A program made the translations under genes and the position numbers. Shown in pieces: positions 1 through 64,000 of a stretch of DNA of 64,000 nucleotides. Location of the stretch: assembly GCA_020161775.1 (NCBI GenBank), contig JAIUOW010000001.1:1-64000 (forward strand), written 5' to 3'. Each line of letters starts with the position of its first letter. Position 1 is the stretch's first letter. The stretch is from Pseudomonadota bacterium. Lineage in GTDB: Bacteria > Pseudomonadota > Gammaproteobacteria > Burkholderiales > Burkholderiaceae_C. The notes below the pieces were generated by a model, which saw nothing but the letters and a program-made list of their open reading frames with translations, ran no database searches and was not told where the DNA came from.

Positions 1-78
1 ATTTGGGGGTTTGGCGATTCCCAGTCTCTCAAAACCTCTCCGGGTGAACACCCGCAATAACCTATTGAACCTTCACAG

Positions 79-702
79 CTAGCCGTTGAATTCCCAGGCC
101 CGGCGCGCGCCCAGCACGGCGTTCGGGTACGGCGCCTTGCCCCGGCTGCCGTTGTAGCGGCCCAGCGCCAGGAACAGGTCGCCGCGCTCACGCTCCAGGT
201 AGTGGCGCAGGATCACGCAGCCAAAGCGCAGGTTGGTCTGCATATGAAAAAGCTTGCCCGCGTCACCGTCACCGATCACGCGCGTCCAGAACGGCATGAC
301 CTGCATGTAGCCGCGCGCACCGGCGCTGGACACGGCGAACTTGCGAAAGCCGCTTTCCACCTGGATCAGGCCCAGCACCAACGCGGTTTCCAGCCCGGCG
401 CGGCGGCTTTCGTACCAGACGGTCTGCAGGAACTCGCGCCGCACGTCCCAATCGGGCTTGCGCCGCTTCAACCTTGCGCTCATGGCACCCAGCCAGCGCA
501 GATAAGCCAGGCGCGACTCGGTGTCGCTGAATTCAGGCACCGGCGGTGCGCTGTTGGCAATCGCGGAGCTCAGCGCCGTGCGCACCGAGTCGACCAGGGG
601 CTCTTCAAGCTGCGCGCCTGCAATTGCCCGGCCCGGCAGGCCCCACAGACCCGCTGCGCCACACGCTGGCAGCAGCGACAGGCAATGACGTCGCGAAATC
701 AC
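79..702 (-). CDS. Exported lytic transglycosylase, SLT domain
   Basis: Predicted to cleave peptidoglycan glycan strands in the periplasm (soluble lytic transglycosylase fold). The N-terminus has basic residues and a hydrophobic stretch like a signal peptide. The C-terminal half holds the SLT motifs: QVESGF with the likely catalytic Glu, then GYMQVMP, then LGRYNGS. At 207 aa it is a short single-domain member. The start is GTG at 702, whose GTGA overlaps the TGA of proS upstream, so it is probably translated from the proS message. The family is clear; the exact subfamily is not. Confidence 0.85.
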
Positions 703-2444
703 ACGCCCAGCCGGCCCTTCACGAAGCTGAACACTTCGCCTGCCGGCACCTTGGTGGCCGCCGTGTCACGGCGGTGCTGGTATTCAAGCTGGCCTTCCTT
801 GAGGCCCCGGTCGGAAATCACCACGCGGTGCGGCACGCCAATGAGCTCCCAGTCAGCGAACATGGCGCCGGGGCGCTCGCCGCGGTCATCCAGCATCACA
901 TCCACGCCAGCGGCGAGCAGGTCGGCGTGCAGCTTTTCGGCGGCGGCCTTGACGTCGGCGCTGCGGTCCATGCCGATGGGGCAAACGACCACGGTGAACG
1001 GCGCAATGGCATCCGGCCAGATGATGCCGCGCTCGTCATGGTTCTGCTCGATGGCCGCAGCCGGCAGGCGCGTGATGCCGATGCCGTAGCAGCCCATTTC
1101 CATGAGCTGCGGCTTGCCGTTTTCGTCCAGGAAGGTCGCGTTCATGGCCTTGCTGTACTTGGTGCCCAGGTAGAACACATGGCCCACCTCGATGCCGCGT
1201 TCGATGGCCAGCTTTCCCTTGCCATCGGGCGACGCATCACCTTCGACGATGTTGCGGATGTCAGCCACGACGGCTGGCTCAGGCAGGTCGCGGCCCCAGT
1301 TGACACCGGTGATGTGAAAGTCCAGCTCGTTGGCGCCGCAGATCCAGTCGGCCATGACCGCCACGTCGCGGTCCGCCACCACCGTGACCGGCTTGCGCAG
1401 GCCGATGGGCCCCAGGTAACCGGGTTTGGCGCCGAAATGGTCCTCAATCTCGGCCACCGTGGCAAAGCGGAAGCCCGCATCCAGCCCCGGCACCTTGCCA
1501 ACCTTGATCTCGTTCATGTCATGGTCACCGCGCACCAGCAGCAGCCAGACCCTGGACTTCACGACTTCACCCTGCTCGTTGAGCTGGTCCGTCGCCAGCA
1601 CCAGCGACTTCACCGTGGATTGCAGCGGCACGCCCAGCAACGCAGCCACGTCGGCGCAGGTGCTCTTGCCCGGCGTGGGCGTTTTCGTCATGGGCTGGGT
1701 GGGTGCGGGGCGCGGCCCCTGCGGCGCCAGCGCCTCGGCCTTCTCGATGTTGGCCGCGTAGTCGCTGTCAGGGCAGTAAACGATGGCGTCCTCGCCGGTG
1801 GCAGCGATTACCTGAAACTCTTCCGACAGATCGCCGCCGATGGCGCCGCTGTCGGCCGCCACGGCGCGGTAACGCAGGCCAAAGCGGTCAAAGATCGCGC
1901 GGTATGCCTTGGCCATGACCTGATAGCTGGCCTTGGCCGACGGCACGTCGCGGTCAAAGCTGTAGGCGTCCTTCATGATGAATTCGCGGCTGCGCATGAC
2001 ACCAAAGCGCGGACGGCGTTCATCGCGGAACTTGGTCTGGATGTGGTACAGGTTCTTGGGCAGCTGCTTGTAGCTGCGCAACTCCTGGCGGGCGATGTCA
2101 GTCACCACCTCTTCGCTGGTGGGCTGGATGATGAAGTCACGGTCATGGCGGTCTTTCACACGCATGAGCTCAGGACCCATCTTTTCCCAGCGGCCGGTCT
2201 CCTGCCAGTACTCGGCCGGCTGCACCACGGGCATCAACAGCTCGACAGCCCCGGCGCGGTTCATTTCGTCGCGCACGATGGCCTCCACCTTGCGCACCAC
2301 ACGCAGGCCCATGGGCATGTAGCTGTAGATGCCTGCGCCCAGCTTCTTGATCATGCCGGCGCGCATCATGAGCTGGTGGCTCACCACCTCGGCGTCAGCA
2401 GGCGCTTCCTTGAGGGTGGAAATGAAGAACTGGGAGGCTTTCAT
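699..2444 (-). CDS. proS: Prolyl-tRNA synthetase
   Basis: Charges tRNA-Pro in the cytoplasm. The 581-residue product begins [13 protein letters not shown] and follows the bacterial type ProRS plan: class II catalytic core (motif 2 around [17 protein letters not shown]), an inserted YbaK/INS-like editing domain in the middle (about residues 225-390), motif 3 (GCYGIGITR), then an anticodon-binding domain. The open frame runs on upstream of 2444, but homologous ProRS proteins start at this Met, so I use 2444. The intergenic stretch to rppH holds a divergent promoter. The lytic transglycosylase overlaps its stop. Confidence 0.97.
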
Positions 2445-2477
2445 CAGGGAGGTATCTGTCCGTAGGTACCGAGCCCC

Positions 2478-2505
2478 TTGCCCGCCCTGCACCGGCGTGC
2501 ATAAT
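2478..2505 (+). promoter_or_regulatory. Candidate sigma70 promoter for rppH
   Basis: TTGCCC (2478-2483) is followed after 16 bp by CATAAT (2500-2505), which matches the -10 consensus at five of six positions. It sits about 30 bp before the rppH start and points away from proS. Assigned from sequence match and position only. Confidence 0.5.
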
Positions 2506-2534
2506 GAACTCAGTTTAAAAATTGGGGTTTGATT

Positions 2535-3191
2535 ATGCTTGACCGGGACGGCTTTCGGCCGAACGTCGGCATCATCCTGCTTAACCAGAAGAACCAGGTG
2601 TTCTGGGGCAAGCGCATCCGCACCCACAGCTGGCAGTTTCCGCAGGGCGGCATTGACCGGGGCGAAAATCCGGAGCAAGCCATGTTCCGCGAGCTGCACG
2701 AAGAAGTGGGGCTTCATCCGGAGCACGTGCGCATCATTGCCCGCACCCGAGACTGGTTGCGCTACGAGGTGCCAGACCGGTACATTCGCCGGGATGCGCG
2801 CGGCCATTACAAGGGCCAGAAGCAGATCTGGTACCTGCTGCAACTGGTGGGCCACGACTGGAACCTGAACCTGCGCGCCACCAACCACCCCGAGTTCGAC
2901 GCCTGGCGCTGGAACGACTACTGGGTACCGCTGGATGTGGTGGTCGAGTTCAAGCGCGGTGTCTACGAGATGGCGCTGACCGAACTGGCGCGTTACCTGC
3001 CCCGCCACGACCATCGCAACCGTTACCTGCGCAGTGGCATGCGCACGCGCGAACATGACGCAGCAGAAGGCGTCCAGGAGCCACCCGCGCCTGGCGTCGG
3101 GTTTGAGCTGCCGCCGGGCGCAACCTTCGACCCGGATCCACAGAACGGCATGGATGCCCAGCCCGCAAAGGATCAACATGCGCCTTCGTGA
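2535..3191 (+). CDS. rppH: RNA pyrophosphohydrolase (Nudix)
   Basis: Removes pyrophosphate from the 5' end of mRNA and so triggers decay. The start [17 protein letters not shown] is the family's usual N-terminus, so I prefer ATG 2535 to a TTG two codons upstream. The Nudix box starts at GGIDRGE and ends REL-x-EEVGL. The 218-aa product carries a Pro-rich tail beyond the roughly 160-residue core, common in betaproteobacteria. The last 14 nt overlap the next gene. Family assignment is firm. Confidence 0.95.
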
Positions 3192-3677
3192 TCTGTTTGC
3201 TGCGGGGTTGAGCACGCTATGCCTCGGGGTGGCTGCGCAACTGTCCACGCCCGACCCTGACTGGAAAGAACTGGAGACGCCTGCGCCGCCGGCTTTCGAG
3301 CTGTCCCGGCTCGTTCCGTTTGACGTGAGCATCAACTCGACATTGAAGTTTGGCGTGGATCCCGCAACGATCACCATCGGCCAGGATGGCGTGGTGCGCT
3401 ACGTGATCGTGGCGCGCAGCGGCTCGGGCACGGTCAATGCCATGTACGAAGGATTGCGCTGCAGCACCGGTGAAATGCGCACCTACGCGCGCTACAACGC
3501 CAGCGGCGGCTGGGCGCGGACTACCGACAGCGAATGGCGCTCGGTATTTGCCAACGCCGCAACGCGGCACACCTTGATGTTTGCGAAACAAGGGGGTTGC
3601 ACGGACAATGCCCCGCCGCGCAGCGTCAATGACATCGTGCGGTCGCTGCGCAACCAGGATCTCGAAAAACGCGCCAG

Positions 3678-3681
<4 letters not shown>
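3178..3681 (+). CDS. CNP1-like family exported protein
   Basis: A 167-residue protein with an N-terminal hydrophobic signal-like segment (residues 5-20), so probably exported. The body matches my recollection of the betaproteobacterial CNP1-like family, whose function is unknown: DPDW near the N-terminus, a 'GQDGVVRYV' core and 'MRTYAR' before a C-terminal Arg/Asn-rich end. It starts inside the end of rppH (14-nt overlap), suggesting coupling. It ends convergently with proB, the two TAG stops sharing the palindrome CTAG at 3678-3681. Confidence 0.75.
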
Positions 3682-5893
<2,212 letters not shown>

Positions 5894-5908
5894 CTAGGTG
5901 GCCCAAAC

Positions 5909-5937
5909 AAAAAAGCCCTGCGAAAGAGCCGCAGGGC
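5909..5937 (-). terminator. Intrinsic terminator after rplU-rpmA
   Basis: On the minus strand GCCCTGCG and its complement CGCAGGGC enclose a 7-nt loop, followed directly by a run of six T. It lies between rpmA and obgE, so it should end most rplU-rpmA transcripts and leave read-through for obgE-proB. Confidence 0.85.
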
Positions 5938-5961
5938 TTTCGTGCCGGAAAGCCTGTGGAC

Positions 5962-6222
5962 TTACGCGGCCGGGGTCACGTTGACCGTGTGCTTGTTCAG
6001 CGCGCCCTTGGTGGCGAACGACACATGGCCGTCCACCAGGGCAAACAGGGTGTGATCCTTGCCGACACCGACGTTGGTACCGGGGTGGAACCGGGTGCCG
6101 CGCTGGCGCACGATGATGGAGCCCGCGCTGATGAGCTCACCGCCAAAGGCCTTCACGCCGAGCATTTTGGGCTTGGAATCGCGCCCGTTTCGCGTAGAGC
6201 CGCCGCCTTTTTTCTGTGCCAT
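5962..6222 (-). CDS. rpmA: 50S ribosomal protein L27
   Basis: An 86-aa L27 with the family signature [19 protein letters not shown] at the N-terminus, which reaches toward the peptidyl-transferase centre. No cleavable N-terminal extension of the Firmicutes type is present. It is 12 nt downstream of rplU and followed by an intrinsic terminator. Confidence 0.98.
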
Positions 6223-6234
6223 TTCCGTGACTCC

Positions 6235-6546
6235 TTAGCCGGCGATCGCGCCGATTTGCAGTTCAGTGAACTGCTGGCGATGACCTTGACGTTTCTGGTA
6301 GTGCTTGCGACGGCGCATCTTGAAGATGCGAACCTTGTCGTGCTTGCCGTGCGCCACCACAGTGGCTGTCACAGTTGCGCCGGACACCAGGGGCGTGCCA
6401 ACCTTCAGACCGCTGCCGTCGCCGACAGCCAGGACTTGGTCGATCACGATTTCCTGGCCTACGTCCGCAGCAATCTGTTCTACTTTAATTTTCTCGCCGG
6501 AAGCAACGCGATATTGCTTGCCACCGGTTTTTATGACCGCGTACAT
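6235..6546 (-). CDS. rplU: 50S ribosomal protein L21
   Basis: A 103-aa L21 starting [14 protein letters not shown] and ending in the RNA-binding [16 protein letters not shown] region. The start at 6546 gives the usual family length and is preceded on the minus strand by AGAGGTC as ribosome-binding site. First gene of the rplU-rpmA unit, behind an extended -10 promoter. Confidence 0.98.
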
Positions 6547-6598
6547 GTTGACCTCTTGAAATGAGAACCCCTGCAGACGGATTTCCGCAGAGCCCAAG

Positions 6599-6607
6599 AT
6601 TATAGCA
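6599..6607 (-). promoter_or_regulatory. Extended -10 promoter of rplU-rpmA
   Basis: The minus strand reads TGCTATAAT, a perfect -10 hexamer with the TGn extension, about 50 nt before rplU. No good -35 box is seen, as expected for an extended -10 promoter. Confidence 0.65.
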
Positions 6608-6668
6608 CGGTGTGTAATCACTAACATCAAGGCAGCGCCCTGCATCCGCAGCCAAGGCGGCATCTTCC

Positions 6669-6674
6669 TATAAT
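6669..6674 (+). promoter_or_regulatory. Candidate -10 box of ispB
   Basis: A perfect TATAAT lies 24 nt upstream of the ispB start codon, back to back with the rplU promoter. No recognisable -35 sequence was found, so this is suggested by the -10 match and position only. Confidence 0.4.
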
Positions 6675-6698
6675 CCCGGATCACTGCGCGCCCTACCC

Positions 6699-7679
6699 TT
6701 GTCCAACAGTTCCCCTCTCAATGCCGCCCTCGCCCTCGTCGCCAATGACATGGCAGAGGTGGATGAAGTCATTGCGCGCCGCCTGGAATCTGGCGTTCCG
6801 CTGGTCGGCGAGGTGTCTCGTTACATCATTTCGGCCGGTGGCAAACGTCTGCGCCCGGCCCTGCTGCTGCTGACATGCGGAGCCCTTGGCTATACCGGCG
6901 CCCAGCGATTCAACCTGGCAGCTGTGGTCGAGTTCATCCACACGGCCACCTTGCTGCATGACGATGTGGTCGATGAATCGACCTTGCGGCGCGGCCGCCC
7001 CACGGCCAACGAAAGTTTCGGCAACCCCGCCAGTGTCCTGGTGGGCGACTTCCTCTATTCGCGCGCCTTCCAGATGATGGTGGATGCTGGCGACATGCGC
7101 ATCATGCAGATCCTGGCAGACGCCACCAACGTCATCGCCGAAGGCGAGGTGCTGCAGTTGATGAACATGCACGATGCCTCCCTTGATGAAGCCGGCTACC
7201 TGCGCGTGATCCGATCCAAGACGGCCAAGCTGTTCGAGGCCAGCGCCCGGCTGGGTGCCGTGCTGGCGCAGGCCCCTGCGGGGGTCGAGCAGGCCTGTGC
7301 GAGCTATGGCCAGGCGCTGGGCACGGCATTCCAGGTCATTGACGATGTGCTCGACTACGACGGCGATGCCGGCGAAATGGGGAAAAACCTGGGCGACGAT
7401 TTGCGCGAAGGCAAGGCCACGCTCCCGCTGATCGCGGCCATGCAGCGTGGTACCGAGGAGCAGCGGCAGATCGTGCGCGAAGCCATCCAGTCAGGCTCGG
7501 TAGGTGAACTGGAGCGGATTGTCGCCATCGTTCATGACACCGGCGCTCTGGAAGTCACACGCCAGGCAGCGGCGGCGGAGGCGCACCGGGCGATTGAGGC
7601 CGCCGGACAGCTGCCCGGCAATCCATTCACTGCGGGTTTGCTACAATTAGCGGCTCAGCTGCTTGAGCGTCGGTCCTGA
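6699..7679 (+). CDS. ispB: Octaprenyl diphosphate synthase
   Basis: Makes the C40 side chain of ubiquinone by adding isopentenyl units. Trans-prenyltransferase motifs are present: GGKRLRP, the first Asp-rich motif LLHDDVVDE (with RRGRPT), and the second as [10 protein letters not shown]. The 326-aa length fits. The start appears to be TTG at 6699; the next in-frame Met is at 6750 and would remove family-typical N-terminal residues. The gene sits divergently from rplU, a common order in beta- and gammaproteobacteria. Confidence 0.93.
7639..7647 (+). promoter_or_regulatory. Candidate promoter of tRNA-Pro inside the 3' end of ispB
   Basis: TGCTACAAT is an extended -10 element located about 60 nt upstream of the tRNA, within the last codons of ispB. 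No clear -35 box was found. Inferred from position and match. Confidence 0.4.
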
Positions 7680-7708
7680 ACGCAGGTACCGCGATCTGCA
7701 TGCACCAT

Positions 7709-7785
7709 CGGGGTGTAGCTTAGCCTGGTAGAGCGCTACGTTCGGGACGTAGAGGCCGGAGGTTCGAATCCTCTCACCCCGACCA
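7709..7785 (+). tRNA. tRNA-Pro (anticodon CGG)
   Basis: A complete cloverleaf. The acceptor stem CGGGGTG pairs with CACCCCG and is followed by A and an encoded CCA. The anticodon stem CTACG/CGTAG encloses the loop TTCGGGA, giving anticodon CGG, which reads the CCG proline codon frequent in this GC-rich genome. The T arm contains GGTTCGAATCC. Confidence 0.97.
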
Positions 7786-7908
7786 TTCCCTTCTTCCCTT
7801 CCCCCCCTTCGTCCGTCTGGCTGTCCTCTGCACAGCGGCGATTTACAGGGCCCTGCCAATCAGCGATGATTTGCGCCTGCTTCCAGTCACCATAGTACAT
7901 TGCAGGAC

Positions 7909-9645
7909 ATGGCCGCCGTCGATACCACCGCCAACGAAGCCCCTACCCTGGCCCTTCCGGGCCTGGCTCGTGCACTCGTCTCCGCTGGCAAGCTGGGCCA
8001 GAAATCCGCCGAGGAGTTGTACCGCAAGGCCCAGACCAACCGGTCCAACTTCATTGCCGAGATCACCGGCTCCGGGGCCGTGTCGGCATCTGACTTGGCC
8101 CACACAATGTCGTCGGCGTTCGGCGCGCCTCTGCTGGATCTGGACGCCATCGACACGCAGCGGCTGCCTCGAAACCTGCTGGACACCAAGATCTGCCAGG
8201 CCTACCGCGTGGTTGTGCTGAGCAAGCGCAACAACCGGCTGATCGTCGCCACCGCGGATCCATCCGACCAGCAGGCCGCCGAAAAAATCAAGTTCGCCAC
8301 CCAGATGGGCGTGGACTGGATCATCGCGGAATACGACAAGCTGTCCAAGATGGTGGAGGCCGCCGCAACGACCGCGGCCGAGGCCATGGACAGCATCATT
8401 GGCGACGATTTCGAGTTTGACGAATCACAGATGGATTCGTCCAGTGTCGAGGAGAACGAACCCACCACCTCGGAAGTCGAGGATGCGCCGGTCGTCAAGT
8501 TCCTGCACAAGATGCTGCTGGACGCGTTCAGCATGCGGGCATCCGACCTTCACTTCGAGCCGTACGAACACACCTATCGCGTACGCTTTCGCGTCGATGG
8601 CGAGCTTCGCGAGATTGCCTCCCCACCCATCGCCATCAAGGACAAGCTGGCCTCCCGCATCAAGGTCATCTCCCGGATGGACATCTCGGAAAAGCGCATT
8701 CCGCAGGATGGCCGCATGAAGCTCAAGGTGGGCCCGGACCGCGTGATCGATTTTCGCGTGAGCACGCTGCCTACCCTGTTTGGCGAAAAAATTGTTATCC
8801 GTATCCTGGACCCCAGCAGCGCTCGCCTGGGCATTGATGCACTGGGGTACGAACCCGAAGAAAAAGCCCGGCTGCTGGACGCCGTCCAGCGGCCGTACGG
8901 CATGGTGCTGGTCACCGGGCCCACGGGGTCAGGCAAGACGGTATCGCTGTACACCTGCCTGAACCTGCTGAACAAGCCTGGCGTCAACATCTCCACGGCG
9001 GAAGATCCGTCGGAAATCAACATGCCTGGCATCAACCAGGTGAACGTCAACGAGAAAGCCGGGCTGACTTTCGCCGCGGCGCTCAAGTCGTTCCTGCGCC
9101 AGGATCCGGACGTGATCATGGTGGGTGAAATCCGCGACCTGGAAACGGCTGACATTTCCATCAAGGCCGCGCAGACCGGGCACCTGGTGCTGTCCACGCT
9201 GCACACCAATGACGCGCCCACCACGCTGACCCGCATGCGCAACATGGGCATCGCTCCCTTCAACATCGCGTCCAGCGTGATCCTGATCACGGCGCAGCGC
9301 CTGGCTCGGCGCCTGTGCGTCAACTGCAAGGCACCCGCGGATATTCCGCATGAAACGCTGCTTGATGCCGGCTTCAAGGAAGAGGACGTCGATGGCAGCT
9401 GGACGCCCTATCGCCCCGTGGGCTGCTCCATGTGCAACAACGGGTACAAGGGCCGCGTCGGTATTTACCAGGTCATGCCCATCTCCGACGAGATCCAGCG
9501 CATCATCCTGCGCGACGGCAGTTCCATGGACATCGCAGAGCAGGCGCAGCGCGAAGGCGTGCGCAGCCTGCGCCAATCCGGCCTGCACAAGGTCCGCATG
9601 GGCATGACCTCGCTGGAGGAAGTGCTGGGTTGCACCAATGAATAA
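7909..9645 (+). CDS. pilB: Type IV pilus assembly ATPase
   Basis: Cytoplasmic hexameric ATPase that powers pilus extension. It has an N-terminal GspE/MshEN-like domain (about residues 30-150) and a secretion ATPase domain with Walker A GPTGSGKT (residues 337-344), the Asp/His boxes and Walker B VIMVGEIRD. A zinc-binding Cys set follows: CVNC and CSMC. I use ATG 7909; an in-frame TTG at 7900 is an alternative, and neither has a convincing Shine-Dalgarno at normal spacing. It is followed by pilC and pilD. Confidence 0.95.
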   Translation: MAAVDTTANEAPTLALPGLARALVSAGKLGQKSAEELYRKAQTNRSNFIAEITGSGAVSASDLAHTMSSAFGAPLLDLDAIDTQRLPRNLLDTKICQAYRVVVLSKRNNRLIVATADPSDQQAAEKIKFATQMGVDWIIAEYDKLSKMVEAAATTAAEAMDSIIGDDFEFDESQMDSSSVEENEPTTSEVEDAPVVKFLHKMLLDAFSMRASDLHFEPYEHTYRVRFRVDGELREIASPPIAIKDKLASRIKVISRMDISEKRIPQDGRMKLKVGPDRVIDFRVSTLPTLFGEKIVIRILDPSSARLGIDALGYEPEEKARLLDAVQRPYGMVLVTGPTGSGKTVSLYTCLNLLNKPGVNISTAEDPSEINMPGINQVNVNEKAGLTFAAALKSFLRQDPDVIMVGEIRDLETADISIKAAQTGHLVLSTLHTNDAPTTLTRMRNMGIAPFNIASSVILITAQRLARRLCVNCKAPADIPHETLLDAGFKEEDVDGSWTPYRPVGCSMCNNGYKGRVGIYQVMPISDEIQRIILRDGSSMDIAEQAQREGVRSLRQSGLHKVRMGMTSLEEVLGCTNE

Positions 9646-9677
9646 CAGGCCCACGGCAGCAAGGAATAAAACCCATC

Positions 9678-10886
9678 ATGGCGACTGCAAACACGGCTGA
9701 GGCCGTCTACGAGTGGGAGGGCCGGGACCGCAACGGCAAACAGGTGCGTGGCGAAACCCGCGCCGCCGGAGAGAACCAGGTCACCGCTTCCCTGCGCCGC
9801 CAGGGCGTGACGCCCACCAAGATCAAGAAGCGCCGCATGCGCTCTGGCCAGAAGATCAAGCCCAAGGATCTCGCCATCTTCACGCGCCAGCTCGCCACCA
9901 TGATGAAGGCAGGCGTGCCGCTGCTCCAGGCCTTCGACATCGTCGGACGCGGCAACTCCAACCCCAGCGTGACCAAGCTGCTGAATGACATCCGCACCGA
10001 TGTGGAAACCGGCACGTCGCTTTCTGCTGCGTTTCGCAAGTACCCCCTGTACTTTGACAACCTCTACTGCAACCTGGTGGAAGCGGGTGAAGCCGCAGGT
10101 ATCCTGGAAGCCCTGCTGGACCGCCTGGCGGTGTACATGGAAAAAACCGAGGCGATCAAGTCCAAGATCAAGTCGGCGCTGATGTACCCGATTTCGGTGG
10201 TGGTGGTGGCGTTCGTGGTCACGGCCGTGATCATGATCTTCGTGGTGCCGGCATTCAAGCAGGTGTTCAGTTCGTTCGGCGCCGACCTTCCAGCGCCTAC
10301 GTTGTTTGTGATCGCCGTCAGCGAGTTTTTTGTCAAGTACTGGTGGTTGATTTTCAGCAGCATCGGGGGTGGACTTTACTTTTTCATGCAGGCCTGGAAG
10401 CGCAATGAAAAAGTGCAGATGTTCATGGACCGGATCATGCTCAAGATGCCGATCTTTGGCCAGCTGGTCTACAAGTCAGTCATCGCACGCTGGACACGCA
10501 CGCTGTCCACCATGTTTGCAGCAGGTGTTCCCCTGGTTGAAGCGCTTGACTCGGTGGGTGGCGCCTCCGGTAATTCGGTCTATGCCATGGCCACGGAAAA
10601 AATCCAGCAGGAAGTCTCAACCGGCACCAGCCTGACGGCCGCCATGACCAATGCCAACGTTTTTCCCACGATGGTCCTCCAGATGTGCTCGATCGGCGAA
10701 GAGTCCGGCTCTATCGACCACATGCTTGGAAAAGCGGCAGACTTCTACGAAGCCGAGGTCGATGACATGGTCGCCGGTCTTTCGAGCCTGATGGAGCCCA
10801 TCATCATCGTGTTCCTGGGCGGTTTGATTGGCGGCATCGTGGTGGCCATGTACCTGCCGATCTTCAAGCTGGGACAGGTCGTTTGA
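9678..10886 (+). CDS. pilC: Type IV pilus inner-membrane platform protein
   Basis: Polytopic membrane protein that couples the PilB motor to pilin assembly. It has two GspF/T2SSF repeats (LAIFTRQLATMMKAGVPL and the parallel VIARWTRTLSTMFAAGVPL) with three hydrophobic spans near residues 170-195, 215-240 and 370-395. The 402-aa length is normal. It follows pilB by 32 nt and overlaps pilD by 1 nt (TGATG). Confidence 0.95.
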   Translation: MATANTAEAVYEWEGRDRNGKQVRGETRAAGENQVTASLRRQGVTPTKIKKRRMRSGQKIKPKDLAIFTRQLATMMKAGVPLLQAFDIVGRGNSNPSVTKLLNDIRTDVETGTSLSAAFRKYPLYFDNLYCNLVEAGEAAGILEALLDRLAVYMEKTEAIKSKIKSALMYPISVVVVAFVVTAVIMIFVVPAFKQVFSSFGADLPAPTLFVIAVSEFFVKYWWLIFSSIGGGLYFFMQAWKRNEKVQMFMDRIMLKMPIFGQLVYKSVIARWTRTLSTMFAAGVPLVEALDSVGGASGNSVYAMATEKIQQEVSTGTSLTAAMTNANVFPTMVLQMCSIGEESGSIDHMLGKAADFYEAEVDDMVAGLSSLMEPIIIVFLGGLIGGIVVAMYLPIFKLGQVV

Positions 10887-11734
10887 TGCTGTTCTCTGTG
10901 GCGATTGATATCGGGATCGTGGGCGCTTTTGGCCTGCTCATCGGCAGCTTCCTCAACGTCGTCATTTACAGACTGCCCAAGATGCTGGAGCGGCAATGGG
11001 CCGCGGAATGTGCGGATCTGCAGGGCAAGGCCCCTGATGAAGCACCACCGTTCAACCTGATCACACCGAGATCGCGCTGCCAGGTTTGCGGCCACCCGAT
11101 CCGCTGGTATGAAAACATCCCCGTGGCCAGCTACCTTGCACTCAAGGGCAGTTGCTCAGCCTGCAAGGCGGCCATCAGCATGCGCTATCCACTGGTCGAA
11201 ATGGCCACCGGCGTGCTGTTTGCCTGGTGCGCGTGGCGCTGGGGCCTCTCGCTCACCGCGCTTGCCTGGTGCGGCTTCGCGGCAACCCTGGTGGCGCTGA
11301 CACTGATCGACTGGGACACCACGCTGCTGCCGGATGACCTGACCTTGCCACTGCTGTGGGCCGGTCTGCTGGCCTCGGCGCTGCGCTGGACGGACGTGCC
11401 CCTGGTGCACTCGGTCTGGGGGGCAGTGGGCGGCTACATGTCGCTCTGGCTGGTGTACCAGGCCTTCAAGCTGCTGACCGGCAAGGAAGGCATGGGCTAT
11501 GGGGACTTCAAGCTGTTCGCTGCCCTGGGCGCCTGGTTTGGCTGGCAGGCGCTGGTGCCCATCATCCTCATGGCATCTGTCATCGGCGCCGTGACGGGCA
11601 TCGGCATGAAATTCACAAGCAGCCTGCGCGAAGGCGGTTATGTGCCATTTGGCCCCTTTCTTGCGCTCGGGGGGCTGACCGCGATGATTTTTGGGCCATC
11701 GGCCATTCTTCGCACTATCGGGCTGTCAGGCTGA
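10886..11734 (+). CDS. pilD: Prepilin leader peptidase / N-methyltransferase
   Basis: Removes the prepilin leader and methylates the new N-terminus. The 282-aa polytopic protein has GSFLNVVIYRLP, the zinc-binding pairs CQVC and CSAC, and the two catalytic aspartates in LIDWDT and GYGDFK. I start at ATG 10886, which overlaps the pilC stop by one base; a TTG one codon earlier is also possible. The gene overlaps coaE by one base. Confidence 0.95.
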   Translation: MLFSVAIDIGIVGAFGLLIGSFLNVVIYRLPKMLERQWAAECADLQGKAPDEAPPFNLITPRSRCQVCGHPIRWYENIPVASYLALKGSCSACKAAISMRYPLVEMATGVLFAWCAWRWGLSLTALAWCGFAATLVALTLIDWDTTLLPDDLTLPLLWAGLLASALRWTDVPLVHSVWGAVGGYMSLWLVYQAFKLLTGKEGMGYGDFKLFAALGAWFGWQALVPIILMASVIGAVTGIGMKFTSSLREGGYVPFGPFLALGGLTAMIFGPSAILRTIGLSG

Positions 11735-12339
11735 TGGTTGCCGTCCGCCTGGGCCTCACGGGAGGCATTGGCAGCGGCAAAAGCACGGTCGCGCAGTTGC
11801 TGGTCCAGGCCGGCGCCGCGCATGTGGACGCCGATGCGATTGCCCGCAACGTGACCGCCGCGGGCGGCTCCGCCATCGCCGCCATCCGCGCAACATTTGG
11901 CGACAGCCTCATCGGGCCAGACGGCGCACTGGAGCGCAACCGCATGCGGGCCCTGGCCTTCGCCGACAGCACGGCCAAAAAAAAGCTGGAGGCCATCGTG
12001 CATCCGCTGGTCGGGCTGGAGGCCGCCCGGCAGGCCCAGCAGGCGGTTGACGCAGGCCACCGCCTGCTGGTGTTTGACATCCCCCTACTGGTCGAATCCG
12101 GCCGCTGGCGCCAGCAACTGGATCGCATCGCCGTCGTGGATTGCGAGCCGTCCACCCAGGTGGCCCGCGTGGCTGCACGCAACGGGCTCACGCAGCAAGC
12201 GATCGAGGCCATCATCGCCGCGCAGGCGCCACGCCTGCACCGCCTTGCGGCGGCTGACTGCGTGATCTACAACGAAGCCATCACGCTGGACGAACTTGGA
12301 CGCAAAACCCGCCAGCTGGCACAACGCTTCGGGCTATGA
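11734..12339 (+). CDS. coaE: Dephospho-CoA kinase
   Basis: Last step of coenzyme A synthesis. A 201-aa P-loop kinase with GLTGGIGSGKSTV, the HVDADAIAR motif after it, and the lid region. It is directly coupled to pilD (TGATG) and overlaps the zapD start (ATGA), the common pilD-coaE-zapD order. Confidence 0.96.
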   Translation: MVAVRLGLTGGIGSGKSTVAQLLVQAGAAHVDADAIARNVTAAGGSAIAAIRATFGDSLIGPDGALERNRMRALAFADSTAKKKLEAIVHPLVGLEAARQAQQAVDAGHRLLVFDIPLLVESGRWRQQLDRIAVVDCEPSTQVARVAARNGLTQQAIEAIIAAQAPRLHRLAAADCVIYNEAITLDELGRKTRQLAQRFGL

Positions 12340-13118
12340 TTGCGCCTGATGGAAGACCCGGCGTGATCCTGTACGAATACCCTTTTAACGAGCGAATCCG
12401 CACCTACCTGCGACTGGAGCACCTGTTCCAGGGGTTGGGCGAGCTGGTCAACCGGGATCAGGCGCTGGATCATCACTACGCGCTGGCCACCATTTTCGAA
12501 GTCATGGACGTCGCCGCGCGCGCCGACCTGAAATCCGACGTCATGAAGGACCTGGAAAAGCAAAAGCAGGTCCTCAACAGCTACCGGGGCAACCCGGCCA
12601 TCGCGGAGGGCGTGCTGGACGACGTCATCTCCCAGCTGGACCGGTGTTTTGCCGCGCTCAACAACCAGCCCGGCAAGGCCGGCCAGTCACTGACCGAGAA
12701 CGACTGGCTCATGAGCATCCGCAGCCGCGTGAGCATTCCCGGCGGCACCTGTGAATTTGATCTGCCAGCCTACTACGCCTGGCAGCACCGCAGCGCCGCA
12801 TCGCGCCGGGCAGACCTTGAGCGCTGGGCCGCCACGCTGGGCCCGCTGGCCGAGTCGATCCACCTTCTGCTCAAGCTGCTGCGTGATTCGGGTGCGCCGC
12901 AAAAGGTCATGGCAACGGGCGGCCAGTTGCAGCAGAACCTGCCCCAGGGCCGGACCTTCCAGTTGCTGCGCCTGCGCATCGACGGCGCCTTGGGCCTGAT
13001 TCCCGAAATCAGCGGCAACCGGCTCATGGTGTCGGTGCGCCTGATGCGTCACGAGGCCGACGACCGGCTGCACGCCAGCGCGGAAGATGCGGCATTCGAG
13101 CTGACGCTGTGCTCCTGA
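12336..13118 (+). CDS. zapD: Cell division protein ZapD
   Basis: Cross-links FtsZ filaments at the division ring. Family features include [22 protein letters not shown] at the N-terminus, the helical core and the C-terminal beta region. The ATG at 12336 overlaps the coaE stop (ATGA). A GTG at 12363 preceded by GGAAGA would give a product starting at the conserved block and is a credible alternative. Length 260 or 251 aa. Confidence 0.92.
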
Positions 13119-13131
13119 AGGCCGTGCAACC

Positions 13132-13338
13132 ATGACCAGCATGGACGTGAAGCCGCGCATCGTGCCCTGCCCTGGTTGCGGCGGTGACAGCGTGTATGCG
13201 CCATCCAACCCGTTTCGTCCGTTCTGCTCGCAGCGATGCAAGAGCATGGATTTCGGCGCCTGGGCCAGCGAGAGCTTTCGCGTCCCCACGGACGCACCGC
13301 CTGACGAAGACCACTTCGGCGACCCGAAGCTGCAATAG
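13132..13338 (+). CDS. yacG: DNA gyrase inhibitor YacG
   Basis: A 68-aa zinc-ribbon protein with the four cysteines in CPGC and CSQRC and the following family motif [13 protein letters not shown]. coli YacG binds GyrB and inhibits gyrase. It is encoded next to zapD as in many proteobacteria and ends convergently 2 nt from the Nudix gene. Confidence 0.93.
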
Positions 13339-13340
13339 TT

Positions 13341-13808
13341 TCAGCAGCCCAGCGGCCCGCCAAACGCCCGCTCCTGCGCAAACCACTGCAGCACCGGTAC
13401 TGTTCCCGGCAGCACGGGGGCGACCTGCACGGGCAATTGCTGCCACGCAAACTGCTGGCCTTCATGCATGTGCAGTTCGCCGGTCCATTGGTGGACCTTG
13501 CAGAAGTTCAACCGCACGAGTGCATGCGGATAGTCCACGCGCTCGACCTTCCACGGCTCGGCGGGGCCAATCGTGATACCGATTTCTTCCTGCAGTTCGC
13601 GGCGCAACGCCTGCTCCACCGTCTCGCCCGCCTCCAGCTTGCCACCCGGAAATTCCCAGTAGCCTGCGTACACCTTGCCCGGGGGACGCGAGGTCAGCAA
13701 AAAACTGCCGTCGGGGCGGATGAGCACACCCACCGCCACGTCCACTTCCTTGCGGTCGATGCCGCCCTCGCGCGGGCGGTCGCCGTCGGCCACCAGCACG
13801 CTGCTCAC
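13341..13808 (-). CDS. mutT: MutT-like 8-oxo-dGTP diphosphatase (Nudix)
   Basis: Predicted to clear oxidised dGTP from the nucleotide pool. The motif order RPPGKVYAGYWEFPGGK followed by the rest of the Nudix box (EAGE...REL-x-EEIGI) is MutT-like. The start is taken as GTG 13808, whose GTGA overlaps the stop of the upstream ATPase, giving 155 aa. The frame stays open further upstream, but that part lies antiparallel to nothing conserved and overlaps the ATPase gene. Confidence 0.85.
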   Translation of the reverse strand: MSSVLVADGDRPREGGIDRKEVDVAVGVLIRPDGSFLLTSRPPGKVYAGYWEFPGGKLEAGETVEQALRRELQEEIGITIGPAEPWKVERVDYPHALVRLNFCKVHQWTGELHMHEGQQFAWQQLPVQVAPVLPGTVPVLQWFAQERAFGGPLGC

Positions 13809-14683
13809 GCCGGCGCCCCATGGCGCCCCGCGTAGTCGCGCGCGAACTGGTAGGCCACGCGGCCGCTGCGTGAACCACGCTCCAGCGCCCACACCAGCGC
13901 TTCCGGTCGTGCAGTCGCCACGGCCTGCGGCTGGACGCCAAAGGACGAGAGCCACTGCGCGACGATGGCCAGGTATTCGTCCTGGCTGAACGGATAGAAG
14001 CTGACCCACAGGCCGAAGCGCTCGGACAGCGAAATCTTTTCCTCCACCACCTCGCCCGGATGCACTTCGCCATCCTCGGTATGGGTGTAGGTAAGGTTTT
14101 CCTTCATGTACTCGGGCAGCAGGTGGCGGCGGTTGCTGGTGGCGTAGATCAGCACATTGGGCGTCGCAGCGGCTACCGAGCCGTCCAGGATGGACTTCAA
14201 CGCCTTGTAGCCTGGCTCGCCGTCCTCAAAGCTCAGGTCGTCGCAGAACACGATGAATTTTTCGGCGCGGCCGGACACCACATCCACGATATCCGGCAGG
14301 TCCACCAGGTCCGCCTTGTCCACCTCGATCAGGCGCAGCCCCTGCGCGGCGTACTCGTTCAGGCAGGCCTTGATCAGGGACGACTTGCCCGTGCCGCGTG
14401 CACCGGTCAGCAACACGTTGTTGGCCGGGTGCCCCTGCACGAACTGCAGCGTGTTGCGCTGGATCTTGTCCTTCTGGACGTCGATTTCCTTCAGGTCACC
14501 CAGCCTCATGGCCGCCACATGACGCACGGGCTCCAGCGCGCCATGCCCCGAGCTGCGTTTGCGGTACCGCCATGCAACGGTGGCACTCCAGTCGGGCGCC
14601 GTCAGCGGCTGCGGCAGGATGGATTCGATTCGCGAAAGCAGCTCGCCCGCGCGCTCGATCAACTGCTCAAATTTTTCATTCAT
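13805..14683 (-). CDS. AAA+ ATPase, DUF815 family
   Basis: A 292-aa single AAA+ domain protein with Walker A GARGTGKSS (about residue 97), Walker B-like FIVFCDDLSF and a sensor-like TSNRRHLLPEYM. It matches the DUF815 group of stand-alone ATPases of unknown target. It sits between argJ and mutT, 7 nt after the argJ stop codon region and overlapping mutT by 4 nt, so the three are probably one transcript. Confidence 0.85.
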   Translation of the reverse strand: MNEKFEQLIERAGELLSRIESILPQPLTAPDWSATVAWRYRKRSSGHGALEPVRHVAAMRLGDLKEIDVQKDKIQRNTLQFVQGHPANNVLLTGARGTGKSSLIKACLNEYAAQGLRLIEVDKADLVDLPDIVDVVSGRAEKFIVFCDDLSFEDGEPGYKALKSILDGSVAAATPNVLIYATSNRRHLLPEYMKENLTYTHTEDGEVHPGEVVEEKISLSERFGLWVSFYPFSQDEYLAIVAQWLSSFGVQPQAVATARPEALVWALERGSRSGRVAYQFARDYAGRHGAPA

Positions 14684-14690
14684 GACCGGC

Positions 14691-15920
14691 TCAACTCCTG
14701 TAGTCGGCGTTGATGGTCACGTACTCGTGGCTGAAGTCGCAGGTCCATACCGTATCAGTGGCATCCCCACGGCCCAGGCCCACATGCACCACGATCTCGC
14801 TTTGCTTCATCACACGCTGGCCGTCTTCTTCACGATAGGCCGGGTTGCGCCCGCCGTTGACCGCCACGTGCACATCGTCGAGGTACAGATCGATCTTCGT
14901 CTGGTCCAGGTCGTCAATACCGGCATAGCCGACCGCGGCCAGAATGCGCCCCAGATTCGGGTCGCTTGCGAAGAAGGCGGTCTTGACCAGCGGCGAATGG
15001 GCAATGGCGTAGGCCACCTTGCGGCACTCTTCGCCGGTCTTGCCGCCACTCACGCGGATTTCAATGAACTTGGTGGCGCCTTCGCCGTCGCGCACGATGG
15101 CTTGCGCCAGCTTGCGCGCCACGTCCAGCATGGCGGCCTTCAGGGCCTGGCCATCGGCACTGTCCAGCGCGGTCACGGGGCGTGCGCCCGATTGGCCGGT
15201 CGCAATGACCACGAACGAGTCGTTCGTGGAGGTGTCGCCATCCACTGTCACGCGGTTGAACGAACCCTCCGCCAGCTCGGTGGCCAGCTGCTGCATCAGC
15301 GCGGGCGCCACGGCGGCGTCGGTGGCCATGAAGCCCAGCATGGTGGCCATGTTGGGCCGGATCATGCCCGCCCCCTTGCTGATGCCGGTCACGGTCACCG
15401 TCTTGCCGCCCACTTCGGCCCGCACGCTGAACGCCTTGGCAATGGTGTCCGTGGTCATGATGCCTTCTGCCGCGCGCAGCCAGTGGCTGTCTGCCGCATC
15501 GGCTAGGGCGGCGGGCAAGCCGGCTTCAATGCGGTCGGCCGGCAACGGCTCCATGATGACGCCGGTGGAAAACGGCAGCACCTGCTGGGGTGAAATGTTC
15601 AGGTGTCGCGCCAGCGCAATGCAGGTGGAGCGCGCACGCACCAGGCCTTCATCGCCGGTGCCGGCGTTCGCATTGCCGGTGTTGATCACCATGGCACGTA
15701 TGCCCTGACCCGCCGCCAGGTGTTCACGGCACACCTGCACCGGCGCGGCGCAAAACCGGTTGCGGGTGAACACCCCTCCTACCGCCGCGCCCTCGTCGAT
15801 CAGCACGACCGTCAGGTCCTTGCGGTTGGCCTTGCGCACGCCCGCTTCCGTGACGCCGATGCGCACACCCGCTACGGGGTACAGGTGGGCGTTGTCAGGA
15901 GCTACCAGATTCACAGCCAT
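14691..15920 (-). CDS. argJ: Bifunctional ornithine acetyltransferase / N-acetylglutamate synthase
   Basis: Moves the acetyl group from N-acetylornithine to glutamate and can also use acetyl-CoA. A 409-aa precursor that cleaves itself at the conserved NMATML motif (between Ala and Thr), leaving Thr as nucleophile. Other motifs seen are NTGNANA and KGAGM(I/M)xPNMATML. Likely first gene of the argJ-ATPase-mutT unit; upstream lies an intergenic foldback repeat. Confidence 0.96.
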
Positions 15921-15953
15921 GTTCTTGCCTTAAATTGAGATGACTTTACAAGG

Positions 15954-16031
15954 GCCGCCGCGGAACCGGCTTTGCCGGGCCGCAGGCGGCGCCCCCTTGA
16001 GGGGGAAGCGCCGAAGGCGCCTCGGGGGTGG
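15954..16031. repeat. GC-rich multi-hairpin intergenic repeat
   Basis: Three adjacent foldbacks fill the gap between argJ and the rhodanese gene. The first is a stem of GCCGCCGCGG against CCGCAGGCGGC that carries an inner CCGGC-TTT-GCCGG hairpin. The second is CCCCC-TTGA-GGGGG (15992-16005). The third is GCGC-CGAAG-GCGC followed by CTCGGGGG. It has the look of a dispersed intergenic palindromic element. It also lies downstream of the rhodanese gene and could terminate or stabilise its transcript. Confidence 0.6.
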
Positions 16032-16034
16032 ATG

Positions 16035-16463
16035 TTAGCTTTGCCGCCAGGGCAGGCCGCGCATGCGCCAGCCCCCTTTGCGGCCCCGGTGGCCCTGCTC
16101 GTCGGCGTCGCCTTCAAAGCCTTCGAGGATGTTGTAGGCCTCGATCCCCAGCTCGGTCGCCCGCTTGGCCGCCGCGATGGAACGCACGCCACTGCGACAC
16201 AGCAGCACGGCGCGCTGACCGGGGGCAACGGCAGCCTTGAGGCCTTCGTCAAAGCCGGGGTTCATCGCCATGCCTGGCCACTGCTTCCAGGCCAGCGCCA
16301 CGGCGCCAGGCACGTGCCCGACCCATTCACGTTCGGCGTCGCTGCGCACATCGATCAGCACAGCCTCACCGGCTTGCCACCACTGGTGCGCGAGTTGGGG
16401 CGTGATGTCGCCAGCATAGCCCTGCGCAGGCTTTGGATCAGGTTGGGTCATGTCGGCATCCAT
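16035..16463 (-). CDS. Rhodanese-like domain protein
   Basis: A 142-aa single rhodanese domain with LIDVRSDAEREWVGHVPGA and the active-site loop LLCRSGVRS containing the catalytic Cys. Such proteins transfer sulfane sulfur, but the substrate cannot be told. Start chosen at ATG 16463; the next ATG at 16451 is equally possible and neither has a good ribosome-binding site. It stands alone upstream of argJ. Confidence 0.85.
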   Translation of the reverse strand: MDADMTQPDPKPAQGYAGDITPQLAHQWWQAGEAVLIDVRSDAEREWVGHVPGAVALAWKQWPGMAMNPGFDEGLKAAVAPGQRAVLLCRSGVRSIAAAKRATELGIEAYNILEGFEGDADEQGHRGRKGGWRMRGLPWRQS

Positions 16464-16635
16464 TTTGCCAGCGTCCCGCGACGCACGGGCGAGCCCGCCG
16501 GCATACGGAAGTTCCAAGCTGCGGCAAGCCGCCCGCGCATTGCCCCCACGCTCCGTATAAACCCTCTTTGCCCGGACAGACCCGCAAGCCCAAGATAGCT
16601 TGCTAACAATCATTCTCAACCTCAGGAGACAAGCC

Positions 16636-17754
16636 ATGACAGATCCCAAGACCCCTCGCCGCCGCAGCCTTCTCAAGGGTGCCGCCGTTGCCGCTGGCGC
16701 CATGTCCGCGCCGATGGTGATGGCGCAGACCCCTGCGGCCTCGTTCCGCTTCCAGAGCACCTGGCCGGCCAAGGACATCTTCCATGAGTACGCCAACGAC
16801 TTCGCCAAGAAGGTGAACGACATGGCTGGCGGCAAGCTCAAGATCGAGGTGCTGCCCGCCGGCGCGGTGGTGCCCGCGTTCCAGCTGCTGGATGCCGTGA
16901 ACAAGGGCACGCTGGACGGCGGCCATGGCGTGGTGGCCTACCACTACGGCAAGCAGTCCGCCCTGGCCCTGTGGGGTTCGGGCCCGGCCTTCGGCATGGA
17001 CCCCAACATGGTCCTGTCCTGGCACAACTACGGCGGTGGTAAAGCCCTGCTGGACGAGATCTACAAATCCATCAACATGGACGTGGTGTCTTACCTCTAC
17101 GGCCCCATGCCCACGCAACCGCTGGGCTGGTTCAAGAAGCCGGTGTCCAACGTCGCGCAAATGAAGGGCCTGAAGTTCCGCACAGTGGGCCTGGCCGTGG
17201 ACGTGTTTACCGAACTGGGCGCCGCGGTCAACCCGCTGCCCGGCGGCGAGATCGTGCCCGCGCTGGACCGCGGCCTGATTGACGCGGCCGAGTTCAACAA
17301 CGCATCGTCCGACCGCGTGCTGGGCTTCGCCGACGTGGCCAAGAACTGCATGCTGCAAAGCTTCCACCAAAGCGGCGAGCAGTTTGAAATCCTGTTCAAC
17401 AAGGGCAAGTACAACGCCCTGCCGGCGGAGCTCAAGGCCATCATCGACTACGGCGTGCAGGCCGCGTCGGCCGACATGAGCTGGAAGGCGATCGACCGCA
17501 ACTCGAAGGACTACATCGAGCTCAAGACCAAGGACAAGGTCAACTTCTACAAGACGCCCGACTCCATTCTGAGGGCCCAGCTGGACGCCTGGGACAAAGT
17601 CATTGCCAAGAAGGCCGGCGAGAACCCGCTGTTCAAGAAGGTGCTGGATTCGCAGAAGGAATTCGCCGCACGCGCGGGCCAGTGGCAGAACGACTACATG
17701 GTGGACTTCAAGATGGCGTACAACCGCTATTTCGGCAAGGGCAAGAAGGCCTGA
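16636..17754 (+). CDS. TRAP transporter periplasmic solute receptor (DctP family)
   Basis: Captures a carboxylate in the periplasm for the DctQM permease. It has a twin-arginine-type leader (RRRSLLKGAAVAAGAM, processing expected after VMAQ region), then the TRAP receptor fold with KFRTVGL holding the conserved Arg that binds the substrate carboxylate and PGGEIVPALDRGLIDAAEF. Start ATG 16636 is preceded by AGGAGA. 372 aa. The sequence resembles the 2-oxoacid/aromatic-acid branch (TakP/FcbT-like), but the ligand is unknown. Confidence 0.92.
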   Translation: MTDPKTPRRRSLLKGAAVAAGAMSAPMVMAQTPAASFRFQSTWPAKDIFHEYANDFAKKVNDMAGGKLKIEVLPAGAVVPAFQLLDAVNKGTLDGGHGVVAYHYGKQSALALWGSGPAFGMDPNMVLSWHNYGGGKALLDEIYKSINMDVVSYLYGPMPTQPLGWFKKPVSNVAQMKGLKFRTVGLAVDVFTELGAAVNPLPGGEIVPALDRGLIDAAEFNNASSDRVLGFADVAKNCMLQSFHQSGEQFEILFNKGKYNALPAELKAIIDYGVQAASADMSWKAIDRNSKDYIELKTKDKVNFYKTPDSILRAQLDAWDKVIAKKAGENPLFKKVLDSQKEFAARAGQWQNDYMVDFKMAYNRYFGKGKKA

Positions 17755-17771
17755 GCGGCAGCTCGCCAACC

Positions 17772-17803
17772 GGGGGCGGCTGCACGAAGGGCCGCCCCTT
17801 TTT
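17772..17803 (+). terminator. Terminator-like hairpin between dctP and dctQ
   Basis: GGGGCGGC and GCCGCCCC enclose a short loop and are followed by TTTTT. Its place between receptor and permease genes suggests partial termination, giving more receptor than permease. Confidence 0.75.
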
Positions 17804-17824
17804 CATGTCTGGAGACACAACAAA

Positions 17825-18445
17825 ATGCAAAAACTACTGCTGGGCGTCGACAGGCTATCCACGTGGCTGGGGCAGCTCTTCGCCTGGGCCATTGTGCTGC
17901 TGACGCTGTCGATTTCGTGGGAAGTGTTTTCACGCTACGTACTGGGCAAGCCACACGCGTGGATGCTGGACGTGCAGATCATGCTGTACGGCGTGCTGTT
18001 CATGATGGCGGGCGCCTACACGCTGTCCAAGAACGGGCATGTGCGTGGCGATGTGCTGTACGGCTTTTTCCGTCCGCGCACCCAGGCCTCGCTGGACCTG
18101 GCGCTGTACCTGCTCTTTTTCCTGCCCGGGGTCATCGCCATGACCTGGGCGGGCTGGTCATTCTTTACCGAGTCGCTGGCCATCCGCGAGCAGACCTTCA
18201 ACGCTGACCCGATCCCCGTGTATCCCTTCAAGTTCTTCATTCCACTGGCTGGCGCCATCCTGTTGCTGCAGGGCCTGGTGGAAATTGCCCGGTGCGTCAT
18301 CTGCATCCGCCAGGGCGAATGGCCGTCGCGCGGCCAGGACGTCGAGGAAGTGGACGTTGACAAGCTCAAGGCCATGGTCAACGTGAAGGACGAAGACATC
18401 CAGGCGCTGGACAAGTTCGTGACGCGCGAAGGAGCCGCACGATGA
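17825..18445 (+). CDS. TRAP transporter small permease subunit (DctQ family)
   Basis: A 206-aa inner-membrane protein with four hydrophobic spans and the DctQ features SWEVFSRYVLGKPHAWMLDV and KNGHVRGDVL. A charged C-terminal tail (VEEVDVDKLKAM...) of about 45 residues extends past the last span. GGAG lies a few bases upstream of ATG 17825. It overlaps dctM by 4 nt (ATGA). Confidence 0.92.
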   Translation: MQKLLLGVDRLSTWLGQLFAWAIVLLTLSISWEVFSRYVLGKPHAWMLDVQIMLYGVLFMMAGAYTLSKNGHVRGDVLYGFFRPRTQASLDLALYLLFFLPGVIAMTWAGWSFFTESLAIREQTFNADPIPVYPFKFFIPLAGAILLLQGLVEIARCVICIRQGEWPSRGQDVEEVDVDKLKAMVNVKDEDIQALDKFVTREGAAR

Positions 18446-20442
18446 AAATCCGCAAGGAACTCTGGTTCGGCTTTTCGCTGATGGCGCTGATCGTGCTGGC
18501 GGCGCTGTACATGCTGGTAAGCGTGCCGCGCATCGAATCCGGCCATATCGGGCTGCTGATGCTCTCGCTCGTGGTCGTGGCCATCATGCTGGGCTTTCCC
18601 ACGGCGTTCACGCTCATGGGCATGGGCATGATCTTCACCTGGCTGGCCTACAACCGCGACATCACCAAGACACTGGACCTGATGGTGCAGTCGGCCTTCA
18701 AGGTCATGGGCAACGACGTGCTCATTTCCATCCCGCTGTTCGTTTTCATGGGCTACCTGGTCGAACGCGCCAACCTGATCGAAAAGCTGTTTCGCAGCCT
18801 GCACCTGGCACTGGTTCGCCTGCCCGGCGCGCTGGCGGTGGCCACGCTGGTGACCTGCGCCGTGTTTGCCACCGCCACCGGCATCGTGGGCGCGGTGGTC
18901 ACGCTGATGGGGCTGCTGGCGCTGCCCGCCATGCTGCGCGCGGGCTACAGCGTGCAGCTGTCCGCAGGCGCCATCACGGCCGGTGGCTGCCTGGGCATCC
19001 TGATCCCGCCGTCGGTGCTGCTGATCGTCTACGGCGCAACCGCCGGGGTGTCGGTTGTGCAGCTCTACGCGGGCGCGTTCTTTCCGGGCCTGATGCTGGC
19101 GGGCCTGTACATCCTGTACGTCATCCTTGTGGCCAAGCTCAAGCCGTCCATGGCACCACCGCTGTCCATGGCGGAACGCTTCGTGCCGCTGCCGCCCCTT
19201 ACGGAAAAGATCGCCACGTCGCACGCCACGCGTGCCCTGCCCGGCCTGCTGATGGCCCTGAAAGGCAGCCGCAACCAGGATGTGCCCACCGGCTACATCC
19301 TGCGCCAGCTGTTCATTGTGCTGCTGCCGGCATTGCTGTTTGTGTTCGTCGCGCTGTGGAGCTATCGCAGTGTCACCACGGTCGCCATCGAAGAAGTGTC
19401 CACCATGGCGCGCATCGGCGACACCGCATCGGCCGCCAGCACGCCGCAGGAGGGCGGCCTGGCCGAGCCACCGTCAGACGACGGCGTCAAGGAGCCACCG
19501 GGCGCGGGCGGGGTGCAGGAGCCTCCCGGGGCCGATGGCGTGAAGGAGCCACCCGGCGCCGACGCGGTCAAGGAGCCGCCGGGCAGCGACGGCGTGAAGG
19601 AGCCCCCGGCCAGTGACGGCGTGCGCGAGCCGCCCGGCGCGGCGCCGGCAAGCACGCAGGCCGGTGCGGCCTCGGCCCAGACCGTGCCGGCACCCAAAGG
19701 CTACTGGATCGGCGTGGCGGCGGGTGGTGCCGCGCTGGCACTGTTCTATGCCCTGCTGAGCTTCACCCGGCTGGAAGTGTTCAAGATGCTGCTGACCAGC
19801 TTCTTCCCGCTGCTGATCCTCATCATGGCGGTGCTGGGCTCCATCGTGATGGGCCTGGCCACGCCCACCGAGGCAGCGGCCGTGGGCGCGCTGGGTGGCT
19901 TCCTCCTGGCGGTGGCGTACCGGCAGCTGACCTTCTCGGTCGTGAAAGAAAGCGTGTTCCTGACCGCCAAGACATCGGCCATGGTGTGCTGGCTGTTCGT
20001 GGGCTCGGCCATTTTCTCGGCCGCTTTCGCGCTGCTTGGCGGCCAGGAGCTGGTGGAACGCTGGGTGCTGTCGATGAACCTGACCAAGACCCAGTTCCTG
20101 GTGCTGTCGCAGGTGATCATCTTTGTGCTGGGCTGGCCACTGGAATGGACCGAGATCATCGTGATCTTCATGCCGATCTTCATTCCGCTGCTGGACAACT
20201 TTGGCGTGGACCCGCTGTTCTTTGGCCTGCTGGTGGCGCTGAACCTGCAAACCGCCTTCCTGAGCCCGCCAGTGGCCATGGCGGCGTTTTACCTTAAAGG
20301 CGTGAGCCCGCCGCACGTCAGCCTGAACCAGATATTCCTGGGCATGCTGCCGTTCATGGGCATACAGATCATCGCCATCATCCTGCTGTACCAGTTCCCG
20401 GCCATTGGCCTGTGGCTGCCGCAGTTGCTGTACAGCCGCTGA
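18442..20442 (+). CDS. TRAP transporter large permease subunit (DctM family) with repeat insertion
   Basis: The ion-coupled translocation subunit of the TRAP transporter. The N-terminal part (to about residue 235) and the C-terminal part (from about residue 445) carry the DctM membrane repeats, including GCLGILIPPSVLLIVYG and MGLATPTEAAAVGALGGF. Between them lies an inserted block: an extra hydrophobic span (about residues 290-312), a Pro/Glu/Gly repeat (342-404) and another span. At 666 aa it is far longer than the usual ~430. The reading frame is intact, so it is an insertion rather than a fusion error. Confidence 0.92.
   Translation: MKIRKELWFGFSLMALIVLAALYMLVSVPRIESGHIGLLMLSLVVVAIMLGFPTAFTLMGMGMIFTWLAYNRDITKTLDLMVQSAFKVMGNDVLISIPLFVFMGYLVERANLIEKLFRSLHLALVRLPGALAVATLVTCAVFATATGIVGAVVTLMGLLALPAMLRAGYSVQLSAGAITAGGCLGILIPPSVLLIVYGATAGVSVVQLYAGAFFPGLMLAGLYILYVILVAKLKPSMAPPLSMAERFVPLPPLTEKIATSHATRALPGLLMALKGSRNQDVPTGYILRQLFIVLLPALLFVFVALWSYRSVTTVAIEEVSTMARIGDTASAASTPQEGGLAEPPSDDGVKEPPGAGGVQEPPGADGVKEPPGADAVKEPPGSDGVKEPPASDGVREPPGAAPASTQAGAASAQTVPAPKGYWIGVAAGGAALALFYALLSFTRLEVFKMLLTSFFPLLILIMAVLGSIVMGLATPTEAAAVGALGGFLLAVAYRQLTFSVVKESVFLTAKTSAMVCWLFVGSAIFSAAFALLGGQELVERWVLSMNLTKTQFLVLSQVIIFVLGWPLEWTEIIVIFMPIFIPLLDNFGVDPLFFGLLVALNLQTAFLSPPVAMAAFYLKGVSPPHVSLNQIFLGMLPFMGIQIIAIILLYQFPAIGLWLPQLLYSR
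19465..19653 (+). repeat. Seven 27-bp in-frame repeats inside dctM
   Basis: Seven consecutive 9-residue units, each starting EPP (EPPSDDGVK, EPPGAGGVQ, EPPGADGVK, EPPGADAVK, EPPGSDGVK, EPPASDGVR, EPPGAAPAS). DNA period is 27 bp with mostly synonymous or conservative drift between copies. The block lies between hydrophobic segments, so it forms a soluble linker on one side of the membrane. Confidence 0.9.
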
Positions 20443-20461
20443 CCCGGCGCGTGAAGCCAAA

Positions 20462-20485
20462 GGGGCGCCTGGTGCGCCCCTTTTT
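20462..20485 (+). terminator. Intrinsic terminator of the TRAP operon
   Basis: GGGGCGC and GCGCCCC enclose CTGGT and are followed by TTTTT, 20 nt after the dctM stop. Confidence 0.9.
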
Positions 20486-20520
20486 ATTTGACCACGAAGG
20501 CGTTAACATCAGCGTTTGAA

Positions 20521-20542
20521 TTGACGTTTACGTAAACGTCAA
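20521..20542. promoter_or_regulatory. Perfect 22-bp palindrome upstream of icmF (candidate operator)
   Basis: TTGACGTTTAC is followed immediately by its exact reverse complement GTAAACGTCAA, 30 bp before the icmF start codon. A perfect dyad of this length so near a start is most simply an operator for a dimeric regulator. Sites of the ACGTnnACGT type are associated with LiuR (MerR family) control of branched-chain amino acid and acyl-CoA genes in proteobacteria; the assignment to LiuR is from memory and unproven here. Confidence 0.7.
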
Positions 20543-20571
20543 CAAAACGCACTGTCCCCGGAGACACCAAC

Positions 20572-23500
20572 ATGACCGACCTGTCCGCAGAATTCAAGGC
20601 GCTGGCCAGCTACCGCCCCACGCACAAGGTGCGCTTTGTCACGGCGGCCAGCCTGTTTGACGGGCATGACGCCGCCATCAACATCATGCGCCGCATCCTG
20701 CAGGGCATGGGGGCGGAGGTCATCCATCTGGGCCACAACCGCAGCGTGGACGAAGTCGTCACGGCGGCGTTGCAGGAAGACGCTCAGGGCATCGCCATCA
20801 GCAGCTACCAGGGCGGCCATGTGGAGTACTTCAAGTACATGGTGGACCTGCTCAAGCAGCGCGGCGGCGAGCACATCCAGGTGTTTGGCGGCGGCGGCGG
20901 CGTGATCGTGCCGCCCGAAATCCGCGAGTTGCAGGCCTATGGCGTCACGCGCATCTACAGCCCCGAGGACGGCCAGCGCATGGGCCTGGCCGGCATGATT
21001 GGCGAGATGGTCATGCGCTGCGACAAGGATCTCACGCCCTACGCGCCGGCCGATGTCAAAGCCATCCAGGGCCACGGTGAAATGAACTGGCGCGCTCTGG
21101 CTCAGCTGGTCACCGCGCTGGAGAACGAAAAGGCAGATGCTTCCCTGGTGGATGCGATCCGGCGGCAGGCCGCCGGCTGCAAGGTGCCCGTGCTGGGCAT
21201 CACCGGGACGGGTGGCGCGGGCAAATCATCCCTGACGGACGAAATCATCCGCCGCCTGCGGCAGGACCAGGGTGATGCCTTGCGCGTGGCCGTGATTTCC
21301 ATCGACCCGTCGCGCCGCAAGAGCGGGGGCGCGCTGCTGGGCGACCGCATCCGCATGAACGCCATTTCGCCCTGGGGCCAGGGCCCGCGGGTGTTCATGC
21401 GCAGCCTGGCCACACGGGATTTCGGCAGCGAAATCAGCGCGGCTTTGCCCGACGTGATTGCCGCCTGCAAGGTGGCGGGCTTCGACCTGGTGGTGGTGGA
21501 AACCTCGGGCATCGGCCAGGGCGATGCCGCCATCGTGCCGCATGTGGACGTGCCCATGTACGTGATGACGCCCGAGTTCGGCGCTGCCAGCCAGCTCGAA
21601 AAAATCGACATGCTGGACTTCGCCGAGTACGTGGCCATCAACAAGTTCGACCGCAAGGGCGCGGCCGACGCATTGCGCGACGTGGCCAAGCAGGTGCAAC
21701 GCAACAAGGAAGCCTGGGGTCAGCGGCCCGAGGACATGCCCGTGTTTGGCACCATGGCCGCGCGCTTCAACGACGACGGCGTCACCGCGCTGTACCAGGC
21801 GCTCAAGCCGCGGTTGCAGGCGCTGGGTCTGCCGCTGCGCGAAGGCAGCCTGCCCACCGTGCAGGTGCGCCACAGCACCAACCAGACCCCGGTCGTGCCG
21901 GCCGCGCGCACCCGCTACCTGGCCGAAATCAGCGACACGGTGCGCGGCTACAAGCGGCGCGCCCGGGAGCAGGCCCGCCTGGCCCGCGAGGTCCAGCAGC
22001 TGCGCGAATCCATGCGCATGCTCAAGCTGGACGCCCCGCAGAAAGAAAACGCCGTCAAGGCGCTGGACGACCTGGCCTGCCAGCGTGAAGCCCACCTGGG
22101 CGCGGCCGAACGTAAGCTGCTGGCGCAGTGGCCCGATATGCGCAAGGCCTATGCCGGCGACGAATACGTGGTGAAGATCCGCGACAAGGAAATCCGCACT
22201 GCGCTCACGAGCAAGTCACTGTCCGGGACCACGATCCGCAAGGTTTCGCTGCCCCAGTACGAAGACCACGGCGAAATCCTCCAGTGGCTGATGCTGGACA
22301 ACGTGCCTGGCAGCTACCCCTACACCGCCGGCACCTTTGCCTTCAAGCGCGAGGGCGAGGACCCCACGCGCATGTTCGCCGGCGAAGGCGACCCGTTCCG
22401 GACCAACCGGCGCTTCAAGCTGCTGTCCGAGGGCATGCCCGCCAAGCGCCTGTCCACTGCGTTTGACTCGGTCACGCTGTACGGCAACGACCCGGACCCG
22501 CGCCCGGACATCTATGGCAAGGTGGGCAACAGCGGCGTGAGCATCGCCACGCTGGACGACATGAAGGTGCTGTACGACGGCTTTGACCTGTGCAACCCGT
22601 CCACCTCGGTGTCCATGACCATCAATGGCCCGGCACCCAGCATCCTGGCCATGTTCATGAACACGGCCATCGACCAGAACATTGACAGGTTCAAGGCCGA
22701 GAACGGCCGTGAACCCACGGACACCGAGGCCGCCAAGATCCGCGAATGGGTGCTGGCCAACGTGCGCGGCACGGTGCAGGCGGACATCCTGAAGGAAGAC
22801 CAGGGCCAGAACACCTGCATCTTCAGCACCGAGTTCAGCCTGAAGGTCATGGGCGACATCGCGCAGTACTTCGTGCACCACAACGTGCGCAACTTCTACA
22901 GCGTGTCCATCAGCGGCTACCACATCGCCGAGGCGGGCGCCAACCCGATCAGCCAGCTGGCCTTCACGCTGAGCAACGGCTTCACCTTCGTGGAGGCCTA
23001 CCTCGCGCGCGGCATGCACATCGATGACTTCGCGCCCAACCTGAGCTTCTTCTTCTCCAACGGCATGGACCCGGAGTACACCGTCATGGGCCGGGTGGCC
23101 CGGCGCATCTGGGCCGTGGCCATGAAGGAAAAGTACGGCGCCAACGAACGCAGCCAGAAGCTCAAGTACCACATCCAGACCTCGGGCCGCAGCCTGCATG
23201 CGCAGGAAATCCAGTTCAACGACATCCGCACCACGCTGCAGGCGCTAATTGCAATCTATGACAACTGCAACAGCCTGCACACCAATGCGTTCGACGAGGC
23301 CATCACCACGCCCACCGAAGACAGCGTGCGCCGCGCCATGGCCATCCAGCTCATCATCAACCGCGAATGGGGGCTGGCGAAGAACGAGAACCCCAACCAG
23401 GGCGCGTTCATCATCGAGGAACTGACCGAGCTGGTCGAGGAAGCCGTGCTGGCCGAGTTCGAGCGGATCGCCGAGCGCGGCGGCGTGCTGGGCGCGATGG

Positions 23501-23865
23501 AGACGGGCTACCAGCGTGGCCGCATCCAGGACGAGAGCATGCATTACGAGATGCTCAAGCACACGGGTGAGCTGCCCATCATCGGCGTCAACACCTTCCG
23601 CAACCCGCATGGCGACGCCGTGCTGGACAAGCTGGAGCTGGCGCGCAGCACCGAGGAAGAAAAGCAGAGCCAGCTCAGGCGCCTGGCCGACTTCCATGCG
23701 CGCCATGCGGACGCGGCGCCCGTGCAGCTCAGGCGGCTGCAGCAGGCGGTGATCGACAACCTCAACGTGTTTGAAGTGCTGATGGACGCCGTGCGGGTGT
23801 GTTCGCTGGGGCAGATCACCAACGCCTTGTTCGAAGTGGGCGGCCAGTACCGCCGCAACATGTAG
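20572..23865 (+). CDS. icmF: Fused isobutyryl-CoA mutase with G-protein chaperone
   Basis: Adenosylcobalamin enzyme interconverting isobutyryl-CoA and n-butyryl-CoA (known members also act on isovaleryl- and pivalyl-CoA). Domain order is that of IcmF. First comes an N-terminal B12-binding domain (residues about 20-145, with LFDGHDAAI giving the cobalt-ligand His). Next is a MeaI-like GTPase with P-loop GTGGAGKSS and NKFDRKGA. Last is the C-terminal TIM-barrel mutase with [26 protein letters not shown]. 1097 aa, full length. It links valine-derived isobutyryl-CoA to butyryl-CoA oxidation. The next genes encode a HAAT transporter. Confidence 0.95.
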
Positions 23866-24030
23866 CCCGCTCCCGGCGTCAGGCTTCTGACAGCATGAAA
23901 CGCCGCCGCGGGTGCTTCTCATTGGCGGGGCACGCGGCACGCAAAACTACCTAAGGGCATACCCGGTTTGTCCTGGCCGCAGGCGTGCCTAGCATTCGCT
24001 CTCCCTACAAGCCCCCGAGAGGAGCGCGAT

Positions 24031-24804
24031 TTGGCAGCCGAGATCATTCTGGAGACAACAGGCCTGACGAAGGAGTTCAAGGGCTTTGTCGCGGTCAATA
24101 ACGTTGACCTGAAAGTACGGCGCGGCCACATCCATGCGCTGATTGGCCCGAACGGCGCGGGCAAGACCACGTTCTTCAACCTGCTGACCAAGTTCCTGCC
24201 GCCCACCGCCGGCGCCATCACCTTCAACGGTGAAGACATCACGCACGAAAGGCCCGCCCAGACGGCCCGCCGCGGCATCGTGCGCTCGTTCCAGATATCG
24301 GCCGTGTTTCCTCACATGACGGTGCTGGAAAATGTGCGCGCCGCCCTGCAGCGCCAGTTGGGCAACTCGTTCCACTTCTGGAAGCCGGAGTCCACGCTGC
24401 ACCACCTGCATGCGCGCGCGCAGCAGTTGCTGGCCGAAGTGGACCTGCAGGACTTTGCCCAGGAGCTCACCGTCAACCTGCCCTATGGCCGCAAGCGCGC
24501 GCTGGAACTCGCCACCACCATGGCGCTGGAGCCCGAGCTGATGCTGCTGGACGAACCCACCCAGGGCATGGGCCACGAAGACGTGCACCGCGTGACGGAG
24601 CTGATCAAGAAAGTCTCGGCTGGCCGCACCATCCTGATGGTGGAGCACAACATGAACGTGGTGTCGTCCATCGCTGACCGCATCACCGTTCTGCAGCGCG
24701 GCGCCATCATCGCCGACGGTCCGTACGCCGAGGTGTCGGCCAACCCGCTCGTGATCGAGGCCTACATGGGAACCGCCGACGCGGCCCTGCAAGGGGCGCA
24801 CTGA
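24031..24804 (+). CDS. livG: HAAT-family ABC transporter ATPase (LivG-like)
   Basis: One of two cytoplasmic ATPases of a branched-chain amino acid/amide-type ABC importer. Walker A GPNGAGKTT, signature region NLPYGRKRALELA, Walker B LMLLDEPTQGMG. The start is taken as TTG 24031 because GAGAGGAG lies 6 nt before it; the frame stays open to an upstream ATG at 23968 that lacks a ribosome-binding site. 257 aa. First gene of livGFKHM; the 165-nt gap after icmF holds a small GTCAG-GCTT-CTGAC hairpin but no clear promoter. Confidence 0.9.
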   Translation: MAAEIILETTGLTKEFKGFVAVNNVDLKVRRGHIHALIGPNGAGKTTFFNLLTKFLPPTAGAITFNGEDITHERPAQTARRGIVRSFQISAVFPHMTVLENVRAALQRQLGNSFHFWKPESTLHHLHARAQQLLAEVDLQDFAQELTVNLPYGRKRALELATTMALEPELMLLDEPTQGMGHEDVHRVTELIKKVSAGRTILMVEHNMNVVSSIADRITVLQRGAIIADGPYAEVSANPLVIEAYMGTADAALQGAH

Positions 24805-24805
24805 A

Positions 24806-25510
24806 ATGTCCAAGGAACTGCTGAGAATCGAAGGCCTGAACGCCTGGTACGGCGAATCGCACATCCTGCACGGTGTGGACCTCACGGTGAACGAGGGCGA
24901 GGTGGTGACGCTGCTGGGGCGCAACGGCGCCGGGCGCACCACCACCATGCGTGCCATCGTGGGCCTGACCGGCAGCCGCAAGGGCTCGATCCGCATCAAC
25001 GGCGAAGAAGCCATCAAGCTGCCGCCGCACAAGGTGGCCCGCCTGGGCGTGGGCTACTGCCCCGAAGAGCGCGGCATCTTCGCCAGCCTGACGGCCGAGG
25101 AAAACCTGATGTTGCCGCCCACCATCGGCCCCGGCGGCATGAGCATTGATGACATCTACGCGATGTTCCCCAACCTCAAGGAACGTGCCAGCAGCCCCGG
25201 CACGCGCCTGTCGGGCGGCGAGCAGCAGATGCTGGCCGTGGCCCGCATCCTGCGCACCGGCGCGCGCCTGCTTTTGCTGGACGAAATCTCCGAGGGCCTG
25301 GCACCGGTGATCGTGCAAAAACTGGCCGAGATGATCCGCACGCTCAAGGCGCGCGGCTACACGATCGTGCTGGTGGAGCAGAACTTCCGCTTTGCCGCGC
25401 CGCTGGCAGACCGCTTCTACGTCATGGAACATGGCCGCATCGTCAAGCAGTTTGCGCAACACGAGCTGCACGGCAACATGGCCATGCTGCAGGAATACCT
25501 CGGCGTCTGA
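24806..25510 (+). CDS. livF: HAAT-family ABC transporter ATPase (LivF-like), Walker A Lys replaced by Arg
   Basis: Second ATPase of the importer, 234 aa. Signature LSGGEQQMLAVAR, Walker B LLLLDEISEGLAP and H-loop-position region VLVEQNF are intact. The P-loop reads GRNGAGRTTT: the codon CGC puts Arg where the invariant Lys is expected, and the Q/N in place of the switch His is typical of LivF. One base separates it from livG. Substitution may be shared by relatives, which I cannot check. Confidence 0.92.
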   Translation: MSKELLRIEGLNAWYGESHILHGVDLTVNEGEVVTLLGRNGAGRTTTMRAIVGLTGSRKGSIRINGEEAIKLPPHKVARLGVGYCPEERGIFASLTAEENLMLPPTIGPGGMSIDDIYAMFPNLKERASSPGTRLSGGEQQMLAVARILRTGARLLLLDEISEGLAPVIVQKLAEMIRTLKARGYTIVLVEQNFRFAAPLADRFYVMEHGRIVKQFAQHELHGNMAMLQEYLGV

Positions 25511-25561
25511 ACGCCTGCCCGCCCCCCCCCGACCCCTTTGTTCAACCCTGGAGACATCAAC

Positions 25562-26761
25562 ATGAAACTCAAAACCCTCGTCGCTGCCCTGGCCGTCGGC
25601 CTTGGCGCTACCGGCGCATTCGCGCAGACCAGCACCGGCCCCGTCAAGATCGGCTTCATCACCGACATGTCCAGCCTGTACGCCGACATTGACGGCCCGG
25701 CCGGCGGTGAAATGATCAAGTGGGCCGCGCAGGACTTCGGCGGCAAGGTGCTGGGCCGCCCGATCGAGGTGCTGACCGCTGACCACCAGAACAAGGCTGA
25801 CGTGGCCAGCTCCAAGGCGCGCGAATGGATGGACAAGGAAAACCTGTCCATGCTGGTCGGCGGCACCAGCTCGGGCACGGCCCTGGCCATGGCCAAGGTC
25901 GCCTCTGAAAAGAAGCGCCCGTTCATCGTCATCGGCGCTGGCTCCGCCCGCCTGACCAATGAAGACTGCTCGCCCTACACGGTGCATTACGCCTACGACA
26001 CCGTGGCCCTGGCCAAGGTGGCCGGCAACGCGCTGGTGAAGGCCGGCAACAAGAACTGGTACTTCCTGACGGCCGACTACGCCTTCGGCTATTCGCTGGA
26101 AGGCGACGCCTCCAACGTGGTCAAGGCCAATGGCGGCACGGTGACCGGTGCGGTGCGCCACCCGCTGAACGCGTCCGACTTCTCGTCGTTCCTGCTGCAG
26201 GCACAGTCCAGCAAGGCGCAGATCCTGGGCCTGGCCAACGCCGGCGGTGACTTCACCAACGCCATGAAGGCCGCCAAGGAATTCGGCATCAACAAGACCA
26301 TGAAGATCGCCGGCCTGCTGGTGTTCATCAACGACGTGCACAGCCTGGGCCTGTCCAATACCGAAGGCCTGCAGCTGGCCGACAGCTGGTACTGGAACCA
26401 GGACGACGCCTCGCGCGCATTCGCCAAGCGCTTCTTCGAGAAGTACAAGCGCATGCCTTCCAGCCTGCAGGCCGCTGACTATTCGGCCACCATGACCTAC
26501 CTCAAGGCCGTGAAGGCCGTGGGCTCGACCGATGCCGACAAGGTCATGGCCGAGATGAAGAAGACCGGCGCCAACGACTTCTACAGCAAGGGCAAGATCC
26601 GCGCCGACGGCCGCATGATCCACGACATGTACCTGTTCCAGGTCAAGGGCCCCAAGGAATCCTCCACACCGTGGGACTACTACAAGACCGTGGCCAAGGT
26701 GCCGGGCGATCAGGCTTTCACGACCGTGGCCGAGTCCAAGTGCTCGCTGATCAAGAAGTAA
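25562..26761 (+). CDS. ABC transporter periplasmic binding protein (LivK-like, Peripla_BP_6)
   Basis: Solute receptor of the importer: signal peptide with cleavage after AFA, then the type I periplasmic binding fold starting GPVKIGFITDMSS and including GGTSSGTALAMAKVASEKKRPFI. 399 aa; start ATG 25562 with GGAG upstream. This subgroup binds varied small amides, amino acids or aromatic acids, so branched-chain amino acids are only one possibility. A 15-bp hairpin follows its stop. Confidence 0.9.
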   Translation: MKLKTLVAALAVGLGATGAFAQTSTGPVKIGFITDMSSLYADIDGPAGGEMIKWAAQDFGGKVLGRPIEVLTADHQNKADVASSKAREWMDKENLSMLVGGTSSGTALAMAKVASEKKRPFIVIGAGSARLTNEDCSPYTVHYAYDTVALAKVAGNALVKAGNKNWYFLTADYAFGYSLEGDASNVVKANGGTVTGAVRHPLNASDFSSFLLQAQSSKAQILGLANAGGDFTNAMKAAKEFGINKTMKIAGLLVFINDVHSLGLSNTEGLQLADSWYWNQDDASRAFAKRFFEKYKRMPSSLQAADYSATMTYLKAVKAVGSTDADKVMAEMKKTGANDFYSKGKIRADGRMIHDMYLFQVKGPKESSTPWDYYKTVAKVPGDQAFTTVAESKCSLIKK

Positions 26762-26774
26762 CTGCAAGCAAGAC

Positions 26775-26807
26775 GGCGGCAGCCGGGCCCGTGGCCCGGC
26801 TGCCGCC
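26775..26807 (+). other. Perfect 15-bp hairpin between livK and livH, no U tract
   Basis: GGCGGCAGCCGGGCC, loop CGT, then the exact complement. No T run follows, so it is not a standard terminator. Such a structure after a binding-protein gene can block 3' exonucleases and raise the level of the receptor mRNA relative to the permease; this role is inferred. Confidence 0.8.
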
Positions 26808-26832
26808 TGTACCTGACTGACAAAGCGCATCC

Positions 26833-27717
26833 ATGGAAATCTTCGGCATTCCCCATCAGGCCTTTATGGGCCAGCTGCTTCTGGGCCTGGTCAACGGCGC
26901 GTTCTACGCCATGCTCAGCCTGGGTCTGGCCGTGATCTTCGGCCTGCTGGACATCGTGAATTTCGCGCACGGCGCGTTGTACATGCTGGGCGCGTTCAGC
27001 GCCTGGATCATGCTGGACAAATGGGGCGTGAATTACTGGTTCGCGCTGATCCTCGCGCCCCTGGTCGTGGGCGCCTTGGGCGTCATCATTGAACGACTTT
27101 TCCTCAAACACCTGTATGGGCTGGACCCGCTGTACGGCCTGTTGCTGACCTTCGGCCTGTCGCTGATCCTTGAGGGCGTCTTTCGCGAACAGTACGGCGT
27201 ATCGGGGCAAAACTACCCCGTGCCCGAGCTGCTGTCGGGCGCCACCAACCTGGGCTTCATGGTGCTGCCCAACTACCGCGCCTGGGTTGTGGTGGCCTCG
27301 CTGGTCGTCTGCCTGGGCACCTGGTTCCTGATCGAACGCACCCGCCTGGGCGCCTACCTGCGCGCCGGCACCGAGAACGCCAAGCTCGTTCAGGCCTTTG
27401 GCGTGAACGTGCCGCTGATGGTCATGCTGACCTACGGCGCCGGTGCTGCGCTGGCCGGGCTGGCCGGCGTGCTGGCCGCGCCCATCATCCAGGTCACGCC
27501 GCTCATGGGCTCCAACCTCATCATCGTGGTGTTTGCCGTGGTGGTGATCGGCGGCATGGGGTCCATCCTCGGCTCGGTCATCACCGGGCTGGGCCTGGGC
27601 GTGGTCGAGGGCCTGACGCGCGTGTTCTACCCGGAAGCCTCCAGCGTCGTCGTGTTCGTGGTGATGGTCATCGTGCTGATCCTTCGCCCGGCCGGCCTGT
27701 TTGGCAAGGAAGCCTGA
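26833..27717 (+). CDS. livH: ABC transporter permease (LivH-like)
   Basis: Inner-membrane permease of the importer, 294 aa, with about eight hydrophobic spans and the family blocks VNGAFYAMLSLGLAVIFGLL, NFAHGALYMLGAF and the coupling-loop region GTENAKLVQAFGVN. Ends 3 nt before livM. Confidence 0.95.
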   Translation: MEIFGIPHQAFMGQLLLGLVNGAFYAMLSLGLAVIFGLLDIVNFAHGALYMLGAFSAWIMLDKWGVNYWFALILAPLVVGALGVIIERLFLKHLYGLDPLYGLLLTFGLSLILEGVFREQYGVSGQNYPVPELLSGATNLGFMVLPNYRAWVVVASLVVCLGTWFLIERTRLGAYLRAGTENAKLVQAFGVNVPLMVMLTYGAGAALAGLAGVLAAPIIQVTPLMGSNLIIVVFAVVVIGGMGSILGSVITGLGLGVVEGLTRVFYPEASSVVVFVVMVIVLILRPAGLFGKEA

Positions 27718-27720
27718 AAC

Positions 27721-28671
27721 ATGAACCACTACGCCAAACTCACCCGCATCACCTACATCGCATTGCTGGCGCTTGCGCTGGCCGCGCCCCTGCTGGGCCT
27801 GTACCCGGTGTTCGTCATGAAGCTGCTGTGCTTCGCGCTGTTTGCCTGTGCGTTCAACCTGCTGCTGGGCTTTACCGGCCTGCTGTCGTTCGGCCATGCG
27901 GCGTTCTTCGGCTTCGCGGCCTACATCACCGGCTGGGGCATCAAGTCGCAGGGCTGGACACCCGAAATCGGCATCCTGGGCGGCGCCATCGTGGCCGCCT
28001 TGCTGGGCCTGCTGGTCGGGCTGGTGGCCATCCGCCGCCAGGGCATCTATTTCGCCATGATCACGCTGGCCATGGCCCAGATGGTGTATTTCATCTGCCT
28101 GCAGGCATCGTTCACCGGCGGCGAGGACGGCCTGCAGGGCGTGCCGCGCGGCAACCTGTTCGGCGTGCTGCCACTGGCATCCGACACCACCATGTATTAC
28201 GTGGTCGTGGCGGTCTTCGTGGCCTGCTTCCTGGGTATTTCGCGCATCGTGCATTCGCCGTTCGGCCAGGTGCTCAAGATGATCCGCGAGAACGAGCCCC
28301 GCGCCATTTCGCTGGGCTACGAGGTGGACCGCTACAAGCTGCTGGCGTTCGTGCTGTCTGCCGGCCTGGCGGGCCTGGCTGGCTCGCTCAAGACGCTGGT
28401 CATGGGCTTTGCCACGCTGTCGGACGTGCACTGGTCCATGTCGGGCGAGGTGATCCTGATGAGCCTGCTGGGCGGCGTGGGCACCTTCTTCGGCCCGGTG
28501 TTCGGCGCGGGCATCGTCATCTCATTGCAGAACCTGCTGGCCGACAAGGTGGGGGCCTGGGTCACCGTGATCATCGGCGCCATCTTCGTGGTGTGCGTGC
28601 TGGCCTTCCGCAAAGGCGTGGTGGGTGAACTGCAGGCCTACCTGGAGCGCCGCCGCGCGGCCAAGGCGTAG
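27721..28671 (+). CDS. livM: ABC transporter permease (LivM-like)
   Basis: Second permease subunit, 316 aa, with many hydrophobic spans, NLLLGFTGLLSFGHAAFFG near residue 45 and the EAA-like loop MIRENEPRAISLGYEVDRYKLLAF. Last gene of the transporter operon. Downstream are two foldback elements instead of an obvious terminator. Confidence 0.95.
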   Translation: MNHYAKLTRITYIALLALALAAPLLGLYPVFVMKLLCFALFACAFNLLLGFTGLLSFGHAAFFGFAAYITGWGIKSQGWTPEIGILGGAIVAALLGLLVGLVAIRRQGIYFAMITLAMAQMVYFICLQASFTGGEDGLQGVPRGNLFGVLPLASDTTMYYVVVAVFVACFLGISRIVHSPFGQVLKMIRENEPRAISLGYEVDRYKLLAFVLSAGLAGLAGSLKTLVMGFATLSDVHWSMSGEVILMSLLGGVGTFFGPVFGAGIVISLQNLLADKVGAWVTVIIGAIFVVCVLAFRKGVVGELQAYLERRRAAKA

Positions 28672-28700
28672 GAGCTTTGCTGGTACTTTGCTTTTGTACG

Positions 28701-28928
28701 CAAGGTTGTGGGTGGGGCTGCTGGCGCTTCACTGCAACGCCCTCCGCTGCGCTACGGGTTCCCTGCGCTGCTCGCCCTGCGGGGCGGGGTTTGAGCGCTT
28801 CGCAATGGCGCTGATACGCGCCATTCCATAAATCGCCCAAACCCCGGTCCGCCTGCGGCGGACTGCCCCCGCAGGTCTGCGCTGCTCGGCGTCGCAGAGG
28901 CGCGCCATCAGCCCCACCCACAACCTTG
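28701..28928 (-). repeat. Foldback element A (long imperfect hairpin)
   Basis: The ends are inverted repeats: 28701-28720 (CAAGGTTGTGGG...) and 28909-28928 are exact complements over 20 bp and match 26 of 27 if extended inward. Read on the minus strand it contains GTCCGCC-GCA-GGCGGAC and the core CGATTTATGGAATGGCGC-GTATCA-GCGCCATT. Its orientation is set by the core it shares with element B. No coding frame is supported. It lies 29 nt after livM. The 28672-28700 and 28929-29007 spacers hold only small hairpins such as TGGTC-ACTT-TGACCA. Confidence 0.85.
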
Positions 28929-29007
28929 CAGCCTGCGTGCAGGTGCGCCACTGGTCACTTTGACCAAAAGCCCGGCTGTTGAACCGTCGCGCGCCAACCA
29001 TGCTGCT

Positions 29008-29238
29008 GCAAGGACGGGGGGTAGGGCCGCAGCGGCGCCTCTGCGGTGCCGAGCACCGGAGTGCAGCGGGGGGAGTCCGACCGCAGGGCGGACCGGCGAG
29101 GACGATTTATGGAACGGCGCGTATCAGCGCCGTTGCGAAGCGACCGCAGCCGCCCCGCGGAACGAGGAGCGCAGGGGAGTCCGGCCACAGGCCGGACCAC
29201 CGCAGTGAAGCCGCTGCGGCCCTACCCCCCGTCCTTGC
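29008..29238 (+). repeat. Foldback element B (related to A, opposite orientation)
   Basis: The ends 29008-29035 (GCAAGGACGGGG...) and 29211-29238 are exact complements over 28 bp. Inside are GTCCG...CGGAC and GTCCGGCC-ACA-GGCCGGAC hairpins and the core CGATTTATGGAACGGCGC-GTATCA-GCGCCGTT (29103-29134). Core and several internal blocks match element A read on the other strand. The stem sequences differ between A and B yet pair in each. It ends 24 nt before the stop of the leftward metallo-beta-lactamase gene. Confidence 0.85.
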
Positions 29239-29262
29239 CGACGGGATATGAACATAGGAACC

Positions 29263-30720
29263 TCAGGGCTTGCGCCCCACCGCCATCAGCAGTTCAGACA
29301 GCGGCACCATGCGACCGTGCAGCGGCAGGATGCGGCCCACCTCCAGGTTCAGCCGCTCGATGTTCTGCACCAGGTTGACATGGTTGGCATTGGGCACTGC
29401 TGGCGCCGGTGCCCCTGGCGCGCCCGGCGTGTAGGCATCGGCCTGGATCAGCAGCCGCTCGCGCGGCAGGTGAACCATCATGAAGCCCTGCGCATGGGCG
29501 CTTTCCTCGATCATGAACACATCCACCGGGCGCACACCGTCGGTGAATGTGCGCTGACCATTGACGCCGGTGACCACGGCTTTCCTTGTGGAGCGCGCCA
29601 GCCCATCGGGGCTGATGCGGTTGGGGTTGGCCAGCACGCGCTCGAACCAGGGCCGCGCCTGTTCGCTGGTCACCAGGGTGGCCCCGGCGGCTGCGGCCGC
29701 GCGCAAGCCGCCCGCGTGGTCGAAATGGTGGTGCGAGTTGATGACGTAGCGCAGTTCCTTGCCGGGTGCCAGCCGGCGCACCTCGGCCAGCACGGCTTCG
29801 GCGCGGCCGTCGTACAACGGGCTTTCCACCAGGATCAGGTGGTCGCGCATCTCGATCAGCACGCTGTTGTGCGAGCCACCCGTGAGGAACCAGACACCGT
29901 CAGCCGCCTTTTCCGCCACCACGCGCTCGCTGGCGGCGGCCACGGCAGCCGGCACCTCGGCCGCCAGCGGTTCGTTGACCCGCACCCCGGTCACCTCCAG
30001 GTCCAGCACCGCAAACCCGCCCTGGTTCTGCCGGATGCGTGCCGGGAACTTGACGCCGCCATGATCCCGGTAGTCTGAATACACCGTGCTCACCCGCGTG
30101 TCGCCCAACACGGGGTTGGGCAGCACGGAGTCAACGCGCTCGACCAGTCCCTGCGCATTGACGCGCAGCGTGGCACTGAAGCGGCCAGGCTCGGTGAACG
30201 AAAACACAGCCGTCTCGCCGTCCATCTGCATCGTGGCCTTGTTGCGCAGCGCCGCCTTGAGGACGCCGTGCGGCGAGGTCCACAGGTCATGGATGCGCGC
30301 ATCCACGGCCACGGGCGCAGCCGTTGCGACAGGCCCCGTGAGGTTCCAGGCATGCGTGCCGCGCAGCAACCCGGTCACACGCTGCTCGCCCAGGCCCATC
30401 AGGGGAAGTGCGCCCCCACCCGTGGGTTCGGCCCGGCGGCGCGCAAACTCCTCGCGCAGGACCGCATTGTCATAGTCCATCCAGCGCGAAAACGCCGTGT
30501 ATTGCACGCGCGGCCAGGCCATGCCAGCCTGCCAGGCCTGCCCGAACGTGGCGCCGCTGCCATTGGCGGTGAAGCCCAGCGACTGCAGGCCGTTGCCACC
30601 CATCGCCCTTTCGGCACGCAGCAGCGGGCTTTGCGCCCGCTCAGGCATGGGCGTCGCGCAAGACGCCAGCATCACGACGAAACCCAGGACCCAAACGGAT
30701 ATGCCGGCACGGTGCAACAT
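29263..30720 (-). CDS. Metallo-beta-lactamase-fold lipoprotein
   Basis: A 485-aa predicted lipoprotein: signal MLHRAGISVWVLGFVVMLASC with Cys in a lipobox. An N-terminal beta-rich region (residues about 30-250) resembles outer-membrane lipoprotein-carrier-like folds of the type found before MBL domains. The C-terminal MBL fold has the zinc motif NSHHHFDHAGG (about residue 328), then a later HLPRERLLIQADAY and LPLHGRMVP. Start 30720 is preceded by AGGAGG. Hydrolase substrate unknown. Confidence 0.85.
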   Translation of the reverse strand: MLHRAGISVWVLGFVVMLASCATPMPERAQSPLLRAERAMGGNGLQSLGFTANGSGATFGQAWQAGMAWPRVQYTAFSRWMDYDNAVLREEFARRRAEPTGGGALPLMGLGEQRVTGLLRGTHAWNLTGPVATAAPVAVDARIHDLWTSPHGVLKAALRNKATMQMDGETAVFSFTEPGRFSATLRVNAQGLVERVDSVLPNPVLGDTRVSTVYSDYRDHGGVKFPARIRQNQGGFAVLDLEVTGVRVNEPLAAEVPAAVAAASERVVAEKAADGVWFLTGGSHNSVLIEMRDHLILVESPLYDGRAEAVLAEVRRLAPGKELRYVINSHHHFDHAGGLRAAAAAGATLVTSEQARPWFERVLANPNRISPDGLARSTRKAVVTGVNGQRTFTDGVRPVDVFMIEESAHAQGFMMVHLPRERLLIQADAYTPGAPGAPAPAVPNANHVNLVQNIERLNLEVGRILPLHGRMVPLSELLMAVGRKP

Positions 30721-30832
30721 GGTCGCCTCCTTCGTTGGTGGGGCCATGGTAGCCGACTGTCATGCAGGTGATTGGCCGCCAGGGCGCCGCCGCGTACGCT
30801 CCAGCCCAACCATCATCAAGGAGCACCCACCC

Positions 30833-31600
30833 ATGAACGACCTTTTCTCGCTGCGGGGCCGCGTGGCCCTGGTCACCGGCGGCTCGCGCGGCATCGGCCG
30901 CATGATCGCCACCGGCTTCCTGCGCCAGGGCGCGCGGGTTTACATCACCGCGCGCAAGGCCGCTGCCTGTGACGCCACGGCCGCGGAGCTTTCATCGCTG
31001 GGCGAGTGCATTTCCATGCCGGCAGATGTTTCCACCGTGGCTGGTGCCCAGGCGCTGGCCGCCGCCCTGGCCGCGCGTGAACCGGCGCTGGACATCCTGG
31101 TCAACAACGCCGGCGCGGCCTGGGGCGAAGCGTTCGAGACCTTTCCTGAAAAAGGCTGGGACAAGGTGATGGACCTGAACGTCAAAACGCCGTTCTTCCT
31201 GACCCAGGCGCTGCATGGTTTGCTGTGCAAGGCCGCCACGCAGCGCACGGCCAAGGTGATCAACGTGGCCTCGATCGATGGCATCTCGGTCAACCCGATG
31301 GAGACCTATTCCTACGCCGCCAGCAAGGCCGGCCTGATCCACCTGACCAGGCGCATGTCGCTGCGGCTGATCCAGGACAACATCGCGGTCAGCGGCATTG
31401 CACCCGGCGCCTTTGCATCGGAGATGAACAAGGAAGCCCGCGACCACGGCGATGAGATCGCGCGGCGCATCCCGTCCGGACGCATCGGCGTGGACGACGA
31501 CATGGCCGGCATTGCGATCTACCTGGCGTCGCGCGCGGGCGACTACGTGGTGGGGCAGACGGTGGCGGTGGATGGCGGCGTGACCCTGGCGCGAGGTTAA
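30833..31600 (+). CDS. Short-chain dehydrogenase/reductase (RhlG/FabG-like)
   Basis: NAD(P)-dependent oxidoreductase of 255 aa: cofactor motif TGGSRGIG, NNAGA, catalytic Ser in NVASIDG, YxxxK as YAASK, and C-terminal GQTVAVDGGVTL. The overall sequence resembles RhlG-type 3-oxoacyl reductases. Ends convergently with the PfkB gene; the two TAA stops share TTAA at 31597-31600. Confidence 0.9.
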   Translation: MNDLFSLRGRVALVTGGSRGIGRMIATGFLRQGARVYITARKAAACDATAAELSSLGECISMPADVSTVAGAQALAAALAAREPALDILVNNAGAAWGEAFETFPEKGWDKVMDLNVKTPFFLTQALHGLLCKAATQRTAKVINVASIDGISVNPMETYSYAASKAGLIHLTRRMSLRLIQDNIAVSGIAPGAFASEMNKEARDHGDEIARRIPSGRIGVDDDMAGIAIYLASRAGDYVVGQTVAVDGGVTLARG

Positions 31601-32490
31601 GCCACGCCGGCCAGCGAATAGTTCTGCGGCCCGCGGCTGGCGATCTTGAGCGACCCCACGCGGTTGCCCAGCTCGGCGCAGCGCGCCAGGCTCCAGCCCT
31701 GCTCCAGCCCGAACAGCAGCGCACCGCGCCAGGCATCGCCGCACCCCGTGGGGTCCACGACGGCGGCGGCCTTCACGGGTGGCACGATGGTCTTTTCGCC
31801 GTCGATCCAGACCTCGCAACCCTCAGCGCCCAGCGTGACCACCAGGCCCTGTACGCGGCGTGAAATGTCGGCGCTGCTCCAGCCCGTGCGCTCGCTCAGC
31901 ATCTTGCCTTCGTAGTCGTTCACCGTCACCCAGCTGGCCTGGTCCACGAAGTTCGCCAGCTCCTTGCCATCGAACATCGGCAGGCCCTGGCCCGGATCGA
32001 ACACGAACGGGATCCCGGCGGCCTTGAACTGCTGTGCGTGCTGCAGCATGGCATCGCGCCCGTCGGGCGAGATGATGCCCAGCTTGATGTCGCTGCGCGG
32101 CTGGATGGCCGTGATGTGCGCCTGCATCATCGCCCCCGGGTGAAAGGCGGTGATCTGGTTGTTGTCGCGGTCGGTCATGATCATGGCCTGCGCGGTGTAG
32201 GTGTCGTTGACCTGGCGCACGAATTCGGCACTGATGCCCAGCTGCTTCAACCGGTCCAGATATTCCCCACCGTCGTTACCCACGGTGGCCATGGGCAGTG
32301 GCGTGCCGCCCAGCGCCTTCAGGCTGTAGGCGATGTTGCCGGCGCAGCCGCCAAAATCACGGCGCAGCGCGGGCACCAGGAACGACACGTTCAGGATGTG
32401 CAGCTGGTCCGGCAGGATCTGCTCGGAAAAGCGGCCCTCGAAAGTCATGATGGTGTCAAAGGCCAGGGAGCCACAAATCACTGCTGCCAT
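31597..32490 (-). CDS. PfkB-family carbohydrate/adenosine kinase
   Basis: A 297-aa ribokinase-fold kinase with FGGCAGNIAYSLKALGG near residue 46 and the catalytic motif DPTGCGDAWRG with the base Asp near the C-terminus. Family members phosphorylate sugars or nucleosides; the N-terminal sequence is like betaproteobacterial proteins often labelled adenosine kinase. Substrate not decided here. Confidence 0.88.
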   Translation of the reverse strand: MAAVICGSLAFDTIMTFEGRFSEQILPDQLHILNVSFLVPALRRDFGGCAGNIAYSLKALGGTPLPMATVGNDGGEYLDRLKQLGISAEFVRQVNDTYTAQAMIMTDRDNNQITAFHPGAMMQAHITAIQPRSDIKLGIISPDGRDAMLQHAQQFKAAGIPFVFDPGQGLPMFDGKELANFVDQASWVTVNDYEGKMLSERTGWSSADISRRVQGLVVTLGAEGCEVWIDGEKTIVPPVKAAAVVDPTGCGDAWRGALLFGLEQGWSLARCAELGNRVGSLKIASRGPQNYSLAGVA

Positions 32491-32517
32491 AAGTCGTACG
32501 GTTAGGGGTGGATGAAA

Positions 32518-33471
32518 TCAGGGATAAAAAGCCAGCACACGGTAACCCGCGATGCGGCCGGTGCCGTTGCCGGCCACGCTCATGGCAAAGTTGCCACTCC
32601 AGTCGGCGCCCGCGGCCAGCGTGCCGGAGGGCACCCCCAGGTCGGCGGGCGTCAGCACCCTGCGCACCACGGGCTGGTCCTGGCTGTCCGTCAGGGTCAG
32701 CTCAATGGCGGGCATGGCGATTTCCGTGGGCGCCTGGTTGCGCAACGTGAAGTTCAGGCGGTAGGCATCGGCGCGCAGCTTGCTGAAGGTAGAGCCATCG
32801 ATCACGACGGCCTCGATCTGCCGCGGCGGGCCCACCGTGCACTTGAGCGGTTCGCACAGTTGCTGCAGCAGCGGCTTGAGCCCAGGCTGCGCGGCGGCCA
32901 GGCGGTCGCGCTCGTGCACGGCCATCTGCAGCGCCAGCACCGCCAGCAACGCCACGGCCAGCAGCCCCAGGACAGCTCGCACCAGCGGGCGGCCCCAGAA
33001 CGCCTTGCGCCGTGCCTGGCGCACGAATGACACATCCTCCAGCGGCGGCGTTTCCTCCACAGAGTCCGGCACGGACCGCGACAGCTCATCCACCGCATCC
33101 AGGTAACTGGCCTGCTGGGCAGGCCCGGCCGGCATCAGAGGCTCTACCTGCAAATCCTGCACAGCCAGCGGCGCCGGTTCAAGCTCAGGTTCCGGATCAA
33201 GCTGCGGTTCAGGCTCCGGGGGCTGGGTGGAAACGGGCGCCATGGGCAGGCTGGCCGCTTCCGGCTGCACAGGCGCTGGTTGCACGGGTTCTGGTAATGC
33301 GGGGGCGGCAGCCGGCGCAGCGGGCATGGCGGCCTCGCCCTGCATATGGGATGAGGCGTCGAACACTTCGGCGCAATGGCCGCAGCGCACCCAGCCCTCT
33401 GAAATCCTGAGTTGGTCGGGCACGACTTTGAACATCGTCCCGCAGGCGGGGCAGCGTGTGATCAGGCTCAT
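32518..33471 (-). CDS. MJ0042 zinc-ribbon and DUF3426 membrane protein
   Basis: A 317-aa protein starting MSLITRCPACGTMFKVV with a second pair CGHC, a typical MJ0042 zinc ribbon. Then comes a long Pro/Glu-rich linker (residues 50-130), one transmembrane span near 160-180 and a C-terminal DUF3426 domain with the NFTLRNQAPTEIAMPAIELTLTD block. Function unknown. It follows prmA as in many betaproteobacteria. Confidence 0.9.
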   Translation of the reverse strand: MSLITRCPACGTMFKVVPDQLRISEGWVRCGHCAEVFDASSHMQGEAAMPAAPAAAPALPEPVQPAPVQPEAASLPMAPVSTQPPEPEPQLDPEPELEPAPLAVQDLQVEPLMPAGPAQQASYLDAVDELSRSVPDSVEETPPLEDVSFVRQARRKAFWGRPLVRAVLGLLAVALLAVLALQMAVHERDRLAAAQPGLKPLLQQLCEPLKCTVGPPRQIEAVVIDGSTFSKLRADAYRLNFTLRNQAPTEIAMPAIELTLTDSQDQPVVRRVLTPADLGVPSGTLAAGADWSGNFAMSVAGNGTGRIAGYRVLAFYP

Positions 33472-33508
33472 GAGCGCCAGATTGTAGGCGGGCGCTTCAC
33501 CCGGGCGC

Positions 33509-34390
33509 CTAAAGCGTGGCGGTCATGAGGATCCAGCCATCCTCGGCGTCGGCCACCTGCAGGCGGCAGTGCGGCGCATAGGCCTGCTGGAGCTCGGCCT
33601 CCTGCCGCTGCAGGATGCCTGCCAGCACCAGCGAGCCGCCAGGGGCCACGTGGGCGCACAGCAGCGGTGCCAGCATCTTGAGCGGCGTGGCCAGGATATT
33701 GGCCAGCACGGTCTGGTACTGGCCCTGCGCCCGGTCCGGCAGGCCGGCATTCAGCGCCACGTGGTTGGCTTGCGCGTTGGCAAGCGTCGATGCGACGGCG
33801 GCCTCGTCAATGTCCACGGCATCAATCGCGGCGGCGCCATGCAGCGCCGCGCCAATGGCCAGGATGCCCGAGCCGCAGCCATAGTCCAGCACGCGCTGGC
33901 CAGCCATGTCGTGCCGCGCGATCCAGCGCAGGCACATGCGGGTGGTGGGATGCGTGCCGGTGCCAAAAGCCAGGCCCGGATCCAGGCGCATCACCTGGCG
34001 CGCCTGCGCGGGCGGCTCATGCCAGGTCGGCACGATCCAGAATTCGGGTGTGATCTCCACCGGCGCAAACTGCGACTGTGTCAGGCGCACCCAGTCCTGG
34101 TCGGGCACGGGGGCGATACCCAGCACCTTGCAGCCTTCAAAGAAGTCCTGCGCCTGCAGCAGCTGGGCTGCCTCGTCAGCGGCCTCCTTCGCGGCAAACA
34201 GCGCCAGGATGCGTGACCGCTGCCAGCCCTCCTTGGGCGGCGGCATGCCAGGCTCGCCAAACAGCGCCTGCTCCGCATCGGTCTGGGCGTCGGCGTCTTC
34301 CACCGACACGCTCAGTGCGTCCAGCGCGTCCAGCGCATCGCTCAGCGCTTCAACCCGGTCTTCGGGTGCCAGCAAACGCAGCTCAAACAT
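33509..34390 (-). CDS. prmA: Ribosomal protein L11 methyltransferase
   Basis: Trimethylates L11 using S-adenosylmethionine. The 293-aa protein has the PrmA N-terminal domain, GLAFGTGTHPTTRMCL, the SAM motif LDYGCGSGILAIGAA and VLANILATPL (NIL[A/S] motif). Its ATG overlaps the accC stop by one base (TGATG), so it is coupled to accC. Confidence 0.95.
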   Translation of the reverse strand: MFELRLLAPEDRVEALSDALDALDALSVSVEDADAQTDAEQALFGEPGMPPPKEGWQRSRILALFAAKEAADEAAQLLQAQDFFEGCKVLGIAPVPDQDWVRLTQSQFAPVEITPEFWIVPTWHEPPAQARQVMRLDPGLAFGTGTHPTTRMCLRWIARHDMAGQRVLDYGCGSGILAIGAALHGAAAIDAVDIDEAAVASTLANAQANHVALNAGLPDRAQGQYQTVLANILATPLKMLAPLLCAHVAPGGSLVLAGILQRQEAELQQAYAPHCRLQVADAEDGWILMTATL

Positions 34391-35739
34391 CAGCGTTTAT
34401 GGTGGGAAAGCCACTCTTCAAGGTAGTGGATGTTGGTGCCGCCGGTCATGAACTTGGCGTCCACCATCAGTTCGCGGTGCAGCGGGATGTTGGTGTTGAT
34501 GCCCTCCACCACGGTCTCCAGCAGCGCCGTGCGCATGCGGGCCATGGCCTGTTCGCGCGTGTCACCGTGCACGATGATCTTGCCGATCATGGAGTCGTAG
34601 TTGGGCGGCACGAAATAGTTGGTGTACACGTGCGAATCCACCCGCACACCGGGCCCGCCCGGGGCGTGCCACATGGTGATGCGCCCCGGCGAGGGCACAA
34701 ACTTGTAAGGGTCTTCGGCATTCACCCGGCATTCGATCGCATGCCCGCGGATCTGGATGTCACGCTGGGTAAAAGGCAGCCTTTCGCCCGCGGCCACCAT
34801 GATCTGCGTCTTGACGATGTCCACACCGGTCACCAGCTCCGTGACCGGGTGCTCCACCTGCACGCGGGTGTTCATCTCGATGAAGTAGAACTCGCCGTTC
34901 TCGTACAGGAATTCAAACGTACCCGCGCCACGGTAGCCGATCTTCTTGCAGGCGGCGGCGCAACGCTCGCCGATCTTTTCAATCAGCTTGCGCGGAATGC
35001 CCGGGGCCGGCGCCTCTTCGATCACCTTCTGGTGGCGCCGCTGCATGGAACAGTCACGCTCACCCAGGTAAACCGCATTCTTGTGCTTGTCCGCCAGGAT
35101 CTGGATTTCCACGTGGCGGGGGTTCTGCAGGAATTTCTCCATGTACACCGCCGGGTTGCCGAACGCGGCGCCCGCTTCGGCCTTGGTCATCTGCACCGCA
35201 TTGACCAGGGCGGCTTCGGTGTGCACCACGCGCATGCCGCGGCCACCGCCCCCTCCGGCCGCCTTGATGATGACCGGGTAGCCCACCGTGCGCGCGATGC
35301 GGCGGATCTGCACCGGGTCGTCGGGCAGTTCGCCCTCGGAGCCCGGCACGCAGGGCACGCCCGCCTTGATCATGGCCTGCTTGGCCGAAACCTTGTCGCC
35401 CATGGTGCGGATGTTTTCGGGCGTGGGCCCGATGAACTGGAACCCGCTTTTTTCCACACGCTCGGCAAAGTCGGCGTTCTCGGACAGGAAGCCGTAGCCG
35501 GGGTGAATCGCTTCTGCGTCAGTGACTTCGGCCGCCGAGATGATGGCCGGCATGTTGAGGTAGCTCAGCGGCGACGGCGCCGGACCGATGCAGACAGCCT
35601 CTTCAGCCAGCTTGACATATTTGGCCTCGCGGTCGGCCTCGGAATAGACCATCACGGCCTTGACGCCCAGCTCCCGGCAGGCGCGCTGGATCCGCAGGGC
35701 GATTTCACCGCGGTTGGCGACCAGTATTTTCTTGAACAT
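34390..35739 (-). CDS. accC: Acetyl-CoA carboxylase, biotin carboxylase subunit
   Basis: ATP-dependent carboxylation of the biotin on AccB, the first half-reaction of fatty acid synthesis. 449 aa; starts [17 protein letters not shown], glycine-rich ATP-grasp loop [13 protein letters not shown], and active-site [14 protein letters not shown]. Placed between accB and prmA. Confidence 0.98.
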
Positions 35740-35772
35740 GAGTAGGCACTTACCTGTGGTTCGCCGGGGGCG

Positions 35773-36234
35773 TCACTCGATGACAAACAGCGGCTGGCCG
35801 TATTCCACGGCTTGCCCGTTCTCGCCCAGGATCTGCGTCACGGTACCGGTCTTGTCGGCCTCGATCTCGTTGAGGATCTTCATCGCCTCGATGATGCAGA
35901 TGGTGTCACCCTGCTTGACCTGGCTGCCGACCTCCACGAAGGGCTTGGCGCCCGGGCTGGCGGAGCGGTAGAACGTGCCCACCATGGGCGACTTCACCAG
36001 GTGGCCCGTCGGTGCCTCGGGGGCGGCGGCTGCTGCTGCGGGGGCGGGCGCTGCCATGGCGGCAGGTGCCGCAGGCGCTGCGCCGGCAGCCACCACGGGA
36101 GCCGCAACCTGCTGGACAACGGCCGTACCGCCCTTGACGATGCGAACCTTGCCTTCTGCTTCCGTGATTTCGAGTTCCGAGACGTTTGATTCCGACACCA
36201 GGTCGATCAAGGTCTTGAGTTTGCGCAAATCCAT
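35773..36234 (-). CDS. accB: Acetyl-CoA carboxylase, biotin carboxyl carrier protein
   Basis: Biotin carrier, 153 aa. N-terminal [23 protein letters not shown], an Ala/Pro-rich linker, and the biotinyl domain with EAMKI, the modified Lys being residue 119. GGAG lies 7 nt before the start. The upstream 118 nt are unusually AT-rich and probably hold the accBC promoter, but no clear -35/-10 pair stands out. Confidence 0.97.
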
Positions 36235-36352
36235 GCTGGCTCCAACGACTGCAAACGAGAGGATCGCGAATTTACATCAATTTGCAGCTTATTTACGCCT
36301 ACAGCCTTCTTTTTCTTTTATTTTTGCAAATCTTCGCGGCTTGTTCGGGGAC

Positions 36353-36895
36353 TCAGATGAGCTTGAGCCATTGGGCAAGATCGGCCTCGTCAACCTTGCC
36401 CATTTTACGTTGGGCAATGATGCCTTGGCCATTGAGCACCACCGTGAAAGGCAGCCCGCCCGTCAGGTTACCCAGCGACTTGCCCAGTTCAGTACCACCC
36501 AAGCCCGCCAATCCTACCGGAAAACCGAGCGGCATCTTGCCCAGGAAGGTACGCACAGGCGCTGGCTGATCAACTGCCAATCCAACGACTTGCCAGCCTT
36601 TTGATGAATTTTCACGATAGAAGCGATCAAGAAGCGGCAATTCTTCGACACAAGGCGGGCACCATGTGGCCCAGAAATTGATGAGCAGCGGCTTGCCGCG
36701 CATCGACGCCAGTGACAGCTGACCACCCGCGGGCATTTCAAACGAAAGACTCCACAAGGCCGCTTCGGCCCCGGCCGCCACTGCATGCGGCTGGTAGCGC
36801 CACCATGCCAGGCCCGCACCAGCCAGCCCGGCCACGGCGGCAGCGCCGCCCAAGACAAGGCGCCGGCGCGCGGGGGATACGGAAGAAGACGTCAT
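36353..36895 (-). CDS. TlpA-like thioredoxin-fold protein
   Basis: A 180-aa membrane-anchored or exported disulfide oxidoreductase: Arg-rich start, hydrophobic anchor (residues 12-32), then a thioredoxin fold with NFWATWCPPCVEELP containing the CPPC active site and the cis-Pro region GGLPFTVV. Periplasmic reductase function is inferred from the family. It lies upstream of accB on the same strand. Confidence 0.9.
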   Translation of the reverse strand: MTSSSVSPARRRLVLGGAAAVAGLAGAGLAWWRYQPHAVAAGAEAALWSLSFEMPAGGQLSLASMRGKPLLINFWATWCPPCVEELPLLDRFYRENSSKGWQVVGLAVDQPAPVRTFLGKMPLGFPVGLAGLGGTELGKSLGNLTGGLPFTVVLNGQGIIAQRKMGKVDEADLAQWLKLI

Positions 36896-36904
36896 GCGTG
36901 GAGT

Positions 36905-37483
36905 TTAGGCCAGCAGCGCGCGCACGGCCGCCAGGTCGCCGCGCGGCGTGCGGCCCCTGGCGTCGGGCTTGAGCGCGCCACGCAGGTCGTCATGGTCGTA
37001 CACCATCAAATGGACGCCCACCGCCTCGCCCAACTCCCTGCAAGGGCTGGACAGACTGAGCGCCTCCACCGCCTCCCCCTGGAAGCCGGTGACCGTGCGA
37101 GGCTCATAGGCCACGTTGTGGTCGATCAGCGCGATTTCGGCCGATTTGGGGTCATCACAAAACAGCTGGATGTGGATATCGGACAGCCGGGTGGCCGTAC
37201 CGTGCCAGACCGCGCCGGCCAGATGCGGCCGGAATGCCGCCATGCGCTCCATCCAGACCAGCGCCAGGCGGCGCAGCGCGGCCAGCTCGCCAGGCTGCGT
37301 GTCCGCGCAGAACAGGGCGATGTATTCGCGCACCTCGTCTTCGACCATTTCGTTGTCGGGCAGGGGCGTCCGGGCGTTCAGGCCCAGCTGCTTGACCGCC
37401 CGGCGCTTGGCCGGGCCGTACTCCAGGCCCTCTTCCACGACCATGCGGGCGGCTGTGGCGGCGATTTCCTGCTTGCTGTCCAT
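36905..37483 (-). CDS. Conserved hypothetical protein
   Basis: I do not recognise a named domain. The 192-aa product beginning MDSKQEIAATAARMVVEEGLEYGPAKRRAVKQLGL is soluble-looking, starts with a basic helix and later has TRLSDIHIQLFCDDPKSAEIALIDHNV and VHLMVYDHDDLRGALKPD. The frame is open further upstream but that part overlaps the promoter region of the divergent ligase gene and looks non-coding. It ends 10 nt before the TlpA-like gene start. Confidence 0.75.
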   Translation of the reverse strand: MDSKQEIAATAARMVVEEGLEYGPAKRRAVKQLGLNARTPLPDNEMVEDEVREYIALFCADTQPGELAALRRLALVWMERMAAFRPHLAGAVWHGTATRLSDIHIQLFCDDPKSAEIALIDHNVAYEPRTVTGFQGEAVEALSLSSPCRELGEAVGVHLMVYDHDDLRGALKPDARGRTPRGDLAAVRALLA

Positions 37484-37556
37484 GTGGGGACATTCTGCAT
37501 TGCCTCGAACCGCCCCACCCCCTAGAGTGCCTTTCAAACCACGAAGGAGACTGCCT

Positions 37557-39185
37557 GTGAAAAGCACCATGATGGATGTGCCGCTGTCGCTCAACCATTT
37601 GCTGGAGCGCGCTGGCCACCTGTTTGCGGGCAACGAGATCGTCTCGCGCCTGCCGGACAAGTCGCTGCGCCGGCACACCTATGGCGAGTTTTACCGGCGC
37701 ACCCGCTCGCTGGCTTCGGCGCTGCAGAACCTGGGCCTGCAGCCCGGCGACCGCGTGGCCACCCTGTGCTGGAACCACCATGCCCACCTGGAATGCTATT
37801 TCGGCATTCCGGCGGCGGGCGGCGTCATGCACACGCTGAACCTGCGGCTGTCGCCCGATGAAATCGGCTGGATCGCGGGCAATGCCCAGGACCGCTTTCT
37901 GGTGATCGACGACGTGCTGCTGCCGCTGTACCGGCAGTTTGCCCACCTGCACAGGTTTGAGAGAGTGCTGGTGTTTTCCTTCTCCGGCGCCGCCGTCCCC
38001 GCGGAGTTCACGGACTATGAAGCCCTGCTGGCCGGCGCCGACCCTGACGGGTTTGAGTACGCCGCGCACGACGAGAACGCACCGGTGGCCATGTGCTACA
38101 CCTCGGGCACCACCGGGCGGCCCAAGGGCGTGGTGTATTCGCACCGGTCCACCATCCTGCACACGCTGGTGGCAAGCCTGGGCGATTTCTGGGGCCTGCG
38201 CGGCACGGACGTCGTCATGCCCGTCACGCCCATGTTCCACGCCAACAGCTGGGGCATGCCGTATGGCGCCGTGATGATGGGCGTGAAGCTCGTGTTCCCC
38301 GGCCCGCACCTGCACCCGGAAGACCTGCTGGACCTGATGCAGCTCGAACCACCCACGCTGGCACTGGGCGTGCCCACGATCTGGATGAGCCTGATCCAGG
38401 CCTACGACGCGGCGCAGGTGGAGGGTTCGCCGCACAAGGGCCGCTGGACGCTGCCGCGCGGCATGAAGTCGCTGGTGGGCGGCGCGGCCGTGCCCGAGGC
38501 GCTGATCCGCGCGTTTGACCGGCACGGCATCTGGATCCTGCAGGGCTGGGGCATGACCGAAACATCGCCAGTGTGCACCATCTCGTACCCGCGCGCCGAG
38601 CTGCGCGGCGCGGGCCTGGACGAACGCTACCGCCGCGCCGCGATGGCCGGCGTGCCGGTGCCGCTGGTGGATTTGCGCGTGCAGGGTGACGACGGGCCAC
38701 AACCCTGGGACGGCAAGAGCGTGGGCGAAATCCAGGTGCGCGGGCCGTTCATTACCGGCTCCTACCACGAGGTACCGGTGGAAGCCGAAAAGTTTGCCCC
38801 CGATGGCTGGCTGCGCACGGGTGACGTGGCGGCCGTGGACGAACTGGGTTTTGTGAAGATCAGCGACCGCACCAAGGATCTGATCAAGTCTGGCGGTGAA
38901 TGGATCAGCTCGGTGGACCTGGAAAACGCCCTCATGGCCCACCCGGCCGTGGCCGAGGCGGCTGTCATCGCGATACCGGACGACAAATGGAGCGAACGGC
39001 CGCTGGCCTGCGTGGTGTGCAAGGCCGGGCAATCGGCCGCGCCAGCGGACCTCAATGCACTGCTGCTCGAACGCGGCTTTGCCAAATGGCAACTGCCCGA
39101 GCGCTACGAATTCATCGATGCGGTGCCGCGCACCTCCACCGGCAAGTTCTGGAAGCTGAAGCTGCGTGAGCGGTTCCCCCGGTAG
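37557..39185 (+). CDS. Medium/long-chain acyl-CoA ligase (AMP-forming)
   Basis: Activates a carboxylic acid to its CoA thioester via an acyl-AMP. 542-aa ANL-family enzyme: P-loop [25 protein letters not shown], and hinge [32 protein letters not shown]-terminal catalytic Lys in RTSTGKFWK. Most like AlkK-type medium-chain ligases. Start GTG 37557 is set by AAGGAGA 6 nt upstream; an ATG pair follows at 37569. Confidence 0.92.
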
Positions 39186-39214
39186 CGGCCGGGCCAGCGT
39201 GATAATCACCGCCC

Positions 39215-40582
39215 ATGCATATACACATCCTGGGCATTTGCGGTACGTTCATGGGGGGCGTGGCCGCACTGGCCCGCGAGGCGGGGCACAAGGTCACGGG
39301 CTGCGACGCAGGCGTGTACCCGCCCATGAGCGACCAGTTGCGCGCGCTGGGCATTGACCTGATCGAAGGCTTTGGCGCGGACCAGATGGCGCTCAAGCCT
39401 GACGTCTGGGTCGTGGGCAACGTGGTGTCACGGGCCCACCTGCCGGACGGCACACCCAAATTTCCGCTGATGGAAGCCATCCTGGACGCGGGCGCGCCCT
39501 ACACCAGCGGCCCGCAGTGGCTGGCCGAAAACGTGCTGCAGGGCCGCCACGTGCTGGCCGTGGCCGGCACGCACGGCAAGACCACCACCACCTCCATGCT
39601 GGCCTGGGTGCTGGACCAGGCGGGGCTGAAGCCGGGTTTTCTCGTCGGTGGCGTGCCCATGAACTTCGGCGTCTCTGCCCGGTTGGGAGAAGGCAGGACT
39701 TTCGTGATCGAAGCCGACGAATACGACACCGCCTTCTTTGACAAGCGCAGCAAGTTCGTGCACTACCGCCCGCGCACCGCGGTGCTGAACAACCTGGAGT
39801 TCGACCACGCCGACATCTTTGACGACCTGGCCGCGATCGAGCGGCAGTTCCACCATCTGGTGCGCACCGTGCCCCCCTCCGGCCGCGTCGTGGTCAACGG
39901 GCTGGAAGAAAGCCTGGATCGCGTGCTGCACGCCGGCTGCTGGAGCGAGGTGCGCAGTTTCGGCGCGGCCGTCAGCGACTTCTGCGCGAGCGGTGAGCCC
40001 GATGCGTTTGACGTGCTGCAGCGTGGCACGGCCGTGGGCCGCGTGCAGTGGGACCTGGGCGGCGTGCACAACCAGCTCAATGCGCTGGCGGCCATCGCGG
40101 CGGCCGACCATGTGGGCGTGGCGCCTGGTGCGGCGGCCGCTGCGCTGGGGCAGTTTCGCAACGTGCGCCGGCGCATGGAGGTGCGCGGCACGGTCAACGG
40201 CATCACGGTCTATGACGACTTTGCCCACCACCCCACGGCCATCCGCACCACGGTGGACGGCCTCAGGCGCAAGGTGGGCCCGTCACGCATCCTGGCGGTG
40301 TTCGAGCCGCGCAGCAACACCATGAAGCTGGGCACCATGAAGGCCCAACTGCCCTGGAGCCTGGAGCAGGCCGACCTGGCGTTTTGCCACAGCGGCGGCC
40401 TGGGCTGGGACGCCGTGGAAGCCATGGCACCCATGGGCGAGCGGGCCCGTGTGGCAGGCACGATCGACGAGGTGCTGGCTCAGGTCGTGGCCGCTGCCCG
40501 GCCGAGCGACCATGTGCTGTGCATGAGCAATGGCGGCTTTGGCGGCATCCACGCCAGGCTGTTGAAGGCCCTTGAACCTTAG
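39215..40582 (+). CDS. mpl: UDP-N-acetylmuramate:tripeptide ligase
   Basis: Cell-wall recycling ligase that joins the recovered L-Ala-D-Glu-mDAP tripeptide to UDP-MurNAc. 455 aa; MHIHILGICGTFMGG at the start, ATP loop AGTHGKTTTTSM, EADEYDTAFFDKRSKFVHYRP and YDDFAHHPTAI. Full length and intact. Confidence 0.95.
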   Translation: MHIHILGICGTFMGGVAALAREAGHKVTGCDAGVYPPMSDQLRALGIDLIEGFGADQMALKPDVWVVGNVVSRAHLPDGTPKFPLMEAILDAGAPYTSGPQWLAENVLQGRHVLAVAGTHGKTTTTSMLAWVLDQAGLKPGFLVGGVPMNFGVSARLGEGRTFVIEADEYDTAFFDKRSKFVHYRPRTAVLNNLEFDHADIFDDLAAIERQFHHLVRTVPPSGRVVVNGLEESLDRVLHAGCWSEVRSFGAAVSDFCASGEPDAFDVLQRGTAVGRVQWDLGGVHNQLNALAAIAAADHVGVAPGAAAAALGQFRNVRRRMEVRGTVNGITVYDDFAHHPTAIRTTVDGLRRKVGPSRILAVFEPRSNTMKLGTMKAQLPWSLEQADLAFCHSGGLGWDAVEAMAPMGERARVAGTIDEVLAQVVAAARPSDHVLCMSNGGFGGIHARLLKALEP

Positions 40583-40589
40583 TTGAACT

Positions 40590-40901
40590 TCAGTAGGTAA
40601 TGGCCATGCCGGGCACGTCCACATGGACGACCGGCTTGGCCAGCGCCGCGCTGCAGGCGCGGGCATATTCGGCGGCCCATTTGCCGTCGGCAAACACCGC
40701 CCCGCCCGCCGCCTGCGCCACGCACAGCACCTTGTCGGCAATCAACACCTTGCCCGTGGGACGCAGCGGCTCGCACCCCAAGCGCGTGAACTGCTCGTCC
40801 AGCCACCAGCGCGCCACGTCATGGGGCATGGGTTGGACTTCATCCAGGTCAAAGCGCAACTGTGCGCCATCGGCGAGCTTGACGGTGACTTCACTGCGCA
40901 T
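40590..40901 (-). CDS. Conserved hypothetical protein
   Basis: A small 103-aa soluble protein (MRSEVTVKLADGAQLRFDLDEVQPMPHDVARWW...). No domain recognised. GGAGG sits 7 nt before the start, which supports that it is real. It lies between mpl and aroG with its own strand orientation matching aroG. Confidence 0.65.
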   Translation of the reverse strand: MRSEVTVKLADGAQLRFDLDEVQPMPHDVARWWLDEQFTRLGCEPLRPTGKVLIADKVLCVAQAAGGAVFADGKWAAEYARACSAALAKPVVHVDVPGMAITY

Positions 40902-40995
40902 GGCATTACCTCCATGCGCACAGCTTGCCGCGCCTGGCGGCAGGCCGCAATCCCGTCAAACCCGCAAACCGGCAAACCGGCCTTGAACGCCCGCC

Positions 40996-42126
40996 TTATT
41001 TACGCGCGCGGCGCAACTTGACCGACTCCGACAGCACATCCAGCACCTGCAGCGAATCGCCCCAGCCGATGCAGGCGTCGGTGATGCTCTTGCCGTATTC
41101 CAGCGCGCCGACTTCGTCCTTGCCGGGGGTGAACTTCTGGGCGCCGGGTATCAGGTGGCTTTCCACCATGAGGCCGAACACCTGGCGCGAGCCCGCGGCG
41201 ACCTGCGCACCGATGTCACGGGCCACCTCGATCTGCTTTTCATGCTGCTTGCTGCTGTTGGCATGGCTGCAGTCCACCATCAGGGTGGCGGGCAGCTTGG
41301 CGGCTTCCAGTTCCTTGCAGGCTGCGCCGACCGAGGCCGCATCGTAGTTGGGCGCCTTGCCGCCGCGCAGGATCACGTGGCAGTCCTTGTTGCCGTTGGT
41401 CTGCACGATGGCGACCTGACCGTTCTTGTGCACCGACAGGAAGTGGTGGCCGCGCGCCGCGGCCTGGATGGCGTCGGTCGCAATCTTGATGTTGCCGTCA
41501 GTGCCGTTCTTGAAACCGATGGGCGCCGACAGGCCCGACGCCAGCTCGCGATGCACCTGGCTTTCAGTGGTGCGTGCGCCAATGGCACCCCAGCTTATCA
41601 GGTCGCCGATGTACTGCGGCGAGATCACGTCCAGGAACTCGCTGCCCGCGGGCAGGCCCAGGCGGTTGATTTCGATCAGCAGCTGGCGCGCGATGCGCAG
41701 GCCCTCATCGATGCGGTAGCTCTCGTCCAGGTAGGGGTCGTTGATCAGGCCCTTCCAGCCCACCGTGGTGCGGGGCTTTTCGAAGTACACGCGCATCACC
41801 ACCTCCAGCGTGCCGGCGTACTTGGTGCGCGCCTCCTTCAGGCGGCGGGCATAGTCCAGCGCGGCGGCCGGGTCGTGGATGGAGCACGGGCCGATCACCA
41901 CCAGCAGGCGGTCGTCCTTGCCAGCCATGATGTTGTGGATGTTGCGGCGGGTTTCGGTGATCAGCGTCTCCACGGGCGTGCCGCGGATGGGAAAGAAGCG
42001 GATCAGGTGTTCAGGAGGGGGCAGCACGGTGATGTCCTTGATGCGTTCGTCGTCGGTCTGGCTGGTTTTGTCGACGGGGTTCGCATACCAGGCATCGGAG
42101 CCGGGGGCGGTGGCTTTGGCGTTCAT
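40996..42126 (-). CDS. aroG: 3-deoxy-7-phosphoheptulonate (DAHP) synthase, class I
   Basis: First step of the shikimate pathway: PEP plus erythrose-4-phosphate to DAHP. 376 aa with VVIGPCSIHDPAAAL (metal-binding Cys), YFEKPRTTVGWKGLINDP, GARTTESQVHRELASGLS and VDCSHANS. The start is preceded by GGAG. I use aroG generically; E. coli has three such isozymes with different feedback inhibitors and the type cannot be settled by eye. The gene has a ~190-nt leader that looks like a transcription attenuator. Confidence 0.95.
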   Translation of the reverse strand: MNAKATAPGSDAWYANPVDKTSQTDDERIKDITVLPPPEHLIRFFPIRGTPVETLITETRRNIHNIMAGKDDRLLVVIGPCSIHDPAAALDYARRLKEARTKYAGTLEVVMRVYFEKPRTTVGWKGLINDPYLDESYRIDEGLRIARQLLIEINRLGLPAGSEFLDVISPQYIGDLISWGAIGARTTESQVHRELASGLSAPIGFKNGTDGNIKIATDAIQAAARGHHFLSVHKNGQVAIVQTNGNKDCHVILRGGKAPNYDAASVGAACKELEAAKLPATLMVDCSHANSSKQHEKQIEVARDIGAQVAAGSRQVFGLMVESHLIPGAQKFTPGKDEVGALEYGKSITDACIGWGDSLQVLDVLSESVKLRRARK

Positions 42127-42176
42127 CGGGTCACTCCTGAAGTCAGTTGGTTTTGAAATGGAAAAGTGAGGGGCAT

Positions 42177-42205
42177 AAAAAAACCGCCGGGGGTCCGGCG
42201 GTTTT
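42177..42205 (-). terminator. Attenuator terminator in the aroG leader
   Basis: On the minus strand AAAACCGCCGG, loop ACCC, then CCGGCGG and a run of seven T. It lies 51 nt before the aroG start and 22 nt after the stop of the aromatic leader peptide, so it can stop transcription before aroG. Confidence 0.9.
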
Positions 42206-42265
42206 CTTGGGAGATTCTGTTGCGCTGTTACTTGCAGGTACGCTCAGAACTCTCAACCGCCGGGG
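42195..42265 (-). promoter_or_regulatory. Candidate antiterminator of the aroG leader
   Basis: The minus-strand segment CCCCGGCGGTT at 42255-42265, inside the leader ORF just after its aromatic codons, is identical to the terminator's right arm. It can therefore pair with the terminator's left arm (42195-42205) and prevent the terminator. The mutually exclusive pairings are read directly from sequence; the regulatory role is inferred from trp/phe-type attenuators. Confidence 0.7.
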
Positions 42266-42317
42266 CGTTGGAGAACCAAAAGTAGCCAAAAAAGTAAAAA
42301 CGGGCTGCGAAATGCAT
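42228..42317 (-). CDS. Aromatic-rich leader peptide of aroG
   Basis: A 29-codon ORF starting MHFAARF. Residues 7-15 read FYFFGYFWF, eight aromatic residues of nine (five Phe, two Tyr, one Trp), with another Phe at position 3. The tail NAPAVESSERTCK spans the antiterminator segment, then TAA. As in trpL and pheL, slow decoding of these codons when charged aromatic tRNAs run low would let the antiterminator form. No clear Shine-Dalgarno is seen; see the promoter entry. Confidence 0.8.
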   Translation of the reverse strand: MHFAARFYFFGYFWFSNAPAVESSERTCK

Positions 42318-42324
42318 AAGCCGA

Positions 42325-42333
42325 AATGTAGCA
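42325..42333 (-). promoter_or_regulatory. Candidate extended -10 promoter of the aroG leader
   Basis: Minus strand TGCTACATT, an extended -10 element. A possible -35, TTGGAG, lies 19 bp upstream. Only 7 nt separate the -10 from the leader ATG, so transcription would start at or next to that ATG, implying a leaderless leader ORF. Confidence 0.45.
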
Positions 42334-42373
42334 CAGGCTTTGCGCGCGGCTCCAAGCCGGTGTGGCGGCGCCG

Positions 42374-42931
42374 TCACAGCCGCAGCTTTTTCCACCAGGC
42401 CATGGCCCGCTCCACGCGGGGTTCCTCCAGCGCGGCCACGGCCGATTCCTCGGGCGCCGCCCGCGCGGCCAGCTGCTCGTACATGTCGATCAGCAGCATG
42501 CCCTCGCCCAGCGTGCGCCAGGCCACCAGCTCGAAATCGTCGGCGCTCAGGCCCAGCATTTCGCTGTGGGAGCCGCCGTCCAGCAGCCACTGGCCAATCA
42601 GCACGCGCAGGTTGTTCAGCGCCTGCAGGTAAGCCGCGTATTCGTACAGGCCGCGCCAGGCCACGCCCAGGCCCACCACCAGCGCGCGGTGACCGCGCAG
42701 CACGGTCAGCAGGTCCATCAGCAGCGGCGCCACGGACGCGCGCTGGCGGCTCAGGCGCAGCGCGGCAACGATGGCCTCGATGTGCGTGGCCAGCGTGCCC
42801 ATGCTTTCACTGAACTGGCGGCAGTCTTCGTCGGCAACCGAGCCACGCAGGAAATGGCTCAGCTCGCCAAAGGTCTGGATGCTGGGCAGCAGCGTCGTGC
42901 GGTCAATCGACAGCCGCGAGTTCATGGACAC
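42374..42931 (-). CDS. Hypothetical helical protein
   Basis: A 185-aa, mostly helical, soluble-looking protein (IQTFGELSHFLRGSVADEDCRQFSESMG..., ending EEPRVERAMAWWKKLRL). No domain recognised. The start is GTG 42931 or ATG 42925, just 5-11 nt after the tldD stop, suggesting they share a transcript. Confidence 0.7.
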   Translation of the reverse strand: MSMNSRLSIDRTTLLPSIQTFGELSHFLRGSVADEDCRQFSESMGTLATHIEAIVAALRLSRQRASVAPLLMDLLTVLRGHRALVVGLGVAWRGLYEYAAYLQALNNLRVLIGQWLLDGGSHSEMLGLSADDFELVAWRTLGEGMLLIDMYEQLAARAAPEESAVAALEEPRVERAMAWWKKLRL

Positions 42932-42936
42932 TTGGC

Positions 42937-44397
42937 CTACGCCGTTCCGCCGACGGTCAACCCGTCAATTCGCAAGGTGGGCTGGCCCACGCCAACCGGC
43001 ACGCTCTGGCCTTCCTTGCCGCAGGTGCCCACGCCGCTGTCCAGCGCCATGTCGTTGCCGATCATGCTCACGCGCGTGAGCGCATCCGGGCCGTTGCCCA
43101 CGATGGTGGCGCCCTTGACGGGGTACTGGATCTTGCCGTTTTCAACCCAGTAGGCTTCGCTGGCGCTGAACACGAACTTGCCGCTGGTAATGTCCACCTG
43201 GCCACCGCCGAAATTGGTCGCGTACAGGCCCTTCTTGATAGTGGCCACGATTTCGGCGGGCTCGTGCCCGCCACCCAGCATGTAGGTGTTGGTCATGCGC
43301 GGCATCGGGATGTGCGCATAGCTCTCGCGCCGGCCATTGCCCGTTGGCTTGACCTTCATCAGGCGCGCGTTCATGGCGTCCTGGATGTAACCCTTCAAGA
43401 TGCCGTCCTCGATCAGCACGTTCTTCTGGCTGGTGTTGCCCTCATCGTCCACGTTGAGCGAGCCGCGGCGGTCGGCGATGGTGCCGTCATCCAGCACCGT
43501 CACGCCCTTGGCTGCGACGCGCTGGCCGATGCGGCCGCTGAACGCGCTGGAGCCCTTGCGGTTGAAATCGCCTTCCAGCCCGTGGCCAATGGCCTCGTGC
43601 AGCAGGATGCCGGGCCAGCCTGGGCCCAACACCACGGTCATCTCGCCGGCCGGCGCAGGACGCGACTCCAGGTTGGTGAGGGCGGCATTGACCGCATCAT
43701 TCACGTACTCGTTGACCTGCGCATCGTCAAAATACGCCAGGCCAAAGCGGCCACCACCGCCACCCGAACCCATCTCACGGCGGCCATTCTGCTCGGCAAT
43801 GACCGTGACCGACAGCCGCACCAGCGGGCGCACGTCGGCGGCCAGCGTGCCGTCGGCGCGCGCGACCATCACCACGTCGTATTCGCTGGCCAGCCCCGCC
43901 ATGACCTGGGCCACGCGCGGATCCTTGGCGCGGGCGAGCTTTTCAACCTTTTCCAGCAGCTTGACCTTGGCCGTGCTGTCCAGGGTGGAAATCGGGTCCA
44001 CGCCGTTGTAGAGGGAACGGCTGCCCGCAACTTTGCGGCCCACGGCTTTGGTGCGGGCCGAGCGGCCGGCCGCCGAGATGGAACGCACGGTGCGCGCCGC
44101 GTCCAGCAGCGAGGCCTCGGAAATGTCGTCAGAGTAGGCAAACGCGGTTTTCTCGCCGCTGACCGCGCGCACGCCGACGCCCTGGTCGATGCTGAAGCTG
44201 CCGGTCTTGACGATGCCCTCTTCCAGGCTCCAGCCTTCGTTGCGGGTGTACTGGAAGTACAGGTCGGCGTCGTCCACCCGGTGGGCCGTGATTTCGGCCA
44301 GTGCGCGGCTCAGGTGGGATTCGTTCAGGCCAAACGGCTCAAGCAGCAGGCGCTGGGCCGTGGCCAAGCGTTCAAGGGTGGGTTCGCGGGAGATCAT
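42937..44397 (-). CDS. tldD: Metalloprotease TldD
   Basis: Zinc protease of the TldD/TldE pair, acting on unfolded or modified peptides. 486 aa; zinc motif HEAIGHGLE, GPGWPGILLHEA, and conserved C-terminal GTCGKEGQSVPVGVGQPTLRI. tldE is not in this window. Confidence 0.95.
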   Translation of the reverse strand: MISREPTLERLATAQRLLLEPFGLNESHLSRALAEITAHRVDDADLYFQYTRNEGWSLEEGIVKTGSFSIDQGVGVRAVSGEKTAFAYSDDISEASLLDAARTVRSISAAGRSARTKAVGRKVAGSRSLYNGVDPISTLDSTAKVKLLEKVEKLARAKDPRVAQVMAGLASEYDVVMVARADGTLAADVRPLVRLSVTVIAEQNGRREMGSGGGGGRFGLAYFDDAQVNEYVNDAVNAALTNLESRPAPAGEMTVVLGPGWPGILLHEAIGHGLEGDFNRKGSSAFSGRIGQRVAAKGVTVLDDGTIADRRGSLNVDDEGNTSQKNVLIEDGILKGYIQDAMNARLMKVKPTGNGRRESYAHIPMPRMTNTYMLGGGHEPAEIVATIKKGLYATNFGGGQVDITSGKFVFSASEAYWVENGKIQYPVKGATIVGNGPDALTRVSMIGNDMALDSGVGTCGKEGQSVPVGVGQPTLRIDGLTVGGTA

Positions 44398-44406
44398 CGA
44401 ACCATT

Positions 44407-46479
<2,073 letters not shown>

Positions 46480-46517
46480 GGCGTGGGCAGGTTGACGGTA
46501 GCCAGTTTACCCATTGG

Positions 46518-47387
46518 CTACCGCTTGAACAGCTGGTAGATGGCCGCATCGTCCAGGCCATCCAGACCGGCCGCGGCGGCGCGCGCGAAGGTATCGCGCG
46601 CGGCCGCGCCCAGCGGTCCCTCGAAGCCCACGGCCTGCGCGGCCTGCATGGCCAGGCGGGTGTCCTTTTGCAGCAGCGTCACATGGGCGCGCGGCGCGTA
46701 GTCCCCGGCAATGGCGCGCCGCATGCGGTCCGAGCCGATCCAGCTCTGGCCACTGGACTGCTCGATCACGTCCAGCGTGCGCTCCAGGTCCAGTCCCATG
46801 CGCGCGGCCAGCGCCAGCACCTCGGCCGCGCCCACCAGGTTGATGCCGGCCAGCAGGTTGTTGACGAGCTTGGTGCGCGCGCCGTCGCCAGGCTGCTGGC
46901 TGATGCGGAATACCCTGGAAGACAGGGTGTTGATGAGCGACCCGTGCTGGTGGAAGACTGCGTCGGCACAGGCCACCATGAGGCTCATCGTGCCATCGCG
47001 CGCACGCGCCGGGCCGCCGGACATGGGTGCGTCGATCGCCTGCAGGCCCATGCCAGCCAGGCGCTGCGAGAAGCTTTCAACGTCCTGCGGCGACAGGGTC
47101 GGGCACAGCATGACGGTGTGGCCGGCGGGCACGGCAGCAGCCACGCCCCCCGCGCCGAACAGGACATCCCCGGTCTGCGCGGCGTCCACCACGCACACAA
47201 TGGTCAGTGCCGACGCGGCCGCGCATTCGCCGGGGGTGGCTGCCGCCACGGCCCCGTGCGCCACCAGCGCGTCCACTTTCGCCCTGTCAATGTCATGCAC
47301 ACGCACACCCCAACCCTGCGACAGCAGGTTGGCAGCCATGCCGCCACCCATGTTGCCTGTGCCGACGATGGCAACTGACTGGGTCAT
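46518..47387 (-). CDS. NAD-binding 3-hydroxyisobutyrate dehydrogenase-like protein
   Basis: A beta-hydroxyacid dehydrogenase of 289 aa: Rossmann motif VAIVGTGNMGGGMAANL, substrate loop DAPMSGGPARARDGT, and catalytic Lys in GDGARTKLVNNLLAG. The exact hydroxyacid (3-hydroxyisobutyrate, tartronate semialdehyde, L-threonate-type) cannot be set. Confidence 0.88.
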   Translation of the reverse strand: MTQSVAIVGTGNMGGGMAANLLSQGWGVRVHDIDRAKVDALVAHGAVAAATPGECAAASALTIVCVVDAAQTGDVLFGAGGVAAAVPAGHTVMLCPTLSPQDVESFSQRLAGMGLQAIDAPMSGGPARARDGTMSLMVACADAVFHQHGSLINTLSSRVFRISQQPGDGARTKLVNNLLAGINLVGAAEVLALAARMGLDLERTLDVIEQSSGQSWIGSDRMRRAIAGDYAPRAHVTLLQKDTRLAMQAAQAVGFEGPLGAAARDTFARAAAAGLDGLDDAAIYQLFKR

Positions 47388-47418
47388 GGCACAAACGCCA
47401 TGGTGACGGGCGTGCGGC

Positions 47419-48576
47419 TCATGTCTGCACCAGCCGCTTGGCCTTGGCGATGGACATCAGGATGCCCAGCCCCGCCCCCAGGGTGACCATGGCCGTGCCG
47501 CCGTAACTGATGAACGGCAGCGGCACGCCCACCACCGGCAGCATGCCGCTGACCATGCCCATGTTGACAAAGGCGTAGGTAAAGAAAATCAGTGTCACCG
47601 CGCCCGCCAGCAGGCGCGAAAACAGCGTGGACGCCTCCAGCGCGATGGTCAGGCCCCGCAGGATCAGGAAGATGAAGCCGGCGATCAGCAGCAGGTTGCC
47701 CAACAGGCCGAATTCCTCGGAGAACGCGGCGAAGATGAAGTCGGTCGTGCGCTCGGGGATGAACTCCAGGTGAGTCTGCGTGCCCTGCATGAAGCCCTTG
47801 CCCAGCAGCCCGCCCGAACCGATGGCGATCATGCCCTGGATGATGTGGAACCCCTTGCCCAGGGGGTCGCGCGTGGGGTCCAGCAGCGTGCAGATGCGCT
47901 GCTGCTGGTAGTCATGCAGCACGGGCCAGCGCACACCGTCGGCGCACAGCCGGGGCTCGAACACCACCAGCAGCACCATGCCCACGAGCGCCAGCACCAC
48001 CGGCGGCACGATGAGCTTCCAGCTCAGGCCGGCAAAGAAAATCACGGACAAACCCGCGGCCAGGACGAGCAGCGAGGTGCCCAGGTCGGGCTGCTTCATG
48101 ATCAGCCCCACGGGCACCACCAGCAGCAGGCCAGCCACGGTGAAGTCCAGCGGACGCAGCTGACCCTCGCGCTTCTGGAACCACCAGGCCAGCATCAATG
48201 GCATGGCGATCTTCAGGATTTCGCTGGGCTGGATAACGGTCACGCCCACGTTCAGCCAGCGGGTGGCGCCCTTGCGCGTGATGCCAAAAAGCGCCACGGC
48301 CAGCAGCAGCGCCACCCCGGCGACATACAAGGGCACCGCAAAGCTCATCAGCCGCTGCGGCGGCACCTGCGCCACCAGAAACATGATGGTTCCGGCCAGC
48401 AGCATGTTGCGGCTGTGGTCCATGAAGCGGGTGCCGTGGTCAAAGCCCGACGAATACATCGTCAACAGGCCGGCGCAGGCCAGCAGGAACACGGCAAAGG
48501 CCAGCGGCCCGTCAAATCCGCGCAACAGCGGCGCGGACCGCTGCCAGAGGGAAGGTTTGTCAAAAACGGCGGCCAT
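47419..48576 (-). CDS. rodA: Rod-shape SEDS glycosyltransferase RodA
   Basis: Polymerises glycan strands for cell elongation together with a class B PBP. 385 aa, about ten hydrophobic spans. SEDS features: KQPDLGTSLLVL, RTTDFIFAAFSEEFGLLGNL and GVPLPFISYGGTAM. mrdA, its usual partner gene, is not beside it here. Confidence 0.95.
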   Translation of the reverse strand: MAAVFDKPSLWQRSAPLLRGFDGPLAFAVFLLACAGLLTMYSSGFDHGTRFMDHSRNMLLAGTIMFLVAQVPPQRLMSFAVPLYVAGVALLLAVALFGITRKGATRWLNVGVTVIQPSEILKIAMPLMLAWWFQKREGQLRPLDFTVAGLLLVVPVGLIMKQPDLGTSLLVLAAGLSVIFFAGLSWKLIVPPVVLALVGMVLLVVFEPRLCADGVRWPVLHDYQQQRICTLLDPTRDPLGKGFHIIQGMIAIGSGGLLGKGFMQGTQTHLEFIPERTTDFIFAAFSEEFGLLGNLLLIAGFIFLILRGLTIALEASTLFSRLLAGAVTLIFFTYAFVNMGMVSGMLPVVGVPLPFISYGGTAMVTLGAGLGILMSIAKAKRLVQT

Positions 48577-48613
48577 GGCGCCATTATCGGGCGCCTGGGA
48601 TGCGCAGGACCGT

Positions 48614-50452
48614 TCAGTCGATCAGGATTTCCACCACCGTGCGGCCAGGCTGGCTTGCCAGGTTCAGCTCCGCGCCGATGGCGGCGGCGCGCTCGCGCAG
48701 GCTCAGCAGGCCGCGGCGCAGCGGCACCGCTGTGTCAAAGCCGCGCCCGTTGTCGATCACGCGCAGTTGCACCGTGCCGGCCATCACCCCGGCCTCGATG
48801 CGCAGCACGCTGGCCTGGGCATGCTGCAGCACGTTGGACAGCGCCTCGAACACCATGAACTGCAGCTGGCGCATGGCGTGCGCGTCCAGCCGCTGCAGGG
48901 GTTCGATCAGGTCCACGTCCCATTGCAGCTCGATGTCGGAGGCCGCAAAGCGCGGCTCCAGCCGGTAGCGCAGGTTGGCCAGCAACGCGGTGATGTCGCC
49001 CGGCGGCAGGTTCATGGAGTCGATCTGCAGCTTGAGCTGGTCCAGCGAGTCGCGCAGGGTCTGCAGCACCTGCGCATGGCTGGCCTTGCCCGACTGGAGC
49101 TGGCGGATGGCCGAGCTGATGTGCGAGCCCACGCCGTCATGCATGTCACGCAGGATGCGGGCCCGCTCGGAGGTGCGCTCCTGCTCGCGGGCCAGTTGCT
49201 CCACGCGCGCATAGCTTTGCTGCAGCGCGGCTTCCTTCTCGGACACGCGGGCCGCCAGGTTGGCCATGAGGTCATGTGCCTGGCCGCTGGCCGCGCGAAA
49301 GCGCGTGATCACGATGTAGCCCAGCACCAGGCCGAACAGCACGGACGAATAGCGGATCCAGGTGGAGTCCGCCAGGCTGCCGCTCACCCGGATGGCAATC
49401 CAGTCGCGCACGCCCATGGCCACGTTCAGCGTGCCGGCGGCGGCCACCAGCAGCCGCGCGGGCTCCGGCTTGCGCACGGCCCCCACCAGGTACACCACCG
49501 CGTAAAGCATGAACAGCACGTTGGCACTGCCCAGCCAGGCGGTCAGGATGAGCGGCTTGTGAAGGGTCAGCGACAGCGTGGACGCCACGATGGACGTGCC
49601 AAACAACGCCCACAGCCCGGCGCGCACCAGCGGCATGGAGCGATGGCGGTGCCAGCCCGCTACATGATGGCAAAACAGCGCAATCCCGCAGAACCAGCCC
49701 GCGAACGCCGCCGTCACCACCACGCCCCAGAGCGGCCAGGGCAGCGGTGGCTGCTCGATGGCCACGTCGCCCACCCGCAGCGCCCAGCAGATCTCGGCCA
49801 GGCCGGCGGCCAGGTAAACGCTGTCGCGCCGCCCCACATGCACGGTGCCGGGTTCGGTCTGCGTCACCCATAGCGCCAGCGCCACCGCCCCCACCAGCAG
49901 GCTGAAGATGGTGACCACCATGGACGCCGACACGCGCCAGCGGAAGTTGTCGGCATACAGCTCGCGCACCTCGTCCTCGGGCCCCACGGCCAGCGCCGAC
50001 AGGCCGCCCCGCCGGCCGCCGTCGGCACGCAGATGCACGCGCAGCACGTTGTCGCGGCCCAGCAGGCGCGGCGGCACCGGGACGTACTGGGGCCCCTTGG
50101 CATAGTCGTCCGAATTCGGCTGGCGCACGTCGCCCATGCGGGTCAGCAGCGTGCCGTTGAGCGAAATCTCGGCGCTGCTGCCGATGCGCTGGAAATAGAT
50201 GCCCCAGGGCTCGCTGGGCTCCGACGGCAATGAAAACGGCACGTCGAACACCGCTTCGCCCGCGCGGTAACGTTGCTCCCGGTCCCAGTGGTAGGGCAGC
50301 GTCACATCCGCGGAGCGCGCGGCGCGGCCCTCGGGCATGAGCGTGGCGCGTGCGTAGGTCAGCTGCTGCACCTCGGCCTGCGCCGCCGCCAGCGCCAGCA
50401 GGCAGCCGCTGGCGGCCAGCAGCGCGGCGCGCAGCAGGCGGCGCCAGCCCAT
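48614..50452 (-). CDS. 7TMR-DISM sensor histidine kinase
   Basis: A 612-aa membrane sensor. Signal-like N-terminus, periplasmic jelly-roll-like domain (about 25-185), seven hydrophobic spans (about 190-400), a coiled coil, then a NarX-type HisKA_3 domain with phospho-His in RDMHDGVGSH (about residue 437) and an HATPase (VFEALSNVLQHA, DNGRGFD). Pairs with the response regulator whose stop lies 4 nt upstream of its start. Signal unknown. Confidence 0.9.
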   Translation of the reverse strand: MGWRRLLRAALLAASGCLLALAAAQAEVQQLTYARATLMPEGRAARSADVTLPYHWDREQRYRAGEAVFDVPFSLPSEPSEPWGIYFQRIGSSAEISLNGTLLTRMGDVRQPNSDDYAKGPQYVPVPPRLLGRDNVLRVHLRADGGRRGGLSALAVGPEDEVRELYADNFRWRVSASMVVTIFSLLVGAVALALWVTQTEPGTVHVGRRDSVYLAAGLAEICWALRVGDVAIEQPPLPWPLWGVVVTAAFAGWFCGIALFCHHVAGWHRHRSMPLVRAGLWALFGTSIVASTLSLTLHKPLILTAWLGSANVLFMLYAVVYLVGAVRKPEPARLLVAAAGTLNVAMGVRDWIAIRVSGSLADSTWIRYSSVLFGLVLGYIVITRFRAASGQAHDLMANLAARVSEKEAALQQSYARVEQLAREQERTSERARILRDMHDGVGSHISSAIRQLQSGKASHAQVLQTLRDSLDQLKLQIDSMNLPPGDITALLANLRYRLEPRFAASDIELQWDVDLIEPLQRLDAHAMRQLQFMVFEALSNVLQHAQASVLRIEAGVMAGTVQLRVIDNGRGFDTAVPLRRGLLSLRERAAAIGAELNLASQPGRTVVEILID

Positions 50453-50456
50453 GGGG

Positions 50457-51164
50457 TCAGGCGGGCCGGGCCAGCAGGCCCAGCTGGGTTGCCTCGAACA
50501 CCGCCTCGCCACGCGAACGCACGGCCAGCTTGCGGTACAGGTTCTTGATGTGCGTCTGCACGGTGTGCACGCTGACAGACTGCAGCCGCGCAATGTCGGC
50601 ATAGGAAAAGCCGCGCGCGATCAGCTCCAGCACCTCGTGTTCGCGCGTGGACAGCACCGGGCGCGGGGCGGCTGCTGCGACCGAGGCAACTGGCGGGGGC
50701 TCGGGGGGCGAAGCCGCCGCCGCGCCCCGCCCGTCTCGCAGGCTCATGTACTTGGACAGCACCCGCCGCGCGATCATGGGCGAGATGGGCGACGCGCCGG
50801 ATTTCATCTCCAGGATGGCGCTGGCAATGTCGTCGGGCGTGGAGTCCTTGTGGATGTAGCCCAGGGCCCCCGCCTCGATGCTGGCCAGCACATTGTCTTC
50901 ATCGCCAAACATCGAGATCACCAGCGGCTCGCAGGCCGGGTGCAGGCGCACCGCGTGGCGGATCACGTCCAGCCCGCTGCCATCGGGCAGGCCCAGGTCC
51001 ACCAGCAGCACGTCCACCACATGGGCGGGGTCGTCCAGCCAGGCGCGCGCCTCCGCCAGCGTGCCCAGGCTGCCGGCCAGCGCAAGTTCACCGCTGCGCG
51101 ACACGCTGGCGGCAAAGAAGTCCCGCATCCTCGGGTCATCCTCAACGATCAGTACCAGCCACAT
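50457..51164 (-). CDS. NarL/FixJ-family response regulator
   Basis: A 235-aa transcription factor. Receiver domain (MWLVLIVEDDPRM; acceptor Asp near residue 53 in LLVDLGLPDG; switch Lys in GYIHKDS), an Ala/Pro-rich linker (about 145-168), and a LuxR-type HTH (LSTREHEVLELIARGFSYADIA, VHTVQTHIKNLYRKL). Start 51164 has AGGAGG 5 nt upstream. Transcribed before and with the histidine kinase gene. Confidence 0.92.
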   Translation of the reverse strand: MWLVLIVEDDPRMRDFFAASVSRSGELALAGSLGTLAEARAWLDDPAHVVDVLLVDLGLPDGSGLDVIRHAVRLHPACEPLVISMFGDEDNVLASIEAGALGYIHKDSTPDDIASAILEMKSGASPISPMIARRVLSKYMSLRDGRGAAAASPPEPPPVASVAAAAPRPVLSTREHEVLELIARGFSYADIARLQSVSVHTVQTHIKNLYRKLAVRSRGEAVFEATQLGLLARPA

Positions 51165-51246
51165 GGGCCCTCCTGCGGCAAGTGTAGGCCGCGCAGGCAG
51201 GGCGCGCCTGCCGCCATGTATCCCATGAATATGGGAACATCGCCAC

Positions 51247-51846
51247 ATGCTCGCGCCGCCCACCACCCACCTGCTGTACCTGCACGGCTTCCGCTCGTCG
51301 CCCCAGTCGGCCAAGGCACGGCAAGTTGCCGCCCGCGTAGCCACCCAGCACCCCGGCGTGACCTGGTGGTGCCCGCAGCTGCCGCCGTCGCCGCGCGAGG
51401 CCATGGCCATGGTCATGGACGGCATCGCGCACTGGCCGGCCTCCACCATGGCGGTGGTGGGCTCCTCGCTGGGCGGCTTCTATGCCACCCATGTGGCGCA
51501 GGTGCGTGGCTGCAAGGCCGTGCTGCTGAACCCCGCGGTGGACCCCGCGCGCGACCTGTCGAAATACATCGGCGAACAGACGGCCTGGCATGACCCCGCC
51601 GAACGCTTTTATTTCGAGCCGCGTTTTGTGGATGAACTGCGCGCGCTCGAATGCGGGCCGCTGGCCGACCCGGCACGCTGCTTTGCCGTGATCGCCAAGG
51701 GCGACGAGGTGCTGGACTGGCGCGAAATGACCGGCCGCTACCCCGGCGTGCGCATCAAGCTGCTGGAAGGCTCGGACCACGCCCTGAGTGACTTTGGCGA
51801 TCACATCGACGAGGTGTTTGCATTTCTGGACCTGGCCCCAGGCTGA
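51247..51846 (+). CDS. YqiA-like alpha/beta-hydrolase
   Basis: A 199-aa esterase-fold protein: LLYLHGFRSSPQSAKA, nucleophile elbow VGSSLGGFYAT, and a C-terminal Asp/His pair in KGDEVLDW and GSDHALSDF. Same family as E. coli YqiA. It lies 27 nt before the RNase gene. Confidence 0.88.
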   Translation: MLAPPTTHLLYLHGFRSSPQSAKARQVAARVATQHPGVTWWCPQLPPSPREAMAMVMDGIAHWPASTMAVVGSSLGGFYATHVAQVRGCKAVLLNPAVDPARDLSKYIGEQTAWHDPAERFYFEPRFVDELRALECGPLADPARCFAVIAKGDEVLDWREMTGRYPGVRIKLLEGSDHALSDFGDHIDEVFAFLDLAPG

Positions 51847-51873
51847 GCAGGCCCGCATGGGACAATCCCGCCC

Positions 51874-53937
51874 ATGTTTGCATTGTTTGAAGAAGCCGGA
51901 AAATTCCAGGGTGGCCGCGTCATGTCCGAGGCCGAGTCATCGGCCCAGATCGAGCTGGACAGCGGCAAGCGCGTGAAGGTCAAGGCCGCCAACATCCTGC
52001 TCAGGTTTGAAAAGCCCGCCCCCGCCGAGCTGATCCGTTCGGCCCAGGCGCTGAGCCAGGGCATTGAGCTGGAGCTGGCGTGGGAATTTGCGCCGGACGA
52101 GGAATTCGGCTTTGCCGACCTGGCGCGTGACTATTTCAGCGACAAGGCCACGCTGGAGCAGCAGGCCGCCGCGCTGTTCCGCCTGTTCGAGGCGCCGCAC
52201 TACTTCCGCCGCGCGGGCAAGGGGCGGTTCAAGAAGGCCCCGGCCGAGATCGTGCAGCAGGCGCTGGCCGCCATCGAAAAGAAAAAGGCCGTGCAGGCCC
52301 AGATCGCCGAATGGGCCCAGGCGCTGGCCGACGGCAACTGCCCGGCCCCGATCCGCGAGCAGCTTTACAAGATCCTGTTCAAGCCCGACAAGAACGCCCC
52401 AGAGTACAAGGCCGTGGTGGACGCCGCGCGTGCCACACACCTGGCGCCGCTGGACCTGCTGCAAAAGGCAGGCGCCATCGATTCGGCCTACCAGTTCCAC
52501 TGGAAGCGCTTCCTGTTCGAGAACTTCCCCAAGGGCACGGGCTTTCCTCCACTGCAGGCGCCGGCCATCCGCGATGCGCTGCCCATGGCCGCGGTGCAGG
52601 CGTTTTCCATCGACGACTCCCAAACCACCGAAATCGACGATGCGCTGTCGGTCCAGGGCCTGGGCACGGGCACCGTGGTGCTGGGCATCCACATCGCCGC
52701 ACCGGGCCTGGCGCTGCAGCCTGGGGATGCGGTGGACCACGTTGCGCGCCAGCGGCTGTCCACCGTGTACATGCCGGGTTACAAGATCACCATGCTGCCC
52801 GACGAGGTGGTGCAGGCCTACACCCTGCAGGCCGGGCGCGACTGCCCCGCCGTGTCGCTGTATGTCACGATGGACGAAGCGACGTTTGCCATCCAGGCCA
52901 CAGAAACCCGCCTGGAGCAAGTGCCGATCACGCAGAACCTGCGCCACGACCAGCTGGACAGCGTCGTGACCGAAGACTGGCTGCAGGCCGGTGACGAGGC
53001 TGCCGAGCTGACCGCAGCGCCGGGGCTGCGCGCGCCGCTGGGCTTTTTGTGGCGCCTGGCAAAGCACCTGAAGGCGCAGCGCGAAATCGTGCGCGGAAAG
53101 CCCGAGAACTTCAACCGGCCCGACTACAACTTCCGCCTGGTCGGCAATGACGGCAACGAGCCGCAAGGAACCGAACAGGTGAACATCAGCGTGCGCCAGC
53201 GCGGCGCGCCGCTGGACCTGATGGTGGCCGAGGCCATGATCCTGGCCAACAGCACCTGGGGCAACTGGCTGGCCGAGCATGGCGTGCCGGGCATCTACCG
53301 CAGCCAGGCGTCCATGGCGCCGGGCGTCAAGGTCCGCATGGGCACCAAGGCGCTGCCGCATGCGGGCATCGGCGTCAAAAGCTACGCCTGGAGCACATCG
53401 CCGCTGCGCCGCTACACCGACATGGTCAACCAGTGGCAGATCATTGCCGTGGCGCGCCACGGCAAGACCGCCGCGCTGGCAGCGCCCTTCAAGCCCAAGG
53501 ACGCGGAGCTGTTTTCCATCATCAGCGGGTTTGACGCGGCCTACAGCGCCTACAACGGCTACCAGGCCGGCATGGAGCGCTTCTGGACGCTGCAATACCT
53601 GCAGCAACAGGGCATCACCGAACTGACAGCGGCCGTCTTCAAGGACAACCTGCCCGGCGGCGCCGTGCTGGTGCGCGCCGACGAGCTGCCGCTGGTGCTG
53701 CCGGTGGTGGGCGCGCAGGGCCTGGCGCGCGGCGCGCGCGTGCGCGTGAAGCTGGGCGAGATTGACGAGATCACGCTGGATGTGGGCGGCACTGTCATTG
53801 AGCGTCTGGACACACCGGCCGAGGCACCACCGGAAGACGATGCCGGCGAAGACGAACCCGTGGCTGGCCCGATCGCGATTGCGGTGGACATGAACGAAGC
53901 CGACGCCGGGGGCGGCGGCGATAATCCAAACCCGTGA
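51874..53937 (+). CDS. RNase II-family 3'-5' exoribonuclease (RNB domain)
   Basis: Processive RNA degradation. 687 aa; the catalytic RNB domain begins about residue 245 with FSIDDSQTTEIDDALSV supplying the clustered Asp residues and continues to SPLRRYTDMVNQ. The N-terminal half differs from E. coli RNase II/R and lacks an obvious tandem cold-shock pair. The C-terminal extension is acidic. Overlaps the TonB-like gene by 4 nt (GTGA). Confidence 0.9.
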   Translation: MFALFEEAGKFQGGRVMSEAESSAQIELDSGKRVKVKAANILLRFEKPAPAELIRSAQALSQGIELELAWEFAPDEEFGFADLARDYFSDKATLEQQAAALFRLFEAPHYFRRAGKGRFKKAPAEIVQQALAAIEKKKAVQAQIAEWAQALADGNCPAPIREQLYKILFKPDKNAPEYKAVVDAARATHLAPLDLLQKAGAIDSAYQFHWKRFLFENFPKGTGFPPLQAPAIRDALPMAAVQAFSIDDSQTTEIDDALSVQGLGTGTVVLGIHIAAPGLALQPGDAVDHVARQRLSTVYMPGYKITMLPDEVVQAYTLQAGRDCPAVSLYVTMDEATFAIQATETRLEQVPITQNLRHDQLDSVVTEDWLQAGDEAAELTAAPGLRAPLGFLWRLAKHLKAQREIVRGKPENFNRPDYNFRLVGNDGNEPQGTEQVNISVRQRGAPLDLMVAEAMILANSTWGNWLAEHGVPGIYRSQASMAPGVKVRMGTKALPHAGIGVKSYAWSTSPLRRYTDMVNQWQIIAVARHGKTAALAAPFKPKDAELFSIISGFDAAYSAYNGYQAGMERFWTLQYLQQQGITELTAAVFKDNLPGGAVLVRADELPLVLPVVGAQGLARGARVRVKLGEIDEITLDVGGTVIERLDTPAEAPPEDDAGEDEPVAGPIAIAVDMNEADAGGGGDNPNP

Positions 53938-54788
53938 ACCTCAAGAACCTGAGCACGCTGCAGATCGCACTTGGCGCCTCCGTCGCCGTGCATGCAGTGC
54001 TGCTCACGGTGCGGTTTGTGGACCCCGAATCCTTCAACCGCGTGTTCCAGGACACGCCGCTGGAGGTGATCCTGGTCAACACCAGAACCAATGAACGCGC
54101 CGACAAGGCCCAGGCCATTGCCCAGGCCTCGCTGGCCGGCGGCGGCGAGGCCGCCAAGGGCCGTGCCACCAGCCCGCTGCCGCCGTCGGCGCTGACCGAA
54201 ATGGGCGACGCCGCAGAAGACGCGCAGCGCAAGATCGAGGCCATGCAGGAACAGCAGACGCTGCTGCTGGCCCAGATCAAGAAGCAGCTGGCCGCCCTAC
54301 CCCCGCCCGACCCCAAGCAGCCCAGCACCCATACCGAAGCGGTGGCGCGCGAGGAAAAGCGCCGCCAGCTCATCAAGCTGCTGGCCGAGATTGAAAAGCG
54401 CATCAACGAAGAGAACGCGCGGCCCAAGAAGCGCTACATCAGCCCCGCCACGCGCGAGGAGGTGTACGCCATCTATTACGACAACCTGCGCCGCCGCATT
54501 GAAGACCGCGGCACGCAGAACTTTCCCGAACTGGCCGGCAAGAAGCTGTACGGCGAGCTGACCATGATCGTGACCGTCAACCACGACGGCCGCGTGCTGG
54601 CCACCGAGATCGTGGAGACCTCCGGCATCACCGCGCTGGACCGGCGCGCCCAGACCATTGCCCGCAACGCCGGCCCCTTCGGCAAATTCAGCGACGCCAT
54701 GCGCCGCCGCGCGGACCAGATCGTGGTGGTGTCGCGCTTCAAGTTCACGCGTGACGAAGTGCTGGAAACAAAACTCACCAACCGATGA
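53934..54788 (+). CDS. TonB C-terminal domain protein
   Basis: A 284-aa inner-membrane-anchored protein: one N-terminal span (about residues 10-27), a long Ala/Glu/Lys helical and Pro-containing middle, and a TonB-like C-terminal domain (KLYGELTMIVTVNHDGRVLATEIVETSG). No exbB/exbD is nearby, so a true energy-transducer role is uncertain. GTG start overlaps the RNase gene stop; it overlaps aroE by 4 nt. Confidence 0.8.
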   Translation: MNLKNLSTLQIALGASVAVHAVLLTVRFVDPESFNRVFQDTPLEVILVNTRTNERADKAQAIAQASLAGGGEAAKGRATSPLPPSALTEMGDAAEDAQRKIEAMQEQQTLLLAQIKKQLAALPPPDPKQPSTHTEAVAREEKRRQLIKLLAEIEKRINEENARPKKRYISPATREEVYAIYYDNLRRRIEDRGTQNFPELAGKKLYGELTMIVTVNHDGRVLATEIVETSGITALDRRAQTIARNAGPFGKFSDAMRRRADQIVVVSRFKFTRDEVLETKLTNR

Positions 54789-55627
54789 CCGCAGACCTTT
54801 ATTGTGTGATGGGCAACCCCGTCGAGCACAGCAAATCCCCCTGGATCCACGCCCGCTTTGCCGAACTGACTGGCCAGGCGCTGCAGTACGGCCGCCGCCT
54901 GGTCCCGCTGGACGGCTTTGCGCAAAGTGTGGCGGCCTTTCGCGCCGAGGGTGGACGCGGCTGCAACATCACCGTGCCGTTCAAGTTTGAAGCGGGCGCA
55001 CTGCCCGGTCTGCGCATGACGCCGCGCGCCGCGCTGGCCCAGGCCTGCAATACGCTGCGCTTTGACGGCGGCGCCATCTTTGCCGACAACACCGACGGCC
55101 GGGGCCTGGTGGACGACATCACGCGCAACGCGGGCGTGGCGCTGGCGGGCAAACGCCTGCTGCTGATCGGCGCGGGCGGCGCGGCCGCCGGCGTGCTGGG
55201 GCCGTTGATTGAGGTACGCCCCGCCCACATCACCGTCACCAACCGCACCGTGGCCAAGGCGCAGGCGCTGGTGCAGCGGCATGCCGCCTGGGCCGCGCAG
55301 CACGGCGTGCAACTGGCTGCGCACGAACTGCAGGCCGTGGGTGGCCCGTATGACGTGGTGATCAATGGCACGGCCAGCAGCCTGGCCGGCGCCGGCATTC
55401 CCGTGCCCGCCAGCGTGCTTGCGCCCGGCACGCTGGCGGTGGACATGATGTACGGACCCGCGGCCGATGCCTTCATGCAATGGGCCACGCAGCACGGCGC
55501 GGTGGCGCGCGACGGCCTGGGCATGCTGGTGGAACAGGCCGCCGAGTCCTTTGCCGTCTGGCGCGGCGTGCGCCCGCCTTCGGCCCAGGTGCTGGACGAG
55601 TTGCGCCGTACACTCAGCGCACCATGA
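54785..55627 (+). CDS. aroE: Shikimate dehydrogenase
   Basis: NADPH-dependent reduction of 3-dehydroshikimate. 280 aa; MGNPVEHSKSPWIHARFAELTG, catalytic Lys in NITVPFKFEA, DNTDGRG, Rossmann GAGGAAAGVL, and NGTASSL. Overlaps neighbours on both sides by 4 nt (ATGA). Confidence 0.95.
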   Translation: MTADLYCVMGNPVEHSKSPWIHARFAELTGQALQYGRRLVPLDGFAQSVAAFRAEGGRGCNITVPFKFEAGALPGLRMTPRAALAQACNTLRFDGGAIFADNTDGRGLVDDITRNAGVALAGKRLLLIGAGGAAAGVLGPLIEVRPAHITVTNRTVAKAQALVQRHAAWAAQHGVQLAAHELQAVGGPYDVVINGTASSLAGAGIPVPASVLAPGTLAVDMMYGPAADAFMQWATQHGAVARDGLGMLVEQAAESFAVWRGVRPPSAQVLDELRRTLSAP

Positions 55628-56352
55628 AACCCGTGTTGCGCCTGGTCGGTCTGCTGGTCGCTGCCGCCTTGCTGCTGCAGGTCTTTTTTGTGGGCCGCAT
55701 CGCGCTCATGACGGTGGTGGACCCGCAGTCCACCAGCTTCCAGCGCTCCGAAGCCTGGCGCGTGGCCACGGAAAAGGGCTCGCTGCGCTGGCGCCAGCAG
55801 TGGGTGCCTTACGCGCAGATATCAGACCACCTCAAGCGCGCCGTGATCGCCTCCGAGGACGGCGACTTCATCAACCACGACGGCGTGGAATGGGAAGCCA
55901 TTGAAAAGGCCTGGCAGAAAAACGCCAAGGCCGAGGAACAGGCGGCCCGGCGTGCCCAGCTGCGCCCCAATGCCCGCGCGCCCAAGATCGTGGGCGGCTC
56001 CACCATCAGCCAGCAGCTGGCCAAGAACCTGCTGCTCTCAGGCGAGCGCACCCTGCTGCGCAAGGGCCAGGAGTTCGTGCTGACGCTGGCGCTGGAGGCG
56101 CTGATGAGCAAGCAGCGCATCCTGGAGATTTACCTCAACAGCGTGGAATGGGGCGAAGGCGTGTTTGGCGCCGAGGCCGCCGCGCAGCACTACTACCGCA
56201 AGAGCGCCGCCAGACTCAGTGCGTATGAGGCGGCTCGCCTGTCGGTCATGCTGCCGCGGCCCAAATACTTTGAAAAGCTGCCCAATTCCGGCTACCTGGC
56301 CAGCCGCGCGTCCACCATCACCGCGCGCATGGGCGATGCGGTGCTGCCGTGA
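55624..56352 (+). CDS. mtgA: Monofunctional peptidoglycan glycosyltransferase
   Basis: Polymerises lipid II in the periplasm. 242 aa, N-terminal membrane anchor (residues 5-28), GT51 fold with VIASEDGDFINHDGVEW (catalytic Glu), KIVGGSTISQQLAKNLLLS, and YLNSVEWGEGVFGAEAAAQHYY. Coupled to aroE. Confidence 0.95.
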   Translation: MKPVLRLVGLLVAAALLLQVFFVGRIALMTVVDPQSTSFQRSEAWRVATEKGSLRWRQQWVPYAQISDHLKRAVIASEDGDFINHDGVEWEAIEKAWQKNAKAEEQAARRAQLRPNARAPKIVGGSTISQQLAKNLLLSGERTLLRKGQEFVLTLALEALMSKQRILEIYLNSVEWGEGVFGAEAAAQHYYRKSAARLSAYEAARLSVMLPRPKYFEKLPNSGYLASRASTITARMGDAVLP

Positions 56353-56360
56353 CAATTCAT

Positions 56361-56639
56361 TCAAACAGGCCACTGTTGCGCGCTGTGCAACAGGCGGATG
56401 ATGTCGACGCGCCGCGCCTTCAAGCGATAGATCACCACAAAAGGCGTGCCGCTGATGACCAGTTCTCGCGTACCCGTTACGCGGCCGGGCCTGCCCATCT
56501 TGGGATGCTGCGCCAGCATGTTCACCTGCCGCTCGATTTCTTCGTCTTGTGATGCAGCCGCAAGCGGGTTGTCTTGCGCAATGTAGTCAAGCTGCTCAAA
56601 CCGGTGGTTGCTGGCCAGGGGGAGCCAACGGATGCTCAA
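56361..56639 (-). CDS. RelE/ParE-family toxin
   Basis: A 92-aa ParE-like toxin: helical N-terminus, QVNMLAQHPKMGRPGRVTGTRELVISGTPFVVIYRL and a C-terminal VDIIRLLHSAQQWP, the usual family ending. It starts with TTG at 56639 overlapping the antitoxin stop (TTGA). ParE proteins poison gyrase; RelE proteins cut mRNA; the sequence looks closer to ParE. Antitoxin encoded upstream. Confidence 0.88.
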   Translation of the reverse strand: MSIRWLPLASNHRFEQLDYIAQDNPLAAASQDEEIERQVNMLAQHPKMGRPGRVTGTRELVISGTPFVVIYRLKARRVDIIRLLHSAQQWPV

Positions 56640-57127
56640 GACGTCTGCCCTTTGACGCCTTTGTCGCTCGCAGCCCCTTTGCGCCAGGCCGCACGGCGGC
56701 GGGCGCTTTCAGCCATGACAGCTTCATTGCTGACCCAGGGCGTGGCGGGGTCGTCGGCCTCCTGCAGGCCGCGCGCCACCTCGGCGCGAAACCACTTGTC
56801 ATACGCGGCGGCCTGGTGAGCCTGGCGCATGCGCTGCGCGGCGTCGCTGCGGCCTTTGCCCGCCACCGCTGCATCGCTGTGCAACGTGGCATCCAGAAGG
56901 TCAACACGGGCCAGGTGCAGCTCGTTCTTCAAAAAGTCCACGCAGCGGTCCAGGCTGCGCCAGGTGCGCGGCTTGTCGGTGCGCTGCACGCCCAGGGGCT
57001 TTTCCACCTTGCCCAGCTTGAGCATGACCGACCAGCCCCCTGGTTGCCCGATGATCGAAGCGCCCTGAATGGCCATGGCGCCCACCAGCCTGCGGGCCAT
57101 GGCGGTGTCAACAGTCTGCGAGGTCAT
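56636..57127 (-). CDS. Antitoxin with an N-terminal ParC-like domain
   Basis: A 163-aa protein with two parts. The C-terminal part (about 105-163; YDKWFRAEVARGLQEADDPA, SNEAVMAESARRRAAW) looks like a PaaA/ParD-type antitoxin tail that binds ParE. The N-terminal part (about 5-70; IIGQPGGWSVMLKLG, RTWRSLDRCVDFLKNELHL) resembles small partition-associated ParC-like proteins that usually are separate genes. It precedes the toxin, as expected. Fusion and function are inferred by eye. Confidence 0.75.
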   Translation of the reverse strand: MTSQTVDTAMARRLVGAMAIQGASIIGQPGGWSVMLKLGKVEKPLGVQRTDKPRTWRSLDRCVDFLKNELHLARVDLLDATLHSDAAVAGKGRSDAAQRMRQAHQAAAYDKWFRAEVARGLQEADDPATPWVSNEAVMAESARRRAAWRKGAASDKGVKGQTS

Positions 57128-57168
57128 GACGGCGTTTTCCTTACTGCATCAGCAAATTACCAGAAAGT

Positions 57169-57196
57169 ATTCTGCATATTTTCTAATGATTCTGCA
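57169..57196 (-). promoter_or_regulatory. Tandem ATTCTGCA repeats upstream of the toxin-antitoxin genes
   Basis: ATTCTGCA occurs at 57169-57176 and 57189-57196, a spacing of 20 bp or two helical turns, inside an AT-rich stretch unlike the rest of the window. They lie 40-70 nt before the antitoxin start and are candidate autoregulatory sites. Confidence 0.5.
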
Positions 57197-57333
57197 AATA
57201 GACTTGACACACTCCACCCCGACCTGCAATGAGCCGATGCCGGCAGATTGCTCTGGACTGCCCCTCGTCTGCACCCCATCTACACTTATCTCATGAACGA
57301 ACTGGAAAAGCGGCCGCTGCCGCTGGCCACTGC

Positions 57334-57966
57334 GTGAAACCCGAACTCTCGTCGCTCGCCGCCAAGGCCATGAGCCTGTTCCTGCTGGGCCTGATCCGCC
57401 TGCTGACAGGTGCGCAGGCCCGCTGGTACGGCTGCCCGCCCAAGGCCGAGCAGCGCATCTACTTTGCCAACCACCAGAGCCACGCCGACCTGGTGATGAT
57501 CTGGGCCGCGCTGCCGCAGGAGCTGCGCGGCATCACCCGGCCGATCGCGGCGCGTGACTACTGGACCAAGACGCCGTTCAAGCAGTGGATCACCACGGCG
57601 GTGTTCAACGCCGTGTATGTGGACCGGGAGCGCAAGGGCGATGAAGACCCGCTGCAGCCGCTGGCCGACGCGCTGACCAGCGGCGACTCCATCATCATCT
57701 TTCCCGAAGGCACGCGCGGCAATGCCGAGGAACCGCAGCCGTTCAAGTCCGGCCTGTACAGCCTCACGCAACGCTTTCCCGACGTGGTGCTGGTGCCCGC
57801 CTGGATCAACAACGTGCAACGCGTCATGCCCAAGGGCGAGGTGGTGCCGGTGCCCATCCTGTGTTCGGTCACCTTTGGCGCGCCGATCAAACTGGAGCCG
57901 GGCGAAGAGCGCCGTGCCTTCCTCGATCGTGCGCGCTTGGCCGTTATCGCGCTGAGGGACGTATGA
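57334..57966 (+). CDS. Lysophospholipid acyltransferase (PlsC-like)
   Basis: Membrane-associated acyltransferase making phosphatidate. 210 aa, hydrophobic N-terminal segment, catalytic NHQSHAD (HxxxxD) and FPEGTRGN. The start is GTG 57334, overlapping the stop of a 14-codon ORF (57293-57337, MNELEKRPLP...), a possible coupling ORF; ATG 57370 would be a shorter alternative. Overlaps the CdsA-like gene by 4 nt. Confidence 0.88.
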   Translation: MKPELSSLAAKAMSLFLLGLIRLLTGAQARWYGCPPKAEQRIYFANHQSHADLVMIWAALPQELRGITRPIAARDYWTKTPFKQWITTAVFNAVYVDRERKGDEDPLQPLADALTSGDSIIIFPEGTRGNAEEPQPFKSGLYSLTQRFPDVVLVPAWINNVQRVMPKGEVVPVPILCSVTFGAPIKLEPGEERRAFLDRARLAVIALRDV

Positions 57967-58952
57967 ATCAGTTCCTTCGCAGCCTGACACCGACCCAGCA
58001 GGTGGGGGCGCTGTTCCTCATCATCTTTGGCATTCTCGTCATCATCAGCGCGGTGGCGTTCCTGCTCACGCTGCGCGAGCAGCGCGAGGGCGCGCACGAC
58101 GCCGCCTGGCACGCGGAGCTCAAGAACTTCCGCAAGCTGCTGGCCACCTCCTGGTTCATGGTGGTGATCTTCTGGGTGGCCTGGGCCGCCGGCGAAGGCG
58201 TTGCCACGGTGCTGTTTGCGCTGATTGCGTTCTTTGCGCTGCGCGAATTCATCACGCTGTCGCCCACGCGCCGGGGCGACCACCGCAGCCTGGTGCTGGC
58301 CTTCTTTGTGGTGCTGCCCATCCAGTTCTGGCTGGCGGGCACGGAGCACTTTGACCTGTTCACCGTGTTCATCCCGGTGTATGTGTTCCTGGCGATTCCC
58401 GTGGTCAGCGCCATCGCCGATGACCCCGAGCGCTTCCTGGAACGCAACGCCAAGCTGCAGTGGGGCATCATGGTGTGCATCTACGGCATGAGCCATGTGC
58501 CCGCCCTGCTGCTGCTGGACTTTCGCAACTACCAGGGCAAGAACGCATTCCTCGTGTTCTTCCTGGTGTTTGTGGTGCAGACCTGCATGGTGGTGCAGCA
58601 CCTGGTCACCCGCAAGCTCAAGCGCCCGCCCAGCGCGCCCAACGTCAGCAAGAGCTTCAACTGGCGCAGCTGGTTCATCGGCATCGGCGTAGGCAGTTTC
58701 CTGGGTGGGCTGCTGTCGTTCATCACGCCGTTCAAGCCCGGCCAGGCGCTGGCCATGGCCTTTGTGGCCTGCGTGGCTGGCTCGCTGGGCCACCTGGTCA
58801 TGAAGGCGCTCAAACGCGACCGTGGCGTTACCAGCTGGGGCAAGGGCCGCCTGTCCGTCACCGGCGCCAACGGCCTGCTGGACCGGGTGGACGCACTGTG
58901 TTTTGCAGCGCCGGTGTTCTTCCATTCGGTGCGCTGGTACTTCGGGCTGTGA
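57963..58952 (+). CDS. Phosphatidate cytidylyltransferase-like membrane protein
   Basis: A 329-aa polytopic protein of the CDP-diglyceride synthetase family: [12 protein letters not shown] near residue 285 and the [17 protein letters not shown] signature at the C-terminus. Coupled to the PlsC-like gene, together giving CDP-diacylglycerol from lysophosphatidate. It may be the accessory (YnbB-like) rather than the essential CdsA of this organism. Confidence 0.88.
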
Positions 58953-59500
58953 TGAGAATCCTGGGCATCGATCCCGGCCTGCAGACCACCGGCTTTGGCG
59001 TGCTGGACGCGGACGGCCCTGCGCTGACCTATGTGGCCAGCGGCACCATCACCACCCGCCACCTGCCCACCGGCGACCTGCCGGCGCGGCTGAAGGTGCT
59101 GTTTGACGGCATCTGCGAGGTGGTGCAACGCTACCAGCCCGATGAAGCCGCGGTGGAAATCGTGTTCGTCAACGTCAACCCGCAGGCCACGCTGCTGCTG
59201 GGGCAGGCGCGCGGCGCCTGCGTCACGTCATTGGTCTCCCGCAACCTGCCGGTGGCTGAATACACCGCGCTGCAAATGAAAAAAGCCGTGGCCGGCTACG
59301 GCAAGGCCGGCAAGGCCGAGGTGCAGGAGATGGTCAAGCGCCTGCTCAAGCTGCCGGGCCTGCCAGGCAGTGACGCGGCCGACGCACTGGGCCTGGCGAT
59401 AGCCCACGCGCACATTGGCCCGGGCATGCAGCGGCTGGCGGCGGTCACTGACCTGTCACGCAAGACCAGCGCAATGTTCAAGCATGGGCGGAATTACTAA
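58952..59500 (+). CDS. ruvC: Holliday junction resolvase RuvC
   Basis: Cuts Holliday junctions during recombination. 182 aa with [37 protein letters not shown] and the C-terminal [14 protein letters not shown] supplying the acidic active-site residues. Start overlaps the preceding stop (TGATG). ruvA and ruvB are not here. Confidence 0.95.
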
Positions 59501-59539
59501 GTCTTTGCGACCGCCCGCTGGTGCGCGCACTTCGCCACG

Positions 59540-59641
59540 GGATCAGGCGGACAGGGCGCTCTGCGCAGCGGCATCAAGGAGGAGCCGGGCGAAGCCCGGC
59601 GGGGGACAGCCGCGGAGCAGAGTGCCCTGTTCGCCTGATCC
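59540..59641 (+). repeat. Foldback element C between ruvC and the nitronate monooxygenase gene
   Basis: The 25-nt ends 59540-59564 (GGATCAGGCGGACAGGGC...) and 59617-59641 are complementary at 23 positions, and the two exceptions are G-T, which pair as G-U in a plus-strand RNA. The interior has GCCGGGC-GAA-GCCCGGC. It lies between convergent genes. The sequence is not the same family as elements A and B. Confidence 0.75.
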
Positions 59642-59663
59642 TTGAAGAGGCGGTGGAATGAAG

Positions 59664-60764
59664 TCAGACAGCAGCAGCAAAACCCCGCAACCGAATCGCG
59701 GCAGCCCCGATCTCTTCCACCAGCGTGCTCATCTGTACTGCAACCGTGGTCTTTTCACGGATAGCGAATACACTCTGCCCCGCCGCCTCGTAGACCAGAC
59801 GCGGATCATCATGTTCGTGGATTGACGCAAACACATCACCCGTCAGCGCCTGCTGCATGGGCATGGCCAATGGCTCGGGCGCGCCGGGCTCGGCCCAGGC
59901 GTCGATCCAGTCGCTGCGCACCACGCGGCAGGGTTTGCCACTGTGTGCCCGGCTGATGACGGTGTCTTCGCTGCCGGCGGCAATCAACCTCGCGAGCAGT
60001 GCCGGCGGCGTGTGGTTCTCGCGCGCAGCCATCCACAACGTGCCCAGCCAGCCACCTTGCGCGCCCATGCCGATGGCGCCCACGATCTGTGCGCCATTGC
60101 CGATGCCACCGGCCGCCAGCACCGGCGTATCACCGGCCACGGCCACGATCTGCGGCACCAGCGAGAACGTGCCCACGCTGCCGGTGTGCCCGCCCGCGTC
60201 ATAGCCCTGCGCCACCAGCACGTCCACGCCCAGCGCCAGCGCCTTTTGCGCATGGCGCACCGAGCCCACCAGCGAAAACGTGGTCTTGCCCCGCGCTTTG
60301 GCGCGCTCGATCAGGTCCGCGCGCAGGCCGATGGCGGTGGCCACGCCCGTGGCGTTGGACGCCAGCACCTGCTCGATCTGCGACTCAAACAGGTCCTCCG
60401 AGCGAACCTGCGTGGTGAAAAAGCTCGGCTTCTGCGGGGGCTGTACGTTGAAGCGCTCGCGCAAGGCCTGCACAAAATCCACATGCCCGCCGGGCAATGC
60501 CGCGCGCACGTCGTCAATGCTGCCGGTGCGTGGCACGGCAGCCGGCAGCATCAGGTCCACGCCATAGGGGCGGCCCTGCATGCGCGTGTCCACCTCCTGC
60601 AGGATGTGCGGTATCTCGTGCGGCATCTCGCGCGCCAGGCCCAGCACTGGGTAGCCCCCGGCGCGGGCGATCTCCACCACCACATCCACCGAATGCGAGA
60701 AGCCGAAAATCGGGTGCGCAATGCCCAGCCGGTCGCAGACCGGCGTGCGCAGGGTTGGCTTCAT
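59664..60764 (-). CDS. Nitronate monooxygenase family protein
   Basis: FMN-dependent TIM-barrel oxidase of alkyl nitronates (former 2-nitropropane dioxygenase). 366 aa; HPIFGFSHSVDVVVEIARAGGYPVLG at the start, GYDAGGHTGSVGT, and flavin-phosphate loop LAAGGIGNGAQI. Start ATG 60764 follows the Bug gene stop by 5 nt. Some members are flavoproteins of other function. Confidence 0.85.
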   Translation of the reverse strand: MKPTLRTPVCDRLGIAHPIFGFSHSVDVVVEIARAGGYPVLGLAREMPHEIPHILQEVDTRMQGRPYGVDLMLPAAVPRTGSIDDVRAALPGGHVDFVQALRERFNVQPPQKPSFFTTQVRSEDLFESQIEQVLASNATGVATAIGLRADLIERAKARGKTTFSLVGSVRHAQKALALGVDVLVAQGYDAGGHTGSVGTFSLVPQIVAVAGDTPVLAAGGIGNGAQIVGAIGMGAQGGWLGTLWMAARENHTPPALLARLIAAGSEDTVISRAHSGKPCRVVRSDWIDAWAEPGAPEPLAMPMQQALTGDVFASIHEHDDPRLVYEAAGQSVFAIREKTTVAVQMSTLVEEIGAAAIRLRGFAAAV

Positions 60765-60769
60765 GCGGC

Positions 60770-61753
60770 TTACTGCGGCGTGATGCCGGCCTGCTGAATC
60801 ACACGGGCCCACTTGGTGCGCTCGGCGGCCACGAAGGCGTCGAACTGCGCCGGGGTTTGCGGCGCCAGCTCCATGCCCATGCCGTCGAACTTGGCCTTGA
60901 CCTCGGGCGACTTCAGGATCTCGGCGATGTCAGCCGCCAGCTTCGCCACCACGGCGTCGGGTGTCTTGGCCGGGGCCACAAAGCCGAACCAGGTGCCCAC
61001 CTCGTAGCCCGGCAGGTTGGCGGCCTCGGCCACCGTGGGCAGATCGGGCAGCGCGGTGGAGCGGCGCGCGGTCGTCACCGCCAGCGCGCGCAGCTTGCCG
61101 GTCTTGATGTGCTGGGCAGCGATGGCGGCGGTCAGCGGCATCATGGTCACGCGCCCGCCCAGCAGGTCGTTCATGGCGTCGGGCTGGCCCTTGTACGGCA
61201 CGTGGGTGAGCTTCAGGCCCGCCATCTGCGCAAACAGCTCGCCCGACAGGTGGTTGGACGTGCCCGCACCGGCGGTGGCGTAGGTCACTTCACCCGGCTT
61301 GGCCTTGGCCAGCGCCACCAGCTCGCCCATGGTTTTGACCGGCACATCCGGGTGCACCACGATCACGTTGGGAATGATGCCAAAGCCCGCCACCGCGCGG
61401 AAATCCGTCACCGGGTTCCAGGTGACGCCCTTGACCAGGCTGGGCACCACGGCATGGCCGGGGCTCACGCACAGCAGGGTGTAGCCGTCGGCGGGGGACT
61501 TGGCCACAAAGTCGGTGCCGATGGAGCCGCCCGCGCCGGTTTTGTTCTCAATCACGAAGGGCTGGCTGTATCTGGCCGCCAGGCGCTCACCCACCAGGCG
61601 CGCGATGGCATCCACCACACCGCCGGCGGTGAACGGCACGACGACCCTGACCGGCCGGTTGGGGTAGTCCGCCTGGGCCAGCGCAGCGGCGGGGCCGAAG
61701 GCGGCGGCCGCCAGTGCGAAGGTGGTGAAGGTGCGGCGTTGCAAGTCGTTCAT
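60770..61753 (-). CDS. Bug/TctC-family periplasmic solute receptor
   Basis: Extracytoplasmic receptor of the tripartite tricarboxylate type. 327 aa, signal peptide with RR near the start (cleavage after ALA), then YPNRPVRVVVPFTAGG, ENKTGAGGSIGTDFVAKSPADGYTLL and HVPYKGQPDAMNDLLGG. No tctA/tctB membrane genes are adjacent, as is usual for the many Bug receptors of Burkholderiales. GGAG lies upstream; the start overlaps the CoA-transferase stop. Confidence 0.92.
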   Translation of the reverse strand: MNDLQRRTFTTFALAAAAFGPAAALAQADYPNRPVRVVVPFTAGGVVDAIARLVGERLAARYSQPFVIENKTGAGGSIGTDFVAKSPADGYTLLCVSPGHAVVPSLVKGVTWNPVTDFRAVAGFGIIPNVIVVHPDVPVKTMGELVALAKAKPGEVTYATAGAGTSNHLSGELFAQMAGLKLTHVPYKGQPDAMNDLLGGRVTMMPLTAAIAAQHIKTGKLRALAVTTARRSTALPDLPTVAEAANLPGYEVGTWFGFVAPAKTPDAVVAKLAADIAEILKSPEVKAKFDGMGMELAPQTPAQFDAFVAAERTKWARVIQQAGITPQ

Positions 61754-62778
61754 GGTGTGTCTCCTGTTTGCTGGATGGAAATGCCGGGGGTGTGAAATCG
61801 GGGTACGGGCGCGGGCCGGCCTTCGGCCCAGGCCTGCTGGTGCAGCGGGTGCGCGCGGCTTTGCGCCAGGCTCAGCACGGGCGTGACGCAGGCGTCCAGC
61901 GGCTCGAAGCGCGCCGCCCAGTGCGCCTGGTCCTGCGCAATGAAGCAGCGTTGCAGCATGCCCGCCAGTTCGGGCCAGCGGCTGGCGTCGCCGCGCGGTG
62001 GCATGGTGGCCGGCTCCAGGCCCAGGCCCTGCAGCAGCTGCAGGTAAAAGCGTTCCTCAATCGCGCCCACCGCCATCTGGCGGCCGTCCGCGGTCATGTA
62101 GCAGCGGTACCAGGGCACGCCGCCGTCGATCACGTTGGACGCGGGGGCGTCGTTCCAGGCGCCCGCGCCCAGGCGGGCAAATACGGCGGTCAGCAGATGC
62201 AGGCTGCCGGCGGTCATGGCGGTGTCCACCACGCAGCCCGCGCCGCTGGCCGCGCGCGCATGCAGCGCGGCGCCAATGCCTGCAGCGGCGTACAGCGCGC
62301 CCGCGGCCAGGTCGCCCACCAGGTTCACCGGTACGGTGTCGGTGCCGCAGGCATGCAGCGCCCCGGCCATGGCGATGTAATTGATGTCATGCCCGGCGCG
62401 TGGCGCCCAGGGGCCCGCGCGGTCCCAGCCCACGATGCGTGCGTACACCAGGCCGGGCGCGCGCGCATGGCAGTCCGCCGGACCCAGGCCCAGGCGCTCC
62501 ATCACACCGGGGCGAAAGCCCTCCAGCAGCACATCGGCCTTCGCGATGGCGTCCATGGCTTCGGCCCGGCCCTGTGCCGTCTTGAGGTCCAGCGTGCGCG
62601 TGTCGCGCTGCCAGGTGCCGATGTCGGCCCCGGCGGCCACCGGCACGCCCAGCGGCTGCGCCTGCGGGTTCTGGATGCGCAGCACCTGCGCGCCCTGCTG
62701 GGCCAGCCACCAGGCGCAAAACGGCACGCCCCCCACGGTGGCGAACTCCACAACGCGCAGGCCGGCGTAGGGTTTCAT
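61750..62778 (-). CDS. Family III CoA-transferase / AMACR-like
   Basis: CaiB/BaiF-family enzyme, 342 aa. GLRVVEFATVGGVPFCAWWLAQQGA at the start, LDLKTAQGRAE and the catalytic Asp region AGHDINYIAMAGAL; GHDINY is typical of the alpha-methylacyl-CoA racemase branch. It starts in the stop of the acyl-CoA dehydrogenase (ATGA). Whether it transfers CoA or racemises cannot be told. Confidence 0.88.
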   Translation of the reverse strand: MKPYAGLRVVEFATVGGVPFCAWWLAQQGAQVLRIQNPQAQPLGVPVAAGADIGTWQRDTRTLDLKTAQGRAEAMDAIAKADVLLEGFRPGVMERLGLGPADCHARAPGLVYARIVGWDRAGPWAPRAGHDINYIAMAGALHACGTDTVPVNLVGDLAAGALYAAAGIGAALHARAASGAGCVVDTAMTAGSLHLLTAVFARLGAGAWNDAPASNVIDGGVPWYRCYMTADGRQMAVGAIEERFYLQLLQGLGLEPATMPPRGDASRWPELAGMLQRCFIAQDQAHWAARFEPLDACVTPVLSLAQSRAHPLHQQAWAEGRPAPVPRFHTPGISIQQTGDTP

Positions 62779-63968
62779 GCGGCGTCCGCCTGCATGTCCG
62801 CTTCCATCTGCGCCTGCACCTGCGCCACCGTGCGTTTGGCGATGTTGACCAGATGGATCTGGCTGGTGCCCTCGTACAGGCGGAACAGCCGCACGTCGCG
62901 GTAAAAGCGTTCGGCCACGTTGTCGGCAATGTAGCCGCCGCCGCCAAACACCTGCACCGCGCTGTCGGCCACGCGGCCGCACATTTCGGAGGCGAACAGT
63001 TTGCACATGGACGCTTCCATGGTCACGTCCTGCCCGTCGTCGCGCTTGCGGGCAGTCTCCAGCACCAGCGCGCGGGCGGCATGCACGTCGGTGTTGCTCT
63101 GCGCAATCATCTGCTGCACCAGCTGGAAGTCAGCCACCGGCTGGCCGAACTGGCGGCGCTGGGTGGCGCGGCGCACCATCTCCTCCACCAGACGGATGGC
63201 CGGGCCCACGCACAGGCCGGCCAGGTTGATGCGCTGCTTGTTCAGCGCGCGCATGGCGGTGCGAAAGCCGTGGCCCAGGTTGGCCTCGCCGCCCACGATG
63301 GCGCTGGCCGGCACGCGGCAGCCGTCCAGCAGCACCTCGCCCACCGGCGAGCCGTGCTGGCCCAGCTTGCGGTAGGCCGGTGGCGTGGACAGGCCGGGCG
63401 TGCCGCGCTCCACCAGAAACGCGGTAATGCCCGCCGCGCCCTTGCCCTGCGGATCGGTCCGGGCAAACACGGTGAACAGGCCCGCAATCGGTGCGTTGGT
63501 GATGAAGCACTTGTGACCGCTGATGCGGTAGAAGTCGCCTTCGCGCACGGCCACGGTCTTCAAGGCCGTCGCATCGGAGCCCGCCTCGGGCTCGGTCAGC
63601 GCAAAGCAGCCCGTCAGCTCGCCGCTGGCCAGCAGCGGCAGCCAGCGCTGGCGTTGCTCGGGCGTGCCGTCCACCACCAGGGATTCAGACGCAATGCCGG
63701 TGTTGCCGCCAAAGCGCGCGCGAAAGGTGGTGGCGCCCTGCGACACCTCGATGTTCACGCGGGCCAGCTCCTCGGTGGTGAGGCCCGCGCCGCCATAGGC
63801 TTCGGGGATGCTGTGGCCAAACAGGCCCAGGGCGCGCATGCGGTCCACCAGCGACTCCGGGATTTCGTCACTGCGGTCAACGGCTTCTTCCAGCGGAATG
63901 CATTCATCGCGGATGAAGCGGCGCACCTGCGCAATGAGCTGTTCGAATTGTTCGGGGTTACGGATCAT
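62775..63968 (-). CDS. Acyl-CoA dehydrogenase
   Basis: FAD enzyme introducing an alpha,beta double bond in an acyl-CoA. 397 aa; FALTEPEAGSD, ISGHKCFITNA, RRQFGQPVADFQLVQQMIAQ, and the catalytic Glu in LFRLYEGTSQIH. First gene of the four-gene cluster within the window; the promoter would lie at or beyond 64000. Confidence 0.93.
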   Translation of the reverse strand: MIRNPEQFEQLIAQVRRFIRDECIPLEEAVDRSDEIPESLVDRMRALGLFGHSIPEAYGGAGLTTEELARVNIEVSQGATTFRARFGGNTGIASESLVVDGTPEQRQRWLPLLASGELTGCFALTEPEAGSDATALKTVAVREGDFYRISGHKCFITNAPIAGLFTVFARTDPQGKGAAGITAFLVERGTPGLSTPPAYRKLGQHGSPVGEVLLDGCRVPASAIVGGEANLGHGFRTAMRALNKQRINLAGLCVGPAIRLVEEMVRRATQRRQFGQPVADFQLVQQMIAQSNTDVHAARALVLETARKRDDGQDVTMEASMCKLFASEMCGRVADSAVQVFGGGGYIADNVAERFYRDVRLFRLYEGTSQIHLVNIAKRTVAQVQAQMEADMQADAA

Positions 63969-64000
63969 GGGTTCGTGTACGGTGGGTGAACGGGATTACT

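Follow-up and report, generated by a model that had tools for sequence, protein, structure and literature searches.

The window, by which we mean the whole 64,000-nucleotide stretch of DNA that was analyzed, carries on its minus strand a leader ORF, a terminator-like hairpin and the gene aroG, in that order. The aroG gene (40996-42126, with its start at 42126) encodes a class I DAHP synthase of 376 aa, which scored 525.6 bits against TIGR00034 (cut-off 173.2). The leader ORF (42228-42317) has 29 codons, running from an ATG at 42317 to a TAA that ends at 42228, and would encode the peptide MHFAARFYFFGYFWFSNAPAVESSERTCK. Codons 7-15 (42273-42299), the putative regulatory codons, specify F Y F F G Y F W F, with eight aromatic residues among the nine. 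The ORF lacks a Shine-Dalgarno sequence and is probably translated from a leaderless transcript, and an extended -10 promoter element, TGTGCTACATT (42325-42335), stands just upstream with 7 nt between its last base and the ATG.

Four RNA segments can be recognized within and behind the ORF. Segment 1, UUCUC (42271-42275), lies right behind the Trp codon and, in predicted folds, can pair with a downstream purine tract to form a 1:2 hairpin. Segment 2 (42245-42265) consists of CCCCGGCGGTT, the purine tract GAGAG and TTCTG, and its partner in the pairing tests is either segment 1 or segment 3. Segments 3 and 4 (42177-42205) make up an intrinsic terminator, AAAACCGCCGG-ACCC-CCGGCGG-T7, which begins 22 nt past the leader stop; its run of seven T ends at 42177, about 50 nt before aroG. 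Ahead of the terminator lies CAGAAUCUC (42211-42219), which in the antiterminator folds is the partner of GAGA(G)UUCUG and would extend the antiterminator. The sequence-only reading of this region had described the aromatic ORF, the hairpin with seven T ahead of aroG, and an 11-nt segment of the ORF identical to the right arm of the terminator. All three were borne out: CCCCGGCGGTT is present twice, in the ORF (42265-42255) and in the right arm.

A hypothetical ORF (42374-42931) and tldD lie upstream of the leader in the same orientation, with a gap of 56 nt between the end of the closer gene and the leader ATG. In the window, the frame of the leader continues upstream without a stop as far as a GTG at 42590, which would make an ORF of 120 residues, and therefore the ATG start was assigned from the promoter and from the relatives, where an in-frame stop was found within 30 codons upstream of the ATG in 56 of 105 leaders.

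Several comparisons within the window indicated that the arrangement is unusual. None of 200 dinucleotide shuffles was predicted to fold as well as the 159-nt leader itself (z -3.45). Counted once per stop, the minus strand has 248 ATG-initiated ORFs of 12-50 residues and the plus strand has 205, and the leader was the only one with more than five aromatic residues in any nine. Among those with at least four in nine, one other, at 17698 on the plus strand (four of nine), was followed within 110 nt by a terminator-like hairpin; this short ORF, MVDFKMAYNRYFGKGKKA, probably precedes its hairpin by chance. A generic consensus scan of 42000-42700 listed no promoter and no terminator. The terminator was presumably missed because A-U pairs of the stem use up the T run, and the promoter because the scan model has no extended -10.

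A protein search found aroG to be the only DAHP synthase in the genome. The second match to PF00793 in a profile search was a KDO8P synthase, not a DAHP synthase, and the same type of search gave no match to the class II enzyme (PF01474). Profiles for HTH_50 (PF18024), which we take to be the TyrR-type HTH, and for TrpR (PF01371) also had no match in the genome, and the E. coli controls were positive for both.

Distribution of the leader among relatives

A total of 110 aroG loci were examined, comprising the best 80 of 593 named loci and 30 from a search of the window's family, with the window included; the two sets may overlap in species. The named loci include Polaromonas, Variovorax and Acidovorax, and a few (Polynucleobacter, Solimonas and others) lie outside the family. 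Judged by these names, the window probably belongs close to Comamonadaceae in the order Burkholderiales. An aromatic-rich leader ORF preceded aroG in 105 of the 110 loci, the window among them, and these 105 are referred to below as the family-and-named set. The five loci in which the leader was absent were one at a contig end (L029), one from Cupriavidus (L080) and three from Polynucleobacter (L076, L078 and L081). Two other Polynucleobacter loci (L058 and L062) have the leader, and it is possible that it was lost inside this genus. One further locus, from a Ramlibacter metagenome bin (L021, 1370-1530), jumps from inside the left arm of the terminator to approximately codon 13 of aroG, and this junction represents either a deletion or an assembly error.

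In order to survey more genomes, a covariance model was built from 59 leaders under 80% identity. Within the family, aroG was matched at E ≤ 1e-80 in 197 of 200 genomes and the model at E ≤ 1e-6 in 194 of 200. The six genomes without a model match were drafts no more than 90% complete, and three of them also lacked an aroG match. One matching genome (G162, 70% complete) had two copies of aroG, on contigs C327 and C42, with an own leader at each; the other 193 had a single leader match each, though two aroG matches were common.

The model also found matches across the order. In a sample of 300 genomes it matched 106 at E ≤ 0.001, and 76 had a full-model match at E ≤ 1e-5, spread over the window's family and 13 other family labels. 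The remaining 194 of the 300 had no match at E ≤ 0.001 in this search, which covered the leader element alone and which, like every run against more than 40 genomes, applied tighter filters at the cost of weak matches. Forty of the order matches from outside the family, chosen rather than drawn at random, were fetched with their surroundings, and 37 lay directly before an aroG gene (58-75% identical). All 36 with E ≤ 1e-5 adjoined aroG, and three weak ones did not. These weak matches (L140, L141 and L142) and a partial match (L153) were discarded, as tblastn found no aroG beside them.

A sample of 274 genomes of the class gave full-model matches at E ≤ 1e-5 outside the order only in one family label (f63), in two genomes, again before aroG. 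In all, the element was seen together with aroG outside the order in few genomes: the two of f63 (L151 and L152) and a Solimonas sp. (L061). Solimonas is a gammaproteobacterium, and the aroG of L061 is 82% identical to that of the window, which suggests that this contig reflects transfer or contamination.

Coding signal, promoter and alternative pairings

The leader ORFs carry codons for the products of the pathway in nearly every case. Of 102 distinct leaders, 93 encode Phe, Tyr and Trp, eight encode Phe and Tyr, and one encodes Phe alone; the frame of six leaders (L020, L027, L060, L064, L072 and L077) was set from the ORF list or by re-reading. Variation among the leaders was of the kind expected of a translated sequence under coding selection. 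The aromatic columns interchange F, Y and W, and synonymous codons were used for the same residues (Phe TTT 290 and TTC 165; Tyr TAC 92 and TAT 66). One column, adjoining segment 1, is Trp in 85 of the 102. The two Phe columns that flank this Trp were nearly fixed in codon (TTT in 91 of 99, TTC in 86 of 89), as expected if RNA pairing constrains the sequence there too.

The promoter element was regular as well. In 100 of 104 leaders (L020 omitted), the motif TGnTAnAnT, mostly as TGTGCTACATT, ended at a distance of 6-8 nt from the ATG, and none of 18,736 background positions in more distal upstream sequence of these loci carried it; bases upstream of the -10 were hardly conserved. No Shine-Dalgarno sequence was found at the leader ATG in any of 104 leaders (here L021 was left out, since its terminator and aroG start are missing), whereas at the same loci an ATG start could be assigned to 71 aroG genes, of which 62 had one. 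The usual spacing of a promoter puts the transcription start at or beside the A of such an AUG. The -10 spacing therefore points to a leader transcript that is probably leaderless in the family-and-named set. The picture was mixed in the other families, where TANNNT was found at 4-9 nt in 16 of 39 leaders and a Shine-Dalgarno-like motif in three of 39.

An intrinsic terminator lies between the leader ORF and the gene in nearly all of the family-and-named set. An arm with GGCGG and a T run was found in 104 of 105 leaders (the exception being L021), and a stricter stem search accepted a terminator in 94 of 105. Of the other 11, ten had stems that appeared interrupted when inspected by eye and one (L021) was truncated. 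RNAalifold, run on a MAFFT alignment, recovered only the terminator helix as its consensus and did not find the 1:2 pairing.

Beyond the aromatic run, the motif CCGGCGG-NN-GAGAG was kept as nucleotides, and the frame in which it is read differed, giving PAVESSER in the window's group and GGRE in most relatives. On the alignments, it is thus the RNA, not the peptide, that is conserved past the run. In the antiterminator, the partner of segment 2 is the left terminator arm, and this pairing was examined by swapping partners among leaders. The own segment 2/3 duplexes beat the swapped ones in 100 of 100 swaps, whether all leaders, the family-and-named set or the other families were used, and in 121 of 142 leaders the own duplex was better than those with shuffled partners at p ≤ 0.05. 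An initial antiterminator test had reached p ≤ 5/100 in only 68 of 94 leaders, mainly, we think, because the arms were misplaced in interrupted stems of the Acidovorax type. The swap tests used 142 of 143 leaders.

A single base illustrates how segments 2 and 4 change together. In 139 of the 143 leaders (four had no clear segment), the base before GGCG(G) was equal in the two segments as C/C in 85, T/T in 16 and G/G in one; it was unequal as A/C in 19, T/C in seven, C/T in five, A/T in three, C/A in two and G/T in one. Agreement on T versus not-T was significant (Fisher p 8e-10, with phylogeny not removed), and families with CTGGCGG in the terminator tended to have CTGGCG in the leader as well.

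A second antiterminator helix would be formed by the purine tract and a pyrimidine tract just before the terminator. Swapped partners of the purine tract reached the score of the own partner in 0 of 200 swaps for all leaders, 0 of 200 for the family-and-named set and five of 200 for the other families. An exact complement of a purine 4-mer was present before the terminator in 72 of 142 leaders (mean 18.4 and maximum 30 in shuffles), and GGGA/UCCC and GAAA/UUUC stood in for GAGA/UCUC in some families. Taken alone, this helix beat shuffles at p ≤ 0.05 in 31 of 142 leaders.

The 1:2 pairing was less consistent. It appears in predicted full-length folds of the window leader, and when all leaders were taken together, swaps reached the own pairing in 0 of 100 and 0 of 200 cases with two ways of cutting the segments. 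The corresponding numbers were 26 of 100 and three of 200 in the other families, and within the family-and-named set there was no covariation (58 of 100 and 104 of 200). Only four and eight of 142 leaders, for the two cuts, beat shuffles at p ≤ 0.05.

Two mutually exclusive foldings, and an architecture of the trpL and pheL type, had been proposed from the window alone. The comparison with relatives supports both, as the anatomy matches and the antiterminator pairing co-varies with the terminator. The proposal that these features should recur in close relatives also held: relatives have retained the aromatic run, the terminator and the complementary segment, and these co-vary.

Predicted regulation of aroG and relation to known attenuators

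Together, these data make it very probable that the element is a ribosome-mediated transcription attenuator of aroG. Transcription would start at the leader AUG or no more than one or two bases away from it, giving a leaderless RNA that is translated. A shortage of charged Phe-, Tyr- or Trp-tRNA would stall the ribosome in the aromatic run and keep segment 1 covered, leaving segment 2 (CCGGCGGU and GAGAG) to pair with segment 3 (CUC...ACCGCCGG); formation of 2:3 would block the terminator and aroG would be transcribed. When all three are plentiful, the ribosome would reach the stop codon, segment 2 would be covered or folded on segment 1, and segments 3 and 4 would form the terminator, ending transcription before aroG.

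The spacing of the segments is consistent with such stalling. In 61 of 94 leaders the antiterminator segment began 7-10 nt downstream of the last aromatic codon, and the edge of a ribosome stalled on that codon would lie at about this distance. Equilibrium folding, on the assumption that the ribosome reaches 13 nt beyond the first A-site base, gave a median predicted 2:3 pairing before synthesis of segment 4 of 0.15 without a ribosome and of 1.0 with a ribosome on the last aromatic codon and segment 2 free. With the stalled ribosome, the predicted pairing increased by more than 0.1 in 71 of 104 leaders, and no leader showed a decrease of that size. The window leader had a predicted 2:3 pairing of 1.0 before segment 4 with and without a ribosome, so that thermodynamics alone give no default termination in this leader. 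Its off state would need either a translating ribosome or later formation of 3:4, which, together with 1:2, the full-length fold favored by 7.3 kcal/mol.

Which amino acids are sensed is less certain than attenuation itself. The peptide had been proposed to respond to Phe, Tyr and Trp, and the composition of the leaders supports the sensing of all three end products. It may instead be, though we consider this rather unlikely, that the attenuator senses Phe only, or mainly one amino acid, with the Tyr and Trp codons as passengers. Phe codons dominate (mean per leader 4.5, versus 1.5 for Tyr and 0.9 for Trp), and the aroF operon of Corynebacterium glutamicum is described, in the accessible part of PMC11802643, as answering Phe but not Tyr limitation despite a Phe-Tyr-Phe leader. 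However, Trp, the rarest of the three, holds its own column beside segment 1, and the great majority of leaders encode all three residues. Predicted gains in 2:3 pairing were also seen for stalls at each, with medians of 0.88 for Trp, 0.66 for Phe and 0.61 for Tyr (tenth percentile 0 for each). On the three-product reading, a single leaderless RNA would act as an OR gate, in which shortage of Phe, Tyr or Trp alone opens the committed step. This gate would be widespread in Burkholderiales and would stand in place of the E. coli arrangement, in which TyrR, TrpR and a set of three DAHP synthases under separate regulation are used, a proposal that we judge to be evenly balanced between right and wrong.

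A further idea is that the terminated leader RNA, or the peptide, also acts in trans, like rnTrpL and peTrpL of Sinorhizobium meliloti. The layout resembles that of the leaderless sRNA of S. meliloti as presented in the accessible part of PMC7298713, but the changes of frame past the aromatic run, which leave the peptide there unconserved, make such a role improbable. It is very unlikely that the leader governs the translation or transcript stability of aroG rather than termination. The segments could also affect downstream RNA, yet what is conserved is a GC-rich hairpin followed by a run of T, some 50 nt before aroG in the window, and the aroG starts bear Shine-Dalgarno sequences of their own. 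It is just as hard to credit, and was rejected, that the hairpin merely terminates the upstream genes and that the aromatic ORF arose by chance and has no role: those genes do lie close by on the same strand and the generic promoter scan was empty, but a conserved extended -10, beyond which the sequence is hardly conserved, separates them from an ORF whose aromatic codons are kept through synonymous change and one segment of which co-varies with the terminator.

Attenuation of aroG remains the preferred reading. The mechanism is a classic one, and its use at a DAHP synthase gene is not new as a concept, having been reported or proposed elsewhere. No aroG attenuator of the Burkholderiales was found among the papers listed in searches of the open-access literature (lists of at most 15 or 20 papers); an earlier mention could stand in two comparative studies that reportedly deal with attenuation in proteobacteria, by Vitreschak et al. 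(2004) and by Panina et al. (2001). The accessible parts of PMC2965389 and PMC1262725 contain none. What appears to be new here is the extended -10 just before a leader AUG without a Shine-Dalgarno sequence, and the notable features of the element are its wide distribution and this putative leaderless start.

Among the closest parallels is the aroR leader of the C. glutamicum aroF operon (Neshat et al. 2014, via PMC11802643), where, according to the part of that source available, an aromatic-codon leader also precedes a DAHP synthase gene and stalling raises transcription. That organism is an actinobacterium and its leader is the Phe-responsive one described above, whereas the present leaders include Trp and come from Burkholderiales; the likeness is one of arrangement. 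In Acholeplasma, the uORFC-13-1 motif upstream of aroF has been proposed to act by attenuation and likewise combines a uORF with Phe codons, a terminator stem and a DAHP synthase gene. As described in the accessible part of PMC8632094, it differs in having 24 representatives, from Acholeplasma and environmental sequences, with at least one Phe codon and another sequence; the comparison is by description, and none of the five Rfam matches of the region carries the name uORFC-13-1. Attenuation by tRNA charging has also been put forward at proteobacterial DAHP synthase genes, for E. coli aroF (Camakaris et al. 1980, as cited in PMC8632094 and PMC2659441) and, as a computer-predicted upstream regulatory RNA, for Shewanella aroF (PMC2659441). 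In the available parts of these sources both are a hypothesis or a prediction, listed as sensing Tyr-tRNA, in gammaproteobacteria that also have TyrR.

The pheL-pheA and trpL-trpE leaders of E. coli share the four-segment logic, the regulatory codons and the terminator with a U run, but they control other target genes and respond to one amino acid each. No Rfam family reached its gathering score in the region. The best relevant one, Phe_leader (RF01859), scored 18.7 bits against a gathering score of 55, and membership was rejected. The trpL/rnTrpL RNA of S. meliloti likewise begins with the AUG of its leader ORF, but as given in the accessible part of PMC7298713 it is the Trp leader of an alphaproteobacterial trpE(G) and has experimental support, while the start proposed here comes from promoter spacing.

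TyrR and TrpR, which perform the same task at DAHP synthase genes as DNA-binding regulators, are reported to be absent outside gammaproteobacteria in a comparative study (accessible part of PMC5343134), and this raises the question of how entry to the shikimate pathway is controlled in Burkholderiales, a large order with members from soil, water, plants and animals. An attenuator on the only DAHP synthase gene would supply the missing control, and the element offers a concrete, easily tested answer at the committed step. It would also be of use in engineering strains for aromatics overproduction, and its many natural variants would form a broad data set on the coupling of leaderless translation to transcription. 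Alongside the systems found or proposed in Corynebacterium and Acholeplasma, it would be a likely case of repeated evolution of attenuation at DAHP synthase genes.

A similar arrangement was observed at a second locus of the same genome. Upstream of a trpE-like gene lies a 27-codon ORF, MFIHRTTITGLSDRGAWPWRKPDCVRT (L157:3068-3151, minus strand), with Trp-Pro-Trp. It starts 7 nt after a TACACT hexamer and is followed by a GC hairpin without a T run, and it is perhaps a second leaderless leader, that of trpE.
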